Assembly: GCA_030840645.1 (NCBI GenBank)
Contig: JAVEEC010000051.1
Location: forward strand, 33,326 to 97,325
Length of the DNA: 64,000 bases
Source of the DNA: Frankiaceae bacterium
Lineage (GTDB): Bacteria > Actinomycetota > Actinomycetes > BP-191
Reading direction: 5' to 3'
Position numbers and translations under genes: made by a program
In this document: positions 1-64,000 of the stretch, in pieces
Position numbering within the stretch: the first letter of the stretch is position 1
How the letters are laid out: every line of letters starts with the position of its first letter
Notes under the pieces: generated by a model
Database searches by the model: none
Told to the model about the DNA's origin: nothing
What the model saw: the letters and a program-made list of their open reading frames with translations, nothing else

Positions 1-2
1 CC

Positions 3-245
3 GAGGCGTACCCGGACCTCAAGGCGAACCAGAACTTCATGCAGCTCTCCGAGCAGCTGACCACGACCGAGAACCAGATCGGCTTCGCCCGCCAGCACTA
101 CAACGACAGCGTGCGGCAGCTCAACACCGCCGTCGAGACGATCCCGACGTCGTTCGTCGCAGGCATCGCGCGCGCAAGCAAGCGCGACTACTTCGAGCTC
201 GACCCGACCGACCCGTCCCGCAACCCCGTGCAGGTCCAGTTCTAG
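3..245 (+). CDS. LemA family protein, C-terminal fragment (truncated by window start)
   Basis: Reads AYPDLKANQNFMQLSEQLTTTENQIGFARQHYNDSVRQLNTAVETIPTSFVAG, typical LemA C-terminus. Confidence 0.85.
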   Translation, partial: EAYPDLKANQNFMQLSEQLTTTENQIGFARQHYNDSVRQLNTAVETIPTSFVAGIARASKRDYFELDPTDPSRNPVQVQF

Positions 246-276
246 CGCACGGCGCGGACCGGGCGGGGGGTGGCTC

Positions 277-1188
277 GTGTACGACGAGATAGCGCGTAAC
301 CGCCGCCGCTCGTGGCTGCTGGTCGCGGCGGCGTTCGCGCTGCTGATGGTCGTCGGCGAGGCGTTCAACCTCTACATCGGCGGCGGGCCCTTCGGCCTCG
401 TCATCGCGCTCGCGATCGCGGGCACGGGAACGCTGTCGTCGTACTACTTCGCGGACCGGCTCGCGCTCGGCATCGCGGGCGCCCGGGAGGTGACCGAGGC
501 GCAGGCGCCGCAGCTCGTCAACGTCGTCCACGAGATGGCGCTCGCGGCCGGCCTGCCGATGCCGCGCGTGATGATCGTGCGCGACGACGCGCCGAACGCG
601 TTCGCGACCGGCCGCGACCCGGAGCACGCCGTCGTCGCGGTGACGACCGGGCTGCTGGACCGGATGGACCGCGAGGAGCTGCAGGGCGTCGTCGGGCACG
701 AGATGAGCCACGTCCTCAACCGCGACACCCGCGTCACGACGATGGTCGTCGCGGTGTGCGGCGCGATCGTCGTGCTCTGCGATCTGGCCTGGCGGTTCTC
801 GCTCTTCGGCGGCCGGTCACGTCGCCGCAGCGACTCCGACGGCGGCGGCCTCCAGCTGATCCTGATGGCGGTCGGGATCCTCGCGCTGATCCTCGCGCCG
901 CTCGGCGCCGCGCTGATCCAGTCGGCGGTGTCGCGGCGGCGGGAGACGCTGGCGGACAGCACCGCGGTGTCGTTGACGCGCAACCCGGCCGGGCTGCGTT
1001 CCGCATTGGAGAAGCTGCTCGCGGACAGCACCGTCGTGTCCCACACGTCGCGCGCGATGGCGCACCTCTGGATCGAGAGCCCGCTCGACCGGGAGCACGA
1101 CGGGTCGTGGCTGAACAAGATGTTCGACACCCACCCGCCGCTGACCGAACGCATCGCCGCCCTGGCGAAGCTCGAGGGCCTGGGCTGA
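277..1188 (+). CDS. M48 family metallopeptidase (HtpX-like)
   Basis: GHEMSHVLNRDT (HExxH) plus TM segments and ETLADSTAV. Confidence 0.9.
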   Translation: MYDEIARNRRRSWLLVAAAFALLMVVGEAFNLYIGGGPFGLVIALAIAGTGTLSSYYFADRLALGIAGAREVTEAQAPQLVNVVHEMALAAGLPMPRVMIVRDDAPNAFATGRDPEHAVVAVTTGLLDRMDREELQGVVGHEMSHVLNRDTRVTTMVVAVCGAIVVLCDLAWRFSLFGGRSRRRSDSDGGGLQLILMAVGILALILAPLGAALIQSAVSRRRETLADSTAVSLTRNPAGLRSALEKLLADSTVVSHTSRAMAHLWIESPLDREHDGSWLNKMFDTHPPLTERIAALAKLEGLG

Positions 1189-1192
1189 CGCG

Positions 1193-2209
1193 TTGGCACT
1201 GAAGGTCCCGCCGGTCGAGCCGGTGCGCGACGGGCTGTGGAGTGTTCCCGTCGTCATCCCGGACAACCCCCTCGGGTACACGCTCGTCTACCTGTTCGAG
1301 ACGCCGTCCGGGCCGGTCCTCGTCGACAACGGCTGGGACGACCCGCGGTCGATGGCGGCGTTGCGCAACGGTGTCGCGGAGACCGGCCACTCCCTGGACG
1401 ACGTGTACGGCGTCCTGCTCACCCACGTACACCCCGACCACCACGGCCTCTCCGGCAAGGTCCGCGACGTCTCGGGAGCGTGGATCGCGATGCACCCCGA
1501 GGACGCGTGGATCGTCTCCATGCGGCGCAACACCGACGACGGATGGCTGCTGCAGACCGCGGCGGTCATGCTGTCGGCCGGTGCGGGTGAGTCCGACCTG
1601 GCCGACCTCCCCGACCTGTCGGTCCTGCACGCGCACCGACCCGACCCGCCGGCGCTGCCGACGCGGCTGTTCGCCGACGGCGACATCGTCGACGTTCCCG
1701 GGTGGACCGTCCGCGCCATCTGGACGCCGGGTCACTCGCCCGGCCACACCTGCTTCGCCGTCGACGGGCTGCTGCTGTCCGGCGACCACGTGCTGCCGCG
1801 GATCAGCCCGCACATCGGCCTCTACGACGAGGCGTCCGACGCGGACCCGCTCGGCGACTACCTCGCGTCGCTGGACAAGCTGCGGTCCGAGTCCGTGACC
1901 GAGGTGCTGCCCGCGCACGTCTCGCGCTTCGCGCCGTTGGAGCCGCGGTTGTCGTCGCTGGCCGCCCACCACGAGGAACGGCTCGCGGCCATCGTGGCGT
2001 CGTTGGCCGGCGGAGCGTTGACGACGTGGGAGATCACCGCCGCCATGCCGTGGAACCGGCGGTGGGAGGACATCGTGCCGTTCATGAAGCGGGCGGCACT
2101 CGGCGAGGCCGTCGCGCACCTGCGGCACCTGGAGCGGCGCGGCCTGGTGGAGCGCGTCCCGGGGGCGTGGCCGACGGCGTACCGGCTGGTGCCTACGCCT
2201 GCTGGCTGA
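1193..2209 (+). CDS. MBL-fold metallohydrolase
   Basis: THVHPDHHG metal motif, TPGHSPGH, GDHVL. Confidence 0.9.
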   Translation: MALKVPPVEPVRDGLWSVPVVIPDNPLGYTLVYLFETPSGPVLVDNGWDDPRSMAALRNGVAETGHSLDDVYGVLLTHVHPDHHGLSGKVRDVSGAWIAMHPEDAWIVSMRRNTDDGWLLQTAAVMLSAGAGESDLADLPDLSVLHAHRPDPPALPTRLFADGDIVDVPGWTVRAIWTPGHSPGHTCFAVDGLLLSGDHVLPRISPHIGLYDEASDADPLGDYLASLDKLRSESVTEVLPAHVSRFAPLEPRLSSLAAHHEERLAAIVASLAGGALTTWEITAAMPWNRRWEDIVPFMKRAALGEAVAHLRHLERRGLVERVPGAWPTAYRLVPTPAG

Positions 2210-2351
2210 GCCGGTGGGCCAGGTCCTGGTGCGCCTTCACGTACTTCCGCCGGCGCGCCAGCAGCCGGTCCCGCCAAGCCCCCGCCGCGGCCCGCTGCTC
2301 CAGCAGCTCGGCGCGGCGGCGGCGCCGTTCGGTCTGATCGTCCGCGGTCAT
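2193..2351 (-). CDS. Small basic hypothetical protein (52 aa)
   Basis: ORF MTADDQTERRRRRAELLEQRAAAGAWRDRLLARRRKYVKAHQDLAHRLSQQA; below the ORF-track size cutoff. Confidence 0.4.
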   Translation of the reverse strand: MTADDQTERRRRRAELLEQRAAAGAWRDRLLARRRKYVKAHQDLAHRLSQQA

Positions 2352-2398
2352 GGCCTGTCCCTCCCCCGCACGAATGGCACCTATGTGTGACAGATGCC

Positions 2399-2698
2399 TT
2401 ACGCGGCGTGTGGGGCGGTGAGCGCGGCGACGGCGGTGGCGCGTTCGAACGCGAGCCGGCCGAGGTCCGAGTTCGCGACCGCGTCGACGAGCTCCATGGC
2501 GGCGGCGTCGCCGAGCTCGTCCAGGAGCGGCGAGAGGTAGTCGGCGGCCTTGATGGCGAGCAGCAGGGAGGAGTCGCCCGACTTGCGGGTGCGCGCGACC
2601 TCGGAGAGGCGGTCGTGCAGCAGGTGCTCGAGCGCGAGCGCCTCGTGCGGCGTCAGTGCCGCGAGCTCGTCGTCGCGCAGCACGATGGCGGTGAGCAT
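2399..2698 (-). CDS. Hypothetical protein (99 aa, helical)
   Basis: ORF MLTAIVLRDDELAALTPHEALALEHLLHDRL...; internal Met of the longer track ORF. Confidence 0.55.
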   Translation of the reverse strand: MLTAIVLRDDELAALTPHEALALEHLLHDRLSEVARTRKSGDSSLLLAIKAADYLSPLLDELGDAAAMELVDAVANSDLGRLAFERATAVAALTAPHAA

Positions 2699-2784
2699 CG
2701 GAGTCCCTTCCCTGGTCGCCGTGCGTAACGACCGGCGGCCCGGGGAGTCACGCGCGCTCCGGTCTCGCTCCGCCGCCGCCCCCA

Positions 2785-2807
2785 CTCGTTCTGTGAAGAT
2801 CACCACG
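2785..2807. repeat. 23-bp exact repeat CTCGTTCTGTGAAGATCACCACG (other copy 63874-63896)
   Basis: Identical sequence; CGTTCTGTG also has an inverted partner CACAGAACG at 2831-2839. Confidence 0.7.
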
Positions 2808-2979
2808 CTCAAGAGGGGGCGGGTGGCCTGCACAGAACGCGACGGAGGCCGGGGTTTCGCAGAACCCAGCGCGGCGTTCTCCACAGCCGGGTTCCGGTTT
2901 CCACAGATCCGGCGGCGTCCTTTCCAGGGGTCCCTCGCGGCCTAGCGTTCGGTCTCGCCGACCTGGAAGGAGGTTGCCG

Positions 2980-3672
2980 ATGCCGCCGACGAGCGCCGCC
3001 GCGCTGCTCGTACTGCTCGTCTCCGTGCTGCCGGGGTCGCTATACATGTGGGCGTTCGAACGGCAGGCGAGCGCGTACGGCGTGACGCTCGCGGACCGGG
3101 TACTCCGGTTCATCGGCGTCTCGGTGGCGTTCGACCTGCTGCTGGCGTGGCCGGCGTACGCGACCTGGCGGGCCGCGTTCGCGGGGCGGCCGTTCGGCGG
3201 CGGGCAGTTCGCGCTGGCGTGGGTCTCCGTCGCGGTGGGCTTCGCGCTGCCCGCTTCGGCAGGCACCGTCATCGGCGGGCTCTACTCGTCACGAGCAGGA
3301 CCCGACGGGTGGCCGCGGGTGCGGCGACTGCTCGGTCGCACGGCCGAGCGGCGCCTGCTGCTGGTCGCCCACGGCCGGGGCCGCGAACCGCGCGCCTGGG
3401 ACGACCTGTTCACGAAGCACCCCACCTGCTTCGTCAAGATCAAGACCGTCGACGGCTGGTGGCAGGCGGGCTGGTTCGGCCGGCAGTCGTCCGTGGGCCG
3501 GTTCCCACACGACTCCGACATCTGGCTCGAACGCGCCTGGCCGATCAACGCCGACGGTCACATCGGCGACCGGCCGTATCCCTACGGTGTCTACGTGCCC
3601 GCGAACCGGATCGCGTGGATCGAGGTCCTCGAGGAAACAGCCGCCCAGGAGGCGCCATGCGCAAGCGCGTGA
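2980..3672 (+). CDS. DUF6338-like membrane protein
   Basis: N-terminal TM helices (PTSAAALLVLLVSVLPGSLYMWAFERQ) and a conserved WW..GWFG region; AGGAGG 5' of the ATG. Confidence 0.6.
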   Translation: MPPTSAAALLVLLVSVLPGSLYMWAFERQASAYGVTLADRVLRFIGVSVAFDLLLAWPAYATWRAAFAGRPFGGGQFALAWVSVAVGFALPASAGTVIGGLYSSRAGPDGWPRVRRLLGRTAERRLLLVAHGRGREPRAWDDLFTKHPTCFVKIKTVDGWWQAGWFGRQSSVGRFPHDSDIWLERAWPINADGHIGDRPYPYGVYVPANRIAWIEVLEETAAQEAPCASA

Positions 3673-3854
3673 CCGAGCCCGAGCCCGACTACATCCGGGA
3701 GTACCGCGAGTACATGTGGGACAAGGATCCGCAGGGACGGGGCGGCCCGATCGACCCGAACGCCATACCACCCAACGTACCGAGCGGCGCCGTGCGGGCC
3801 CGGGACTCCTGCTGCTGTCACTGCTGCTGCCACCGGCACCAGCACACCGGGTAG
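3657..3854 (+). CDS. Small protein with Cys/His-rich C-terminal tail
   Basis: MRKRVTEPEPDYIREYREYMWDKDPQGRGGPIDPNAIPPNVPSGAVRARDSCCCHCCCHRHQHTG; overlaps end of the DUF6338-like gene. Confidence 0.6.
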   Translation: MRKRVTEPEPDYIREYREYMWDKDPQGRGGPIDPNAIPPNVPSGAVRARDSCCCHCCCHRHQHTG

Positions 3855-3864
3855 CACGAGCGCG

Positions 3865-5523
3865 TCAGGGCGCGACGGGCTCGCCGGGGAGCGGGAACCA
3901 GCGGAGGTGCTCGAAGTCCGCGGAAAGCGGGGTCGGCGGCGTGCACGGCGGCTCCGCGGCGGCCGCGTCGAGGATGGCGCGCGCCTCGGCCAGGTAGCGG
4001 GCGAGCGCGGACTCCGGCTCGGTGCTGTGGCGGCGGGGGTACGCGAACCGGCCGGACGCGTACGACACGTCGTGCAGCGACATCGGCGCCTCGGCCGCGC
4101 CGCGCCGGTGCCGCCACTCGCCCGTCTGCGGCTCGAACGCGTAGTGCGGCAGCAGTTTCCACCCCTCGGCCGCGACCAGGTGGACAGCGTCGAGGACGTA
4201 GTCGAGGACGGTGTCGGTGATGAAGTAGTTGAAGTTCACCCGGACCCAGCCGGGCTTGATGCCCTCGCAGCCGCGGGTGATCTCGCGTTCGAACTCGTGC
4301 GACCGGTCCAGGTCGATGCCGAGCAGCCGGTGGCCGTACGGGCCGGCGCAGGAGCAGCCGCCGCGCGCCTGGATGCCGAACAGGTCGTTCAGCACCGCGA
4401 CGACGAAGTTGTGGTGCAGGTACCGCCCACCCTCGTGCCGGACGACGAACGACACGATGGACAGGCGTTCCGCGTCGAGGTTGCCGAGGATCTCGATCCG
4501 CGGGTTCGCGCGCCACGACTCCACCGCGCGGCGGATGAACGACTCCTCGCGCTCGCGGATGCACGCCACCCCGACCGCGTCCTTGAGCTGGAAGACGAGC
4601 CCCGCGCGGATCGACTCGACGATCGCCGGCGTGCCGCCCTCCTCCCGGCTCTCGACGTCGTCGAGGTACCGGTGCTCCAGCGGGTTGACGTACGACACCG
4701 TCCCGCCGCCGGGCACGGTCGGCACGCGGTTCGCGAACAGCGCCCGCCGCGCGACCAGCACGCCCGGCGTCCCCGGGCCGCCGATGAACTTGTGCGGGGA
4801 CAGGAAGATCGCGTCGAGGTCCCCGTCGGCCATGTCGACGTCGACGTACGGCCCGGCCGCCGCGAAGTCCCAGAACGACAGCGCCCCGTGCTCGTGCAGC
4901 AGCATCGCGACGGCGCGGGCGTCGGTGACGATGCCGGTGACGTTGCTCGCGGCCGAGAACGACCCGATCTTCAACGGCCGGTCCGCGTACTCCACCAGCC
5001 GCGCCTTGAGGTCGTCCAGGTCCACGTGCCCGTCGCGGTCCTCGTGGATGACGACCACGTCGGCGATCGACTCGCGCCACGGCAGCTCGTTCGAGTGATG
5101 CTCGAACGGCCCGATGAACACAACGGGCCGCTCGCCGGGCGGAATGCGCTCGCGCAGCGCGTAGGCGTCGTCGAGAGCGGCCGGGATCCGCAGCCCGAGC
5201 ACATGCACCATCTTGTCGATCGCGGCGGTGGACCCCGACCCGCAGAACAGCACCGCGTACGTCTCCCGGTCCGCACCGACGGCCGCCGCGACGATCCCCC
5301 GCGCCTCCTCGCGGAACCGCGTCGTCTGCCGCCCGGTCCCGCTGGTCTCGGTGTGCGTGTTGGCGTAGCGCGGCAGGACCTCGTCGCGGATGTAGTCCTC
5401 GATGAACGCCAGCGCCCGCCCGCTGGCGGTGTAGTCGGCGTAGGTGACCCGACGCGGACCGTAGGGACCGTCGAGCACCTCGTCATCACCGATGACGGCA
5501 GCCCGTATCTCGTCCAGCAGCAC
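3865..5523 (-). CDS. Aminotransferase class V-fold PLP-dependent enzyme (cysteine desulfurase-like)
   Basis: SPHKFIGGPGTPGVL Lys site, YADYTASGRAL start region. Confidence 0.85.
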   Translation of the reverse strand: MLLDEIRAAVIGDDEVLDGPYGPRRVTYADYTASGRALAFIEDYIRDEVLPRYANTHTETSGTGRQTTRFREEARGIVAAAVGADRETYAVLFCGSGSTAAIDKMVHVLGLRIPAALDDAYALRERIPPGERPVVFIGPFEHHSNELPWRESIADVVVIHEDRDGHVDLDDLKARLVEYADRPLKIGSFSAASNVTGIVTDARAVAMLLHEHGALSFWDFAAAGPYVDVDMADGDLDAIFLSPHKFIGGPGTPGVLVARRALFANRVPTVPGGGTVSYVNPLEHRYLDDVESREEGGTPAIVESIRAGLVFQLKDAVGVACIREREESFIRRAVESWRANPRIEILGNLDAERLSIVSFVVRHEGGRYLHHNFVVAVLNDLFGIQARGGCSCAGPYGHRLLGIDLDRSHEFEREITRGCEGIKPGWVRVNFNYFITDTVLDYVLDAVHLVAAEGWKLLPHYAFEPQTGEWRHRRGAAEAPMSLHDVSYASGRFAYPRRHSTEPESALARYLAEARAILDAAAAEPPCTPPTPLSADFEHLRWFPLPGEPVAP

Positions 5524-5560
5524 GGGGTGACGCTACCGCCCGAAGCCGAGCGAGGTTGCG

Positions 5561-5635
5561 TGGGGGGCGGGGGGCACCCGGCCCGCGACTAAAGGGAGCT
5601 GGCGGAATCTAGCGGGACGGGTGCCCCCCGCCCCG
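5561..5635 (-). terminator. Long near-perfect stem-loop downstream of dodecin
   Basis: gggggcggggggcacccggcccgc ... gcgggacgggtgccccccgcccc, about 24-bp arms with 2 mismatches, loop ~25 nt. Confidence 0.5.
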
Positions 5636-5643
5636 CCTTTCAA

Positions 5644-5856
5644 TCACTCGTCATCCAGGCGGAAGCCGACCTTCATGGTGACCTGGAAGTGGGCGGGCGC
5701 GCCGTCGACGACCTGACCGCGGATCTCGGCGACCTCGAACCAGTCGACGTTGCGCAGCGTGCGAGACGCGCGGGCGAGGCCGTTGCGGATTGCCTGGTCG
5801 ACCCCGTCGGGGGAGGTACCGACGATCTCGACCTTCTTGTACGTGCGATCCGTCAC
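5644..5856 (-). CDS. Dodecin family protein
   Basis: TYKKVEIVGTSPDGVDQAIRNGLARASRTLRNVDWFEVAEIRGQV, classic dodecin. Confidence 0.95.
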   Translation of the reverse strand: MTDRTYKKVEIVGTSPDGVDQAIRNGLARASRTLRNVDWFEVAEIRGQVVDGAPAHFQVTMKVGFRLDDE

Positions 5857-5865
5857 GACGCCTCC

Positions 5866-6042
5866 CTACTTGCCGCTGCGGTACACGGCGCGCGCGGCGC
5901 CGTAGGCGAAGACCACCGCGAAGATCGGCAGGATGACCGTGGTCAACAACCACGTCGTCAACTTCCCCACCACGATCACCACCGTCGCCACGACGACGAA
6001 CGTCACGACGGCTGGCAGCAGCCGGCTCTTGGACTCAGCCAT
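5866..6042 (-). CDS. Small membrane protein
   Basis: MAESKSRLLPAVVTFVVVATVVIVVGKLTTWLLTTVILPIFAVVFAYGAARAVYRSGK. Confidence 0.6.
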   Translation of the reverse strand: MAESKSRLLPAVVTFVVVATVVIVVGKLTTWLLTTVILPIFAVVFAYGAARAVYRSGK

Positions 6043-7000
6043 GACGACCTCCCGGGGGAACGATGGCGTCGATCGCCGCCAGATCGTCGTCGGTCGGCTC
6101 CCAGACCCCGGCGGCGGCGTTGGCCAGGACCTGCTCGGCCCTGGTGGCGCCCGCGATGACGGACGCGACCGCGGGCTGGGCGGCGAGGCCGCCGATGGCG
6201 ACGTGCAGCAGGGTGACACCGCGCTCGGCGGCGAGCTTCTCCAGCGCCTCGACACGGTCGTACGTCTCGTCGGTGAGCAGGGTCTCGGCGCGGGCGGTGT
6301 TGCGGCCGAGGCGGGAGTCGGCCGGCGGGGCGGAGCCGCGGCGGTACTTGCCGGTGAGGACGCCGTTCGCGAGCGGGAAGTACGGCAGCTGGCCGACGCC
6401 GTAGTGCTCGCAGGCGGGGATCACCTCGGCCTCGGCGGCGCGGTTCAGTAGGCTGTACTCGTTCTGCGCCGAGACGAACCGCTCGCGCCCGTCGACGGAC
6501 GCGGCCCAGTCGGCGTCGGCGACCTGCCAGCCGGCGAAGTTGCTCGACCCGACGTAGCGGACCAGCCCTTCGCGAACGAGCTCGTCCAGCGCGGCGAGCG
6601 TCTCCTCGACCGGGGTCACGCCGTCCGGCTCGTGGTACTGGTACAGGTCGATCCAGTCGGTGCGCAGCCGCCGCAACGACGCCCGCACCGCGCTGCGGAC
6701 GTACCGCCGGGAGCCGCGTGCCTCGGGGCCCGCGCCGGGCATCGCCATGCCGAACTTCGTGGCGAGCACGACCTGGTCCCTGCGCGCGCCGAGCGTCTCG
6801 CCGAGCAGCTCCTCCGAGCCGCCGCCGTTGCCGTAGATGTCGGCGGTGTCGAACAGCGTGATGCCGCACCCGATGGCGGTGTCCACCACCGCACGGGCGT
6901 CGGCGTCGGTGGTGCGGGAGCGGAAGTTGTTGCAGCCGAGGCCGACGACGGAGACGGTGAGCCCCGAGTCGCCGAGCTGGCGGTAGCGCATCGCGTCCAT
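6035..7000 (-). CDS. Aldo/keto reductase
   Basis: GLGCNNF, DTADIYGNGGGSEELLG, WIDLYQYHEPD. Confidence 0.92.
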   Translation of the reverse strand: MDAMRYRQLGDSGLTVSVVGLGCNNFRSRTTDADARAVVDTAIGCGITLFDTADIYGNGGGSEELLGETLGARRDQVVLATKFGMAMPGAGPEARGSRRYVRSAVRASLRRLRTDWIDLYQYHEPDGVTPVEETLAALDELVREGLVRYVGSSNFAGWQVADADWAASVDGRERFVSAQNEYSLLNRAAEAEVIPACEHYGVGQLPYFPLANGVLTGKYRRGSAPPADSRLGRNTARAETLLTDETYDRVEALEKLAAERGVTLLHVAIGGLAAQPAVASVIAGATRAEQVLANAAAGVWEPTDDDLAAIDAIVPPGGRHG

Positions 7001-7009
7001 GACGCGACC

Positions 7010-7621
7010 CTACGTCCGCAGCGACCTGCGGCGCCGGTACGCGGCGGCGAGGGCGGCGTTCGCCTCGGCCGGGACGGGTACGGCGCCACCGAGCGCGAGC
7101 GCGCCCCAGATCGACTGCGCGCCGCGTTCCACGACGCCTGCAACGTGCAGCGCGTCGGCGGGCGACGTACCGACGGCGACCAGGCCGTGCGACGCGAGGA
7201 GCACCGCGCCGACCTCGCGCAGCAACTCGGATGCGTTGCGCGCCAGCGCTTCCGAGCCGCTCGGCGCGTAGGCCGCGCAGGGGACCGCGCCGCCGACGTA
7301 GATCGCGAACTCGTCCACTGCGGCCGGGATGACGGATCGCGCGCAGGCGAACATCGTGGCGTACGGCGGGTGCGCGTGGACGACGCCGCCGATCTCCGGG
7401 TACGCCCGGTAGACCGCGAGATGCAGCGCCCGCTCGCTCGACGGCTCGCGGGCCCCGGCGACGACGTCACCGGCGAGGGAGAGGACGACCACGTCGTCGG
7501 CCTCGCCCGCGGCGGTGATCGTGACGAGGTCACCGGAACGCCCCGAGACGTTGCCCGCGGTGCCGGACGCGAGGCCGAGCGCGAGCATCGAACGGGCGGC
7601 GGCGAGGACCTCGTCGCGCAC
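7010..7621 (-). CDS. Class II aldolase/adducin family protein
   Basis: GTAGNVSGR, VHAHPPYATMFA, LLASHGLVAVG. Confidence 0.88.
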   Translation of the reverse strand: MRDEVLAAARSMLALGLASGTAGNVSGRSGDLVTITAAGEADDVVVLSLAGDVVAGAREPSSERALHLAVYRAYPEIGGVVHAHPPYATMFACARSVIPAAVDEFAIYVGGAVPCAAYAPSGSEALARNASELLREVGAVLLASHGLVAVGTSPADALHVAGVVERGAQSIWGALALGGAVPVPAEANAALAAAYRRRRSLRT

Positions 7622-7643
7622 GGCGCACCTCCCACGAACGCAG

Positions 7644-7678
7644 CGGAGGCCCCGGGGCGGGTTCGCCCGGGGCCTCCG
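7644..7678 (-). terminator. Stem-loop terminator-like hairpin after the HbhA-like gene
   Basis: cggaggccccggggcgggttcgcccggggcctccg. Confidence 0.55.
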
Positions 7679-7694
7679 TACGGTACTGAGGCTG

Positions 7695-8096
7695 CTAGCC
7701 GATCTTGCCGGCGGCGCTGTCGACGGCCTTCGCGGTCGCCTTGGCGGCCTTGGTAGCCGACGTGGTCGCGGCCTTCGCCTGCGACTTCGCGACCTTGACC
7801 TGCGCCTCGGCCTTCTTGGTCGACGGGCTGCGGCGGATGGCGCCGACCAGCTTCTCGCCGCGCTCGACGAGGTCGCCGTACGCGGTGAACGCCCGGCCGG
7901 TCAGCTGCGTCGCGAACATTTCGACGTCGCCGCGCAGGCCCTTGACCTTGGCGGGCAGCTCGGCGACGAGCGCCGTGGTCTTGGGCACGAACTGGCTGGC
8001 GACCTGCGTCGGCAGCTCCTTGATGTTCTCGACGGCGAGGTCGCCCGCGCCGACGAACGCGTACAGCGGCTTGCGGGCCTCGGTGGTGATGGCCAT
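7695..8096 (-). CDS. HbhA-like (heparin-binding hemagglutinin family) protein
   Basis: N-terminal amphipathic helix plus Lys/Ala-rich C-terminus (TKKAEAQVKVAKSQAKAATTSATKAAKATAKAV); sits after an HTH gene as in mycobacterial Rv0474-hbhA. Confidence 0.75.
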   Translation of the reverse strand: MAITTEARKPLYAFVGAGDLAVENIKELPTQVASQFVPKTTALVAELPAKVKGLRGDVEMFATQLTGRAFTAYGDLVERGEKLVGAIRRSPSTKKAEAQVKVAKSQAKAATTSATKAAKATAKAVDSAAGKIG

Positions 8097-8235
8097 GGGT
8101 GGTGCCTCCTGGTCTCGGTGGTTACGCGTCCCGGTCGGTCGGCGATCCGGGCGCGGCGTGCGGGTGGTACGGCGGGAGGAGCGAGGTGTAGCCGGGTGAG
8201 GGCTCGCGTGGTGCCGCGCTCCCTCCCCCCGCCGG

Positions 8236-8691
8236 CTATTGGGGTACGTCGGCCTCCACGGGCCGCGCGGTGGTGGCGGTCCGCTTGCGCGCGGGCTTCG
8301 GCTCGGGCTCCGGTGCCGGCTCGGCGACCGGTGGCGGGCTCTGGCGCTCGCCGTTGTTCTCCTTGCGGAACGAGTCGTAGATCTCGAGCAGCACCTGCTT
8401 CTGCCGCTCGGTGACCCACTCGTCGCGCAGGATCGCGCCGGGGACGTCGGTGTCGGCGTCGCGCTCCTCGAGGATGCCGGCCTGGACGTACAGCGCCTCG
8501 GCCGAGATGCGCAGCGCCTTCGCGATCTGCTGGAGGATCTCGGCGCTCGGCTTGCGGAGGCCGCGTTCGATCTGGCTGAGGTACGGGTTGCTGACGCCGG
8601 CCAGGCGGGCGAGCTGGCGCAGCGAGATCGACGACGACATCCGCTGCTCGCGGATGTAGTCCCCGAGGTCGCGCACCTTCAACGTCGCCAT
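8236..8691 (-). CDS. XRE-type helix-turn-helix regulator (Rv0474-like)
   Basis: ISLRQLARLAGVSNPYLSQIERGLRKPSAEILQQIAKAL. Confidence 0.88.
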   Translation of the reverse strand: MATLKVRDLGDYIREQRMSSSISLRQLARLAGVSNPYLSQIERGLRKPSAEILQQIAKALRISAEALYVQAGILEERDADTDVPGAILRDEWVTERQKQVLLEIYDSFRKENNGERQSPPPVAEPAPEPEPKPARKRTATTARPVEADVPQ

Positions 8692-8711
8692 GCAACGGAC
8701 GCTAACCGATG

Positions 8712-8741
8712 GTGCTAGCAATTGCAAGCAGGCGTGCTAGC
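8712..8741. promoter_or_regulatory. Candidate operator: GTGCTAGC direct repeats and GCTaGCAATTGCaAGC dyad
   Basis: GTGCTAGC at 8712 and 8734 (22-bp spacing) with a near-palindrome at 8714-8729, upstream of the HTH gene. Confidence 0.5.
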
Positions 8742-9699
8742 GCTGAGGTGAGACCTGCCTCACCGCGGGCAGCGGCACCGCCCGGACCTCGCCGACGCGG
8801 ACGCCGCCGCCGAGCACCGGGGGCGACGCCAGGTCGTCCAGAACGGTGTCGTCACCCGTCGCGCCGAGCGCGCGCAGCGCCGCGACGATCACCGGCGGGC
8901 GGGCGCGGGCGGCGCCGTCCTCGATCTTCAACGCCACCGCCGTGCCGTCGGCGAGGGCCGCCGCGTAGACACCCTCGGCGCCGTCCTTGGCGATCAGCCC
9001 GGGAACGGCGCCGATCAGCCTGGTCACGTCGTGCCCGGTGCCGCCGATCAGCTCGGGATGGGCTCGCATCGCGTGCGCCACAGCGCTTTCCGGCGTACCC
9101 GAGGTTGCGCACGCCACCCGGCCGAACGCCCGCGCGAGGCCGGTGAGCGAGAGCGCGAAGATCGGCGCGCCGCAGCCGTCCACGCCCGTCGCCGTGACGT
9201 CCTCGCCGGCGAACGCCGCCACGACGGAACGCAGGTGGACCTGCAACGGGTGGTCCGCGGCGAGGTACCCGTCGAGCGGCCAGCCCTGCGCGACGCAGGC
9301 CGCGAGCATCGCCGCGTGCTTGCCCGAGCAGTTGTGCAGAACCCGCAGCGGCTCGCCGCCGCCCCCGCCCGCCGGCCGGTCCTGCGGGCAGCGGAGCGCG
9401 GACTCGGGAACGCCCGCGCGACCGAGCAGGTCGCGGACCACCTCGACGTGGACCGGCTCGCCCCAGTGGCTCGCGGTCGAGATCGCGACGTGCCTGGAGT
9501 CGAGGCCGAACGCCTCGACGATCCCGAGCCGCAGCATCCCCACCGCCTGCATCGGCTTGTTGCAGGACCTCGGGAACGTGGGCGCGGCGACCGTTCCCAC
9601 GGAGAGGAGGACGTCGCCGGACGGCGACAGCGCGACGACGCTGCCGTGGTGCCGGCTCTCGACGAAGCCCGAGCGGACGACCTCCGCGACGACGGTCAC
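8737..9699 (-). CDS. Asparaginase (L-asparaginase II family)
   Basis: VVRSGFVESRHHGSVVAL, SCNKPMQA, NCSGKHAAML. Confidence 0.88.
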   Translation of the reverse strand: MTVVAEVVRSGFVESRHHGSVVALSPSGDVLLSVGTVAAPTFPRSCNKPMQAVGMLRLGIVEAFGLDSRHVAISTASHWGEPVHVEVVRDLLGRAGVPESALRCPQDRPAGGGGGEPLRVLHNCSGKHAAMLAACVAQGWPLDGYLAADHPLQVHLRSVVAAFAGEDVTATGVDGCGAPIFALSLTGLARAFGRVACATSGTPESAVAHAMRAHPELIGGTGHDVTRLIGAVPGLIAKDGAEGVYAAALADGTAVALKIEDGAARARPPVIVAALRALGATGDDTVLDDLASPPVLGGGVRVGEVRAVPLPAVRQVSPQR

Positions 9700-10430
9700 G
9701 AGCGCGGGCCGAACCCCACCGCCCGGCCGTTGTCGCCCCGCAGCTCGGCGCACATGGCGACGAACGCGGTGACGACGTCCGGGTCGAACTGCGTGCCGCC
9801 GCAGCGGTCGATCTCGGCCACGGCGTCGTCGAACGGCAGCGCCCGCCGGTACGGCCGGTCCGAGGTCATCGCGTCGAACGTGTCGCACACCGAGAAGATG
9901 CGCGCGCCCAGCGGGATGCCCTCCTCGGCCAGGCCGTCGGGGTACCCCTTGCCGTCCCAGCGTTCGTGGTGGCAGCGGATGATGTCGACGGAGTCGTTGA
10001 GGAACTGGATCGGGGCGACGATCTGCACGCCGATGATCGGGTGCGTCTTCATCACCTCGTACTCCTCCTCGGTCAGCGGCCCCGGCTTGCAGAGGATCGA
10101 CTCGGGGATGCCGACCTTGCCGACGTCGTGCAGGAGGAAGCCGTAGGACAGGGCCGGGCCGATCTCGACGCCGGGCATGACGACGCGGGCGAGGGCGCGG
10201 GCGTAGTCGTGGGTGCGGTCGAGGTGCTCGCGGGTCGAGGAGTCCTTCGCCTCGACGATGAACGCCAGCGTCCGCACGGTCGCGAGGTAGCTCTCCTGCA
10301 GTCGGGTCAGCGCGTCGGCCAGCTCCTCGGAGCGGGTGCGCTCCGCCTGGTACAGCGCGTTGACGTCGCGCGCGAAGACGACGAGCTGCTCCTTGGCCCT
10401 GGCGAGCTCGGCCGCGTCGTCAGGCTCCAC
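9696..10430 (-). CDS. HD-GYP domain phosphodiesterase
   Basis: LLHDVGKVGIPESIL ... RCHHERWDGKGYPDGL. Confidence 0.92.
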   Translation of the reverse strand: MEPDDAAELARAKEQLVVFARDVNALYQAERTRSEELADALTRLQESYLATVRTLAFIVEAKDSSTREHLDRTHDYARALARVVMPGVEIGPALSYGFLLHDVGKVGIPESILCKPGPLTEEEYEVMKTHPIIGVQIVAPIQFLNDSVDIIRCHHERWDGKGYPDGLAEEGIPLGARIFSVCDTFDAMTSDRPYRRALPFDDAVAEIDRCGGTQFDPDVVTAFVAMCAELRGDNGRAVGFGPRS

Positions 10431-10800
10431 CGATCGGCTCCTCGTCGAGGAGGCGGAACAGGTCGAGCCCGCTGAACGGCTTCACGATGTAGCCCACGGC
10501 CCCCGCCGCCTCGGCCGCGTCGCGGGCGGCCGCGTCGGCGCGGGCGGTGAGCATCACGACGCGCGGGCCCTCGTCGCCGTAGGCGTCGCGCAGCGCGCGG
10601 CAGACCGCGAACCCGTCCATCCCCGGCATCATCGCGTCGAGCAGCACGACGTCGGGGCGGACCTTGTCCGCCAGCGCCAGCGCGGTGTCTCCGTCGGACG
10701 CGTGGTGCACCTCGACGTCGTCCAGCTCGAGCATCGTGACCACGACGTCGCGGGTGATCGCCTCGTCGTCGACCACCAGGACGACCCGCCGGGGCCGCAC
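10420..10800 (-). CDS. Response regulator receiver (CheY-like)
   Basis: VLVVDDEAITR, VVLLDAMMPGMDG, VMLTARAD, GYIVKPF. Confidence 0.92.
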   Translation of the reverse strand: MRPRRVVLVVDDEAITRDVVVTMLELDDVEVHHASDGDTALALADKVRPDVVLLDAMMPGMDGFAVCRALRDAYGDEGPRVVMLTARADAAARDAAEAAGAVGYIVKPFSGLDLFRLLDEEPIGGA

Positions 10801-10805
10801 GGCGC

Positions 10806-11369
10806 TCAGGCGCCCGCGGGCGGACCGGTCAGCAGGTCCGAGGGGTCGGCCTCGCCGTCCCGGTAGCGGCGGGTGATCTCCGCCGCGCAGATGTCGAGGA
10901 TGGCGAAGATGCGGCGGCGCCTGCTGGAGAGGCCGGCCTCCTCGCGTTCGAAGACGGCCAGCTCGGAACGCAGCTCGTCGTCGGTGCGCGCGCTGACGTC
11001 GCTGAGGTCCACGTCGGCGACGAGCGACTCGACGTAACGCCGGTGCTCGTCGGCGCGCGACGGCTCGATGGCCGTGTGCCGGCCGAGGCCGCGCGGCGCC
11101 CGCCTGGGACCCGAGTCGCCCAGGATCTTCGGCAGCTCCGCGAGCAGCGACCCGGAGCCGTCGTCCGCGCGGTGTGCCAGCTCGGCACGCAGGATGTCGA
11201 CGCGGCCCTGGACGAGCCGGCGCAGGTAGGAGACGTCGGTCTCCTCCTGCTCGGCCTCGTGGCGGTGCTCGCGGAGGTCGGCGAGCGACATCGTCTCGAG
11301 GCCGGCGAGGAAGTCGTCGTCGAGGACGCGGTCACTGCGGCGGCTGCCCCCGGTGCTGCCCTCGGTCAC
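10806..11369 (-). CDS. RsiG-like anti-sigma factor with twin c-di-GMP-type helical motifs
   Basis: ETDVSYLRRLVQGRVD matches E(X)3S(X)2R(X)3Q(X)3D exactly; second helix EAGLSSRRRRIFAILD matches except Q->F. Confidence 0.75.
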   Translation of the reverse strand: MTEGSTGGSRRSDRVLDDDFLAGLETMSLADLREHRHEAEQEETDVSYLRRLVQGRVDILRAELAHRADDGSGSLLAELPKILGDSGPRRAPRGLGRHTAIEPSRADEHRRYVESLVADVDLSDVSARTDDELRSELAVFEREEAGLSSRRRRIFAILDICAAEITRRYRDGEADPSDLLTGPPAGA

Positions 11370-12214
11370 TGCTCTCGCCCCTCTCGTCCGGCGCTCATGC
11401 CCAGCAGGTCGCGCGCCTCGCGGGGAGAGAGCGGGGGGCGTTGGGCGAGCGTAGCCAGCGTAGCCGCTCGGTCGACAAGCTGGGCGTTGTCGCGTACGGG
11501 CTGTCGTGCCGCGAACGTCAGCGTGTCCTCCATGCCGACCCGCAGGTGCCCGCCGTGCGCCAGCGCCGCGAGCATGACCGGGATCGTCGTCCGGCCGACC
11601 CCCGTCGCCGAGAACGTCGCGCCGTCCGGCAGCGCGGCGACGCACGCGGCGAGCTGCGCGGGCGTGCCCGGCATCGCGCCGGGGACGCCCATGACCAGGT
11701 CGACGTGGACGTGGCCGCCCGGCGGCGGGCCGTAGGCGTCGACCAGCCGGGTGACGGTCGCGAGGTGGCCGGGCTCGAAGCACTCGAACTCGGGAACGAT
11801 GCCGCGCTCCTGCATCCGCGTGTAGAGCGCGGCGATGAACGCCGGGCGGTTCATGAACACGTCGTCGCCGAAGTTCACCGTGCCGCAGGTCAGGCTGGCC
11901 CCGTCGGGGCGCGCGTCCAGGACCGCGAGGCGGGCCTCCTCGGGGTCGTGCACGCCGCCGCCGGTCGAGAGCTGCACGATCAGGCCGGTGGTCTCGCGCA
12001 GCGCGGTGACGGTCTCGGTGAGCGCGCCGACGTCGAGCGACGACGCGTCGTCGGCGTCGCGCAAGTGGACGTGGATCAGCGCCGCGCCCGCGGCCTCGCA
12101 CTCCTTCGCCGTACGCAGCAGCTCGTCCAGCGTGGTCGGCAACGTGGGCGCGTCGGCCTTCGCGGTCTCCGCGCCCGTGGGCGCGACGGAGATCAGCGTT
12201 CCCGGCATGCCCAT
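11366..12214 (-). CDS. 3-keto-5-aminohexanoate cleavage (BKACE) family protein
   Basis: SVAPTGAETAKADAPTLPTTLDE, IHVHLRD, NFGDDVFMNRP. Confidence 0.88.
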   Translation of the reverse strand: MGMPGTLISVAPTGAETAKADAPTLPTTLDELLRTAKECEAAGAALIHVHLRDADDASSLDVGALTETVTALRETTGLIVQLSTGGGVHDPEEARLAVLDARPDGASLTCGTVNFGDDVFMNRPAFIAALYTRMQERGIVPEFECFEPGHLATVTRLVDAYGPPPGGHVHVDLVMGVPGAMPGTPAQLAACVAALPDGATFSATGVGRTTIPVMLAALAHGGHLRVGMEDTLTFAARQPVRDNAQLVDRAATLATLAQRPPLSPREARDLLGMSAGREGREQ

Positions 12215-12240
12215 GATCGTCGCACGCCGCGCGGGGCTGG

Positions 12241-13233
12241 TCAGCCGCAGAAGCGCCGGACGTACGGGTACGGGTCGACCGGCGCGCCGCCGCCGGGGTG
12301 CACCTCGAAGTGCACGTGCGACGGGCCGCCGCGCGCGTTGCCGCTGTCACCGACGTACGCGATGACCTCGCCCGCGGCGACGCGCTGGCCGGCGTGCGAG
12401 GCGTACCGCGACATGTGCGCGTAGAAGTACTCGTTGCCGTCGTTGCCGCGCAGGTAGACCTGCAGGCCGCCGTTGCCGCTGGTCGAGGTCCGCGTGACGA
12501 CGCCGTCGGTGACGGCGTACGACGGCGACCCGTACGGCGCGAACACGTCCGTCCCCTTGTGCCGCCGCCCGCCGGACCGCTGCGCTCCCCAGGTGCTGCG
12601 GTACGCGCGCGTCGGCCCGACCAGGCAGGCGTACCGGCCGTTCAGGCGGGCCCGGCTGGCGCGCGGCTTGCCGGCCGCCCGGGTGCGACCCGACGCGGCC
12701 CGCTCGGCGGCGGCGTCCGCGGCGCCGAGGCGGGCGAGCAGCCCCTTGAGGGCGGCGGAGTCGGCGGCGAGTGCCCGGTGCACGGCCGACGCGTCGCGCC
12801 GGGCCAGGTCGAGGTCGCGGCGCTGGGCGCGCATCTGGCGCGTGAGCGCCGCGCCGCGGCGGAGCAGCAGGTCGTCGCGGCGGGAGGCGGCGTTGAGGAG
12901 GTCGAGGCGTTCGATGACAGTGCCGGGGTCGGCCGTGGACATCATCACGACGATCGGGTCGGCGCCGAGACCGTGCTGGTACGCGGCCCGCGCGCGAGCG
13001 GCGAACCGCGTGCGGATCGTCCTGAGCTCGCGCTCGGTCGCGGCGAGGCGGCGGTCGAGGCCCGCCATCCGGTCGGCAAGCACGCCCTCGCGCTCCTCCG
13101 CGTCCTGGACGCGCGCCGCGAGGACGGCGAGGCGGGCGCGGGCGCTGGCCCCCGGGTCGGCGGACGCCGTCACCGGGGCATGGGTGAGCGCCAGGACAGC
13201 GGTGAGCAGGACGGCGAGGCGGCGAACGAGCAC
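12241..13233 (-). CDS. M23 family metallopeptidase with N-terminal coiled coil
   Basis: HKGTDVFAPYGSPSYAVTDGVV, HMSRYASHAGQRVAAGEVIAYVGDSGNARGGPSHVHFEVHPGG. Confidence 0.9.
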   Translation of the reverse strand: MLVRRLAVLLTAVLALTHAPVTASADPGASARARLAVLAARVQDAEEREGVLADRMAGLDRRLAATERELRTIRTRFAARARAAYQHGLGADPIVVMMSTADPGTVIERLDLLNAASRRDDLLLRRGAALTRQMRAQRRDLDLARRDASAVHRALAADSAALKGLLARLGAADAAAERAASGRTRAAGKPRASRARLNGRYACLVGPTRAYRSTWGAQRSGGRRHKGTDVFAPYGSPSYAVTDGVVTRTSTSGNGGLQVYLRGNDGNEYFYAHMSRYASHAGQRVAAGEVIAYVGDSGNARGGPSHVHFEVHPGGGAPVDPYPYVRRFCG

Positions 13234-13376
13234 GGGCGCGACCGTAGCAGGCGACGTGCGCAGCGGGCCAACGCGGGCTCCGCGGCCCGAGGGGATTCGT
13301 TGCGCCATCTGGCTCAATGATCGCGACCCCGCTGCCGATGCCATCAGAACACGATGAACGGTGCGGGAGGCGCGCG

Positions 13377-15437
13377 GTGCTGAAGGGCGACTTGAGCGCC
13401 ACGCCGCTGTCCGACGTGCTCACCGACCTCGCGGCGCAGGCCGCGACCGGCTGCCTCCACATCGACGACGAGTCCGGCGACGAGGCGCTCGTCCACCTCA
13501 AGAACGGCCTCGTCTACGCCGCCTACGTCCCCGGCCGGCGCCCCCAGCTCGGTGCCCGGCTGATCTCGTCCGGCGCGCTCGCGCCCGAGGCGCTCGCCGA
13601 GGCCCTCGAAGCGCAGGCGACCGAGCTGCAGGGCTGGCGGCTCGGCGAGCTGCTCGTCCACCTCGGGTACGTCGAGCGGTCCGTCGTCGAGGCGTTCGTC
13701 CTCGAACAGCTCCGCGAGTCGTGCTTCGACCTCTCCCGCTGGCCGTCCGGGCGTTACCGCTTCCGCAAGAACGAGAAGACCCGCGAGGACGTCGGCTCGC
13801 ACGCCACCGTCGCCGACCTGCTCGCCGAGGTCGCCCACCGGCGCGCCGAGTGGGAGGTCATCGAGGGCGTCGTCCACGGTCCTTCCGCCGTGCCGATCCT
13901 CTCCGCGAACGGTCCTGGCTCGGCCGAGATGACGCTCGACCAGGACCAGTGGGCGCTGCTCTGCAAGGTCGACGGCGAACGCACCGTCGCTCAGCTCGCC
14001 CGCGACTGCGGGTTCACGACGTTCGAGGCCGGCCGGATCGTGTACACGCTCGTGGGCGCCGGGCTGCTCGACGTCGAGGAGACGTTCGCGATCGAGGCCG
14101 AGCCGGCGGTGGATGCCGAGGACGCCGTCGCGACGCTGCAACGGATCACCAGCGCGCTGTTCGTGCCGTTGACACCCGTGGAGCCCGAGCCGGTCGAGGA
14201 GCTCGCGCTGCCGACCCACCTGCGTTCCGAGCTCGCGTCGCTGACCGCCGCGATCGCGGACCTGCCGTCGCTGGCGATGCCCGAGACGTTGGCGCCCCCG
14301 GCGCCCGCGGAGCCGGTGGTGGAACTGCCGCCGGACCCGTTCGGCGACTCGCTCGCGCGGGTGTCCGAGGCGTTGAACGCCCTGCTCGGCGACGCCCTGC
14401 CGCCCGTTCCGCGGCGCGAGCCCCCCAAGCCCGAGGAGCCCTCCGCCGAGGAGACCGAACGAGCCCGCGAGGAAGCCGAGCGGACCGACCGGAGCCGTGC
14501 CGCCGCTGCCGCCGAGCTGGCGGAGGCGCACGCGATGGCCGAGGCCGCGCGGGCGGGGCGTTCCGGGCCGCGGCTGGGGCGGCGTTCGCGGATCCAGGCC
14601 GAGGCGGCGGAGACCGCGCGGGCCGAGGCCGAACGCGCCGAGGCCGAACGCGTCGCGGCCGAGGAGGCAGCGGCCGAGGCCGCGCGCGTTGAAGCCGAGC
14701 GCGTTGAAGCCGAGCGCGTCGCGGAGCAGGCCGAGGCCGAGCGCCTCGAAGCGGAGCGGGTCGCTGCCGAGGAAGCCGCGCGCCTCGAAGCCGAGCGCGT
14801 CGCCGCCGAGCAGGCCGCGGCCGAGGAAGCAGCGCGCGTCGAAGCCGAGCGCGTCGCCGCCGAGGAAGCAGCGCGCGTCGAAGCCGAGCGCCTCGCCGCG
14901 GAACAGGCCGAGGCCGCGCGACTCGAAGCCGAGCGACTCGAGGCAGAGCGCGTTGCTGCCGAGGAAGCGGCGCGGCTCGAAGCCGAGCGCCTCGCCGCCG
15001 AGCAGGCCGAAGCGCTGCGACTCGAAGCGGAGCGCGTCGCCGCCGAGGAAGCCGCGCGCCTCGAAGCCGAGCGCGTCGCCGCCGAGCATGCTGCCCAGAC
15101 CCCGGAACCCCAGCCGGAGCCCGTCAGCGCGTTCGACGTGGCGTCGATGCTGCGCGACTTCAACGACGTTCCCGAGCAGCCCGCGGACACCGTCGAGTCG
15201 ATCGAGGAGTTCGTCCCGGCGGACCGGGCGACCGGGTCAGACCCGGCGCCAGCGTTCGCGAACGGCTCGCGCTCCGGCCTCTCCGAGACCGCCGCGCTAC
15301 TGCGCGAGCTCACCAGCCTCGGCCTGGACGACGACCCCGAGCCGCCCGCCAGGACGGCGAACGGCGCCGCCCCCGCCAAGCCCGCCCCACCCGCCAAGGA
15401 GCAGCCGAAGAAGCGGAAGGGCCTGTTCGGCCGCTGA
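13377..15437 (+). CDS. DUF4388-type protein with long EAERxAAEE coiled-coil repeat region
   Basis: LKGDLSATPLSDVLTDLAAQAATGCLHIDDESGDEALVHLKNGLVYAAYV, then repeated EAERVAAEEAARL units. Confidence 0.75.
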   Translation: MLKGDLSATPLSDVLTDLAAQAATGCLHIDDESGDEALVHLKNGLVYAAYVPGRRPQLGARLISSGALAPEALAEALEAQATELQGWRLGELLVHLGYVERSVVEAFVLEQLRESCFDLSRWPSGRYRFRKNEKTREDVGSHATVADLLAEVAHRRAEWEVIEGVVHGPSAVPILSANGPGSAEMTLDQDQWALLCKVDGERTVAQLARDCGFTTFEAGRIVYTLVGAGLLDVEETFAIEAEPAVDAEDAVATLQRITSALFVPLTPVEPEPVEELALPTHLRSELASLTAAIADLPSLAMPETLAPPAPAEPVVELPPDPFGDSLARVSEALNALLGDALPPVPRREPPKPEEPSAEETERAREEAERTDRSRAAAAAELAEAHAMAEAARAGRSGPRLGRRSRIQAEAAETARAEAERAEAERVAAEEAAAEAARVEAERVEAERVAEQAEAERLEAERVAAEEAARLEAERVAAEQAAAEEAARVEAERVAAEEAARVEAERLAAEQAEAARLEAERLEAERVAAEEAARLEAERLAAEQAEALRLEAERVAAEEAARLEAERVAAEHAAQTPEPQPEPVSAFDVASMLRDFNDVPEQPADTVESIEEFVPADRATGSDPAPAFANGSRSGLSETAALLRELTSLGLDDDPEPPARTANGAAPAKPAPPAKEQPKKRKGLFGR
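14620..15090 (+). repeat. Intragenic repeats encoding (EAERVAAEEAA/RLEAER) coiled coil
   Basis: Repeated gaagccgagcgcgtcgccgccgaggaagc units. Confidence 0.8.
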
Positions 15438-15461
15438 GGTCGTCGAGGTCGTCGGGTGCGC

Positions 15462-15926
15462 TCAGACGCCGAGGTCCTTGCGGAGCTTCTCGACGTGGCC
15501 GGTCGCCTTGACTCCGTACATGGCGCGGTCGACGCGGCCCTGCTCGTCCAGCACGAACGTCGACCTGATGACGCCGACGACGTCCTTGCCGTACAGCTTC
15601 TTCGCGCCGTACGCGCCGTACGCCTCCAGCACCTCACGCGACGGGTCGGACAGCAGCGGGAACGTCAGCCCCTCGGCGTCGCGGAACTTCGCGAGCTTCT
15701 CCGGCTTGTCCGGCGAGATGCCGACGACGGCGTACCCGGCGGCTTCCCAGTCCGGCAGCGAGTCGCGGAACCCGCACGCCTGCTTGGTGCAGCCGGGCGT
15801 GGAGGCGGCCGGGTAGAAGTAGACGATCACCTTCCGGCCGCGCAGGTCGGCCAGGCTGACGGTCGACCCGTCCGCAGTCGGCAGCGTGAATGGCGGGGCA
15901 ATATCGCCAGGAACGAGTCGGGTCAC
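15462..15926 (-). CDS. bcp: Thiol peroxidase/peroxiredoxin (Bcp family)
   Basis: KVIVYFYPAASTPGCTKQACGFRDS, VVGISPDKPEKLAKF. Confidence 0.92.
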   Translation of the reverse strand: MTRLVPGDIAPPFTLPTADGSTVSLADLRGRKVIVYFYPAASTPGCTKQACGFRDSLPDWEAAGYAVVGISPDKPEKLAKFRDAEGLTFPLLSDPSREVLEAYGAYGAKKLYGKDVVGVIRSTFVLDEQGRVDRAMYGVKATGHVEKLRKDLGV

Positions 15927-15989
15927 GGCTGGAAAGACTAGCCTCGGAGCGTGTTCAGGGGCCTGCCCGGACGCGCCGATGGAGAACCC

Positions 15990-18413
15990 ATGAAGCCAGG
16001 TCGCCACGGGCGCCGGGCGGTCGCTGTCGCGGCCTGCTCCGGCGCGTTCGCGCTGCTCCCGTTCATCCCGCCCGCCGGGGCAGCGCCACCGGACGTGAGC
16101 GTGGTCGTCACGCTCCGCCCCGCCGACGCCCGGGCGCTCACCGCCGCGAGCAGGCTGCCGGCCGGCGCGACCCAGGCCCAGCGCCGCACCGCCATCGCCG
16201 CCGCGCGCCCCACGGCGAGCGCGGCCCGCCGGGTGACGGCGTACCTCGAACACCACGGCTTCACCGTCACGGACAACGACGGCTGGGTCGTCTCCGCGCG
16301 CGGCCCGCGCGCCACCGCGGCGACGTTGAGGAGCGCGCTGCCGAACGACGTCGACGGCGTCGTCGGCCTGGCCGGCAACGACGCGGTCTGGCGCCACCAT
16401 GCGATCCCCGGCAACGGCCACACCGGCCCGACGCTGAAGTCGGCGTACGACGTCGTCCGCCCGAACAGCACCGGCGCCGGGCTGACCATCGCGACCGTGC
16501 AGTTCTCCGGGTGGAACGACTCCGACCTGACGACATACGCCACCGCGGCCGGCATCCCGTCACCTACGCCGACCGAGATCTCCGTCGGCACCGGCAACCC
16601 GAACGTCATCGCGGGCGGCGGCGACTTCGAGGTCGCCCTCGACCAGGAGGTGATCCTCGCGACCGCGCCGTCGGCCGCGCAGCGCATCTACTTCGGCGAG
16701 AACTCCGGCGCGGGGTCTGTCGCCCTGTACAGCCGGATCGCGACCGACGCCGAGGGCGGCCTGATCGACGTCGTCAGCACGTCGTGGGGCATGTGTGAGC
16801 CGTCCGCGGACGTCGACCCGAACATGCGCCCCGGCATGGAGACGCAGCTCGCGCGGATCATCGCGGCCGGCGCGACGGTGTTCGCCGCGAGCGGTGACTT
16901 CGGCGCGTACGACTGTTCGAGCGACGAGGACGGCCAGGCGGACAACCAGCTCGCCGTCGACTTCCCGGCCGCCTCGGCCTCGGTGGTCGCCGTCGGCGGT
17001 ACGAGGCTGACCGGCTCGACCGGCTCCTGGACCGAGTCCGCGTGGAACGAGCCAACGGCCAGCGGCGCGTTCAAGGGGTACGGCGGTGGCGGCGGCGAGT
17101 CGAACCTCGTCGCCCGCCCGGCGTGGCAGTCCGGCATCTCGATCGCCGGAACCAAGCGGCTGGTGCCCGACATCGCGGCGATGGCCGACCCGAACCAAGG
17201 TGCCGGGCCGGGCGTCGGCTCCGGCTTCACCATGTACGTGGACTCGGCCGGCGGCTGGAACTCCGGCGGCGGCACCAGCGCGGCCGCGCCGATCGCCGCG
17301 GGGCACCTCGCGGCGGCGCTGTCATCGGCCAGCAGGACCACGGGCGTCGGTGACATCCATGACGAGCTCTACGACAACCCGACCGCGTTCCGCGACGTCA
17401 CCACCGGCAACAACCTGCTCTACAGCGCGGGCACCGGCTACGACCGCGCGACCGGTCTCGGCGCACCGCAGTGGACCGGGCTCGCGGCGGCGCTGCTCAA
17501 CGACCCCGTCGTCTCGACGCCCCCGTACACCAAGGTCCTGGCCATCCCACTGACCGTCACGCCGGTCACCGGCATGACGGTCACCGACTGGTTCGTCGGC
17601 GAGGGCGCCACCATCGCGTGCGGCAGCGCCGGCTCCGGCACGGCCTCGCCGCCGACCGGGTTCACGCTCACCGCGGGCGACCGCGCGACGCACGTCTCGG
17701 TCGCCGCGCTCGACGACTCCAGTGCCTGCCACGTCGGCACCGCACCCGTCCTCCTCGACACCCACGCGCCGACCGCGACCGGCACGATCAGGAGCCTGAC
17801 CGGCACCGACGCGCGCACCGTCGTCGCCTGGGGCGCAACGGATGCCGGTCCTTCGAGCGGCGTCCGGTCGTTCAACGTCTGCGTCTCCACCATCGGCTCC
17901 GGCTGCGCCTGGGTCGCCAGCGGTACGACGGCGAGGTCGATGTCCCTCACGCTCGCGCAGGGCCGGACCTACGTCCTCCGGGTCGCCGGGAAGGACGCCG
18001 CGGGCAACCTCGGGCCGACGTTCGTCACCCCGGTGTACGTCGTGCCGCTCGACGGGAAGTCGTTCCAGCACTCGAACGGCTGGTCGACGCACCTCTCGAC
18101 GAAGGACTGGTACGGCAGCCACACGGACGCCGCGGGTCGCGGGCTCTGGGCGCAGCGGTCGGTGACCGGACGGAAGTACGAGCTGCTCTACATCTCCCAC
18201 CCGAACGGCGGCCTGGTCGACGTCTTCGTCAACGGCACCCGCGTCAAGCGGATCAACACGTACTCGTCGACAGTGCTGTTCCGCCGCATCACCGCGTTCG
18301 CGACCTACAGCACCGTCGCCGCGCGGACCGTGAAGGTCGTCGTGGTCGGCGCCCACGACTCGCGGTCGCACGGCAACGGCGTCCTCTTCGACGCGGTGCG
18401 CGTCTCGTACTGA
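15990..18413 (+). CDS. S53 (sedolisin/pro-kumamolisin) family secreted peptidase
   Basis: Signal peptide, pro-domain, YGGGGGESNL and SGGGTSAAAPIAAGHLA. Confidence 0.85.
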   Translation: MKPGRHGRRAVAVAACSGAFALLPFIPPAGAAPPDVSVVVTLRPADARALTAASRLPAGATQAQRRTAIAAARPTASAARRVTAYLEHHGFTVTDNDGWVVSARGPRATAATLRSALPNDVDGVVGLAGNDAVWRHHAIPGNGHTGPTLKSAYDVVRPNSTGAGLTIATVQFSGWNDSDLTTYATAAGIPSPTPTEISVGTGNPNVIAGGGDFEVALDQEVILATAPSAAQRIYFGENSGAGSVALYSRIATDAEGGLIDVVSTSWGMCEPSADVDPNMRPGMETQLARIIAAGATVFAASGDFGAYDCSSDEDGQADNQLAVDFPAASASVVAVGGTRLTGSTGSWTESAWNEPTASGAFKGYGGGGGESNLVARPAWQSGISIAGTKRLVPDIAAMADPNQGAGPGVGSGFTMYVDSAGGWNSGGGTSAAAPIAAGHLAAALSSASRTTGVGDIHDELYDNPTAFRDVTTGNNLLYSAGTGYDRATGLGAPQWTGLAAALLNDPVVSTPPYTKVLAIPLTVTPVTGMTVTDWFVGEGATIACGSAGSGTASPPTGFTLTAGDRATHVSVAALDDSSACHVGTAPVLLDTHAPTATGTIRSLTGTDARTVVAWGATDAGPSSGVRSFNVCVSTIGSGCAWVASGTTARSMSLTLAQGRTYVLRVAGKDAAGNLGPTFVTPVYVVPLDGKSFQHSNGWSTHLSTKDWYGSHTDAAGRGLWAQRSVTGRKYELLYISHPNGGLVDVFVNGTRVKRINTYSSTVLFRRITAFATYSTVAARTVKVVVVGAHDSRSHGNGVLFDAVRVSY

Positions 18414-18433
18414 CCCGCCGGGTACCGTCACCA

Positions 18434-19495
18434 ATGGTGAAGACAGCCGTCCCGCTCGCCGTCCTGCTCGCCGCGGCCTGCACGTCCCCGGCCGCGCCGC
18501 GCGCCGTTCCTTCGACGTCTCCACCGCCTTCGTCAGTGGCACCGACGAGCCCGCGCCCGACGCCGACGCCGTCGCTGCCGCAGTCGTTCGGCGGCGAGGA
18601 CGTGCGCTGGCCGCGGACGGCGGAGTCCACGACCGCGCCGCGCGCGCTCGGCGCGGTCGTCACCCTCCGCGTCGCGCGGACCGGCGACGGCGGCACCCTC
18701 GCCGCGGGCCTCACCCTCCCCCGCACCGGCGGATCGGCCGCCGCGCCCGTCGTCATGACGCCCTGCGGGCGTTCGGTCGCCCTGGCCGCGCGAGACCTGC
18801 GGGTGATCGCGCCGAGCGGCGACGACGTCCTCGTCGTGATCGACCCGAGCCACGGCGGCCCGCAGCTCGGGGCGGTGGCGCCGAACGGCGACAGGGAGAA
18901 GGACCGCGTCCTGCAGATCGCCCTCGAGGCCCGCACGGCGCTCGCCGGACGGGTCGGGCGGGTCGTCCTCACGAGGGAGCGCGACTACGAGGAGACGCTG
19001 GGGTTCCGGGCCGCGCTCGTCGACGCGCTGCGCGCCGACGCCGCCGTCTCCGTACACCTCAACGCCTCCCCCGACGGGCCGCGTACGACGCCGGGCACGG
19101 AGACGTTCGGGTCGACGGCGGACGGCGAGGGGCGGCGGTTCTCCGGCGTCGTCTACGAGCGGATCCGGCGCTACCTGCAGACGCTGCCGGGGCCCTGGGT
19201 CGGCGACCGCGACGCGGGCGCGAAGTACCGCGTCTCCGCGGCCGGACGCGACTACTACGGCCTGCTGCGGCTGGCGCACCGGCCGTTCGTCATCGCGGAG
19301 TCGCTGTACCTGTCGTCACCGCACGAGGCGGCACTCGTCGCCCGCCCGGACGTGCGACGGGCGCTGGGCACCGCGATCGCGGACGCGCTCGTGGCGTTCA
19401 CGACGACGGCGGCACCGGGGTCGGGCTGGGTGACGCCGTACGCGCGCCCGGCCGACCCGAACAGCCCCGACCGCCACGTCTGCGTCGACCCCTAG
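18434..19495 (+). CDS. N-acetylmuramoyl-L-alanine amidase (Amidase_3), lipoprotein-like
   Basis: VVIDPSHGGPQLG, SVHLNASPDG, VIAESLYLSSPHE; LAAACTS lipobox-like. Confidence 0.85.
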   Translation: MVKTAVPLAVLLAAACTSPAAPRAVPSTSPPPSSVAPTSPRPTPTPSLPQSFGGEDVRWPRTAESTTAPRALGAVVTLRVARTGDGGTLAAGLTLPRTGGSAAAPVVMTPCGRSVALAARDLRVIAPSGDDVLVVIDPSHGGPQLGAVAPNGDREKDRVLQIALEARTALAGRVGRVVLTRERDYEETLGFRAALVDALRADAAVSVHLNASPDGPRTTPGTETFGSTADGEGRRFSGVVYERIRRYLQTLPGPWVGDRDAGAKYRVSAAGRDYYGLLRLAHRPFVIAESLYLSSPHEAALVARPDVRRALGTAIADALVAFTTTAAPGSGWVTPYARPADPNSPDRHVCVDP

Positions 19496-20394
19496 CCGAC
19501 CGGCTCCGCCACCGCCACGAGCGCGGGCACGCCGCCCGCCACCAGCGGGGCGTCGTCGGGAGTGTTCCGCTTGACCAGCGCGAGGGCGATGGGGCCGAGC
19601 TCGTAGTGGCGCGCGGCCGTACCGACGAAGCCGACCTGCGCCCCTTCCCACGTCATCGGCTCGCCCCGCGCGGGCAGGGTCAGCACCGAGCCGTCGAGGT
19701 GCAGCAGGACCAGGCGGCGGGGCGGGCGGCCGAGGTTGTGCACCCGGGCGACGGTCTCCTGGCCGCGGTAGCAGCCCTTGTCCAGGTGGACGGCGTTCGC
19801 GAGCCAGCCGACCTCGTGCGGGATGGTCCGGTGGTCGGTCTCGAAGCCGAGCCGGGGGCGGCGCGCGGCGACGCGGAGCGCGTCGTACCCCCACATCCCC
19901 AACGGCGTGGCGCCGTCCGCGACCAGCCGGTCCCACGCCTGCTCGACGTCCGGTACCAGCAGGTCCTCGGCGCCGTGCGTCAGCACCGCAAGATCCGTGG
20001 GCGACACCGTGACGCGGAGCATGAACCGCATCGAGTCGAGGAACGCGCGCAGCGCGTCGCCGGTGCCCGGCTCGACGTGGATCCAGGTCGTCGTGCCGTC
20101 GTCGGTGAGGACGAGGTGGTGCTCGACGTGACCGTGGGGAGACAGGACCAGCGCCTCGGTGGCGACGTTGGGGGGCAACGCGGCGAGGTGCTGCGAGGTG
20201 AGGCTGTGCAGCCAGGTGAGGCGGTCCGCGCCGTCGACGCGGATGACGTCGCGGTTGCTGCGGTCGGTGAGGCCACGGCCGGACCCGGCGGCGAGGCGCT
20301 GCTCGCGCAACGGGTCGCCGTAGTGCGCCGCGACGCCGTCGTCCGGCGCGCCGGCCGCGACGGCGCCGGGGCGCGAGAGCAACGGCGAGGCCAT
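19492..20394 (-). CDS. YgfZ/CAF17-like folate-binding protein
   Basis: LDKGCYRGQETVARVHNLG motif. Confidence 0.92.
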   Translation of the reverse strand: MASPLLSRPGAVAAGAPDDGVAAHYGDPLREQRLAAGSGRGLTDRSNRDVIRVDGADRLTWLHSLTSQHLAALPPNVATEALVLSPHGHVEHHLVLTDDGTTTWIHVEPGTGDALRAFLDSMRFMLRVTVSPTDLAVLTHGAEDLLVPDVEQAWDRLVADGATPLGMWGYDALRVAARRPRLGFETDHRTIPHEVGWLANAVHLDKGCYRGQETVARVHNLGRPPRRLVLLHLDGSVLTLPARGEPMTWEGAQVGFVGTAARHYELGPIALALVKRNTPDDAPLVAGGVPALVAVAEPVG

Positions 20395-20411
20395 GCGAGC
20401 AGCGTACGTCG

Positions 20412-20831
20412 CTACGCCCCCGCGCACTCCCTGCAGGTCCCGAAGATCGCCAGGTGCCCGACGTCGGCGCGGAAGCCGTCGGTCTCCAGCAGCCGCTGGA
20501 CGACGCCGTCCACGAGCCCCGGCGGGCTCTCCGACACCACCCCGCAGACGCGGCAGACGAGGTGGACGTGGTCGCCGTCGTCGGCGGCGTGGTAGGTCGG
20601 CGGGCCGTGGCCGAGGTGGGTGTGCGTGACCAGGCCGAGCTCTTCGAGCAGCTCGAGGGTGCGGTAGACGGTCGAGATGTTCACGCCGTGCGCGGTCCTG
20701 CGGACGGCGGTGGCGATGTCGTCCGGAGTCGCGTGCCCGAGCTCGGTGACAGCCTCGAGGACGAGCTGGCGCTGCGGGGTCAGCCGGTACCCTCGCGCGC
20801 GCAGGTCGGCCTGCCACTGCTCACCGGGCAA
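20412..20831 (-). CDS. Fur family transcriptional regulator
   Basis: RLTPQRQLVLEAV, ISTVYRTLELLEELGL, HLVCRVCGVV ... CREC. Confidence 0.93.
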   Translation of the reverse strand: MPGEQWQADLRARGYRLTPQRQLVLEAVTELGHATPDDIATAVRRTAHGVNISTVYRTLELLEELGLVTHTHLGHGPPTYHAADDGDHVHLVCRVCGVVSESPPGLVDGVVQRLLETDGFRADVGHLAIFGTCRECAGA

Positions 20832-20869
20832 CGCCGCTCCCTCCGGGCCGGGGACGTGCGCCGAGTCTA

Positions 20870-21751
20870 GTGTCGGGCGGCGTGGAACCCGCCCTCGCCG
20901 TCCTCGGTCGCGGCGTCGTCGACGTGACCGCTCCGGCCCTGCGCGCCGACGACCTCGGCGTGCAGCGCGGCGACGGTGTCTTCGAGACGGCGCGCGTGCA
21001 CGACGGCCGGGTGTTCAAGCTCGGACTGCACCTGGAACGCCTGCGCCGCAGCGCATCCGCCCTCGGCCTCGCGTGTCCGGCGGACGACGAGTGGCGCGCC
21101 CTGACCGCCGACGTGGTGGCCGCAAGCGGCGACGGCGACGGCCTGGTCAAGCTGGTCTGCACGCGCGGCCCGGTCGCCGGCGGCCCCGTCACGGCGTTCG
21201 CCCTGGCGATGCCGATGCCGGCCGAGGCGGTCCGCGCGCGGGCCGAGGGCATCGACGTGGTGACGTTGACCCTCGGGGTCTCGGCCGCGGCCAGGGCGGA
21301 GTCGCCGTGGCTGCTCGGCGGCGCCAAGACGCTGTCGTACGCCGTCAACATGGCGACGCTGCGCGAGGCCGAGTCGCGCGGCGTCGACGACGCGATCTGG
21401 CTCGCGACCGGCGGCGAGGTGCTCGAAGGCCCGACGGCGACGGTCTGCTGGGTGGCCGGGGACCGGCTGCGTACCCCGCCCACGACGACGGGCATCCTCG
21501 CGGGAACGACGCTCGCGGTGATTGCCGCACTGGCCGACCCGCTCGCGTTCGAGGTCGCGGCAGGGACCGCGGCGGACCTCGCGGCGGCGGACGAGGTGTT
21601 CCTCGCGTCGTCGGTCCGCGGGGTCGCCGGCGTACGGCGCATCGACGGCGTTCCCGTCGGCGACGGCGGGGTCGGGCCGCACACGCGACGGCTGCGGGAC
21701 GCGTTCGAGGACGCGGTCGCCGGGCGGCGCGCCGTTGCGGGCGTGGACTAG
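20870..21751 (+). CDS. Aminotransferase class IV (aminodeoxychorismate lyase-like)
   Basis: RGDGVFETARVHDGRVFKLGLHLERL, LSYAVNMATLREA. Confidence 0.88.
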   Translation: MSGGVEPALAVLGRGVVDVTAPALRADDLGVQRGDGVFETARVHDGRVFKLGLHLERLRRSASALGLACPADDEWRALTADVVAASGDGDGLVKLVCTRGPVAGGPVTAFALAMPMPAEAVRARAEGIDVVTLTLGVSAAARAESPWLLGGAKTLSYAVNMATLREAESRGVDDAIWLATGGEVLEGPTATVCWVAGDRLRTPPTTTGILAGTTLAVIAALADPLAFEVAAGTAADLAAADEVFLASSVRGVAGVRRIDGVPVGDGGVGPHTRRLRDAFEDAVAGRRAVAGVD

Positions 21752-22920
21752 TCGAGGACGCGGAGGCGCCGCGCGGCGGTCGACAGCGTCGGCCCCTGGA
21801 CCAGCGTGAACACCACCACCAGCACGAACACCACGTCGAACAGCTCGGTCGCGCCGGCCAGCCCGGTCGTCAGCGGGACGGTCGCCAGCACGATGGGTAC
21901 GGCGCCGCGCAGCCCCGCCCACGACACGAACGCGCGCTCCCGCCAGGACAGCGAGAACGGCAGCGTGACCAGCCCGACGGACAGCGGCCGCGCGACGAAC
22001 GTCAGGACCGCGCCGATCGCGAGCGCCGGCCAGATCGCGGCGCCGAGCCGCTGCGGGCTGGCGAGCAGCCCGAGCATCACGAACAGCCCGATCTGCGCGA
22101 GCCACGCCACGCCCTCGCTGAACGCGACCGCCGCGGCCCGCTGCGGGAACTCGGTGTTGCCGAGCATCAGCGACGTGACGTAGACCGCGATGAAGCCGCT
22201 GCCGCCGAGCAGCGTGCTGCCCGCGTACGACACCCCGACGAACGCGAGCAGCGCCAGCGGGTACAGCCCCGCGGCGGGCAGCGCGACGCGGCGCAGGTAC
22301 CAGCGCCCGGCCAGCCCCAGGGCCGCCCCGGCGGCCAGCCCGGCCGCGACCTCGCGGGCGAAGTCGACGACCAGGGCCGCGGGGTGGCCGTGCCCCTGCC
22401 CGGCCGCGAGCAGGATGACGAGGATCGCGGCGATGGGGTCGTTGAGCACCGACTCGGCTTCGAGCAGGCGGACTATCCGCGGGCGGATCGGCAGGCCCCG
22501 TAGCGTCGCGAACACCGCGGCCGTGTCCGTCGGGGCGAGCACGGCGGCGAGCAGCGTGGCGACCGCCCAGTCCCAGCCGAGGAACGCGTGCGCCGCCGCC
22601 GCCGTGACGGCGACGCTCACGCCGACGCCGACGGTCGCCAGCGACGCGGCGGGCACCAGCGTGCGCCGCAGGTCGTCCCAGCGGGTCGTCAGCCCGCCCT
22701 CGGTGAGGATCAGCGCCAACGCGACGAAGCCGAGCTCGCGCGACACGTGCGCGTCGTCGAACCGCACGCCGAGCCCCGACTCGCCGAGGACCAGGCCGAG
22801 GCCGAGGTAGGCCAGCAGCGTCGGCAGCCGCAGGCGGCTGGACAGCCGGACGGTGCTCACCGCCGCGAGCAGCACCAGCGCGCCGACGAGCAGCGCCACC
22901 GTCGCGCGTTCGCCGCCCAT
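21748..22920 (-). CDS. Cation:proton antiporter (CPA family)
   Basis: Multiple TMs; LAPTDTAAVFATL and LEAESVLNDPIAAILV. Confidence 0.9.
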   Translation of the reverse strand: MGGERATVALLVGALVLLAAVSTVRLSSRLRLPTLLAYLGLGLVLGESGLGVRFDDAHVSRELGFVALALILTEGGLTTRWDDLRRTLVPAASLATVGVGVSVAVTAAAAHAFLGWDWAVATLLAAVLAPTDTAAVFATLRGLPIRPRIVRLLEAESVLNDPIAAILVILLAAGQGHGHPAALVVDFAREVAAGLAAGAALGLAGRWYLRRVALPAAGLYPLALLAFVGVSYAGSTLLGGSGFIAVYVTSLMLGNTEFPQRAAAVAFSEGVAWLAQIGLFVMLGLLASPQRLGAAIWPALAIGAVLTFVARPLSVGLVTLPFSLSWRERAFVSWAGLRGAVPIVLATVPLTTGLAGATELFDVVFVLVVVFTLVQGPTLSTAARRLRVLD

Positions 22921-23825
22921 CAGCCGACGACGTTCGGCGGGATGGCGCCCGCGAGCACCGACGCGACACCGGAGACGGCCAGCGCGGTCATGGCGAGCCT
23001 GGTCGCCCGGGTGGCGCTGCCGACGTGCGGGAGGAGGACGGCGTACGGCGACGCGAGCAGCCCGGGGTGCACCGCCGGCTCGTCCTCGTACACGTCGAGC
23101 CCGGCCGCGAACAGCGTGCGCTCGTGCAGCGCCGCCGCGAGCGCGGGCTCGTCGACGACCGGCCCGCGGGAGGTGTTGACGAGAACGCCGTCCGGCCCGA
23201 GCAGAGCGAGCTCGCGCGCGCCGACCAGCCGCCGCGTCTCGCCGGTCAGAGGGACGTGCAACGACACGAAGTCGCTCGCGCGCAACAGGTCGTGGAGTGC
23301 GGAGGTCCAGCCAGGCGCGCCGGTGTCGTGGCGCGTGTGGTGCAGCACGGTCATGCCGAACCCGGTCGCGCGGGCGGCGACGGCGCGGCCGATCCGGCCG
23401 TACCCGACCAGCCCGAGCGTCGCGCCGTGGACATCGCGGCCGACGAACGCGTCCGGCGACCAGCCGGTCCAGAGGCCCTCGCGCAGCGCGGCGCCCGCCT
23501 CGGTGAACACCCGCGCCGCCGCGAGCAGCAACCCGAACGCCAGGTCGGCCGTCGGCTCGGTCAGGACGCCCGGCGTGTTCACGACGGCGACCCCGCGCGC
23601 GGCGCAGGCGGCGAGGTCGATGTGGTCGACGCCGGCGGAGACCGTGCCGAGGGCGCGCAGCCGGGGGCCGGCATCGAGCACGGACGCGTCGATCCGGTCG
23701 GTCAGCATGCAGAGCAGCGCGTCGGCGTCGGGGAGTGCCGCCCGCCAGTCCGCGGGGCCGAGAACGGTCCAGTCCGCGGGGGGTACGAGGCCCGGCAGGT
23801 CGGCGGTGACGACGACCGTGGGCAC
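22920..23825 (-). CDS. 2-hydroxyacid dehydrogenase
   Basis: LGLVGYGRIGRAVAARA, NTSRGPVVDEPAL, DVYEDEPAVHPGLL. Confidence 0.92.
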   Translation of the reverse strand: MPTVVVTADLPGLVPPADWTVLGPADWRAALPDADALLCMLTDRIDASVLDAGPRLRALGTVSAGVDHIDLAACAARGVAVVNTPGVLTEPTADLAFGLLLAAARVFTEAGAALREGLWTGWSPDAFVGRDVHGATLGLVGYGRIGRAVAARATGFGMTVLHHTRHDTGAPGWTSALHDLLRASDFVSLHVPLTGETRRLVGARELALLGPDGVLVNTSRGPVVDEPALAAALHERTLFAAGLDVYEDEPAVHPGLLASPYAVLLPHVGSATRATRLAMTALAVSGVASVLAGAIPPNVVG

Positions 23826-23848
23826 CCGGCGAGCCTAGCCGGGCGGGG

Positions 23849-23980
23849 CTAGAACGAATGACGCCCCTCGGACCGTGCGATGTCCTGCGAGTCGGGACCG
23901 TCCGGGGCCGCGAGGTCGAGCAGCAGCGACAGCGGCACGCCGCTGCGCAGGCAGTCGTACGCGGAGAGGGATCCCCCCAT
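23849..23980 (-). CDS. Small protein (43 aa)
   Basis: MGGSLSAYDCLRSGVPLSLLLDLAAPDGPDSQDIARSEGRHSF with GGAAGGAAG upstream; below ORF-track cutoff. Confidence 0.5.
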   Translation of the reverse strand: MGGSLSAYDCLRSGVPLSLLLDLAAPDGPDSQDIARSEGRHSF

Positions 23981-24059
23981 GGTGGTCTTCCTTCCGTCGG
24001 GGCCGTGCCCTCAATGCTTCGGGTCCCGGCGCAGGCGGAATGACGCCCGTACGCGTGAA

Positions 24060-24074
24060 CGGCCCCTAGGGCCG
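24060..24074. promoter_or_regulatory. Perfect dyad CGGCCCctaGGGCCG in divergent intergenic region
   Basis: Read directly; followed by a related GAACGGCCCTCTAGCGGCCG. Confidence 0.35.
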
Positions 24075-24173
24075 AACGGCCCTCTAGCGGCCGGGGGCTA
24101 CTCGGCGCCGCGCGGGCGGGGCATACTGCCACGAACCTGGCGCATCCCCTACAGATGACCCATGGAGTCCGAC

Positions 24174-24374
24174 ATGCCACGAATCCTCCTGGTGGCCGCG
24201 GCCTGTGCCGCTCTCGTCCTCGGCTCGGCCGGCGCCGCGTCCGCCCACCCCGGCGGGAGCTGCGAGGGCGTCGTCGACGTCTTCTGCCGCGGCCACGTCT
24301 GCCAGCCCGACGAGCTCGACTGCGGCCTGGTCCCGCCCTGCGTGCTCTGGGTCGCCGGCGTCTGCCTCTACTGA
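24174..24374 (+). CDS. Small secreted Cys-rich peptide
   Basis: Signal peptide MPRILLVAAACAALVLGSAGAASA then HPGGSCEGVVDVFCRGHVCQPDELDCGLVPPCVLWVAGVCLY (6 Cys). Confidence 0.65.
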   Translation: MPRILLVAAACAALVLGSAGAASAHPGGSCEGVVDVFCRGHVCQPDELDCGLVPPCVLWVAGVCLY

Positions 24375-24430
24375 GCCGCGACCCGCGCACCCAGCCCACC
24401 GCCCAACCACCCCGACGAACGGAGCCCGTC

Positions 24431-24616
24431 ATGCGCAAGCTCACCCTCACCCGCGAGCACCTGACCGAGCTGACCAGCGGCGAGCTGACCGGCGTCGTCG
24501 CCGCCAGCGGCGTCACCTGCGTGCAGCTCGCCTGCGTGCGCGACCTCAGCGACCGGCTGGCGGCGTGTGACAGCCTGCTGCGGCCGTGCATCAGCGCGAC
24601 CACCTGTACCTGCTGA
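24431..24616 (+). CDS. Putative RiPP (class I lanthipeptide-like) precursor peptide
   Basis: Leader MRKLTLTREHLTELTSGELTGVVA and Cys/Ser/Thr-rich C-terminus SGVTCVQLACVRDLSDRLAACDSLLRPCISATTCTC; GGAG RBS. Confidence 0.6.
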   Translation: MRKLTLTREHLTELTSGELTGVVAASGVTCVQLACVRDLSDRLAACDSLLRPCISATTCTC

Positions 24617-24619
24617 CGG

Positions 24620-26095
24620 TCAGTAGGCGCCGCGCCCGTGCAGCACGGCGCCGACGGTCTTCCAGAGGATCATGAAGTCGAGCGCGACCGACCAGTTCTC
24701 GACGTAGTGCAGGTCGAGGCGAACGGTCTCCTCCCACGTCAGGTCGGCGCGCCCGGACACCTGCCACAGGCCGGTGAGCCCCGGCTTGACCAGCAGGCGG
24801 CGGCGCGCGTCGGAGGCGTACGCCGCCACCTCGCTCGGTAACGGCGGCCGCGGGCCGACGAGCGACATGTCGCCGCGGACGACGTTCCAGAGCTGCGGCA
24901 GCTCGTCGATGCTGAACCGCCGCAGCAGCCGCCCGACCGGTGTCGCGCGCGGGTCGCGGCGGACCTTGAACAACGCGCCCTCGGACTCGTTGCGCGCCTC
25001 CAGGTCGGGACGGCGTTCCTCGGCGTCGGCAGTCATGCTGCGGAACTTCCAGATGCGGAACGTCCGGCCGTTCTGCCCGACCCGCTCCTGGCTGAAGAAC
25101 ACCGGCCCGCGCGACGTCAGCCCGACCGCGGCCGCGACGGCGAGCAGCAACGGCGACGCGACGACGAGGATCGCCAGCGCGAGCGCGCGGTCGTACACCG
25201 CCTTGAACACGCGCCGGAACCCGGTGAACTCCGGCTCGTCGACGTGCAGCAGCGACAGCCCCGCGACCGGGCGGATGGTGATGCGCGGGCCGGCGACGTT
25301 CGTGAGTGACGGCGAGACCAGCAGGTCGACGCCGCTGCCCTCGAGCTGCCACGCCAGCCGCCGTACGCCGTCCGCGCCCAGCGCGCCACCGCCCGCGACG
25401 GCGACGGTGTCCGCACCGGCGTCGGCGACGTGGCGCGCGGCGTCTCCGGGAGCGCCGAGGACCGGGTACTCGACGCCGTCGACGACGAGCGGCTCGCCGG
25501 TCTCCGGCAGGCAGGCGCCCACGACGCGCATCCCGGCGTGCCGCGTCCGCGCGGCCTGGCGCACGACGTCCGTCACTGCCTCCCGGGTACCTACGACGAC
25601 GACGCGGTGCGAGGCGCGACCGCGCTCGCGCAGGTGGTGCAGGACGCGGCGGGCGGCGTAGCGGCCGAGCAGCAGGAGGACCGTACCCAGGGGGAACGCG
25701 ATGCCGACGAAGCCGCGCGAGAGCGGCAGCTTGAACGTGAACGCCACCGTCGCGACCGCCGCGAGCAGCCGGACCGAGGCGTCGAACACCCGGCGGAACT
25801 CCTCCGAGCCAGCGCCGACGAACCTGCTCTCGTACGCCCGGCTCACCGCGAGCACCAGCACCCAGATCGGCGCGAGGAGGAGGGCGAGCAGGGTGTACGA
25901 GACACCCTTGAGGGCAGCGGCGTCGGTGCCGAAGCGCTGCCGCAGGGCGACGTAGCCGGCGACGGTGATCAGCGCGGCGTCGAGCACGGCGAGGCAGAGC
26001 GCGTACGTCGCCTCCCACGCCGGGCGCGGGCGCGCGGGGACGGCGGGGGCGGGGACGTCACCCTGCTCGCGCGTCGTCGCCAACGGGCTCCTCAA
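24620..26095 (-). CDS. Polyprenyl glycosylphosphotransferase (undecaprenyl-phosphate sugar transferase)
   Basis: C-terminal KVRRDPRATPVGRLLRRFSIDELPQLWNVVRGDMSLVGPRPPL and PGLTGLWQVSGRADLTWEE. Confidence 0.94.
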   Translation of the reverse strand: MRSPLATTREQGDVPAPAVPARPRPAWEATYALCLAVLDAALITVAGYVALRQRFGTDAAALKGVSYTLLALLLAPIWVLVLAVSRAYESRFVGAGSEEFRRVFDASVRLLAAVATVAFTFKLPLSRGFVGIAFPLGTVLLLLGRYAARRVLHHLRERGRASHRVVVVGTREAVTDVVRQAARTRHAGMRVVGACLPETGEPLVVDGVEYPVLGAPGDAARHVADAGADTVAVAGGGALGADGVRRLAWQLEGSGVDLLVSPSLTNVAGPRITIRPVAGLSLLHVDEPEFTGFRRVFKAVYDRALALAILVVASPLLLAVAAAVGLTSRGPVFFSQERVGQNGRTFRIWKFRSMTADAEERRPDLEARNESEGALFKVRRDPRATPVGRLLRRFSIDELPQLWNVVRGDMSLVGPRPPLPSEVAAYASDARRRLLVKPGLTGLWQVSGRADLTWEETVRLDLHYVENWSVALDFMILWKTVGAVLHGRGAY

Positions 26096-26146
26096 GCTCT
26101 CGGGTGGCCCGATCCTCGCAGCACGCGACGTTCTGGGGGCGCGTGT

Positions 26147-26347
26147 CTAGCGCGCGGGCGTACGGCGGCGGTGCACGAGGACCGCGCCGGAGCCGGCGAC
26201 GACCAGGCCGAAGCCGCCGAGCAGCGCGGGCACCGGGGTGCCTGGGGCGGCGTGGACCGCGGCGGCCGGCTCCTGCGCGAGCGCGGGCGTGGCGCAGCCG
26301 AGCAGGACGGCGGCGACGGCACCGCCGAGCAACGCGATCCTGCGCAT
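26147..26347 (-). CDS. Small secreted/membrane-anchored protein
   Basis: MRRIALLGGAVAAVLLGCATPALAQEP... with C-terminal TM and RRR tail. Confidence 0.5.
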   Translation of the reverse strand: MRRIALLGGAVAAVLLGCATPALAQEPAAAVHAAPGTPVPALLGGFGLVVAGSGAVLVHRRRTPAR

Positions 26348-26490
26348 GCGTGGCACCGCCTTCCGTCGGGTCTCGTAGTCGTTTCGGCGCGTTCGGCGGC
26401 CACCTTGACCGGGGTGGCCGGGCCGACACACCCTGCTGGCCGCGCGCCCGGGTCACGCTCGAACGGCCCGCCGGCCGGTAGCCTCGCCTC

Positions 26491-27579
26491 GTGCCCCGCC
26501 GAACGTCGCGTGCCCTGGCCGCCGCCCTCGCCGCCGTCGCGGCGTTCACCGTCACGCCGCACGTCGCGCTCGCCGACCCGAGCCCGCGGACCGTCGAGGC
26601 GCGCAAGCAGCTCGACCGCCTCAACACCGAGGTCTCGCTGGCCGCCGAGCACTACGACCAGGCGCAGATCGCGCTCGACACGGCCCGCCGGGAGGCCGCC
26701 CGCGCGCAGGCCCGCGTCCAGGCCAAGGAGGCCGCGGTCCGGGCCGGGCAGCGGGGGCTGGGCGAGATGGTCGCCGCGGCGTACCGCTCCGGCGGCGGCG
26801 CCGACCCGGTCCTGCAGCTACTGACCAGCGCCACCCCACAGACGTTCCTCGACCGCGCGGGCACGATCGACGCCGTCAGCCGTCACCGGACCGCGCAGCT
26901 GCGCGGCCTGCGTGCCGCCCGCCGGGCGCTGCGGTCCGAGCAGGACCTCGCCGCGGAGAAGGTCAAGGCGGCCGACGCGATCGCCGCCGACATGGAGCGG
27001 ACCCGGGTCCGGATCGAGAAGGCCGTCGCCAAGCAGCAGGACCTCGTCCGGCGGCTGGAGACAGCGGACGCCAGGCGCGAACGCCTCGCCCGCGAGGCCG
27101 CGCAACGCCGCGCCGCGCAGCTCGCCGCCGCCCGCGAACGCGCCCGGCAGGCCGCCCGCGCCGAGGCCGCCCGCCGCGCCGCGCTGCGCGCGTCGCGCGG
27201 GAGCGCACGGTCGCTGTACGCGGGCCCCGCCTCGGGGCACGCGGCCGAGGCCGTCGCGGAGGCGTACCGGCAGCTCGGGAAGCCGTACCAGTGGGCCGCC
27301 GCGGGCCCCGACAGCTTCGACTGCTCGGGCCTGACGATGTGGGCCTGGGCGCGGGCCGGTGTCAGCCTGCCGCACTCGTCGCGGGCGCAATTCGACATGG
27401 GCAGCCACGTGTCGAGCAACGAGCTCCAGCCGGGTGACCTGGTGTTCTTCGGCAGCCCGATCCACCACGTCGGCATCTACGTCGGCAACGGCGACATGAT
27501 CAACGCCCCGCAGACCGGCGACGTCGTCCGCATCGCCCCCGCCATGCGCGACGACTACGTCGGCGCCGTCCGCCTCTAA
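26491..27579 (+). CDS. C40 family (NlpC/P60) peptidase with coiled coil
   Basis: PYQWAAAGPDSFDCSGLTMWAWARAGVSLPHSSRAQ, LQPGDLVFFGSPIHHVGIYVGNGDMINAP. Confidence 0.93.
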   Translation: MPRRTSRALAAALAAVAAFTVTPHVALADPSPRTVEARKQLDRLNTEVSLAAEHYDQAQIALDTARREAARAQARVQAKEAAVRAGQRGLGEMVAAAYRSGGGADPVLQLLTSATPQTFLDRAGTIDAVSRHRTAQLRGLRAARRALRSEQDLAAEKVKAADAIAADMERTRVRIEKAVAKQQDLVRRLETADARRERLAREAAQRRAAQLAAARERARQAARAEAARRAALRASRGSARSLYAGPASGHAAEAVAEAYRQLGKPYQWAAAGPDSFDCSGLTMWAWARAGVSLPHSSRAQFDMGSHVSSNELQPGDLVFFGSPIHHVGIYVGNGDMINAPQTGDVVRIAPAMRDDYVGAVRL

Positions 27580-27609
27580 GCCTCCGCCACCCGCTCGGGG
27601 GCGGCCTCG

Positions 27610-28572
27610 CTAGCCGACGGCGGCGTCGATGGCGGCGAGGTGCGCGCGGAACCAGTCGATCGTTCGGGTGAGGCCGTCGTCCAACGGCACCTTCGGCTCC
27701 CAGCCGAGGGCGGTGCGGGCCAGCGTGATGTCCGGCTGGCGGACCGTCGGGTCGTCCTGCGGGCGCGGGATGTACACGATCTCGGACCCGCTCCCGGCCA
27801 GCGCGATGATGCGTTCGGCCAGCGCCTTCATGGTCAGCTCGTACGGGTTGCCGACGTTGACCGGGCCGGCCAGGTCGCTGAACAGCAGCCGGACCACGCC
27901 CTCGATCAGGTCGTCGACGTAGCAGACCGAACGCGTCTGCGAGCCGTCGCCCGCGACCGTCACCGGCTCGCCGTGCAGCGCCTGCCGGATGAACGTCGGG
28001 ATGGCCCGGCCGTCGTTCGGCCGCATGGTGGGGCCGAAAGTATTAAAAATACGAATTATGGTGGTATCGACGTCGTGGGTGCGGCGGTATGCCATCGTCA
28101 TCGCCTCGGCGAAGCGCTTCGCCTCGTCGTAGACCCCGCGCGGCCCGACCGGGTTGACGTGCCCCCAATACGACTCCGGCTGCGGGTGGATCTGCGGGTC
28201 GCCGTAGGTCTCCGAGGTCGACGCGAGGAAGTACCGCGCGCCCTTCTCGCGCGCCAGGCCGAGCGTGTGCAGCGTGCCGATCGAGCCGACCTTCAACGTC
28301 TCGATCGGCAGCTGCAGGTAGTCGATCGGCGAGGCCGGGGAGGCGAAGTGACAGACGTAGTCGACCGGGCCCGCGACGTGGACGTAGTCGGTGACGTCGG
28401 CGCGGATCAGGCGGAACGGCCCCCGCTCGCGCAGGTGCTCGACGTTGGCGGCGCCGCCGGTGACGAAGTTGTCGAGGCAGACGACCTCGAGGCCCTCGTC
28501 CAGCAGGCGCTCGCACAGGTGTGACCCGAGGAAGCCCGCGCCCCCGGTCACGACCGCGCGCTTGCGTGCCAT
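27610..28572 (-). CDS. UDP-glucuronate decarboxylase / NAD-dependent epimerase
   Basis: [49 protein letters not shown]. Confidence 0.9.
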
Positions 28573-28599
28573 GACGCGAAGCATGCCAGGAGATTCCCG

Positions 28600-28628
28600 T
28601 TGCGGGCGCCGGTGACCCGCCGTACCGT
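28600..28628 (+). promoter_or_regulatory. Promoter-like TTGCGG-N17-TACCGT
   Basis: Direct reading, ~35 nt upstream of the micro-ORF. Confidence 0.35.
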
Positions 28629-28661
28629 TCTGCGTACACGAGGAAGGAGGTGGTCCGACGC

Positions 28662-28700
28662 ATGCATGATCAACGGACACGTGAGGTGGCTGTCCGCTAG
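28662..28700 (+). CDS. Micro-[15 protein letters not shown] (12 aa)
   Basis: Preceded by GGAAGGAGGTGGTCC, near-complete match to the complement of the 16S rRNA 3' tail. Confidence 0.45.
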
Positions 28701-28866
28701 CCGCCGGTCGAGACAGAGCCCCTCCGGGCGCCTCCCGGCGCACGGCGGAGTATCCGACAGACACCGCGCCCCCGGGTGCCGGCCCTCGTCCAGCCGGCCC
28801 TCTCCGTAACGACCGCAGGTCGGCACGGCGAGGCAAGCCCGGGGGTCGTCTGCGTCCCGGGCCGGG

Positions 28867-30024
28867 TCAGCCGTCGCCGAGCAGCGCCCGGGAGATGATC
28901 ATCTTCTGGATCTCGGTGGTGCCGCCGCCGATCGAGGTCAGCTTCGCGTCGCGCAGCGACCGCTCCGCCGGGAAGTCGCGCAGGTAGCCGTACCCGCCGT
29001 GGATCTGGATCGCGTCCAGCGCGTTGCGCACCGACAGGTCGCCGACCAGCGTCTTGGCGATCGACGCCTCGACGGTGTGCGGCTCTCCCTGCTGCTTGAG
29101 GAACGCGGCCCGGTACACCGCGGTCCGGCAGACCTCGAGGTTGATCTTCATGTCGGCGAGCTTGTGCGCGATGGCCTGGAACGACGCGATCGGCTTGCCG
29201 AACTGCCTGCGCTCCTTCGCGTACGCGACCGACGCGTCCAGGGTCGCCGCCATGCCGCCGACCGAGCCCGCGATCATGACGGTCCGCTCCCAGTCGAAGC
29301 ACTCGAACGCGATCCGCCAGAGCGCCTCGCCCTCCGGGCCGAGCATCGCGTCGGCCGGCACCCGGCAGTCGGTCAGCACGACCTCCGCGGTCGGCGACGA
29401 GCGGCACCCCATCTTGTCCAGCTCGGGGCCCGCGGCGTACCCCGGGTTGGTCGTCTCGACGAGGAACGCGCTGACGCCGCGCCCGGGACCGGCCGCGGGG
29501 TCGGTCACCGCGAGCACCGTGCAGAGGTCGGCGATGGGGCCGTTGGTGATGAACATCTTGGTGCCGTTGATCACCCACGTGTCACCGTCGCGAACGGCCG
29601 TGGTGCGCAGCGCGCCCGCGTCGCTGCCGGCCTCCGGCTCGGTCGACGCCCACGCGCCGATCCACTCGCCCGAGCAGAGCCGCGGGAGGTACGCCGCCTG
29701 CTGCGCGGGCGTGCCGTGCAGCCAGATCGGGACGGTGCCGATGACCCAGTGGGCGCCGAGGGAGAGGTTCAGGCCGCCGTCGTGACCGCCCTCGCCGATG
29801 GCCTCGTTGGCGAGGCAGCAGTCGATGATCGAGCCGCCGGCGCCGCCGTGCCCGACCGGGATCGGCAGCCCGGCCAGCTCCTGGCGCGCGAGCGACTCCC
29901 ACACCGCCGGGTCCCAGCGGCCGGCCTTGTCGCGGTCCGCGGCGCCGGGCGCGACGACCTCGCGCGCCCACTCGAACACCGAGCGGCGGAACGCCGCCTG
30001 CTCCGCCGTGACCGAGAAGTCCAC
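28867..30024 (-). CDS. Acyl-CoA dehydrogenase
   Basis: CSGEWIGAWASTEPEAGSDAGAL, GTKMFITNGPIADL, HGGYGYLRDFPAERSLRDAKLTSIGGGTTEIQKMIISR. Confidence 0.93.
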   Translation of the reverse strand: MDFSVTAEQAAFRRSVFEWAREVVAPGAADRDKAGRWDPAVWESLARQELAGLPIPVGHGGAGGSIIDCCLANEAIGEGGHDGGLNLSLGAHWVIGTVPIWLHGTPAQQAAYLPRLCSGEWIGAWASTEPEAGSDAGALRTTAVRDGDTWVINGTKMFITNGPIADLCTVLAVTDPAAGPGRGVSAFLVETTNPGYAAGPELDKMGCRSSPTAEVVLTDCRVPADAMLGPEGEALWRIAFECFDWERTVMIAGSVGGMAATLDASVAYAKERRQFGKPIASFQAIAHKLADMKINLEVCRTAVYRAAFLKQQGEPHTVEASIAKTLVGDLSVRNALDAIQIHGGYGYLRDFPAERSLRDAKLTSIGGGTTEIQKMIISRALLGDG

Positions 30025-30027
30025 GCC

Positions 30028-30053
30028 CTACCGCTGGCCGTGGAACAGCTTGT
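30028..30053. repeat. Left copy of imperfect 26-bp direct repeat (candidate attL)
   Basis: ctaccgctggccgtggaacagcttgt; 22/26 identical to 36438-36463. Confidence 0.5.
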
Positions 30054-30070
30054 CTGTCACGGAGAACCCT

Positions 30071-30083
30071 CTCTGACCTGCGG
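30071..30083. repeat. Left copy of 13-bp inverted repeat CTCTGACCTGCGG
   Basis: Exact reverse complement of 36406-36418. Confidence 0.5.
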
Positions 30084-30106
30084 GAACGGCGTATCGGGAT
30101 GCCTCG

Positions 30107-30126
30107 GTGGCAACACCGTGGCAACA
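30107..30126. repeat. Two tandem GTGGCAACA repeats (arm-type-like), 11-bp spacing
   Basis: 30107 and 30118; related copies near the right end. Confidence 0.5.
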
Positions 30127-30194
30127 ATCGTCGCCCGGCCGCCGGTACGTGGCCCGACCCACGCACCCCGGCCACCGTAGCAAGGAGCACGGCC

Positions 30195-30630
30195 GTGACC
30201 GTCAAGAAGTGGAACAGCGACCCGAAGGACGACCGCTACTACGTCCGGCTCTACAACCCGCAGGGCGGTCAGTACAAGAAGATCATCCGCGGGAAGCGCG
30301 CGGCAGAGCTGCACCACGCGGAGATGAAGGCGAAGCTCGCCCGAGGCTCAGTCGCGCCGTCGACCGCCCGCAACAAGACGGTGGACGAGCTGATGACAGC
30401 GATTCTCGACGCGAAGCCGAACCTGCGCGTCGGCACGCGCAGCGGGTACGACAACACGATCCGGTTGCACATCAAGCCGGAGCTCGGCGACCTGAGGGTC
30501 CGCGAGCTCGGCTACCTGACGCTGACCGGGTTCTTCGAGCGGGTCGAGAAGAAGGCGGGCCGCGAAGCGGAGCGTACCGCCGAGTCGCTCGCCCGCGGTC
30601 CTCGCCTTCTCGATGGTCTCGACCACGGTA
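30195..30630 (+). pseudogene. Tyrosine recombinase/integrase N-terminal remnant
   Basis: AAGGAG then MTVKKWNSDPKDDRYYVRLYNPQGGQYKKIIRGKRAAELHHAEMKAKLARG...LGDLRVRELGYLTLTGFFERVEKK (arm-binding/SAM-like region); no catalytic R..HxxR..Y domain follows. Confidence 0.65.
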
Positions 30631-30644
30631 GAGGGGGTGTGACA

Positions 30645-31000
30645 CAGGTCACGAGGGAGTTTCGGGGTTCGTCACGACCGCGCCGATCGCGCGCAGCGCC
30701 TTGGCGCGAACGAGGGCCGACGGGTGGCCGACCAGCGGGAACGCTACGAACAGCGCACTCGCTCGGCGCGTCCATCGTCGTCAGGTTGCTGACGATCGTG
30801 AACGGCGCACGGGCGCCGGGATCGGCGGCGGCGCGTTCGAGCGCAGCGTGGGCGATCAGGTCCTGTTCGCCGTCGGGACTGGCGACTCGGGCGAGGAGCG
30901 CGCTGGCGGCTGCGGACCGAACATCCGGGACGGGGTCCCGCAGCGAGTACGGCGACGTTCGTCGTGCGCGGCGTTTTACTCGCTCCGTGGCAATGCGCAC
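30645..31000 (-). pseudogene. HEAT-repeat-like gene fragment, frameshifted
   Basis: LRDPVPDVRSAAASALLARVASPDGEQDLIAHAALERAAADPGA in one frame, FPLVGHPSALVRAKALRAIGAVVTNPETPS* in another. Confidence 0.4.
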
Positions 31001-31025
31001 CACGCGGCCGTGCCAAGGTGTTGGC

Positions 31026-33137
31026 GTGGAGCCGGAGCGGTTTAGCGGACCGGCCGCCGTCCGCGCGGCGGTCCTTCCGGCGCGCGCCGCGTACCTCGTA
31101 ACTGTCGGCAGCCGCGCGGGCGTGCGCCGCGCTGTCCAGGAGGCATCGACGCGCTGGGCGGGCGCGACCGAGCCGATCATCCCGGTCCGCAAGGGCGGCC
31201 GCATCGATTCGCTGTGGCACCAGGTGCTCCGCGCGGCGAAGGTCGACGGCCTAGTGAACGTCGACGCCGGTGACAGCGGCGACACCTTCGCCGCCGCGTC
31301 GGGCTACACCGTCGTCCCCATCGACCAGATCGATGAGTGGGGTCCGACCGCGGCGTCACCGCACCCAGGGCACGTCGACGGCTTCCAGCAGACGCAGGCA
31401 CCGGTGATCGCGAGCAGCGCCGACGCCCCGCTCTGGGAGGTCGTCGCCGCCGGCGACGTCACCGAGGAGCACCGCGCTTCGTTGTCCCGCGAGATCGACG
31501 TCGGCATGTACCGGCCTGGGCCGGACGGTGCTGCCCGCGCGCAGCTCCGTCGGGGCGACAGCCTCGTTGAGCGGACCGTCGTGCATTTCGAGGAGCACAG
31601 CGCGTTCAATCTCCCGCCGGCCGGACCGGCGGTGGTCTGGGTAACTACGCCTAACGGCGTCCGGGACTGCGTCGCGTTCTGGAACCTCCGCGCGCTGCGG
31701 TCGCTACGGTGGTCGTACGCGCCCATGCTTCTTCTCCCGGACCGCGACGTGGAGCACTGGATCCAGTTCCCCGAGCAGTTCCGCTCCCTCCTCGCCCGGC
31801 CGGCCGAGTTCGCTCCCGACGTCCTGGTCCTCAGCGCGACAGTCCCAGAGGAGAAACGGACCGCGTTGGCTGAACTGCTCGGCCTGACGCGGACATCGGA
31901 CCCGGTCCGTTCCGGCCGATCGGCCTCGCCAACGCTGCGTACGGCGCCGTTCACGTCCCGAGACAACGTCCGGCCGTGGGGCTTCGTCCTCAACGACCGC
32001 GAGTACGGCCGCGATGTCACGACCGAGATGTACGTCCACAACGGACGCGCCTCCGTGCGGATCGCCTCGCCGGTCGCGTTCACCCGCGGCGGTTACGTCC
32101 TGCTGCGCATCACCAGCGACGCGTTCAGCGGCTTGCCGCGACGGTCCGCTGTCGCCAATGCGATCCTCGGCAACGCCACCTGGGCCGGCGACGCGCTCCA
32201 GATCTCGACGCACGCCCGGGACGAGTACCCGCTGAGCCTGTCCCAACCGAGCCTGGCCCAGTGCGTGACGTTTGTGCTGCGCCAGCACACGACCGAGCAC
32301 GCCCTGTCGGACAAGGGGCAGATCGGCGCTGCTCTGCTCGCTGAGATCGACGTGACCCGGCTGCTGGAACCGGGCGTCACTGAGGCGATCACCGCCCTGA
32401 CGACGGAGCGCGCACCCGCGCTACAGCGCGAGCTTCGCCGCGCCCGTACTGCGGGACTGCCGGAAGACGAGATCACCGCGCTCGCCGCGAAGTGGGGAGG
32501 GCGCCATGACCGCCGGCACCGGTCCGCGGCCGAGGTTGGCGACAAGCACGCCGCAACCGCACTCGAAGCGCTCTGCCGCCTTCAGTGCGCGGAGCGCGGC
32601 GTGCTGACGCAGTGCGCACGATGCGGGCTACACCACTTCGTGCCGCTCGCCAACACGAGCGACCGGCCCACATGTCCTGGCTGCCGCGCTGAGGCGCCGT
32701 ACGCGACGACCGACGTTGGCGTCACGATCCGCTACCGGCTCAACTCGTTCATCGACCGCGCCAGCGACCAAGGCGTGATCCCGCACCTCCTCGCGATCGC
32801 GGCTCTGACCCGAAACCACGCGCACACGTACCTGCTCGCTGGCACCAACCTGGCCTTTCACGACGGCTATCGGCCTGAGATCGACCTGTTCGGCACCGTC
32901 GACGGCCGAATCGCGGCGGGAGAGGTCAAGACGAAGGCGTGCGACTTTAGCGACGAGCAGATCGAACGAAGCATCGACCTCGCCACCAGACTTGACGCCG
33001 ACCTCTGTGTCCTCGCTGCCGTCGACGAGGTTCCCGACAGCGTGCATACCCGAGCCGTGAAGGTAGCTGGGCGCGCGGGCGTGGAGCTGATCGTCCTCGA
33101 CCGGACTGATCTTCGGCCGGCGCCCACCAGCGGTTGA
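31026..33137 (+). CDS. Large protein with zinc-ribbon and C-terminal PD-(D/E)XK nuclease-like domain
   Basis: CARCGLHHFVPLANTSDRPTCPGC and RPEIDLFGTVDGRIAAGEVKTKA; GTG start in the 30099-33137 frame. Confidence 0.65.
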   Translation: MEPERFSGPAAVRAAVLPARAAYLVTVGSRAGVRRAVQEASTRWAGATEPIIPVRKGGRIDSLWHQVLRAAKVDGLVNVDAGDSGDTFAAASGYTVVPIDQIDEWGPTAASPHPGHVDGFQQTQAPVIASSADAPLWEVVAAGDVTEEHRASLSREIDVGMYRPGPDGAARAQLRRGDSLVERTVVHFEEHSAFNLPPAGPAVVWVTTPNGVRDCVAFWNLRALRSLRWSYAPMLLLPDRDVEHWIQFPEQFRSLLARPAEFAPDVLVLSATVPEEKRTALAELLGLTRTSDPVRSGRSASPTLRTAPFTSRDNVRPWGFVLNDREYGRDVTTEMYVHNGRASVRIASPVAFTRGGYVLLRITSDAFSGLPRRSAVANAILGNATWAGDALQISTHARDEYPLSLSQPSLAQCVTFVLRQHTTEHALSDKGQIGAALLAEIDVTRLLEPGVTEAITALTTERAPALQRELRRARTAGLPEDEITALAAKWGGRHDRRHRSAAEVGDKHAATALEALCRLQCAERGVLTQCARCGLHHFVPLANTSDRPTCPGCRAEAPYATTDVGVTIRYRLNSFIDRASDQGVIPHLLAIAALTRNHAHTYLLAGTNLAFHDGYRPEIDLFGTVDGRIAAGEVKTKACDFSDEQIERSIDLATRLDADLCVLAAVDEVPDSVHTRAVKVAGRAGVELIVLDRTDLRPAPTSG

Positions 33138-33446
33138 CACACCCCAACTAGGTCGCGACATCGAAGACGCAAGGCTGCTGCGGATCTCGTACACGCGACG
33201 CAGAAATGCCGCACTGATGAGATCGTCAGCGAGTGCCGCTGCTGGACGGGGATGACCTGCCGACGTCACGTTGACCGTCCGGCTCACCGTGTGAAGCGGC
33301 GCACTCGCTAGTCAGGCCGTCGCCGTCGCCGCGTCAGGCCGGTCCTGTTCGGCGCGGACCCGCGCCGCCGGCACTGTCTCGTGCGCCGTTGTCTTCCTCG
33401 GTCCGTCGTGTCTGCGCGGGTGACGGCGGCGGAGCAAGATGGTGTC

Positions 33447-34157
33447 GTGACACGTCCACGGGCAATGGCCGTCGCTGTCGTCGCCGCCCTCGTCGCCGTC
33501 GGGTGCGGCGGCTCGACACGAACGGCGCAGCCCGAGGCGTCGAGCGCGACGCCTAGCCCCACGCCGGTGTCGCCTTCTGCCACGCCCTGGCCCGGCATGA
33601 CGGTGCGGGTATCCCCTTCCCCTACACCCTCGGCCACTTCACGAGCCCGAGCCCCCGTGTCGGATGTGCGGCGCCTGCCACGCATCGTTTTGAGCCTAGG
33701 GTCGGTGCCCAGCGGCTTCGCTTTGACCCTCGACCGGTCGTGGACGACGGACGAGCTCGTCGACCAGGGAACGTATAGCTCGTCCGAATTGCAGGGTTGG
33801 GGCTATCTGGGCGGCTACGAACGGGAGTTCGAGCGTGACAACGAGTCCGACCCCGTCAAGATCTCGTCCGACGCCGGCGCGTACGCCACGTCACAGGGAG
33901 TCGCACGCGCCTTTCAACGGAATGTGACGCTTTGCCAAAACGACGGATGGGATCTCATCGACGCCAACGTCGGGCTCGGCTCTGAGAGCATGCTGTGCGC
34001 TCGGGACGTGAGCTTCCGCGGCTACGAAGCGCGGGTGCACTTCGTGATCTGGTACCGCGGAAGGGTTAAGAACTCAATAGCGGTCACCGCCTTGCTCGGG
34101 AAGAGCACGCCCGATCTCGCGCTGAGGCTCGCCCGGCGGCAGGCCGCGAACTACTGA
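33447..34157 (+). CDS. Putative lipoprotein
   Basis: AVAVVAALVAVGCGGS lipobox, Ser/Thr/Pro-rich linker, soluble domain. Confidence 0.65.
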   Translation: MTRPRAMAVAVVAALVAVGCGGSTRTAQPEASSATPSPTPVSPSATPWPGMTVRVSPSPTPSATSRARAPVSDVRRLPRIVLSLGSVPSGFALTLDRSWTTDELVDQGTYSSSELQGWGYLGGYEREFERDNESDPVKISSDAGAYATSQGVARAFQRNVTLCQNDGWDLIDANVGLGSESMLCARDVSFRGYEARVHFVIWYRGRVKNSIAVTALLGKSTPDLALRLARRQAANY

Positions 34158-35602
34158 AGCTCCGTGAGAAGTTCCTTCAGGCGGCTGTTGTAGCCGCGGG
34201 CGTCGACGAGTCCCGGCCGCTTCATCGCGTATGCCCTGACATCCTTGCCGTTTCGATCTATGATCACGACCCAGTCAATGACCTGCACTTGGTCTAGTGT
34301 GTTAGCCGACCGCCCAGACGCCGCGTAGGCCGCCCGAAGGACGAGGCGAGCAGGGAAGTACGGCGTTGCCGGGTTCGGTTTTCCGGGCATCAGAATGAAA
34401 TCCTGTGTGGCGAATGTCTGAAGTACCTGGTGCGGCTTGCTTTCGTTGCGGATGGATATCGGACTCAAGTAAACGTGGTCGTACAGCCCGCGTGCGTAGT
34501 CGTGCGGCGCTCCAGCCGGTCTGGCGACCGTACCCTCCATCGTCGGAACCCTGGTGCTCTCTGGGCTGAGGAGGGCCTGGATGTCGTAGTTGTCGTCCTC
34601 CGAGTTCCACGCGACCACGAACGGGCGCGGGAAGAGGTTCCGGTCGAGTCCAACCTCAGTCAGCGCGCCGAGGATTTCGTCGCCGGCAATGGCGTTGACG
34701 TCGTGGTACTCGATGGAGTCGAAGGTGAAGCTCTCGGGATACGCGTTGTCCGGCACCGGGCCGGCGTTGGTCTTTTTAACCGCGATCGGATCGAACGTGA
34801 ACACGGGGACGAGACGACCCGATGTGTCCGGGTCATAGATGACTAACCGCCCGTGCGCTACGGGATCATGCCGGAGGACCGCGTCGATAGGCGTGGCGAT
34901 CACGACCGTCGACAGCCCGCCGTCGGGGCGCAGTTGAGCCGTCTCGACCTTGGCGCCGAGGTGGTCCAGAGCCAGAAGGCGAACGATGAGCTTGCGCTGC
35001 GCTTCAGCGGTTGGCACTCGTGGGGGAACGGCAACGGACAGAGCGATTGCGGCGACGAGCAAGGTCAGGGTGAGCCACCGGTGTTGCTGTCGGCGGACAA
35101 CGGGCCGCGAAGTGCGGGGTCGGTTGAGCAACCGCAGCACCAGGGTGACCAAGCGTCCGGTGGCCTCGTCAGCCCTCTTGCCGAATAGGTCGACGACGGT
35201 CAACGACAACAGCGTGCGTCCGCCGCCCAGCTCCAACGCGGGCAGCTCAACGTCTTCGAGCCGGATCGGGATCAGCCACGGCACATCAGGCCGACGCTGC
35301 CGCATCTCATCGAGCGCGAGGTTCAGTTCTTCCCAATGGTGTCCACCACTTCCCAGGCTGGCAGCAGAAAAGCAGGCCAAGAACACCAAGGTGTCCTCAG
35401 TGATGGCTTGACGGATCTTCAATCGCCAGTCCTCACCAGGCCACAGGTCCTTGGTGTTGCGCCAGACGCGGATGCCGGCGTCCTCCAGGGCTCGCTGAAG
35501 CTTGTCGACTGCCGCCGAGTCCGCGGATGCGTAGGACAGGAATGCGTGGCCAATGGGTGCCTGCGCGTCGACAGAGGTCACGGACCGAGGGTACCGATGC
35601 AT
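34151..35602 (-). CDS. TIR domain protein with TM helix and C-terminal extracytoplasmic domain
   Basis: GHAFLSYASADSAAVDKLQRALEDAGIRVWRNTKDLWPGEDWRLKIRQAI, HHWEELNLAL, TM WLTLTLLVAAIALSVAV. Confidence 0.8.
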   Translation of the reverse strand: MHRYPRSVTSVDAQAPIGHAFLSYASADSAAVDKLQRALEDAGIRVWRNTKDLWPGEDWRLKIRQAITEDTLVFLACFSAASLGSGGHHWEELNLALDEMRQRRPDVPWLIPIRLEDVELPALELGGGRTLLSLTVVDLFGKRADEATGRLVTLVLRLLNRPRTSRPVVRRQQHRWLTLTLLVAAIALSVAVPPRVPTAEAQRKLIVRLLALDHLGAKVETAQLRPDGGLSTVVIATPIDAVLRHDPVAHGRLVIYDPDTSGRLVPVFTFDPIAVKKTNAGPVPDNAYPESFTFDSIEYHDVNAIAGDEILGALTEVGLDRNLFPRPFVVAWNSEDDNYDIQALLSPESTRVPTMEGTVARPAGAPHDYARGLYDHVYLSPISIRNESKPHQVLQTFATQDFILMPGKPNPATPYFPARLVLRAAYAASGRSANTLDQVQVIDWVVIIDRNGKDVRAYAMKRPGLVDARGYNSRLKELLTELQ

Positions 35603-35651
35603 CGCGTCCCCCCGCGCCGGGGACCAGACGCATCTCGAAAGGAGCAACGGG

Positions 35652-36149
35652 CTACGCGCCGTTCCCCGGCCCACCGACCCCCCGATTGCCTAGCAGGCGA
35701 CGGACCGTCGCGACGAGTCGGGCAGTGTTCTTCTCGATGTGTTCGCCGAACAAGTCCAGCCGCTGCAACGAAGACAGCATCCGGCCGCCCCCGATATCTC
35801 GGTCGGGGATGTCGCACTCATCGAGTCTGACTGGAATCAGCCACGGCTCGTCGGGTCGGCGTAGTCGCAACTCGTCGGTCGCGAGAACCAGCTCCTCGTT
35901 CTGGTAGCTGCGGTGCCGCGCCACGCTGGCTTTGGAGAAGCAGGCAAGGAACACGAGCGCGTCAGCGCCGATCGCCTGGCGGATCTTTACTCGCCAGTCC
36001 TCACCGGGCCACAAGTCCTCGGTGTCGCGCCAGACCGGGATACCCGCGGCCGCGAGCGTCGCCTGCAGGCCGTCGATCGCGGCAGCATCCTCGCGGACGT
36101 AGGACAGGAACGCGTGCCCACGGGGCGTTGGCGTCGCGGCAGAAGTCAT
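35652..36149 (-). CDS. TIR domain protein
   Basis: GHAFLSYVREDAAAIDGLQATLAAAGIPVWRDTEDLWPGEDWRVKIRQAIGADALVFLACFSKASVARHRSYQNEEL. Confidence 0.85.
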   Translation of the reverse strand: MTSAATPTPRGHAFLSYVREDAAAIDGLQATLAAAGIPVWRDTEDLWPGEDWRVKIRQAIGADALVFLACFSKASVARHRSYQNEELVLATDELRLRRPDEPWLIPVRLDECDIPDRDIGGGRMLSSLQRLDLFGEHIEKNTARLVATVRRLLGNRGVGGPGNGA

Positions 36150-36306
36150 GTACGGAGTATTACGCCGACATCGTCGCGCTCCCACTCGTGTTCGGCGACG
36201 AACCAGTACGCCTGCTGCGACCGGTCGGCCCGACCGTTCAGGTCTGGCCTATCCCGACGTCGCGTCAGAAGCCGGACGCACGATGGTTCAAAGCACCCAC
36301 GGCCTC

Positions 36307-36357
36307 GTGGCAACACTCATGGCACGAACGGCTCGCGTGGCACGACCCGTGGCACGC
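36307..36357. repeat. TGGCA[A/C] repeats (arm-type-like) near right island end
   Basis: gtggcaaca 36307, atggcacga 36319, gtggcacga 36337, gtggcacgc 36349. Confidence 0.5.
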
Positions 36358-36405
36358 TTTTTCCGTCGCCTGCCGTCGGCTACCATCGCCAGCCGACGCA
36401 TGTTT

Positions 36406-36418
36406 CCGCAGGTCAGAG
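36406..36418. repeat. Right copy of 13-bp inverted repeat CCGCAGGTCAGAG; related CGCAGGTCAGG at 36428
   Basis: Reverse complement of 30071-30083. Confidence 0.5.
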
Positions 36419-36437
36419 CGGGTACACGCAGGTCAGG

Positions 36438-36463
36438 CTACCTCTGCCCGTGGTAGAGCTTGT
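36438..36463. repeat. Right copy of imperfect 26-bp direct repeat (candidate attR)
   Basis: ctacctctgcccgtggtagagcttgt. Confidence 0.5.
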
Positions 36464-36542
36464 AGACGACGTAGACCGAGAACCAGCCGATGACCAGGAA
36501 CACCGTCACGAGCAGCACGGTGTAGACGACCTCGATGTCCAT
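36438..36542 (-). CDS. Small single-TM protein (34 aa)
   Basis: MDIEVVYTVLLVTVFLVIGWFSVYVVYKLYHGQR. Confidence 0.55.
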   Translation of the reverse strand: MDIEVVYTVLLVTVFLVIGWFSVYVVYKLYHGQR

Positions 36543-36555
36543 GCGGGTGAGGTTA

Positions 36556-37758
36556 CTAGCGGCCGGACTTCGCCACGCGTTCGCCGAGCTGCCGCGCGGT
36601 CTGGACGGGCAGCTCGGGCAGCACCGGCGACGCCAGGATCGCCTCCTTGCCGTACGACGCCGCCTGGGCGATCAGGTCCCTCCGGCGCGCGCCCTCGGCC
36701 GTGCGCAGCTCGGCGAGGACGTCGTTCAACGGCGCGGGTGCCGGCGCGGGCACGGAGCGCCGCCGGCGGTTGTAGGTGACGGCGCCGACGACAGCGAGCA
36801 GCAGCGCCGCGAGCAGCAGGCCGATCAGCAGGAGCGGCGACCCGCTCCCCGCCGCCTTCTTCGCGGGCGTCGTCACGGCGACCGGCGGCGCCGACGTGCC
36901 GCTGCCGGCGGGGAACGTGATCAGCCCGGTCGCGGTGCGTTCGGTGACGCCGGAACGCAGCGTGATGGTGCCCCGCCACGGCCCCGGCGGCAGCGCCGGG
37001 TCGAGCAGCACGGTGACCGGCTCGGTGGCACCGATGGCGAGCGTGGTGCCGACCTTGACCTCGAACGGACCGGCGCTCAACCCTCCGGGCCCCTCCGTCA
37101 GCCGCAGCTCGCCGGAGAGGTCGAGCGCGCGGGCACCGGTGTTGCGCACGGTCGCCTGGACCACCGGCCGCGCGCCGGGGTCGCGTTCGGCGGTGAGGCT
37201 CTCGATCGCGAAGTCGGTCGGCGGCTCGCTGCCTGAGCCGACCGAGAGGTACACCCGCAGGCCGACGCGGTTGACGACGGCGATGCCGCCGCCCGGCGGC
37301 CGGCTCGGCGGCAGCTCCGCCCAGACCACGGCGTACCGCTCGCCGGCCGCCGCGTCGTTCGGGACGGTGACGGTGAGGCGCGGCTGGACGGACTGCCCGG
37401 GGCCGAGGTCGGCGGTGCCGGTGTCGAGGGTGATCCAGCCGCTGACGTCGTTCTGCGTCCGGCCGTCCGCGGGCACGAACTCCCCGCCGACGACGTCCGC
37501 GGCGGCGGCGTAGACGGAGATCGCGCGGCGGCCGTCGGTGGTGTTCGAGACCTCGAACCGCCTGCTGAACGACGCCCCCGGCCTGACGTGGTCGACGATC
37601 GACCGCCGGGCGCGGGGGTCCTTCTCCCGCGCGGTCGGGGCCTCCAGCAGCCGGATGCCGACGCCGCCCCCGCTCGCCTGCCAGACGTCCGCGGACGCGT
37701 CGATGGCCGGGGCGAGCGCCCCGGCCATCAGCAGCAGTGTCGCGACCGTCCGGCGCAT
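36556..37758 (-). CDS. DUF916/WxL-interacting-protein-like membrane-anchored protein
   Basis: Signal peptide, RARRSIVDHVRPGASFSRRFEVSNTTDGRRAISVYAA, C-terminal TM + RRRR. Confidence 0.65.
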   Translation of the reverse strand: MRRTVATLLLMAGALAPAIDASADVWQASGGGVGIRLLEAPTAREKDPRARRSIVDHVRPGASFSRRFEVSNTTDGRRAISVYAAAADVVGGEFVPADGRTQNDVSGWITLDTGTADLGPGQSVQPRLTVTVPNDAAAGERYAVVWAELPPSRPPGGGIAVVNRVGLRVYLSVGSGSEPPTDFAIESLTAERDPGARPVVQATVRNTGARALDLSGELRLTEGPGGLSAGPFEVKVGTTLAIGATEPVTVLLDPALPPGPWRGTITLRSGVTERTATGLITFPAGSGTSAPPVAVTTPAKKAAGSGSPLLLIGLLLAALLLAVVGAVTYNRRRRSVPAPAPAPLNDVLAELRTAEGARRRDLIAQAASYGKEAILASPVLPELPVQTARQLGERVAKSGR

Positions 37759-37799
37759 GAGGCTGTTGTACCTCAGCCGAGGGCGGCGGGTGACGGTTC

Positions 37800-38348
37800 T
37801 CAGGCGCCCGTCACCGAGTGGGTGATGGTGCCGGAGTACGTCCCGGCGACGGCCTGGGCGGGGATGTTGACGACGACGGTCGGGACCCAGGAGGCCTGGT
37901 TGACGCCGACGACGCCGGTCGCGGAGTACGCCGTGCGCGAGACCGAGAGCGCCTGCTTGTTCACGACGAGCGGCTGGCCGGGGACGAACACCGCGGTGCC
38001 GCTGGTCGAGGTCGCGAGGCCGGACCAGTAGTCGATGCTGTCCTTCAGGATCGTCTCCTCGGTCGAGGCGAGCCCGGTCGTGAAGTTGGTCGACGCGACT
38101 GTCGCGGTCCAGGTGCCGGCCAGCGCGCCGCGCCCGTCGGTGACGGTGACCGTGCCGAGGGTCGCGGAGAGGGTCGCCGTGCCGGCCGCGGCCGTACCGA
38201 GAGCCTTGTCCGCGGGCTGGCTGATCGTGAGGAGGCCCGCGGTGACGTCGAACGTCACCCCCTGGCCGGCGTCGGCGGGCGCCGCGGCGAGGACGAGGCT
38301 GCCCGTCGCCGCGGCGACGGAGAGGACGAGGGCCAGGCGCTTGCGCAT
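37800..38348 (-). CDS. Secreted WxL-domain-like protein
   Basis: Signal peptide; VTVTDGRGALAGTWTATVASTNFTTG. Confidence 0.55.
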   Translation of the reverse strand: MRKRLALVLSVAAATGSLVLAAAPADAGQGVTFDVTAGLLTISQPADKALGTAAAGTATLSATLGTVTVTDGRGALAGTWTATVASTNFTTGLASTEETILKDSIDYWSGLATSTSGTAVFVPGQPLVVNKQALSVSRTAYSATGVVGVNQASWVPTVVVNIPAQAVAGTYSGTITHSVTGA

Positions 38349-38414
38349 TGGGGGTGGTCCCTTCGGCGGTTGGGCACCGGCGGGTCTCCCGGTGACTTCC
38401 GCCTCGTACATCGT

Positions 38415-38431
38415 CGGGACCAAAGGCCCGG
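38415..38431. promoter_or_regulatory. DosR/DevR-box-like dyad CGGGACCAAAGGCCCGG
   Basis: Direct reading; half-related GGCCTAGTCCC at 38477. Confidence 0.35.
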
Positions 38432-38594
38432 CCGATAGCCCGGAGTGACTGTTTCCCGATCTGGTCCCGCCCGAACGGCCTAGTCCCTGCTGCCGGGGCC
38501 GAATGGCGCAACGCCGCCTGCACCGGCCGGGTACGTTCACGGGGAAACCGGGGCGGATCCGGACGGATCCGTTCGGCCATTCGGAGGGACACGC

Positions 38595-38957
38595 GTGGGC
38601 AGGACGCTGGTCGTGAAGGTGACCTGTGGCGAGGACGCTCCGGAACGCTGCGCCCAGGCCTTCACGGTCGCCGCGGTCGGCGTCGCCTCGGGCGTCGCCG
38701 TGTCGCTCTGGCTGACCGGCGAGTCCGCGTGGTTCGCGCTGCCCGGCCGGGCGGAGGGGTTCGCGCTGGCCGAGTCGGCGCCGTTGGCCGACCTGCTGTC
38801 TGCGGTGCTCGCGGGCGGGACGGTGACGCTGTGCACGCAGTGCGCGGCGCGGCGCTCGATCGGCCCCGAGGACGTGCTCCCCGGCATCCGCATCGCGGGC
38901 GCGCAGGCGTTCCTCGAAGAGGTCATGACCGACGGGGCGCAGGGGCTCGTGTACTAG
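38595..38957 (+). CDS. DsrE-like family protein
   Basis: FTVAAVGVASGVAVSLWLTGESAWFALPG, LCTQCAARR, FLEEVMTDGAQGLVY. Confidence 0.6.
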   Translation: MGRTLVVKVTCGEDAPERCAQAFTVAAVGVASGVAVSLWLTGESAWFALPGRAEGFALAESAPLADLLSAVLAGGTVTLCTQCAARRSIGPEDVLPGIRIAGAQAFLEEVMTDGAQGLVY

Positions 38958-38978
38958 GAAGCTCCGGGGCGGCGCCCC

Positions 38979-39272
38979 CTACAGCTCGATCCGCGCCTCG
39001 GACACCGTGCCCAGGTCCGCCGACACCTCGGTCTGCGCCGCGCCCGCCGGCGCCAGCGCGCGCACCGTCCACGACCCCGGCGCGGCGAAGAAGCGGAACG
39101 CCCCGGTCGCCGACGTGACGACCTCGGCGGTGAACTCGCCCGCGGAGTCGAGCAGGCGCACGAACGCGCCGGGCACCGGCCGGCCGGCGTTGTGGACGAC
39201 CCCCTGGATCACGGTCTCCTTGGCCACGTCGATCCCCTCCAGCGACAGACCCCCCACGGTCGATCCGCACAT
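38979..39272 (-). CDS. DUF1416 domain protein (SseC-like)
   Basis: IQGVVHNAGRPVPGAFVRLLDSAGEFTAEVVTSATGAFRFFAAPGSWTVRAL. Confidence 0.88.
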   Translation of the reverse strand: MCGSTVGGLSLEGIDVAKETVIQGVVHNAGRPVPGAFVRLLDSAGEFTAEVVTSATGAFRFFAAPGSWTVRALAPAGAAQTEVSADLGTVSEARIEL

Positions 39273-39276
39273 GTGG

Positions 39277-40110
39277 TTACACGTCCTTCGCGATCGGGAC
39301 GCCGACGAGGGAGCCGTACTCGGTCCACGAGCCGTCGTAGTTCTTGACGTCGTCGAAGCCGAGCAGCTCCTTCAGCGCGAACCACGAGTGCGACGAACGC
39401 TCGCCGATCCGGCAGTACGCGATGACCGGCGTGCCCTCGGTGACGCCCTTCGCGGCGTAGAGCGCGCGCAGCTCGTCGTCGGACTTGAACGTGCCGTCCT
39501 CGTTCGCCGCCTGCGACCACGGGATGTTCGCGGCGCCCGGGATGTGGCCCGCGCGCTGGCTCTGCTCCTGCGGCAGGTGCGCCGGCGCGAGCAGCTTGCC
39601 GGAGAACTCGTCGGGCGAGCGGACGTCGACCAGCGTCTTCTTACCGATGGCGTCGACTACCTCGTCGCGGAACGCGCGGATGGAGAGGTCCTGCTCCTTC
39701 GCCGTGTACTGCGTGGCGGGCCGCTCGGTGACCGCGTCGGTGAGCGGGCGCGAGTCGAGCTCCCACTTCTTCCGGCCGCCGTCGAGCAGCTTCACGTCGT
39801 CGTGGCCGTAGAGCGTGAAGTACCAGTACGCGTACGCGGCGAACCAGTTGTTGTTGCCGCCGTAGAGGATCACGGTGTCGTCGTTCGCGATGCCCTTGGC
39901 GGACAGCAGCTTCTCGAACTGCGCCTTGTCCACGAAGTCGCGCTTGACCTGGTCCTGCAGCTCGGTCTGCCAGTCGAGGCGGACCGCGCCCGCGAGGTGG
40001 CCCTTGTCGTACGCGGACACGTCCTCGTCGACCTCGACGAAGACGACGCCGGGCTGGCCGATCAGGCCCTCGGCCTGCTCGGCGTCGACCAGTACGTCGT
40101 TGCGGCTCAT
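39277..40110 (-). CDS. Thiosulfate sulfurtransferase (rhodanese; CysA/SseA-like)
   Basis: MSRNDVLVDAEQAEGLIGQPGVVFVEVDED, VIAYCRIGERSSHSWFAL. Confidence 0.93.
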   Translation of the reverse strand: MSRNDVLVDAEQAEGLIGQPGVVFVEVDEDVSAYDKGHLAGAVRLDWQTELQDQVKRDFVDKAQFEKLLSAKGIANDDTVILYGGNNNWFAAYAYWYFTLYGHDDVKLLDGGRKKWELDSRPLTDAVTERPATQYTAKEQDLSIRAFRDEVVDAIGKKTLVDVRSPDEFSGKLLAPAHLPQEQSQRAGHIPGAANIPWSQAANEDGTFKSDDELRALYAAKGVTEGTPVIAYCRIGERSSHSWFALKELLGFDDVKNYDGSWTEYGSLVGVPIAKDV

Positions 40111-40583
40111 GCGGATGCTCCCTTGGAGGTGGGTCGGGGTACGAAGCGGGTGATCTCGGCGCGGCCGAGGACGCGGCGGGCGAGCAGCAGCACCTCGCAG
40201 CCGAGGCAGAACGCGAACGCGGCGTTGAGGAACGCCGCCGCCAGCGCGAGCGCGGCGGCACCGAGGCCGACCGCGGTGCTACCGGCGAGGAGACCGAGGG
40301 TGGCGACGGCGCCGAACGCCGCGCCGACCGCCTGCGCGAACCGCGGCGGCAGCTCCGCCTCGAAGTCGCTCGGCGGGCCGAGGCGGGGGGCGACGAGTCG
40401 CCGGTAGAGGACGCCGTACGGCGCCTTCGACAGCCCGAACGCCGCGCCGGTCAGGAAGACGAGCGTCTGCGCGGCGGCGAGCCACGGGGAACGGGTCAGC
40501 AGGACGAGCGCGAGCACGACAGTCGTGACCCACGCGCCGAAGCGCGGGCCGCGCGGGTCGACGTAGCCGGGGGGTGGTGCCAT
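40107..40583 (-). CDS. DUF4395 domain membrane protein
   Basis: VDPRGPRFGAWVTTVVLALVLLT, FCLGCE; adjacent to sulfurtransferase. Confidence 0.85.
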   Translation of the reverse strand: MAPPPGYVDPRGPRFGAWVTTVVLALVLLTRSPWLAAAQTLVFLTGAAFGLSKAPYGVLYRRLVAPRLGPPSDFEAELPPRFAQAVGAAFGAVATLGLLAGSTAVGLGAAALALAAAFLNAAFAFCLGCEVLLLARRVLGRAEITRFVPRPTSKGASA

Positions 40584-40620
40584 GGCGGGGCTCCTGACGA
40601 GGAGAGGAACGGGGAGTGCG

Positions 40621-40698
40621 TCAGGGCGCCGGACAGAGGCAGCTCGACGCGTGGCCGTAGTCGACGGCGCGCCGTTTGACGAGCTGCGGGTTGGTCAT
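40621..40698 (-). CDS. Putative Cys-containing leader peptide (25 aa)
   Basis: MTNPQLVKRRAVDYGHASSCLCPAP*; ATGA overlap with thiX stop; between thiX and DUF4395. Confidence 0.75.
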   Translation of the reverse strand: MTNPQLVKRRAVDYGHASSCLCPAP

Positions 40699-41141
40699 CG
40701 GGTCGACCCTACGGCATCCGCGACGCCGACCGCCCGGCCGACCGCGGCGAGCACGTCGGCCTTGCGCGGCTGGCCCGACGCGCGGACGACGACCCTGCGG
40801 TCGCGGTCCAGGACCAGCACCGTGGGCGTGCGGAGCACGTGGAAGCGGCGGACCGCGTCGAGGTGCGACTCGGCGTCGACCTCGGCGTACGCGACGCCGT
40901 CGACGAGGTCCGCGACCTCGGTGAGGATGCGGCGCGTGGCGCGGCACGGCGCGCAGAACGCGGACGAGAACTGCACCAGCGTCGCCCGCGGGCCGAGGTC
41001 GACGCCGAGCAGCGCGAGGTCCGCGTCGGCGATGGCGGCCGGGTCCGCGACGTCGTGCGTGCGGCCGTTGCGCCGGGTGTAGACCAGGCCGAACGCCACG
41101 CTCGCGGCGAGCGTGGCGACCAGCAGGACGTACGGACCCAT
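40695..41141 (-). CDS. Thioredoxin-like protein (ThiX-like)
   Basis: VQFSSAFCAPCRATRRIL (CxxC), N-terminal TM. Confidence 0.88.
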   Translation of the reverse strand: MGPYVLLVATLAASVAFGLVYTRRNGRTHDVADPAAIADADLALLGVDLGPRATLVQFSSAFCAPCRATRRILTEVADLVDGVAYAEVDAESHLDAVRRFHVLRTPTVLVLDRDRRVVVRASGQPRKADVLAAVGRAVGVADAVGSTR

Positions 41142-41182
41142 GATGCCGAGCGTAACCGGGTGGCGTTGCCGGAGATTCCCCG

Positions 41183-41896
41183 TCAGCCGGTGACGTCGAT
41201 GACGAACCCCTCGGCGGTCGCGGTGAGCACCAGTGCGTCGGCCGTGAGCCTGGCCGAGGCGGCCTTGATGCCGAACGGCAGCTTGCCGAGCGGGATGGTG
41301 AACGACGACCGCACCCCGGCCGCCGCGGCCTGCGCCGCCGACAGCCTGGTGGCACCGTTCGCGCGGATGTCGGTCACCGTGACCCGGACGCCGCTGCCGG
41401 CGACCTTCACCTGCGGGGTGCCCTCGACGACGACCTGGCCGAAGCCGGGCACGCCGAACGTCGAGCTGACCGTGACCTTGCCGCCGGCGGACTGGATGCG
41501 GATGTTGCCCGGCCGGGTCGCGAGGAACGACGACAGGTCGGCATAGCGCACGGTCACCGTCGCCTCCCCCTTGCCGACCGGGACCGCGCGGACGCGGCCC
41601 TTGAGCGCCTCGTTGAGGTGGACGCGGACGTTCTCGAGGTGGGCGTCGATGCGGCTGATGACGACGCCGTCGCGTTCGAGGTCGCGGACGGTGACGTCGA
41701 CGGCGGCGAACCGCCCGCGCAGCGCCTGCGTGACGAACGGGAAGCCGCGGAAGCGCACCGACGGGTCCTCGCGCAGCGACTCGTGCCGCTTGATCTCGGC
41801 GGCGGTGGCGTTGCCGGCGACGGTCGCGAGGGCGCGGTCGGCGAGGCAGAGGAGGCCCGCGAGGATCAGCAGGAAGATCACGAACCGCTTCAGCAT
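41183..41896 (-). CDS. DUF2993/LmeA family protein
   Basis: RFRGFPFVTQALRGRFAAVDVTVRDLERDGVVISRIDAHLENVRV. Confidence 0.8.
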   Translation of the reverse strand: MLKRFVIFLLILAGLLCLADRALATVAGNATAAEIKRHESLREDPSVRFRGFPFVTQALRGRFAAVDVTVRDLERDGVVISRIDAHLENVRVHLNEALKGRVRAVPVGKGEATVTVRYADLSSFLATRPGNIRIQSAGGKVTVSSTFGVPGFGQVVVEGTPQVKVAGSGVRVTVTDIRANGATRLSAAQAAAAGVRSSFTIPLGKLPFGIKAASARLTADALVLTATAEGFVIDVTG

Positions 41897-41900
41897 CAGG

Positions 41901-42731
41901 TCAGCCGATCAGGAGGCGAGCGGCGGCGTACGCCACGGGAGCGGCGACGACGAGCGGGAGCAACATGCCGAGCGGGCGGAGCGCGGCGGCCCTGCGGGCG
42001 TCGAACGCGTCCGCGGCGGCCAGGTCGACGGCGAGGTCGGCGACGGCGGCGGCGAGCCCGGTGACGACACCGAGCACCGCGCCGGAGGCCCCCGAGAGCG
42101 GCGCCCAGGCGACGCCGAGGACCGCGCCGAGCCCGGCCGCGGCCGCGACGCCGGCGAGCAGCCCGAGCCAGCCGCGACGGGCGTCGGCGACGAGCAGCGG
42201 CCTGATCGAGACGAGGTCGCCCGCGCGGCCCGCCGCGACCGCGGCCGCCGGGCAGAGCAGCGCGGCCGCCGCCAGGCCCGCGCTGGTCTTGGCGCCCGCG
42301 GCGAGCAGGTGCGCGGCGAACACCACGAGGACGACGGCGGTGATCGTCCCCGTGAGCGCGTCGGTCGTCCGGGCCCGGTGCCGCCGGAAGAGCTGGAGCG
42401 CGAGCGACGCGACGAAGGCCAGGGCCACGACGCCGGCCGCCGCCTTGATCCCCTCGCCGCCGTCGCGGAAGGCCAGCAAGTCGGCCCCGGCCGCGCTCGC
42501 GAGCACCACCGCCGCCGCGCCCTCTGCGCCGTCGACCTCGGTCAGCGCCAGCCAGGCGAGCGTCACGAGCGCCTGCGCGGCGAGCACCGCGAGCCCGAAC
42601 GCCGTGTGCCCGGACGCCGCGGCGGTCGCGAGCGCCCCGGCCGCGACGAGCGTGCCGGCCGCGGGGAGGAGGTCGCGCGGGCGGAGGCCGTCGGCGGGGG
42701 CGGCGTACGCGGTCTCGCCGGTCAGCGTCAC
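41901..42731 (-). CDS. Integral membrane protein, hypothetical
   Basis: Multiple hydrophobic segments; GTG start overlapping the downstream hydrolase end. Confidence 0.6.
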   Translation of the reverse strand: MTLTGETAYAAPADGLRPRDLLPAAGTLVAAGALATAAASGHTAFGLAVLAAQALVTLAWLALTEVDGAEGAAAVVLASAAGADLLAFRDGGEGIKAAAGVVALAFVASLALQLFRRHRARTTDALTGTITAVVLVVFAAHLLAAGAKTSAGLAAAALLCPAAAVAAGRAGDLVSIRPLLVADARRGWLGLLAGVAAAAGLGAVLGVAWAPLSGASGAVLGVVTGLAAAVADLAVDLAAADAFDARRAAALRPLGMLLPLVVAAPVAYAAARLLIG

Positions 42732-43531
42732 GCCCCGAATCGTGCCATGCGCGCCGCCCGGCCCGGCGCGACGAGCGTGGGCAGGTAACGGCCGATGCGG
42801 TCGAGCAGCTCGGGCGTCGCGCCCGACTCGGCGTGCGCGAAGCCGGGGACCAGCCAGAGTGTCTTGGGCTCGTTCGCGGCGGCGTAGAGGGCGTTCGGGT
42901 GTTCGAGGGTGAAGTACGAGTCCCGGTCGCCGTGCACCACCAGCAACGGCGCCGGCGCGATCCGCCCCACCACGTCGAGCGGCGACTCCGGCTCGTCCGC
43001 CCAGTGCGTCGCGAGCCGCGTCTTGAGCAGGTGGCGGCCGACCGCGCGGCCGAGGCGGCGTTCGACGATCCAGTGCAGGCGGCGCATCGGCCGGGTGTCG
43101 CGCACCCGCCACCGGCTGGTCGCGCTGACGCTGATCACGGCGTCGACGCCGCCCATGAGCGCCGCGTGCCTGATCACCGACGAGCCGCCCATCGACCAGC
43201 CGCAGGTGACGACGTACGCGTAGCCGAGCTGCCGGGCCCACGCGACGGCGGCGGCGACGTCGAGGACCTCCAGGTCGCCGAGCGTCGAGACGCCGCCGCT
43301 CGCGCCGTGCCCCCGGAAGTCGAACGCCACGACCCCCGCGTGCTCGGCCAGGCCCTGCGCGACCTTGGCCTGCCACGGCTTGCGGTGGTGGCCGGAGAAG
43401 CCATGCGCGACGACCACGGCGACGTCGCTGCCGGGGTGCGGCAGGTGCGACGCGGCGAGCCGGACGCCGTCGGTGGTGGTCAGCGTCCGCGTCTGCGCGG
43501 TCGCGGCAAGCGGCGGGTACGGTCGCGGCAC
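42728..43531 (-). CDS. Alpha/beta hydrolase
   Basis: [39 protein letters not shown]. Confidence 0.9.
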
Positions 43532-43610
43532 GGCTGCTATCGTGCCTCATGCGGGCCCACGGCGACGACGCCACCGGGGGTCCGTTCGTGTTTTCCCGGA
43601 GGTGATCCGA

Positions 43611-44312
43611 GTGAGCGTGATCCTCGTCCTGACGAGCGCGACCGACGCGGCGCTGCCCGCGTTGGGCCTGCTCGGCCACGCCGTGCGCCCGGTCCCCCCT
43701 GAGCCCGCCGCGCTGCTGGACGCGCCGTCCGCCGACCTGCTGCTGGTCGACGCGCGCCGCGACCTCGCGGGCGCCCGCGCGCTCTGCCGGCTGCTGCGCA
43801 CCACGGGGATCGCGACGCCGTTGCTCGCCGTCGTCACCGAGGGCGGGCTCGCCGCGGTCACCGCCGACTGGGGCGTCGACGACGTCGTCCTCACCGACGC
43901 GGGCCCGGCCGAGGTGGAGGCGCGGCTGCGGCTCGCGCTCGGCCGTGCCGCGCAGCCGGTCGCCGGTCCGCGCGACGAGGTGATCCGCGGCGGCGACCTC
44001 GCGGTCGACGAGGCGACATACCAGGCCCGGATCAAGGGCCGGCCGCTCGACCTGACGTTCAAGGAGTTCGAGCTGCTGAAGTACCTCGCGCAGCACCCGG
44101 GCCGGGTGTTCAGCCGCGCGCAGCTGCTCCAGGAGGTGTGGGGCTACGACTACTACGGCGGCACGCGGACCGTCGACGTGCACGTCCGCCGGCTCCGCGC
44201 CAAGCTCGGCCCCGAGCACGAGGCGCTGGTCGGTACCGTCCGCAACGTCGGCTACAAGTTCGTGACGCCGCCGCTCACCCCGCTGACCGAGGACGCGCCC
44301 GTCTCCGTCTAG
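43611..44312 (+). CDS. GlnR-like orphan response regulator (winged helix)
   Basis: [54 protein letters not shown]. Confidence 0.85.
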
Positions 44313-45682
44313 TGGTCGCGGCGGTCGCGGCGCCGCCAAGGCCCGGTGACCGCGAACGTGATGCCCGGGTCCTGGATCGAGAAGAACATCGTCCGGCCGG
44401 TCCGGTCGAACGTCACCCCGGCGAACTCGCTGTCGTTGAACGCGTTGCGTGCGAACGGGTAGAGCCGCCCGTCGTCGGTCGCGCCGACGACGTGGTTGAC
44501 GCCGTCGCCGTCCTCGCAGAGGAACAGCCCGCCGTACGGCGACACGACGATGTTGTCCGGGCCGTCGAACGTCCCGCCCGGCGCGATCAGCACGACCAGC
44601 GTGAGCGTGCCGCGCTCCGGCTCGTACAGCCAGACCTGGCCCTCGTGCCGCCCGGCCGGCGGCGGGCTCATCGTCGGCTTGGCGAACGACGAGACGAAGA
44701 ACACCGCGCCGTCGCCCCAGTACGCACCCTCGCACTTCGGGACGTGGGTGGCGTTCGGGACCTGCGAGCGCACCTTGACCCGCGCGGCCGGATCGGTCGC
44801 GGCCGGGTCGAAGTCCGGGAACGGCACCCGCGCCCACCGCACGTCGCGGAACGTCGTGCCCACCGTCGTCACCGCCGACAGGTCGGCGGGGCCGTCCGCG
44901 ACGCGCATGACCTCGAGGACGCCGCCGGCCGCGAGGCTGCCCGGGCCGCCCAGCGGCTTCGCCGGGCGGAACCGGTAGAAGCAGCCGTGCGGCGCCGCGG
45001 CGTCCTCGGTCTCGTAGACGGTGCCGGTGCACGGGTCCACGGCGACCGCCTCGTGCGCGAACCGGCCCATCGCGCGCAACGGCACCGGGTGGCTGGTCCG
45101 CCGCTGCGGGTCGACCTCGAACACGTACCCGTGCGGCTTGCTGACGGCCGGTGTGGTCAGCGGGTGGGACTCGTTCTCCTCGCAGGTGAGCCAGGTGTTC
45201 CACGGCGTCGGCCCGCCGGCGCAGTTGCGGAACGTCCCGGCGAGATTGACGTAGTGCGTGACCAGCCGGCCGTCCTCGTCGACGACGACGTTCGCGGTGC
45301 CGCCCTTGCAGAGCGGGTCGTACGGCGTCATGCCGGGCGGCGCAACGATCGCGGTCGAGCTGTCCGGGGAGAGCTCGTGGTTGCGGACGAGGACGGTGGT
45401 GCCGCGGCGGCCGCCGAACGCCGCCATGCCGTCGTGCGCGGACGGCACCGGCGTCCCGTCGGCGAACGTCTCCCCCGCTTTCGACAGCGTGCGGTAGGAG
45501 AAGCCGCGCGGCAGGTCGAGGACACCGGCCGGGTCGGCGACCAGGTCGCCGTAGCCGGCCAGCCGCGGCTGCTTCGCGAACGCGAGCCGGGCGGGCAGCA
45601 GGTCGCCGGCCGCGCCGGCGAGGAGGACGCCGGCGCCGAGCGTTCCGGTGCGGGTCAGCAGGGCACGACGGGTGAGCGTCAC
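44309..45682 (-). CDS. PhoX family alkaline phosphatase (DUF839)
   Basis: [60 protein letters not shown]. Confidence 0.92.
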
Positions 45683-45715
45683 CAGAGGGTTCCTTCCGGG
45701 TTCGTGCAGCGGGAG

Positions 45716-46720
45716 TCAGCGCGGGATGGGGGCGCAGCGGGCCTGGTGCACGGCGCCGATCATCGAGCGGACCTTGAGGCCCGCCGCGCCGCCGAGGTAG
45801 TCGAGGCAGAACACGTCCTCGATCGTCTTGAGCATCGAGTAGTGGTCGTAGGGGTCGGCGAGCTTCGCGCCGGGGGTGACGTTCGGCGAGACGAGCAGCG
45901 TGAACACCCGGCCGCCGAAGTCCGGCGCGCCGGAGTCGGCGGAGACCGGCCCGTCGTCGTCCGGGATGCCGCCCTCGTCGAACGTCAGCACGAGCAGGCC
46001 GCCGTTGCGGAACGACGGGTCGTTGAGGATCCGCGGCACGGTCCGCTTGGCGAACGAGTCGGCCTCCTTCACGCCGCCGCCCTCCTTGCACGGCGGGCCG
46101 GAGTCGTGCCCGTCGTGGCAGGTGTCGGGGGTGATGAAGTTGTAGTCGGGCACCTGCTTCTTCGCCATGTCGCGCCACAGGTCGGTCAGCGGGACGACGT
46201 GCTTGGCGCAGCGCGCGGGGTTGCCCATGATCGAGCGGTAGTAGACGAACGGGTTGTGCCGCGGCGAGTACCCGTTCTGGCTGGTCTCGACGGAGTTCTC
46301 GGCCGTGTGGGCGCACGGCTTCGGCATCGAGTCCATGTACCCCTTCCAGGTACGGCCCTTCGCCTCGAGCTGGTCGGCGATGTTGGGGACGTCCTGGATG
46401 CAGAGCGGGGAGCCGTAGAAGAAGCAGTCACTCGCGGTGGCGGGGTTCGGCGGCTGGCCGCTCGTCATCGCGAGGTAGTTGCCGAGGCTGGCGTGGCTGG
46501 TCGCGGTGTAGCTGGTCGCGAGCGCGTACTTCTTGACGAGGGAGTTCAGGTACGGCGCGTCGGGGCTGCCGATGACGTCGTTGAACGACGTGTTCTCCAT
46601 CACGTAGACGAACACCCGGCGGACGTTCCCCGGCTTGGTCGGCTTGGTGGCCGCGCCGGCAGCGAAGGGCGAGACGAGCGCGATCGCGGCGGCGGCGACG
46701 GCCAGGGTGCGGGTCCTCAT
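45716..46720 (-). CDS. Secreted phosphoesterase/acid phosphatase family
   Basis: RRVFVYVMENTSFNDVIG, SHASLGNYLAMTSG, TFDEGG. Confidence 0.88.
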   Translation of the reverse strand: MRTRTLAVAAAAIALVSPFAAGAATKPTKPGNVRRVFVYVMENTSFNDVIGSPDAPYLNSLVKKYALATSYTATSHASLGNYLAMTSGQPPNPATASDCFFYGSPLCIQDVPNIADQLEAKGRTWKGYMDSMPKPCAHTAENSVETSQNGYSPRHNPFVYYRSIMGNPARCAKHVVPLTDLWRDMAKKQVPDYNFITPDTCHDGHDSGPPCKEGGGVKEADSFAKRTVPRILNDPSFRNGGLLVLTFDEGGIPDDDGPVSADSGAPDFGGRVFTLLVSPNVTPGAKLADPYDHYSMLKTIEDVFCLDYLGGAAGLKVRSMIGAVHQARCAPIPR

Positions 46721-46760
46721 GGCGGGCACGGTACGGCGTCTCCGTGACCCACCGACAGAC

Positions 46761-46782
46761 GCCGGGTGAAGTCCCGGCGAAC
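46761..46782 (-). promoter_or_regulatory. PHO-box-like 11-nt repeats
   Basis: Minus strand GTTCGCCGGGA|CTTCACCCGGC, weaker units following. Confidence 0.5.
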
Positions 46783-46831
46783 GTCTCGTGACGAGTCGCC
46801 CGCGCCCGTCGTATCAATGTAGGTTGATGCC

Positions 46832-47119
46832 ATGTCACCCGCCGTGCGTGCCGTCGCCGATCCCGTGCGGTGGCGGATCCTCGGCGCGCTCGCGGCCGAG
46901 GACCTCTGCGTCTGCCACCTCACCGCCGACCTCGGGCTGGCCCAGCCGCTCGTCAGCCACCACCTGCGCGTCCTGCGCGAGGCCGGTCTGGTCGAGGCCG
47001 AGCGGGCCGGGCGGTGGACGTACTACCGGCTGCGCCGGGCCGCGCTCGCGGCGGCCGCGCGCGAGGTCGCCGGACTCGGGCGCGGCACTGCGCGGGCCGG
47101 GCGGCGACCGTGCTGCTGA
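46832..47119 (+). CDS. ArsR/SmtB family repressor
   Basis: VADPVRWRILGALAAEDLCVCHLTADLGLAQPLVSHHLRVLREAGLV (CVCH metal motif). Confidence 0.92.
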   Translation: MSPAVRAVADPVRWRILGALAAEDLCVCHLTADLGLAQPLVSHHLRVLREAGLVEAERAGRWTYYRLRRAALAAAAREVAGLGRGTARAGRRPCC

Positions 47120-47787
47120 CCGAGGACCTCACGCAGGATCGGATGCGGCGGGCGTTCGCGGAGTACGTCGGCACGGCGTTCCTCGTCGCCGCCGTCGTCG
47201 GCTCCGGCATCGCCGCGCAGCGCCTCACCGGCGACGCCGGGGTCGCGCTGCTGATCAACGCGTTCGCCACGGCTGGCGCGCTCGCCGCCGTCATCCTCGC
47301 CGTCGGGCCGCTCTCCGGCGCGCACCTCAACCCGGTCGTCAGCGTCGTCGACGCGGCGTTCGGCGACCTCGCCTGGCGCGACGTCGCGGCGTACGTCCCC
47401 GCCCAGCTGCTCGGCGGCTGCTGCGGCGCCGTCCTGGCCAACCTGATGTACGGCCGCTCCGCGGTCTCCCTCTCGCGGCACGCGCGCGGCGGCGGCGGCA
47501 TGCTGCTGGCCGAGGTCGTCGCGACGGTCGGGCTGGTCGTCGTGGTGTTCGGCGTGGTGCGGTCAGGGCGGGCCGCGGCGGCGCCGTTCGCCGTCGCCGG
47601 GTACATCGCGGCGGCGTACTTCTTCACGTCGTCGACGTCGTTCGCCAACCCGGCCGTAACGGTTGCGCGGATGCTGAGCGACACGTTCGCCGGGATCGCG
47701 CCCGGCTCGGTGGCGGCGTTCGTCGGGATGCAGGTCGTGGGCGGAGGCGTGGGATGGCTGACGGTACGGACGCTGTACCCGGCGTGA
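47110..47787 (+). CDS. MIP/aquaporin family channel, arsenic-associated
   Basis: FAEYVGTAFLVAAVVGSG, SGAHLNPVV, FANPAVTVARMLSDTFAGIAP. Confidence 0.88.
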   Translation: MLLTEDLTQDRMRRAFAEYVGTAFLVAAVVGSGIAAQRLTGDAGVALLINAFATAGALAAVILAVGPLSGAHLNPVVSVVDAAFGDLAWRDVAAYVPAQLLGGCCGAVLANLMYGRSAVSLSRHARGGGGMLLAEVVATVGLVVVVFGVVRSGRAAAAPFAVAGYIAAAYFFTSSTSFANPAVTVARMLSDTFAGIAPGSVAAFVGMQVVGGGVGWLTVRTLYPA

Positions 47788-48176
47788 GGCCGACGGTGCT
47801 GTTCGTCTGCGTGCACAACGCGGGCCGGTCGCAGATGGCGGCGGCGCTGCTGGAGAAGTACGGCGGCGACCGGGTCGACGTGCTCTCGGCGGGGAGCGCG
47901 CCTGCCGGCACGGTGAACCCGGCCGTCGTCGCGGTCATGAACGAGGTCGGCATCGACCTCGCGGCCCGCGTGCCGCGACTGCTGGACGTCGACTACGTGC
48001 GGGCCGCCGACGTCGTCGTGACGATGGGGTGCGGCGACGCCTGCCCGGTGTTCCCCGGCAAGCGGTACCTCGACTGGGTGCTGGACGACCCCGCCGGTCA
48101 GGACGTCGACGCGGTACGCGTGATCAGGGACGACATCGACGCGCGAGTCCGCGCCCTGCTGGCCGAGCTCGGCTGA
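47784..48176 (+). CDS. Arsenate reductase (low-MW phosphatase type)
   Basis: VLFVCVHNAGRSQMAAALLEKYG, VVTMGCGDACPVFPG. Confidence 0.92.
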   Translation: MRPTVLFVCVHNAGRSQMAAALLEKYGGDRVDVLSAGSAPAGTVNPAVVAVMNEVGIDLAARVPRLLDVDYVRAADVVVTMGCGDACPVFPGKRYLDWVLDDPAGQDVDAVRVIRDDIDARVRALLAELG

Positions 48177-48190
48177 CGACGTACGCGAGG

Positions 48191-49126
48191 TCAGCGGCCG
48201 CCCGGTGCGGAGTCGGCAATTGCCGACTCCGCATTGGCCAGCCGACGGTGGAGCGCCTGCTTCGCGACGATGAACGTCCGCTGGCTCTCCTCGATCGCCG
48301 ACCTCTCGTACGCGGCATCGACGGTGAACCAGACGCCGACGACGTTCGTCCGCGCCTTGCAGCGCAGGTCCGCCCGCGCTGTCGCGATGGCGAGCGCCGA
48401 TGCGGGCCCGGGTCCGGTGAAACGCGGGTCGCCGGGGGTACCGAGCGGGTCGGCGTAGTGGTAGCCCGACTCCGCCATGCACGCGGACCAGGCGGCGAAC
48501 ACTTTGCGCACACGTGAGTCCGCCCTGGACCGGTCGAACGACGCGAACTGGAGGGACTGCGCCGCGGACGTGTCGACCCCGCTGGGGATCCCCGCGTCGA
48601 GCAGCCGGTCGGCCTCCCCCAGACAGCCGCCTTCCGGAACGGTGACCCCGCGAACGAGGGTCGGCCCCTGTCCGGTCAGTGCCGCCCGACCGTCGACCCC
48701 GAGGTCGGGTTGTGGCGGCTTGCGCCGCAGGGCCGGGTCCCGCGGTCCCAGACCGAACGCGTACTTCCCGGCCAGCGCCGCGTCGGTGATGCCGTACCGG
48801 CGATCCGTCAGGCTTCGCGGGCCGACGTCGCCGGACGCGTCACCATCGGGGAGGGACACCCGGACGCCGAAACGGGCCAGGCATCGTTCGACGAGGAGGA
48901 CCCGCGCGGTCGCGACCGTCCGCAGCTGGTCCTCGCTCAGCATGTAGTCCTCTACCGGCAGGCGCAGATCGACGCTGGCCAGCAGTCGCGGCGCGGTCGC
49001 CGCTTCCGGCTGTCGTTCCGATCCCCGAGCCGGTCCCGCAACGTCGGCCGCGCCACAGCCGCTCCCGACCACGACCGCGGCGCCGACGAGCAGGCACGAC
49101 GCAACGCGTACGAACAATGACCTCAT
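48191..49126 (-). CDS. Putative lipoprotein
   Basis: VGAAVVVGSGCGAAD lipobox; C-terminal soluble domain. Confidence 0.7.
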   Translation of the reverse strand: MRSLFVRVASCLLVGAAVVVGSGCGAADVAGPARGSERQPEAATAPRLLASVDLRLPVEDYMLSEDQLRTVATARVLLVERCLARFGVRVSLPDGDASGDVGPRSLTDRRYGITDAALAGKYAFGLGPRDPALRRKPPQPDLGVDGRAALTGQGPTLVRGVTVPEGGCLGEADRLLDAGIPSGVDTSAAQSLQFASFDRSRADSRVRKVFAAWSACMAESGYHYADPLGTPGDPRFTGPGPASALAIATARADLRCKARTNVVGVWFTVDAAYERSAIEESQRTFIVAKQALHRRLANAESAIADSAPGGR

Positions 49127-49202
49127 GAGCTCCCCGCCTGACAGGTGGTCGAAGCGGCGCCGGGCTCGGTCGACCGGAGCCCGGCGCCGCGCGTTCGGAT
49201 CG

Positions 49203-49589
49203 TCAGCAGCCGAACGACTGGTACTCCGCTGACGTGATCGTGTTGTGGAACGCCGGGCTCGCGTTACCGACGTAGCCCGCCGCGAGACATCCGTGCGAAC
49301 CGGTGTAGCCGGCGCCCGTGTACACGTGCCACCAGAACGTGTCCCTGTTGCGGTACGACGCGGTGTTGTTGTTCGCACCGACGGTCGTCCCGGGGAAGTT
49401 GTCGTTGCTGAAGTCCGAGTCGTCGACCAACAGGTCGAGCACAGTGCCGGTGGAGCCTTGGGCGTAGTAGAGACCGAACTCTCCGACGTCGACGAAACCG
49501 TCCTTGGGCGCCGCACCCGCCGGCGTCATGCCGGTGAGTGCGGTCGCCAACGCGACGGCCGCCACCCCTGACCAGGTGATGAGATGCAC
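49203..49589 (-). CDS. Secreted protein, I36-inhibitor/crystallin-like
   Basis: Signal peptide then KDGFVDVGEFGLYYAQGSTGTVLDLLVDDSDFSNDNFPGT... Confidence 0.5.
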   Translation of the reverse strand: MHLITWSGVAAVALATALTGMTPAGAAPKDGFVDVGEFGLYYAQGSTGTVLDLLVDDSDFSNDNFPGTTVGANNNTASYRNRDTFWWHVYTGAGYTGSHGCLAAGYVGNASPAFHNTITSAEYQSFGC

Positions 49590-49878
49590 GGTATTTCTCC
49601 GATCGGCTGAAGATGGTCGCTCCCAAAGCACGCGGTACCACGCCCCCGTGGATTCGACCGCCCGGTGGCCCGGGCGCGCCGAATGTCATCCCATGGACGG
49701 GTTGCCGCGAGTCCCGAGTCTTCGTGACTCGACAGCCCTCGTGACGAGGGCTACGTTGCCGCGCCCCACATTCACTGTCGGCGGGCAACCCCGTAGACGA
49801 CACGTCGACCGTCCCGTAATGTCACCCGTCACGCGCCACTATCCTGGGTATGAAGGAATCAGCGGGCTGGGGCGGAAG

Positions 49879-50412
49879 ATGCGACGCACGGGGGAATCGA
49901 TGAGAACGCTCGTCGCGACGGCGCTCGTCGCGGCCGCCCTGACCGCGTGCGCGACCGGAAAGTCCCCCGGCGTTGCGACAGCCAGGAGCGGCTCACCGAC
50001 GCCGAGCGCCGACTCGGCCGCAACGGCGCAGCGGTACATCGAGTGCATGCGCGGCGAGGGCGTCCCGATGCTCGACGAGCTGACGCCCGACGAAGGTCTC
50101 CCGCAGATCGACAAGGAGAAGGCTCCGTTCGAGCGGGTCGGCTCGGCGATGGAGCACTGCCGCGCACTGCTGCCCGCCGGCAAGCCCGCGCCAAGACCCG
50201 CCGCGGCGGACGTCGAGAAGCTGCGGCAGTACGCGAGCTGCCTGCGCGCGCACGGGCTGCCCGACTACCCCGACCCCGATCCCGACACCGGGGTGCCGAT
50301 GATGAGCGACGAGCTCAGGGTCCGTCTCAAGAACGACCCCAACCTTCCCGCGGCGATGAAGACCTGCTACGAGACCGGCCCGCACCCGACGGGCGGGGTC
50401 GTCGGCGGATGA
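49879..50412 (+). CDS. Putative lipoprotein
   Basis: LVAAALTACATGK lipobox; YIECMRGEGVP and YASCLRAHGLPDYPDP. Confidence 0.7.
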   Translation: MRRTGESMRTLVATALVAAALTACATGKSPGVATARSGSPTPSADSAATAQRYIECMRGEGVPMLDELTPDEGLPQIDKEKAPFERVGSAMEHCRALLPAGKPAPRPAAADVEKLRQYASCLRAHGLPDYPDPDPDTGVPMMSDELRVRLKNDPNLPAAMKTCYETGPHPTGGVVGG

Positions 50413-51497
50413 GGATGCCCGGGCGCCGTGGCCGCGTGGCAGTCGCTTCGACCGTGGCCGTCGTCGTCGCGGTCGTTGCCGTCGTGGCCGGGACGGCGGC
50501 CGTTCGGAAGCGCCGTACCGTCGAGACCGACGCAGCGCCGGCCGCGACGGCAGCCATCGTGAGGCAGACGCTCGTGGAGTCCGCGACCGTCGTTGGTGAG
50601 GTGGGCTACGGCACCGCCGTCCCCGTCGACGTGCGCGCGACCGGAACTGTCACCTGGGTCCCCGAACAGGGCGCGACCCTCGCGCGCGGCTCGCAGGTCG
50701 CGCGCGTGGACGACGGCCCGGTCGTTCTCCTGTACGGCGCGCTCCCGATGTACCGGCCGCTCGGCGCCGGCGCCGAAGGACACGACGTAGGACAGCTGAC
50801 GCAGAACCTGAAGGCGCTCGGCTACACCGGGTTCGCCGCGAACACCCGGTTCACGGCCGCCACCGCGACGGCAGTACGGCGCTGGCAGCGCGACCTGGGG
50901 CTGCCAGAGAGCGGCGTCGTGGAGGTCGGCCGCGTCGTCTTCACGGCCGGACCGGTACGGGTCGCCACGGTCTCCGTCCGGCCGGGCGCGGCCGCGCCGG
51001 CCCAGGTGCTCGCCGTCACCGCCACGACGAGGATCGTGTCGGCGAACGCGCTCGCGGGCACGGCGGCATGGGCCGGGCGTGGGGCGCGGGTGACCGTCCG
51101 GCTGCAGGACGGGAGGGTCGTGCCGGGGGTCGTGACGGCCACCGCGACGGCGACCTCGGCCGGCGCTTCCGGACAGCCCGCCGAGGGTGGCGGCGCCGCC
51201 GAGGGGGCGCGCGGGAACGGCGTGCGGATCACCGTGGAGCTCACCGGCTCCGGGACGGCCGACGTGCCCGAACAGACGGGTGTCGAAGTGACGCACGTCC
51301 TCCGACGTCGGGTGGACGTCCTCACGGTCCCGGTCGCGGCTTTGCTCGCGCTCGCCGAGGGCGGGTACGGGGTCGAGGTCGTCGAGCCGGCCGGGACCAG
51401 GGTCGTCGCCGTCAAGACCGGCCTGTTCGCCGACGGCCGGGTCGAGATCAGCGGCGACGGGCTGCGCGAGGGCCAGCACGTCGGCATGCCGGCGTGA
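50409..51497 (+). CDS. Membrane-fusion-type adaptor with peptidoglycan-binding domain
   Basis: [43 protein letters not shown]-terminal TM. Confidence 0.8.
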
Positions 51498-52210
51498 CGC
51501 CGTTGGCCGTGGGCCTCGACGAGGTCGTGAAGGAGTACCCCGGCGGCGTTCGCGCGCTCGACGGGGTGACGTTGGGCATCGGGCAGGGAGAGATCACCGC
51601 GATAGTCGGGGCGTCCGGCTCGGGGAAGTCGACGCTGCTCCACGTCGTGGGCACGCTGGACCGCCCGAGCGCGGGTCGCGTCAGCGTCTACGGCACCGAC
51701 GTGTCGGCCCTCGACGACCGGGACCTCTCGGCGCTACGGGCGACGACGATCGGCTTCGTCTTCCAGCACTTCCACCTCGCGCCCGGTGTCTCCGCGGTCG
51801 ACAACGTCGCCGACGGGCTCCTCTACTGCGGCGTGCCGCGGGCGCGACGCCGCGGCCGGGCGCGAGCCGCTCTCGACCGCGTCGGTCTCGCGCACCGTAG
51901 CGAGCACCGCCCGCACGAGCTCTCCGGCGGCGAACGCCAGCGAGTGGCGATCGCGCGCGCCGTCGTCGGCGACCCGCCTCTCCTGCTGGCCGACGAGCCG
52001 ACCGGCAACCTCGACACCGCCTCCGGCGCGCGGGTCATGGAGGTGCTCCGCGAGCTGCATGCGAGTGGGACGACCGTCGTTCTCATCACTCATGACGCCG
52101 GCATCGCGGCGGGCCTGCCACGCCGGGTGACGATCACCGACGGCCGGATCACCGGCGACACGGGCGCCGGCGATCAGGCGTCCGGGCTGTTCGCCTCGGT
52201 CGAGTCATGA
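51494..52210 (+). CDS. ABC transporter ATP-binding protein (MacB-like)
   Basis: [39 protein letters not shown]. Confidence 0.95.
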
Positions 52211-53430
52211 CGGACGCGGAGAGCCCGGGCGGCCGTCGTGCCCGACCGGTGACGCCGCGCGGGTTGCGACCCGCGGACCTGCTGAGGGTGGGGGCCGTCG
52301 GCCTGGTCGCGCGACCGTTGCGCGTCGTCCTCTCGGCGCTGGGGATCGCCATCGGGATCGCCGCCGTCGTCGCCGTCGTCGGGGTGTCCGCGTCGAGCCG
52401 GGCCGAGGTCACCGCCGCTCTCGACCGCCTCGGCACGAACCTGCTCACGGCCTCCCCGGGCAGCACGCTGTTCGGCGAGGACGCGAAGCTGCCGGTCGAG
52501 TCGGTCGCGATGGTCGGCCGGATCGCGCCGGTGCGCTCGGCGACGGCTACCGGCAAGGTCGCGGCGAGCGTGTACCGCAACGACCACATCCCGACCGGTC
52601 GCACGAGCAGCATCGCGGTCGTCGCTGTCCGGCAGGACCTGCTCAGCACGCTCGGCGGGACGGTGGCGCGGGGGGCCTGGCTGAACGACGCGACCGCGCG
52701 CTACCCCGCCGTCGTCCTCGGTGACACGTCCGCCCGACGTCTCGGCATCAGGACGCCCGCGTCCCGCGTGTGGCTCGGCGGGCGATGGTACGGCGTCGCC
52801 GGCATCCTCGACCCCGTACCCCTCGCGCCGGAGATCGACAGCTCCGCGCTCATCGGGTGGGAGGCGGCGCAGACCTACGCCGGCTTCGACGGTCATCCGA
52901 CGACGCTCTACACGCGCAGTGACCCGGCACAGGTCGAAGCGGTTCGCAGCGTGCTCGCCGCGACCGTCAACCCGCCCGCGCCGTACGAGGTGAAGGTCTC
53001 CCGCCCGTCCGACGCTCTCGCCGCCGAGCGCGCCACCAAGTCGGCCCTCAACGGCCTCCTGCTCGGGCTCGGGCTGGTCGGGCTGGTCGTGGGTGGGGTG
53101 GGCATCGCGAACACGATGGTGATCTCGGTGATCGAGCGCCGCGCCGAGATCGGCCTGCGCCGATCCCTCGGCGCGACCCGTGCCCACATTCGCGCGCAGT
53201 TCCTGACCGAGTCGCTCCTCCTGTCCGCCCTCGGCGGGATCGCGGGCACCGTCGTCGGCGCCGCCGTCACCGCGGCGTACGCGACGTCGCGCGGGTGGCC
53301 GACGGCGCTCCCGGCCTGGGCGCTCGTCGGCGCCGTCCTCGTGACCGTGCCCATCGGCGTGATCGCCGGGGTGTACCCCGCCCTGCGCGCCTCGTCCGTT
53401 GCTCCGGCTCAGGCTCTCTCGATGCAATAG
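52207..53430 (+). CDS. ABC transporter permease (MacB/FtsX family)
   Basis: [42 protein letters not shown]. Confidence 0.94.
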
Positions 53431-53439
53431 GAGCGCTCG

Positions 53440-53703
53440 ATGAGCGAGTTCGACGTAGCGGCGTCGCCGCTGGGGGGTACGTACGCTCTCTCGCCCCGGG
53501 AGGTCGAGGTTCTGCGCCACTTCGCAGCCGGTCTGACGTACGACCAGGCCGCCAGGCGGATGGGAGTCACCCGGCACACGGTCGACACGTACCTGCGGCG
53601 TGTCCGCGGGAAGACCGGCGCCGGTAGCGGCGCGCACCTCACGCGCCTTGCCGTCGCGCTGGAGGACGAGCTGCAGCGCCGCGCCGGACCCGTCGCTGAG
53701 TGA
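53440..53703 (+). CDS. LuxR-type HTH protein
   Basis: LSPREVEVLRHFAAGLTYDQAARRMGVTRHTVDTYLRRVRGKTG. Confidence 0.85.
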   Translation: MSEFDVAASPLGGTYALSPREVEVLRHFAAGLTYDQAARRMGVTRHTVDTYLRRVRGKTGAGSGAHLTRLAVALEDELQRRAGPVAE

Positions 53704-53870
53704 CGCGGTGCTATACGCGAAGGCTCCGGCTCTTCCTGTAGGTCGTGTCTACGGGGTCAGCGCGGCGCCATAGCGACCGTCCCGGGGCGGTCAGGGGAAC
53801 GTTCGGTAAACACTTCGCGCCGTGCTACGCACCACTGGGGACAGACCGGTGGATGACGACCTGCCGACGG

Positions 53871-54800
53871 TCAGACCCCGGCGAGCCAGTCGAGGCGGCG
53901 GAGGATGACGCCCTCCCGCAGCGCCCACGGGCAGATCGCGAACGACGCGACGCCCAACGTCTCCATCACCTGCTCGGCGACGACGGCGCCCGCCAGGAGC
54001 TGCGGCGCGCGGGCGGGGGAGACGCCGGGGAGCGTGGCGCGTTCGGCGGCCGTGGTCGGCAGCAGGTGCGCGACGATCCCGCGAACGTCGTCCAGCGCGA
54101 GCCGCCGCCGGGCCCGCGCCCCCCGGGCGTACGGCGCCGCTCCCGCGATCCGCGCCAGCGAGCGGAACGTCTTGGACGTCGCCGCCGCGAGGTCCGGCGG
54201 TGGCGTGCCGCGCTCGGCCAGCGGCGCCAGGGAAGAACGCACGTGCGAACGCAGCGCGTCCACGTCGTCAGGCCGCGCGGGGTCGTGACCGGACAGGAAC
54301 TCGCGGTGCAGCCGCCCCGCCCCCAGCGGGAACGACACCGCGAGGTCCGGCTCCTCGTGGTCGCCCTCGGCGACCTCCAGCGAGCCCCCGCCGATGTCGG
54401 CGACGAGCAGCCGCCCGGCCGACCAGCCGTACCACCGCCGCACCGCGATGAACGTCAGGGCCGCCTCGTCCGCGCCCTCCAGCACGTTCAGGTCGACGCC
54501 GGTGGCGGCGCGGACGCGTTCGACGACGGCGGGGCCGTTCGGCGCGTCGCGGATCGCCGACGTGGCGAACGCGACCAGGTCCTCGACGCCGCGTTCCTCG
54601 GCCTCCCGCCGCGCCTCCGCGACCGCCGCGGTCAGGCGGCGCTCGCCGGACGGCGCCAGCGTGCCGTCCGGCGAGAGCAGCGCGGCGAGCTGGAGGTCGG
54701 TCTTGACCGACGCGGCCGGCGACGGCTGGCCGCCGCGGTGCGCGTCGACCACGAGCAGGTGCACGGTGTTCGACCCCACGTCGAGGACACCGAGCCGCAC
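53871..54800 (-). CDS. Ppx/GppA family phosphatase
   Basis: [41 protein letters not shown]. Confidence 0.93.
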
Positions 54801-54809
54801 CGGCCGCTC

Positions 54810-55667
54810 CTACGCAGCGTCGAGGTAGTCGGCCGCGACGAGCCGCCCGGCCGAGAACGACAGTACCCACGCGCTGCCCTTCGCATCGCGCACGTCGCCT
54901 GCCGGCAGGCCGTCCGCGGCGCGCAACGCCGCCACGATCGCCGGGATGACGACACCCTGGCTGCACGCGACGGCGACGCCGTACGACGCCAGCGACCGCA
55001 CGTACGCGACGGCGTCGGCCGGCGCCGCGTCCTCGCCGAGGCACGGCTCGATCGCGACGGTGCCCGCCCACGCGACCGTGTCGACGCAACGGCGCGGCGG
55101 CGCGGACACGACGTACGGCCGCTCCGACGGCAGCCAGAATGCCGGCAGCGCCGCCGCGAGGTACGCCACCTGCGCCCGCCCCGACGCATCCAGCGGGCGT
55201 TCGTCGTCGGGACCGGACCACGCCTCCCGCGAGCCCGCCCGCGCGTGCCGGACGAGCAGCACCGTCGCGGTCGCCACCGGCCGCAACGCGAACCGCGCGA
55301 GCACGCCACGGTCCGCGTCCCACGTCAGGCGTTCCGCGGCCGCGGCGGGCGCGAGCCAGGCGACCGCGTCGACCTCGCCGCCGGTACGGCCGACCTCGGT
55401 GCCGCACCGCGCGGACCAGTAGTCGACGACCTTCTCCTCGCCGCCCTCGACCCGGTGCGCCGTCCGCCCGAGCCAGCGGCCGAGCGCGGCCTCGTACCCG
55501 GTCTCCTCCGTCGCTTCGCGCCGCGCCCCGGCGACCAGTGGCTCCCCCGGCTCGATCCGGCCCTTCGGCAGCGACCAGTCGTCGTACCGGGGCCGGTGCA
55601 CCACGGCGACCTCGACCGAGCCCTCGACAGAACGCCACACCACCGCGCCTCCGGCGCGGACCGTCAA
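54810..55667 (-). CDS. NUDIX + histidine phosphatase fusion (MutT1-like)
   Basis: [29 protein letters not shown] and [15 protein letters not shown] start overlapping ppk1 stop. Confidence 0.85.
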
Positions 55668-57694
55668 GCGGGGCCCGCCAGCGCCGCGAGCTCGGCCTGG
55701 ACGTCGACGTCGCCGGACGTACGCAGCCAGGTCCCGTCGGCGCCGAGCTCCCAGGCCAGCACGTCGGGCGCGGTGAGCCGGTCGAGGACCGACCCGAGCT
55801 GCGCCACGGCGGCCTCGTCGGTGACGCGGACCAGCGCCTCGACCCGGCGGTCGAGGTTGCGGTGCATGACGTCGGCGCTGCCGATCCAGAGCTCCTCGTC
55901 GCCGTCGGGTCCGAAGCCGAACACCCGCGAGTGCTCGAGGAACCGCCCGAGCACCGAGCGGACGGTGATGTTCTCCGACAACCCGGCGGCGCCGGGCCGC
56001 AGCGCGCACATGCCGCGCACCACGCACTGGACGAGGACACCTGCGTTGGACGCGTCGTACAGCGCGTCGATCACCTTCTCGTCGACGAGGCTGTTCAGCT
56101 TCAGCCGGATGCGCGAAGGCAGCCCGGCGCGGGCGCGGTCGGCCTGCGCGCCGATGCGTTCGATCAGGCCCTTCCTGATGCCGTCGGGCGCGACGAGCAG
56201 CGTGCGGTACTCGGTCTGCTGGCTGTAGCCGGTGAGCTCGTTGAACAGGTCGGTGAGGTCGGCGCCGACGTTCTCGTCGGCGGTGAGCAGGCCGAAGTCC
56301 TCGTACGTGCGCGCGGTGCGGCCGTTGTAGTTGCCGGTGCCGATGTGCGCGTACCGGCGCAGCCGGCCGCCCTCCTGGCGGACGACGAGCAGCACCTTGC
56401 AGTGCGTCTTGAGGCCGACGACGCCGTAGACGACGTGGCAGCCTGCGCGTTCCAGCTCGCGGGCCCAGCGGATGTTCGCCTGCTCGTCGAACCTCGCCTT
56501 GATCTCGACCAGCACCACGACCTGCTTGCCGGACTCGGCGGCGTCGACCAGCGCGTCCACGATCGGGGACTCACCTGACGTGCGGTACAGCGTCTGCTTG
56601 ATCGCGAGCACCTGCGGGTCGGCCGCGGCCGCCTCGACGAAGCGCTGCACCGAGGTCGCGAACGAGTCGTACGGGTGGTGCACGAGCAGGTCGCCCTCGC
56701 GCAGCGCCGCGAACACGTCCGCCTGCGGGTCGTCCGCCGCGAGCCGCGGCGGCGTCGCCGGGACGAACGGCTCGTCCTTCAGGTCCGGCCGGTCCAGGCC
56801 GGTGAGCGCGAACAACGCCGTCAGGTCGAGCAGCCCGGGCAGCCGGAGCACGTCGCGTTCGTCGATCTCCATCTCGCGGACGAGCAGCGACAGCACCTCG
56901 GCGCCGATGTCCTCCTGCACCTCCAGGCGGACGGCGGGGCCGAAGCGGCGGCGGGCCAGCTCGCGTTCCAGCGCCTGGAGCAGGTCGTCGGACTCGTCGT
57001 CGTCGAGCTCCAGGTCGGCGTTGCGGGTGACGCGGAACAGGTGGTGCTCCGCGACCTCCATGCCGGGGAACAGGTCGGGCAGGTGCGCCCCGATCAGCTC
57101 CTCGATCGGCACGAACCGCGCCTCCCCGACGGCCACCAGGCGGGGCAGCACCGGCGGCACCTTGACCCGGGCGAAGTGCTCGACGCGGGTCTTGGGGTCG
57201 CGCACGACCACCGCGAGGTTGAGGGACAGGCCGCTGATGTACGGGAACGGGTGCGCGGGGTCGACGGCGAGCGGCGTGAGGACGGGGAACACGCGTTCGG
57301 CGACGTACTCCGACATCTCCTTGCGCTCGGTCTCGGTGAGGTCCGCCCAGTGCACGATGGTGATGCCGGTCGCCGCGAGCGCGGGACAGACCTCGTCCAG
57401 GAAGAGCCGCGCGTGCCGTCGCGACAGGCGGCCCGCCACGTCGTTGATGGCTTCGAGCTGCTCGCGGCTGGTCAGCCCGTCGGCGCTGCGTACGCCGATG
57501 CCCGCGGCCTGGCGACGGCGCAGGCTCGCGACGCGGACCATGAAGAACTCGTCCAGGTTGTTGGCGAAGATCGCGAGGAACTTGGCGCGTTCGAGCAACG
57601 GCGTCCGCGGGTCCTCGGCCAGCTCCAGGACGCGGGCGTTGAACTCCAGCCACGACAGCTCGCGGTTGAGGAACCTGTCGTCCTGCTCGGCCAC
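55664..57694 (-). CDS. ppk1: Polyphosphate kinase 1
   Basis: [20 protein letters not shown], LIHxP-like [47 protein letters not shown]. Confidence 0.96.
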
Positions 57695-57711
57695 CCGCCG
57701 AGTGTCCCACC

Positions 57712-57733
57712 AGCGGATGAACGCCCGGTGAAC
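57712..57733 (-). promoter_or_regulatory. PHO-box-like repeat upstream of ppk1
   Basis: Minus strand GTTCACCGGGC|GTTCATCCGCT, exact 11-nt periodicity. Confidence 0.6.
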
Positions 57734-57827
57734 GCCTCCCGCCGCCCGCCACCATCTGCCGAAAGTTCCCCGCCGCGTCACCGGGGCGCCATCGCGGCGT
57801 CGCCCCGGCCGCCTACGGTCTGCCACC

Positions 57828-58328
57828 GTGACCGAGCCGCGTTCGACGGATCAGGACCGCTGGGACCTCGTCTGGCCCCACTACGACGACCTGCTGCGGG
57901 TGGCGCGCCGCCGCACGCCGTGCGCGGCCGACGCGGAGGACTGCGTGTCCGAGGCGATGCTGCGCACGGTGCTCCACCCGGGCCTCGACGTCGCCCGGGT
58001 GGGCGCGTTCCTGACCGCCGTGACGGTCCGGGTCTGCGCCGACCTGCACCGCGACCGGGCCAGGTCCGCGCGCGCGGCCGCTGTGCGCAGCGGCGACGAC
58101 CGGCTGGTGCCCACCCCGGAGGCGGTCGTGTGCGACCGGGCCGAGGCGACGTGGCTGGCCGGGCTGCTCTGCCGTTCGCTGTCGGCCCGCGAGGAGGCGG
58201 CGCTGCGGGCCCGGGCGGCGGGCGTCCCGCCGCGCGAAGCGGGGGCCGCGCTCGGCGTCTCGGTGAAGGCCGCGGACGCCGCACTGACCCGCGCGCGGAG
58301 CAAGGCCAGGCCGGTCCTGACCGGCTGA
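57828..58328 (+). CDS. RNA polymerase sigma factor, sigma-70/ECF-like
   Basis: [14 protein letters not shown] region-2-like; [42 protein letters not shown] region-4-like. Confidence 0.8.
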
Positions 58329-58332
58329 GCCC

Positions 58333-61212
58333 TCACCGGGCACGGACGACCCGGGTCCGCCGCTGCCAGACCGCCGCGCCGGCCGCCATCGCGGTCAGCA
58401 TCGACGCGGCGAGCAGCTCCTCGCCGGCCTGCGGCTGGTGCTCCTGCTCGTCCTGCGCGACGGTCGCGAGCTGGCTCTGCTGCTCCTGCTCGTCGGAGAG
58501 TCCGCCGACCGGCGCCTGCGCGCCGGGGACGGGCAGCACGAGGGGTACGGCGGGCGCGACGCCGGGCGCGGGGGGCGCGGGCGGAGCCGGTGGCACCTGG
58601 CCCGGCGGGGCGGGCACGTGCGGCAGCGGCGGCGGGGGCACGCGCGGGACCGGTGGCCGCTTCGGTGGCACGACGAACGGCACGAACGACCGCCACCCGG
58701 CGCTGCCGAGATATGGCGCCGCCCCGGGGAACGACGCCGCCACCACGTGCTCGCGCCCGGCGGCCGGCCGATCGCCGGCGCAGGCAACGCCGTCGGGTCC
58801 TGTCCTCGCCTCCCGCGGCGCGGCGCCGTCGACAGCGATGGCGAGCCGCTGCCCCGCGACCGGTGCGGCCGGGCCGGTCACGGTGAGCCGCGCGCAGGCC
58901 CGCGTCCCCGCAACGACGGTCGTGGTTGTCGGGACGTCGCACGACACGTCGTTGCCCGGGACGACGTACGGCGTCAGCGTCGCGCCCGCGCGGTGCCAGA
59001 CCGCGACCGACGGCGCGAACGTCACCGGGTCGCACGCGAGCTGGGCCATCCCGCCGGAGGCCTTCGCGGCGCCGACCGCGGCGGCGCCGTACGTCCCCGC
59101 GACCGTGCAGGACGCGAGGTCGTAGTCGACGAGGCTCGCCCCGGTGCCGGTGTCCGCGTCGACGAGGAGCAGCGCGCGGCCGCCGTCGACGTCGGTCCAC
59201 GACGTGACCGGCCAGCCGTACCCGTAGCCGCGGAACGGCGCCAGCAGCGCGCACGGCCCGGCGTCCGCGTCGGGCACGCCGTCCGGCGTCATCACCACGG
59301 GCCGCGCCTGCTGGCAGGCGGCGATCCGGTCGTTCTCCGGGTCCCAAGCGAGCAGCTCCATGCCCGCGCCGAGGTTGCGGTGCGGGAGGCACCGCCCGGT
59401 CGCGAACGCGAGCCTGGCCGTCGGCCGCGCCGCGTGCAGCGCGACCGAGAACACGGCGGCCGGGTTGCCCTCGGCGACGACCGCGCCCGTCACGTCGGCG
59501 AGCGAGAACCACAGGACGTCCCTCGCGGCGTCGTACGTCGCCGCGTCGATCCGCACCCGCGCGGGGTCGAGCGTCGGCGTCCCGCGCGGCCGCATGCCGG
59601 GGTCCGCGGTGTGTGTCCGCGCCGTCAGCACGGCGGCCCGGCGCAGGTCGTCGCCGTCGAACGCGATGGCGACCGAGCCGAGGTTGCGGCAGGTGCGCGG
59701 GTCGACCCGGTGCAGGACGCCGCCGTCCACGCCGCCGTAGAGCAGCGCCGCGCCGTCGAACGCCACCCCCGCGCCCGCCGGCGCGCCGGCCAGGGCACAG
59801 GGCGCGCGCGGCACCAGGTCGCACCTGCCCGCCGGCAGGCAGGCGGCGGGCCGCCCGCCCGGGTCCGCCGTCGGTGCCAGGTCCGCGCCGCGCGCAGGCG
59901 GCCGGTAGCGGACGGTCCGCCAGACGTAGCGGTGCTCGCCGGACCCGCCACCGCAACGGTCCACCGGGCCCTGCCAGGTGAACGCGTCGACGCAGTGGAC
60001 CGCGTACGACACGTAGACGTCGCCGTTCGCCGTCGCCTGCGCCTCGCCGACGACGTACCCGTAGTCGGGCGGCAGCCCGGGCGCGACGGTGCGCGACGAC
60101 CGGAGCGTGCGGAACGCGTCGTCGGAGAAGAACGCGCGCATCTCGTTGCCCTCGAACGACCCGCCGAAGCCGACCGCGCCGAGCGTCACGAGCCGACCGG
60201 ACGGCAGCGCCGTGAGGGCCGAGCGCTCGGTCTTCCAGTACCGGCCCGCGTCGGCCCACGCGGTCGTCCCCCCGTCGGCGCTGACGCGGTCGCCGCCGGT
60301 GATGTTGTCCCGCTCGTAGAGGAGGGCTCCGCCGCGGGGACCCGCCGTGATGCCGACCTGGTCGAACAGCGTCGGCGGCGCGGACCCGGTCTTGCTGAAC
60401 GTCGCGCCGCCGTCGGACGTCGTGAGGACGTCGCCCTCCTGCGCGTGCAGTGCGCCGAGGTTGACGGCGTCGTAGACGAACGGCTGCTCCGGGTGCCCGG
60501 CGCGCAGCAGCACCTTGAACACGCTGCGCGCCATGGTCTCCTGGGGGATCGCGCAACGCCGCCACGTCGCGCCGCCGTCGGCGCTGCGCCACAGCGCGAC
60601 CAGGCCGACGAAGTCCTCGCCGTTGTTGACGTTGTGGTTGTCGCACGCGGGCGAGGCCGAGGCGAGGGTCCGGCAGGGCAGCGTCACGACGTAGAGGTGC
60701 CGCGCGTCCCCTGGCGCGTAGCCGATCGAGTGCGCGTGCTCGTTCTCGATGCCGCCCGTCGCGGCGCGCCAGGTCGCGCCCGCGTCGTCGCTGCGCAGGA
60801 CGCCCGCGCCGACGCCGTCCTCGGTGAGCAGCACCACACCCGGCGCGGGGACGTAGAGCCGCAGCGCCGTGAACGCCGCCTCGCGGCGCAGCACCGTCGC
60901 CCACGACCGGCCGCCGTCGAGGCTGCGCTGCACGACGTTGCGGTCGGTGAAGTGCGCGGCCGGCGTGCCGATGCGGAACACCCGGCACGGCTGGTACGGG
61001 TCGACGACGAGCGCGTAGTGCGGGTGGCCGTGCAGCAGCCACGCCTCGTACGACTCCGGGTACGTCACGTCGTCGGTCGCGACGACGGTCCACGAGTCGG
61101 GCGCGGCGGCCGGCGTCACGCAGCCCGCGACGCGGGTGCCGCCGGACGCGACGGCGGACAGCAACAGCACGGCGGCGCAGGCGAGCAGCGCGGCGACCCG
61201 GCGAGACCTCAT
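58333..61212 (-). CDS. Large secreted BNR/sialidase-repeat-like protein with C-terminal TM anchor
   Basis: Repeated RSLDGGRSWATV, RSDDAGATWRA, RSADGGATWRR, TTSDGGATFSK; C-terminal hydrophobic + basic tail. Confidence 0.7.
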   Translation of the reverse strand: MRSRRVAALLACAAVLLLSAVASGGTRVAGCVTPAAAPDSWTVVATDDVTYPESYEAWLLHGHPHYALVVDPYQPCRVFRIGTPAAHFTDRNVVQRSLDGGRSWATVLRREAAFTALRLYVPAPGVVLLTEDGVGAGVLRSDDAGATWRAATGGIENEHAHSIGYAPGDARHLYVVTLPCRTLASASPACDNHNVNNGEDFVGLVALWRSADGGATWRRCAIPQETMARSVFKVLLRAGHPEQPFVYDAVNLGALHAQEGDVLTTSDGGATFSKTGSAPPTLFDQVGITAGPRGGALLYERDNITGGDRVSADGGTTAWADAGRYWKTERSALTALPSGRLVTLGAVGFGGSFEGNEMRAFFSDDAFRTLRSSRTVAPGLPPDYGYVVGEAQATANGDVYVSYAVHCVDAFTWQGPVDRCGGGSGEHRYVWRTVRYRPPARGADLAPTADPGGRPAACLPAGRCDLVPRAPCALAGAPAGAGVAFDGAALLYGGVDGGVLHRVDPRTCRNLGSVAIAFDGDDLRRAAVLTARTHTADPGMRPRGTPTLDPARVRIDAATYDAARDVLWFSLADVTGAVVAEGNPAAVFSVALHAARPTARLAFATGRCLPHRNLGAGMELLAWDPENDRIAACQQARPVVMTPDGVPDADAGPCALLAPFRGYGYGWPVTSWTDVDGGRALLLVDADTGTGASLVDYDLASCTVAGTYGAAAVGAAKASGGMAQLACDPVTFAPSVAVWHRAGATLTPYVVPGNDVSCDVPTTTTVVAGTRACARLTVTGPAAPVAGQRLAIAVDGAAPREARTGPDGVACAGDRPAAGREHVVAASFPGAAPYLGSAGWRSFVPFVVPPKRPPVPRVPPPPLPHVPAPPGQVPPAPPAPPAPGVAPAVPLVLPVPGAQAPVGGLSDEQEQQSQLATVAQDEQEHQPQAGEELLAASMLTAMAAGAAVWQRRTRVVRAR

Positions 61213-61238
61213 CTGGGCGAACCCTCCCTGAACGTGCC

Positions 61239-61275
61239 TGTGCGGCACCGGCGGGGGAGGGCCGGTGCCGCACAG
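61239..61275 (-). terminator. Perfect 15-bp stem, 7-nt loop terminator-like hairpin
   Basis: ctgtgcggcaccggc-gggggag-gccggtgccgcacag, just 3' of the 61295-61786 gene. Confidence 0.6.
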
Positions 61276-61294
61276 GGTGGAACGAGGAACGTCG

Positions 61295-61786
61295 TTACGG
61301 GATCAGCCCCAGGACGGCGTCGATCGCGTCCGCCACGTCCTCCTGGTCCGCGCGGCAACCGTCGCGCGAGGTGTTGTTCCACGGGCCGGTGCTGTCGCCG
61401 CAGGCGAGCGGGAGCGGCGCCGCGATCGGGTTGTTGTTGGTGCCGTAGCAGCCGCCCGAGTTGGTGCCGGTGCCGGCCTCGTTGCCGTCGGGGGTCGCCG
61501 GGCCGCAGGGGCTCTTGGTGCCGTTCTCGTAGTTGGAGACCGCGACGTAGCCGAACGCGTCGCTCGAGCCGACGGCGTAGACCTCGGTGCCGCTCGCGCC
61601 GACCTCGGTGTAGCCGAGGCCGCTCACGCAGACGCCCGCGACCGAGTCGGTGGTCCGGCCCTGGCCCGGGCCCTCGACGACGCCGTTGCAGGCGACCGGG
61701 GTCGTGGCGTTGGCCGCGGCCGGGACGACGAGCGCGAACGCCAGGCCGAGACCGGCGGTCGCCGCCAGCTTGCTGAGGGAGTACAT
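61295..61786 (-). CDS. Secreted hypothetical protein
   Basis: Signal peptide MYSLSKLAATAGLGLAFALVVPAAANA. Confidence 0.6.
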   Translation of the reverse strand: MYSLSKLAATAGLGLAFALVVPAAANATTPVACNGVVEGPGQGRTTDSVAGVCVSGLGYTEVGASGTEVYAVGSSDAFGYVAVSNYENGTKSPCGPATPDGNEAGTGTNSGGCYGTNNNPIAAPLPLACGDSTGPWNNTSRDGCRADQEDVADAIDAVLGLIP

Positions 61787-61887
61787 GTGGTTCCTCTCGC
61801 GTAGGGATCCGGCGGGGTTCCCCGCCACCCGCTCTACGCGCGGGCAGGCGGCGCGACCGCGCCGCCCGGCGAGAATTGACCGGATGT

Positions 61888-62514
61888 TCACGCGCCCGCC
61901 ACGTCGCCGCCGACGCGAACGCACGACGGCCAGCCGACCTTGTACGTCGCGGTGCTCGTCGCCGTGTCGACGGCGTCGCCGACCACCTGACCCGTCGACG
62001 CCGCGCCCACCCAGCGCTTGGTCGTGACGGCGAAGCCGCTGACGACCGTGCCGGCCTTCAGCCCGGCGAGGCCCGCCTCCGCGAGCGGCACGGTGACGCG
62101 GATCTCGGCGGTCGCGGTGTCGACCGTGCCGGCGTCCGCGGCGGCGCCGCTGCCCCACGTGTTGCCGCGCGGGGTGAGCAGCACGGGGACCGTCGTCCTC
62201 TTCCCCGCGGCGGTGTACGCCAGGGCGAACCACCGGCCCGCCGGCGACAGCGGGTCGGTGTTGTTCAGCCCGGGCAGCCGGAACACGACGGTCGCCTGGG
62301 TCGCGTTCGTCGCGAGGTCGGCGCTGACCACGTCGAGGCCGGTGTCGCCTTGGGCGTTGGTCACCGCCCCGGCGACGCCCCTAGCGTCGCCCTGCGAGTC
62401 GGTGACCAGGCGGCAGGTCGGCTTCGGCTTCGGCGGCTTGCGGCCCGCGGCGTTCGCCACGGTGAACGGCGCCGCCGCGAGCAGCGCGGCGAGGACGAGC
62501 GGGAGGCGGCGCAT
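61888..62514 (-). CDS. Secreted hypothetical protein
   Basis: Signal peptide MRRLPLVLAALLAAAPFTVANAA; coupled to the next gene. Confidence 0.6.
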   Translation of the reverse strand: MRRLPLVLAALLAAAPFTVANAAGRKPPKPKPTCRLVTDSQGDARGVAGAVTNAQGDTGLDVVSADLATNATQATVVFRLPGLNNTDPLSPAGRWFALAYTAAGKRTTVPVLLTPRGNTWGSGAAADAGTVDTATAEIRVTVPLAEAGLAGLKAGTVVSGFAVTTKRWVGAASTGQVVGDAVDTATSTATYKVGWPSCVRVGGDVAGA

Positions 62515-63788
62515 CAGACCAGCGCCCCCCACCGGCGGACGAGCGGCGAGTCCGCCAGCTCGCGCCAGAACGGGTCCTCGGCCGCCATCCCCGTCGCGTC
62601 CGAGCAGAGGTGCGGCCCCGGGTCGAGGACGGCCGGCAGCCGCGGCGCGGAGCGCGGGTGCGCGAAGTCGAACGACTCGGCGAGGTTGCGCGCCGCCGCG
62701 TCGCGGGCGGTCAGCGGGTCGAGGCCGAACCGCCACTCGACCATCTTCAGGATCGACGTGTGGTCGTAGACCTCGTGGCCGACGTAGCCCCTGCGGGCGA
62801 ACGGCGACACCACGACCGCCGGCACCCGGAAGCCCGCCTGCGCGTGGTCCGGGTCGCCGTCCGGCAGCACCGGCGGCACGACGTGGTCGAAGAAGCCGCC
62901 CCACTCGTCGTACGTGATGACGAGGGCGGTGCTCGACCACTGCGGCGACGACGTCAGCGCGCGGACGACGTTGCTCATCAGCGCCTGGCCGCGGCGGATG
63001 TCGGCGTGCGGGTGGTCGTCGTTCGAGCCGCCCTGGTCCTCGCCGAGGAAGAACGGGTCGAGGTACGAGTACGCCGGCAGCGTCCCGCTCGCGGCCTGCG
63101 CGAAGAACTGGCCGAACGGCTTCGCGGCCGACGCGTACCGCTCGCCGTAGAGCGCCAGGACCGGCAGGTCGCTGAAGTAGTACGTCGCCGGCACGCCCTT
63201 GGCGGCGAGGCGGTCCCAGATCGTCGGCATCGCGCTGACGTCGGTGGTGTTGGTCAGCCGGTCGGTCGCCGCGGAGTGGGTGTAGAGGCGGTTCGGGTAG
63301 GTCGGCCCGAGGATCGAGCAGAAGTACCTGTCGAACGTCGTGAACTCCCGCACCAGTGGCCCGAGCAACGCGAGGTCCGCCTCCTCGTAGTAGCCGAGCG
63401 CGAAGTCGTCGTTGGCGCCCTTCCGGAAGCCGTCGCACGCGCCGCCGGCGAGCTGGAGCCGGCCGCCCTCTACCGAGTGGTCGGGGTCGGTGAACCCGCA
63501 GCCCTGCCAGTCGGTGAGGTGGTGCGTCGCGTGCGGCTGCCCGGCGTCGTCGAGGTACGTCAGCCCAGCCTGACGGCCGTCGGCGCCGGGCAGCCAGCCG
63601 AGGTAGTGGTCGAACGACCGGTTCTCCATGCAGAGCACGACGATGTTGTCGAGGCCGCAGGTGCGCGGGTCCGGCAGCCGGCGCAGGTGCTGGCGCGGCG
63701 GCCGCGACCCGGCGGCCGAGGCGCCGGAGGCGAGCAGCGCACCGGCGGCGAGGCCGGTGCCGAGGAACGTACGACGCGAGATCGGCAT
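62514..63788 (-). CDS. Phospholipase C/phosphoesterase family, Tat-type signal
   Basis: SRRTFLGTGLAAGALLASG, IVVLCMENRSFDHYLGWLPG, YDEWGGFFDHVVPP. Confidence 0.9.
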   Translation of the reverse strand: MPISRRTFLGTGLAAGALLASGASAAGSRPPRQHLRRLPDPRTCGLDNIVVLCMENRSFDHYLGWLPGADGRQAGLTYLDDAGQPHATHHLTDWQGCGFTDPDHSVEGGRLQLAGGACDGFRKGANDDFALGYYEEADLALLGPLVREFTTFDRYFCSILGPTYPNRLYTHSAATDRLTNTTDVSAMPTIWDRLAAKGVPATYYFSDLPVLALYGERYASAAKPFGQFFAQAASGTLPAYSYLDPFFLGEDQGGSNDDHPHADIRRGQALMSNVVRALTSSPQWSSTALVITYDEWGGFFDHVVPPVLPDGDPDHAQAGFRVPAVVVSPFARRGYVGHEVYDHTSILKMVEWRFGLDPLTARDAAARNLAESFDFAHPRSAPRLPAVLDPGPHLCSDATGMAAEDPFWRELADSPLVRRWGALV

Positions 63789-63828
63789 GGCGGCGACGTT
63801 AGGGACCTGTGACGACGCGCACCCCAAC

Positions 63829-63861
63829 CCCCGGTGAACTCCGGGGAAAGCCCCGGGGAAC
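63829..63861 (-). promoter_or_regulatory. PHO-box-like triple 11-nt repeat
   Basis: Minus strand GTTCCCCGGGG|CTTTCCCCGGA|GTTCACCGGGG. Confidence 0.55.
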
Positions 63862-63873
63862 TCTCCGCACCAC

Positions 63874-63896
63874 CTCGTTCTGTGAAGATCACCACG
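63874..63896. repeat. 23-bp exact repeat CTCGTTCTGTGAAGATCACCACG (other copy 2785-2807)
   Basis: Identical sequence at both positions, same orientation. Confidence 0.7.
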
Positions 63897-63904
63897 CGGC
63901 GGTC

Positions 63905-64000
63905 TCAACCGGTCAGTGCAACGAGGACCTCGTTGAGCTTTTCGGATGGTGTCATTGATCCGAGGGTTTTGCGGGGTCTGCCGTTGAGGCTGTCGGCGGC
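63905..64000 (-). mobile_element. IS30-family transposase C-terminus (truncated by window end)
   Basis: AADSLNGRPRKTLGSMTPSEKLNEVLVALTG*, typical IS30 LNxRPRKTLG..TP.E ending. Confidence 0.85.

Follow-up and report, generated by a model that had tools for sequence, protein, structure and literature searches.

The precursor gene and its surroundings

A gene that resembles a lanthipeptide precursor and lies among genes with no apparent connection to lanthipeptides raises the question of whether, and by what enzymes, its product might be modified. We addressed this question for a short open reading frame (ORF) in a 64,000-nucleotide stretch of DNA, hereafter the window. A first-pass annotation had described the ORF as an orphan precursor with an LxLxxExLxELTxxEL leader of the class I lanthipeptide type and a core holding six Cys, and had proposed that it is modified in trans or, alternatively, that its leader is paired with unrecognised chemistry. 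The ORF, its leader and its core were recovered at exactly the coordinates first assigned to the gene, and the features of the locus are as follows:

24162..24374, + strand: secreted Cys-rich mini-protein, 70 aa, ending 56 bp upstream of the precursor and belonging to a second small family
24421..24424, + strand: ribosome-binding site GGAG, 6 bases 5' of the ATG
24431..24616, + strand: lanthipeptide-type precursor gene, 61 aa, ATG to TGA, matching the family profile
24431..24505, + strand: leader, 25 aa, LxLxxExLxELTxxEL, terminating in VVAA
24506..24613, + strand: core, 36 aa, with 6 Cys and 8 Ser/Thr

The reading frame is intact and the leader motif complete, the leader being MRKLTLTREHLTELTSGELTGVVAA and the core SGVTCVQLACVRDLSDRLAACDSLLRPCISATTCTC. 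A profile built from G001 and G002 members only, that is from the two congeners of the window's own genome (G000), matched this ORF alone among the 835 ORFs of the window (E = 3.8e-13); the runner-up reached E = 0.83 and the best match in the reversed window 0.049. Searched by itself, the window precursor gave nothing useful against Pfam and no NCBIfam match even at E = 10, the leader model NF038153 included.

The gene is surrounded by ordinary genes for metabolism, transport and the cell wall, as called with a home-made codon-usage caller. The ten nearest correspond to GCV_T, Fur, aminotransferase IV, a Na/H exchanger, a 2-hydroxyacid dehydrogenase, a sugar transferase, one protein without a match, NlpC/P60, an epimerase and an acyl-CoA dehydrogenase; none of the ten is a lanthipeptide enzyme, in agreement with the earlier observation that no RiPP enzyme gene adjoins the ORF. 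The term orphan is thus accurate locally but fails at the scale of the genome, which holds 27 family members together with LanB, LanC and a C39 exporter on other contigs (the precursor lies on contig C11, the LanB and LanC matches on C97 and C9). Orthologues of the flanking genes occur in other surroundings in G001 and G002, so that the precursor site is not conserved there. Searches of plasmid and phage collections gave no match, and so no sign of a mobile carrier among them.

A precursor family in three congeneric genomes

Using a profile (A1) made from 94 members, we counted 27 family members in G000, at least 60 in G001 and at least 54 in G002, the last two counts being lower bounds because only part of the candidates was scored (150 of 189 and 150 of 176, respectively). 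Extraction from the fetched loci returned the same 141 members, a recount that is not independent because those loci had been picked from the search matches; the statistics given here refer to 140 members, one at a contig edge being unreadable. When members within 3 kb of one another are joined into a site, the family occupies 13 sites in G000, 25 in G001 (with 59 of its 60 members counted) and 16 in G002, in arrays of up to 14 members and as many singletons. Neighbouring members are mostly co-directional (74 of 86 pairs) with a median gap of 27 bp, and the neighbour genes that different sites have in common are those of the machinery, members of widespread families or syntenic orthologues.

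Searches beyond these genomes returned little. At E ≤ 0.01, the single protein had matches in 6 of 148 genomes: its own and its two congeners, with further copies, and three from other genera with one weak match apiece. The family search at the level of the order spanned only G000, G001 and G002. Within the class (393 genomes), matches at E ≤ 1e-4 were confined to four genomes, namely the three congeners and one with a single weak match (9.3e-5), although absence elsewhere in the class is not firm because at most 17 candidates were scored per genome.

The members share a leader and differ in their cores. Over 1500 random pairs, identity was 0.56 in the leader and 0.27 in the core, against 0.23 for shuffled cores. 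Leaders end in GG (74), GA (55), AG (6), AA (3), SG (1) or RA (1), which makes the VVAA of the window copy atypical, GG or GA being found in 129 of the 140 relatives and AA in 3. The mean core length is 33 residues, and Cys and Thr make up 12.5% and 14.2% of the cores, compared with 0.1% Cys in leaders; every one of the 140 carries Cys (1-7 per member) and at least three Ser/Thr. Despite this variability, 134 of 9730 core pairs scored above 45, where the maximum across 6000 shuffles was 31, and these pairs form 16 groups. Eleven of the groups have members in two or more genomes, and one is syntenic in all three (contigs C82 in G000, C38 in G001 and C10 in G002). The cores nearest to that of the window precursor are those of three G001 members (scores 69, 64 and 61 vs a shuffled maximum of 31), with which it has the pattern C-x-S-x-L-R-P-C-[IV]-S...C-T in common.

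As for the leader type, NF038153, a model of class I lanthipeptide leaders, matched 78 of 94 members at E ≤ 1; the leader-model search suggested in the first-pass annotation thus failed for the window copy itself and succeeded for most of its family. TIGR04149, a model of radical SAM-modified RiPPs, matched 21 of 94 weakly (E ≤ 1). A ribosome-binding word precedes 115 of 140 members; the corresponding figures are 195 of 473 for long called genes and 969 of 5000 for ATG/GTG codons taken at random. A search for a common upstream regulatory motif in the family returned only such RBS-like words as enriched. We set aside dN/dS (0.61 for leaders and 0.83 for cores over 79 pairs), because synonymous sites appear to be saturated in this GC-rich genome and the window copy's own values were erratic.

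LanB, LanC and LanT operons flanked by family members

Every one of the three genomes holds a lanC-lanB-small membrane protein-lanT(C39) operon bordered by family arrays on one side or on both. A genome scan for LanB and LanC, as had been proposed, thus located both on contigs other than that of the window precursor; the case that would have refuted the first-pass reading, in which no carrier genome has modification enzymes, did not occur. The LanB on contig C97 of G000 is a 1035-aa protein that unites PF04738 and PF14028; the LanB of G000 and that of G001 both carry Lant_dehydr_N and Lant_dehydr_C, and that of G002 aligns to solved LanB structures, including 9g04, 5ehk and NisB/MibB. Relatives of the enzyme include proteins of Modestobacter and Blastococcus at 47%; together with high GC and gene content, they suggest that the genus belongs to Actinomycetes. 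LanC belongs to PF05147, and all three proteins carry AWCYG and LCHGS unchanged; the G002 copy aligns to NisC including the C..CH triad, whose Cys, Cys and His we take to be the zinc ligands. LanT combines a C39 domain with membrane and ATPase domains; the nearest NCBIfam model to the G002 protein is TIGR03796, below its cut-off. The third gene of the operon encodes 143-194 aa with one apparent membrane helix and has no informative family match; it may represent a truncated HlyD-type adaptor.

LanB matches number one in G001, one in G002 and, in G000, one full copy plus a piece at a contig edge. The two G000 copies are 87% identical and the corresponding LanT pieces 91% identical. Given these duplicates and a contamination estimate of 6.99% for this assembly, one operon copy or some of the precursors may belong to a second organism, and a related one may be the source of the duplicate lanBT. 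A ProcM-like cyclase with a CCG motif, considered as a further candidate, is ruled out in this genus, as its LanC carries CHG. For LanM, PF13575 gave no match in the three genomes, an uncalibrated negative given that the positive control was equally silent.

Two further loci on contig C1 of G001 hold lanthipeptide genes. In one (L049 14827-16427; 34.8-36.4 kb), a second lanC adjoins a family precursor that stands alone, and there is no LanB in the vicinity. The other (L050 5558-13166; about 75.6-83.2 kb) is a separate lanthipeptide cluster with a class III synthetase, LanKC (NF038151, 805 bits), which also comprises a small ORF, an extra LanC-like protein and two proteins resembling ABC transporters.

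The leader type is also tied to LanB independently of gene order in the three congeneric genomes. Applied to six-frame ORFs of 80 LanB loci, the profile made from G001 and G002 members gave 32 matches at E ≤ 1e-3. These fell in 20 loci, which represent Actinomycetota, Bacteroidota, Gemmatimonadota, Myxococcota and other groups; the remaining 60 loci had no match at this threshold, and reversed copies gave 0. The ORFs found in this way typically have K-L-x-L-x-K-E leaders with GG, often followed by Cys-bearing tails. An earlier scan of LanB flanks with a seed-leader model (E ≤ 0.05) had found matches in 3 of 81 loci, an underestimate in comparison with 20 of 80. The expansion of precursors is not general outside the genus: NF038153 at E ≤ 0.1 gave 0-8 matches in each of 34 further LanB-bearing genomes, with the exception of two Kordia genomes.

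Interpretation of the window precursor

Taken together, the family, the leave-out profile, the linkage to LanB and the flanked operons indicate that the supposed orphan is most plausibly a precursor of class I lanthipeptide type that is modified in trans. We hold it to be very probable that the window gene contributes one member to a large library of class I lanthipeptide precursors served by distant LanB, LanC and C39 proteins. Modification in trans had been suggested initially, and it is now supported by the presence of these proteins elsewhere in the genome beside precursors of the same family; the alternative of unrecognised chemistry found no support. Under such a scheme, LanB encoded on another contig would read the leader, then glutamylate core Ser/Thr and carry out elimination; LanC would add Cys thiols to form (methyl)lanthionine rings; and cleavage behind the leader (at VVAA here, usually at GG/GA) and export of the product would fall to the C39-peptidase ABC exporter. 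A single machinery per genome would serve tens of precursors, whether arrayed or lone, and for the window copy every step would take place in trans. Its recognition in trans, ring formation, cleavage at AA and export are predictions from sequence, and we infer, rather than observe, that its modification in fact occurs.

That so small an ORF could be a chance resemblance to a leader has to be considered in high-GC DNA rich in spurious ORFs (22 kb contain 131 that reach 50 aa or more), but this reading has a negligible probability: it is refuted by the profile that was blind to the window copy and matched nothing else in the window, and it sits poorly with core similarity that extends across genomes. 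Decay would be another way to account for an isolated copy. The window gene might be a silent paralogue whose processing was lost through its AA leader end and its isolation, and the rarity of that ending, the lone and non-syntenic site and the fact that the window copy alone has no NCBIfam match are what decay would predict. We consider this unlikely, given that the frame and the leader motif are preserved, the ribosome-binding site is in place and the core pattern recurs in the three G001 members.

A different objection concerns the chemistry of the whole family, whose cores could be secreted disulfide-rich peptides or substrates of radical SAM or YcaO enzymes, LanB and LanC acting on few of them. 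The many Cys per core and the TIGR04149 matches point that way, yet NF038153 matches far more of the members, the machinery flanked by arrays is LanB/LanC/C39 in all three genomes, and the leave-out profile finds precursors beside LanB in other phyla; this reading is therefore very improbable.

Comparison with known systems

Modification in trans by one class I machinery can be compared with several described systems. Systems detected by NF038153 (lant_leader_L1a) resemble the family in leader motif, GG/GA leader end, Cys-rich core and the presence of LanB, LanC and C39 in the genome. According to the available part of Walker 2020 (PMC7268733), class I leaders of the LxLxKx5L type with GG and C39 exporters are known from Bacteroidetes. 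The search in that part of the study was limited to seven genes around lanC, whereas most members here lie far from the machinery, and the family here comprises 27 to at least 60 precursors per genome in what is probably an actinomycete genus.

The plan of one synthetase and many precursors has to date been reported chiefly from marine cyanobacteria, which use another type of enzyme. In prochlorosins and synechococsins (ProcA-ProcM and SyncA-SyncM), as far as the accessible text of PMC10783134 and PMC12328550 goes, a single synthetase serves scattered precursors, with 29 and 79 substrates. The likeness extends to tens of precursors, lone and in tandem arrays, and to a conserved leader ending in GG in front of a hypervariable core. 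Those systems, however, use a class II LanM with a CCG motif and Nif11-type leaders, in contrast to LanB plus LanC, CHG and an L1a-type leader here. The parts consulted of PMC12328550 link the CCG cyclase motif with the low specificity of ProcM, and those of PMC11251773 regard genome-scattered precursors as characteristic of class II synthetases of the CCC type.

A plan like that of this genus also seems to exist in the unrelated Kordia. The two exceptional genomes (G421 and G423, reached through L130 and L144) have 72 and 60 NF038153 matches genome-wide (E ≤ 0.1) and one LanB match each. Of 20 stretches fetched from Kordia algicida, 11 held GG-type peptides, 12 in total, each of which contains Cys. 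Unlike the present genus, Kordia belongs to Bacteroidota, its leaders are of the LxLxK type without the E-x-LTELT stretch, and its LanB open frame is only 759 aa, possibly split. Kordia is called RiPP-rich, with Cys-rich precursors adjoining class I enzymes, in the accessible part of PMC11118758; that of PMC10734526 notes its many gene clusters and makes no mention of scattered precursors. We found no comparably large class I system in the literature searched, which is weak evidence of novelty because subscription papers and preprints lay mostly outside the search.

On balance, we lean towards the view that the prochlorosins have a natural class I counterpart in this genus, where one promiscuous LanB/LanC/C39 set serves a diversifying, genome-wide library of 27 to at least 60 precursors. 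Substrate breadth would then not need a CCG cyclase, because the LanC here carries the ordinary CHG motif, and a LanB/LanC pair with a ProcM-like substrate load and a normal CHG would allow the idea of CCG-based tolerance to be tested. If this view is right, these enzymes would offer a new platform for peptide libraries, cluster-based mining would miss most precursors of such genomes, and an apparent orphan would become a testable substrate.

Other small genes and neighbours of precursor sites

Two other ORFs lie close to the window precursor. The 43-aa ORF at 23852-23980 (- strand), starting MGGSLSAYDCLRSGVPLSLLLDL, had no convincing relative among 52 sequences from the congeneric genomes. 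The mini-protein immediately upstream of the precursor belongs to a family with a signal peptide, the motif CxGxVDxxC...CLVWV and six Cys aligned in all eight. With a threshold of E ≤ 1e-10, its profile matched eleven sequences (1 in G000, 8 in G001 and 2 in G002), eight of which are the profile's own seeds; members include, besides the window copy (24162-24374, +), those at L052 3344-4143 (-), L184 9950-10473 (-) and L055 6587-6787 (-). Several adjoin family precursors, and three occur on contigs that lack a precursor match (G001 C22, G002 C34 and C81); a link between the window mini-protein and the precursor is uncertain. Near the precursor array beside lanC, G000 and G001 encode large proteins of 2030 and 1805 aa (L041 8546-14638 and L047 2557-7974, respectively), of which the 1805-aa protein appears RHS/SpvB-like by eye.

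Follow-up and report, generated by a model that had tools for sequence, protein, structure and literature searches.

A CARF-nuclease-like protein on a mobile island of a Frankiaceae bacterium, a candidate stand-alone immune effector

RESULTS

We analyzed a 64,000-nucleotide stretch of one contig from a Frankiaceae bacterium (here, the window), in which a 6.4-kb island carries a gene for a 703-amino-acid (703-aa) protein together with two TIR genes, a lipoprotein-like gene, and the remains of an integrase (Table 1). The genes that flank the island are 6.5 kb apart in the window and 1.35 kb apart in the congener G001, where other small genes lie between them. GC content drops to 63% within the island, and GC3 is 0.77 to 0.85 there versus 0.95 to 0.98 in the flanking genes; because of this atypical codon use the island genes were missed by the first gene caller, and the gaps were filled by open reading frame (ORF) length. 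The reading frame of the integrase remnant (30099 to 31025) yielded no catalytic domain in a Pfam scan, and we saw no link between the 258-aa lipoprotein-like protein and the mechanism discussed below. The two TIR proteins are 58% identical to each other, and their genes, the only TIR_2 genes in the genome, lie 1 to 3 kb from the 703-aa gene. A preliminary description, made from the DNA letters by themselves, had reported neighboring TIR genes and integrase debris, and the domain searches confirm both, as TIR_2 domains and a truncated integrase N terminus.

Table 1 Features of the island and of the 703-aa gene (positions within the window)
Feature	Position	Strand	Basis
Island absent from congener G001	30027..36445		Flank spacing; GC and GC3 drop
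Truncated integrase N terminus (debris)	30099..30631	+	Phage_int_SAM_3 E 2.4e-4, Arm-DNA-bind_4 E 0.009
CARF-nuclease-like gene (whole)	31026..33137	+	ORF and translation, homologues, purifying selection
N-terminal Rossmann-like segment, W(A/G)G..(N/E)PIIPV motif, aa ~12-80	31059..31265	+	Beta-alpha-beta-alpha-beta in model; motif in 16-sequence alignment
Middle Rossmann-like domain, VxDxxxxWNLRA motif, aa ~200-290, putative CARF-like sensor	31623..31895	+	Homologue model, Foldseek, motif
Zinc ribbon C530-C533...C550-C553	32613..32684	+	Four Cys invariant in 16 relatives
PD-(D/E)XK nuclease domain, aa ~570-696	32733..33113	+	Model topology, Foldseek, Card1/Can2 profile alignment
Predicted catalytic E618-x-D620	32877..32885	+	Aligned with NELDV of VC1899 (E291/D293)
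Predicted catalytic E633-x-K635	32922..32930	+	Aligned with ECK of VC1899/Can2/Card1
258-aa lipoprotein-like protein, island cargo	33381..34157	+	ORF; weak DUF2749 match only
TIR protein, putative membrane segment and about 300-aa C-terminal region	34151..35674	-	TIR_2 E 7.2e-21
Short TIR protein, 177 aa	35652..36185	-	TIR_2 E 2.7e-19

In DNA of 72% GC, long ORFs arise frequently by chance, so the ORF is no proof of a gene by itself; the proof comes from homologues. The 703-aa protein shares 68% amino acid identity with a homologue in a genome of the same genus (G002; dN 0.23, dS 0.87, dN/dS about 0.27) and 37% identity, across 97% of its length, with a homologue from Embleya. These two relatives bear out the gene as originally called, and the dN and dS values against G002 show that it is under purifying selection. 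Between the congeners, conservation is strongest in the Rossmann domain and not in the nuclease. The start at the GTG codon at 31026 (the stop codon occupies 33135 to 33137) is supported by the onset of DNA similarity to G002 about 20 bp 5′ of it (position 31006), and by the VEPERF start and similar sequence just upstream that the two genes have in common. The mechanical ORF in this frame encodes 1,012 aa, being open upstream into the integrase remnant, and this openness is due to chance: a single 1,012-aa fusion protein was rejected, as the G002 homologue begins at the same point without an integrase part.

The island is absent from G001, and G002 retains a remnant: a contig of G002 (C37) that matches the far flank of the window preserves the last ~79 bp of the 703-aa gene and 54 bp downstream at 91 to 92% identity. 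The gene has therefore been gained and lost, as defense genes are, and the G002 site is likely a variable hotspot. The complete G002 copy sits on a different contig, next to a DUF6615-like gene. Each of these sites has further genes around it. The remnant (L016:8897-9026) lies beside a 1,436-aa protein with a weak PADLOC match to OloB and a 507-aa protein that matches no Pfam family. The DUF6615-like protein (L011:10964-12094; Pfam E 4.7e-5, just under the cutoff), directly upstream of the complete copy, may be a second nuclease. At the island-free site of G001 (L114:3204-4556), we read by eye an ORF resembling a PIG-L-type deacetylase and a small peptide that contains Cys and looks like a RiPP precursor.

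We aligned 16 diverse relatives to identify the conserved features of the protein. All 16 sequences have the four cysteines of the zinc ribbon, Y570, D620, and E633, and E618, D214, R222, and P371 are nearly invariant; two motifs, WGG..(N)PIIPV near the N terminus and WNLRA in the middle, are further marks of the family. The two CxxC knuckles and the D...ExK signature noted in the preliminary description are thus present (C530/C533/C550/C553 and D620...E633-x-K635) and conserved in relatives. K635 is found in 14/16 sequences and is T in the other two, the divergent members L036:736-3198 and L037:8093-10120, where the lysine of ExK may have been replaced or moved.

Fold prediction and profile comparison assign the C-terminal domain to the PD-(D/E)XK fold with high confidence, and nuclease activity is predicted. 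An AlphaFold model of the window protein, built from 11 sequences, is good in the C-terminal third only (mean pLDDT 52, about 80 over residues 620 to 690), where the order of strands and helices is that of the PD-(D/E)XK core. The Micromonospora homologue gave a better model overall (pLDDT 71, with about 90 over the nuclease and mostly 78 to 91 over the middle Rossmann domain), and both models contain the alpha-beta-beta-beta-alpha-beta core at pLDDT of about 80 to 90; the models have different first sequences but share most of their alignment and so are not independent. Against the PDB, Foldseek matched the window model best to 1xmx (VC1899; 6.8e-6), with Can2 entries at ranks 2 to 10, and all 13 of the 13 best matches of the Micromonospora model belong to the CARF-PD-(D/E)XK (DUF1887) group (1xmx 4.9e-6, Cdn1 4.2e-5, Card1 2.9e-4, Can2 8e-4). 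In profile-profile comparison, the C terminus scored 27.1 against the Card1/Can2/VC1899/Cdn1 nuclease, versus a maximum of 14.5 among 30 column shuffles. This alignment, obtained independently of the models, sets EIDL...GEVKT on NELDV...IECKT, so that E618/D620/E633/K635 fall on E291/D293 and ECK of VC1899 and the E-x-D plus E-x-K active site is matched. The E-D and E-K pairs are the residues mutated to inactivate Can2 and homologues (PMC7969007).

The same comparisons point, with somewhat better than even confidence, to a CARF-like sensor ahead of the nuclease. Most Foldseek alignments exceed 500 columns and therefore include the domain that precedes the nuclease, and their domain order and span fit a CARF domain followed by a nuclease in one chain; the full-length matches have low TM-scores and large rmsd, meaning that the domains match one after another and not as a single rigid body. 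Sequence comparison detected no CARF similarity, and the nuclease alone aligned with the single VC1899 sequence, so the CARF-like assignment is one of predicted fold. A sequence search against the PDB gave weak matches only, mostly to ribosomal zinc ribbons, and the best Foldseek matches in a viral library were restriction endonucleases. The nuclease that the preliminary description had proposed, with structure prediction as its check, holds up in both topology and matches, and the putative sensor and the resemblance to Card1, Can2, and VC1899 had been missed there.

The 703-aa protein matches nothing in Pfam, NCBIfam, or PADLOC, and its relatives gave nothing beyond weak scores against Pfam and PADLOC. 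Card1_endonuc (PF09002) had no match to the protein in a Pfam scan at E<=5 and none elsewhere in the genome; it was also absent from 150 genomes of the phylum and from control genomes, a result informative for this genome only. By membership the protein is not DUF1887, and at most it works like one. The family is described in no database that we searched, though it may be mentioned in the CARF-domain classification literature (NAR 2020). We found about 30 homologues in partial samples, and roughly 2 to 3% of sampled actinobacterial genomes have one; counts that include this genome, where the gene is single copy, are 8/398 for the phylum and 13/396 for the class. Homologues occur in Oerskovia, Subtercola, Micromonospora, and Roseateles and, in a broken form, in Saccharothrix. 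Plasmids of Embleya, Rhodococcus, Streptomyces, Bradyrhizobium, and Photobacterium also carry homologues, as does a Sphingomonas plasmid, where the gene is split. The family reaches Pseudomonadota as well as actinobacteria. An annotated phage collection and a single-protein search of genome contigs returned no relative. Most members have 700 to 800 aa, and five homologues (L030, L013, L035, L034, and L043) are split into two reading frames, an N-terminal part and the rest, which may reflect sequencing error, decay, or true two-gene forms.

Homologues lie in varied surroundings. The Micromonospora homologue adjoins Gabija (GajA/GajB) and TmtA, and that of G513 adjoins the type I restriction genes HsdR/HsdS. 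In G387 the neighbors are a Schlafen-type gene and a ThsB-like TIR; in Oerskovia, a Fic-domain ORF and an OLD-like ATPase; in Bradyrhizobium, an Abi-family gene and the toxin-antitoxin pair PrlF-YhaV; and in Rhodococcus, HTH+PIN. Tyrosine recombinases accompanied by DUF6262 stand near the homologues of Embleya and Rhodococcus; the loci of G218 and Saccharothrix and the downstream side in Oerskovia look ordinary. In Subtercola, the homologue has a TIR/PDC-S65-like gene a short way upstream, and a YhcG nuclease is encoded downstream of it. This Subtercola TIR protein (L031:2817-4292), encoded on the same strand as the homologue, matches the PADLOC candidate PDC-S65 over its C-terminal part (E 2e-21); it is 52% identical to the short TIR protein of the window and belongs to the same subfamily. 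Neighbor proteins matched more PADLOC models than controls did (352 in 147 proteins versus 148 in 143), an excess that supports a defense context without proving one, since these are model totals and not per-protein values and the controls also contain strong matches (DISARM-like helicases and others). The 703-aa gene is mobile island cargo whose relatives are often found beside defense genes. Occurring sporadically on plasmids and near recombinases, toxin-antitoxin genes, and defense genes, the homologues show no consistent placement within housekeeping loci; together with the predicted nuclease fold, this supports the proposed immune effector as a candidate.

We searched for a source of an activating signal, covering two kinds of synthase, Cas10 and SMODS. 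The Cas10 palm domain was not found in this genome or in 17/20 homologue genomes (present in 3/20), nor was SMODS in this genome or in 14/20; in the six with SMODS it is on a different contig from the homologue, except in G610, where the distance is about 1.85 Mb. The usual sources of cyclic oligonucleotides are thus mostly missing and are not the general activator. TIR genes occur near 5/28 homologue loci and 0/16 control loci, a difference that is not significant by itself. TIR as a constant partner was not upheld, with 23/28 loci having none nearby, and a TIR-made messenger is possible but not general.

DISCUSSION

Type III CRISPR is the setting in which CARF nucleases are mainly known: they form its execution arm and are activated by Cas10-made cyclic oligoadenylates. 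Can2, Card1, and Cdn1 resemble the present family in placing a sensor, putative in the present family, before a PD-(D/E)XK nuclease, as judged by fold comparison, and in having the same catalytic residues by alignment. Unlike it, they are activated by cA4 and act in type III CRISPR with cyclic oligoadenylate from Cas10, and they have neither the extra N-terminal Rossmann-like segment nor the Cys4 zinc ribbon. VC1899 (PDB 1xmx), a DUF1887 CARF nuclease that is an orphan without type III CRISPR (PMC7969007), is the best fold match of both models and has the E-x-D...E-x-K nuclease; at about 380 aa it lacks the N-terminal extension and the zinc ribbon and shows no family-level sequence match. CBASS effectors differ in having a linked CD-NTase, whereas the SMODS search found none beside the homologues and none in this genome.

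We estimate a probability of roughly 0.55 that the 703-aa protein is a stand-alone immune effector of the CARF-nuclease type, activated by a signal outside CRISPR and with putative antiphage activity. Under this model, the CARF-like Rossmann domain in the N-terminal half would sense a small molecule, probably a nucleotide, that is produced or set free in the course of infection; binding would rearrange the protein, probably a dimer, and so activate the metal-dependent C-terminal nuclease at E618/D620/E633/K635. The activated nuclease would cut nucleic acid, either DNA or RNA, and thereby stop growth of the phage or of the cell, while the zinc ribbon may help to hold the substrate. A role in defense is probable; that the activator is a nucleotide messenger is a more tentative proposal, to which we give slightly less than even odds.

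Direct recognition of invading DNA is an unlikely alternative: a restriction-like or sequence-sensing nuclease would bind DNA or a protein ligand through its Rossmann and winged or zinc parts and cut without any second messenger. The pairing of a PD-(D/E)XK core with a zinc ribbon, as seen in restriction-like nucleases, suits DNA binding, and the viral-library matches, the absence of both synthase kinds from the genome, and the lack of a constant partner gene among homologues are all in keeping with it. Yet neither a methyltransferase nor another self-protection gene is constantly linked, both models match CARF nucleases better than restriction enzymes, and the strongest conservation between congeners lies outside the nuclease. 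A nuclease of DNA repair, replication, or mobile-element maintenance, carried as cargo of integrative elements, is less probable still. Tyrosine recombinases, insertion sequence elements, and plasmids are frequent around homologues, and some loci look ordinary, but no single recombinase or replication gene is constantly cotransferred, and the repeated company of unrelated defense and toxin genes argues against this reading.

A special case of the signal-activated CARF-nuclease model is a pair resembling Thoeris (ThsB TIR plus ThsA), in which the TIR neighbors would produce an NAD-derived messenger upon infection that opens the CARF-like nuclease. As in Thoeris, TIR genes stand beside a putative Rossmann-sensor effector, here with the genome's only two TIR genes next to its only copy of the 703-aa gene, and the related TIR gene directly upstream in Subtercola, together with the higher TIR count at homologue loci, fits such a pairing. 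But the effector here is a predicted nuclease, with no Pfam or PADLOC match to the SIR2-SLOG domain of ThsA; the linkage is inconstant, failing even for the close G002 copy; the window TIR genes lie on the opposite strand; and defense genes cluster anyway. We therefore regard the pair as improbable, and hardly less so the broader proposal that the nuclease is opened either by a TIR-made NAD-derived messenger or by a second messenger not yet described. If true, the TIR case would be a Thoeris-like immune pathway with a DNA- or RNA-cutting effector, not driven by cyclic oligoadenylate.

With its roughly 30 members, this family is covered by none of the profile libraries searched and is missed by present defense annotation. 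A family spread sporadically on plasmids and islands, with the same apparent layout and without Cas10, would show that fusions of a sensor to a nuclease function outside CRISPR. It also offers a concrete approach to the question of how VC1899 and other orphan CARF nucleases are activated.
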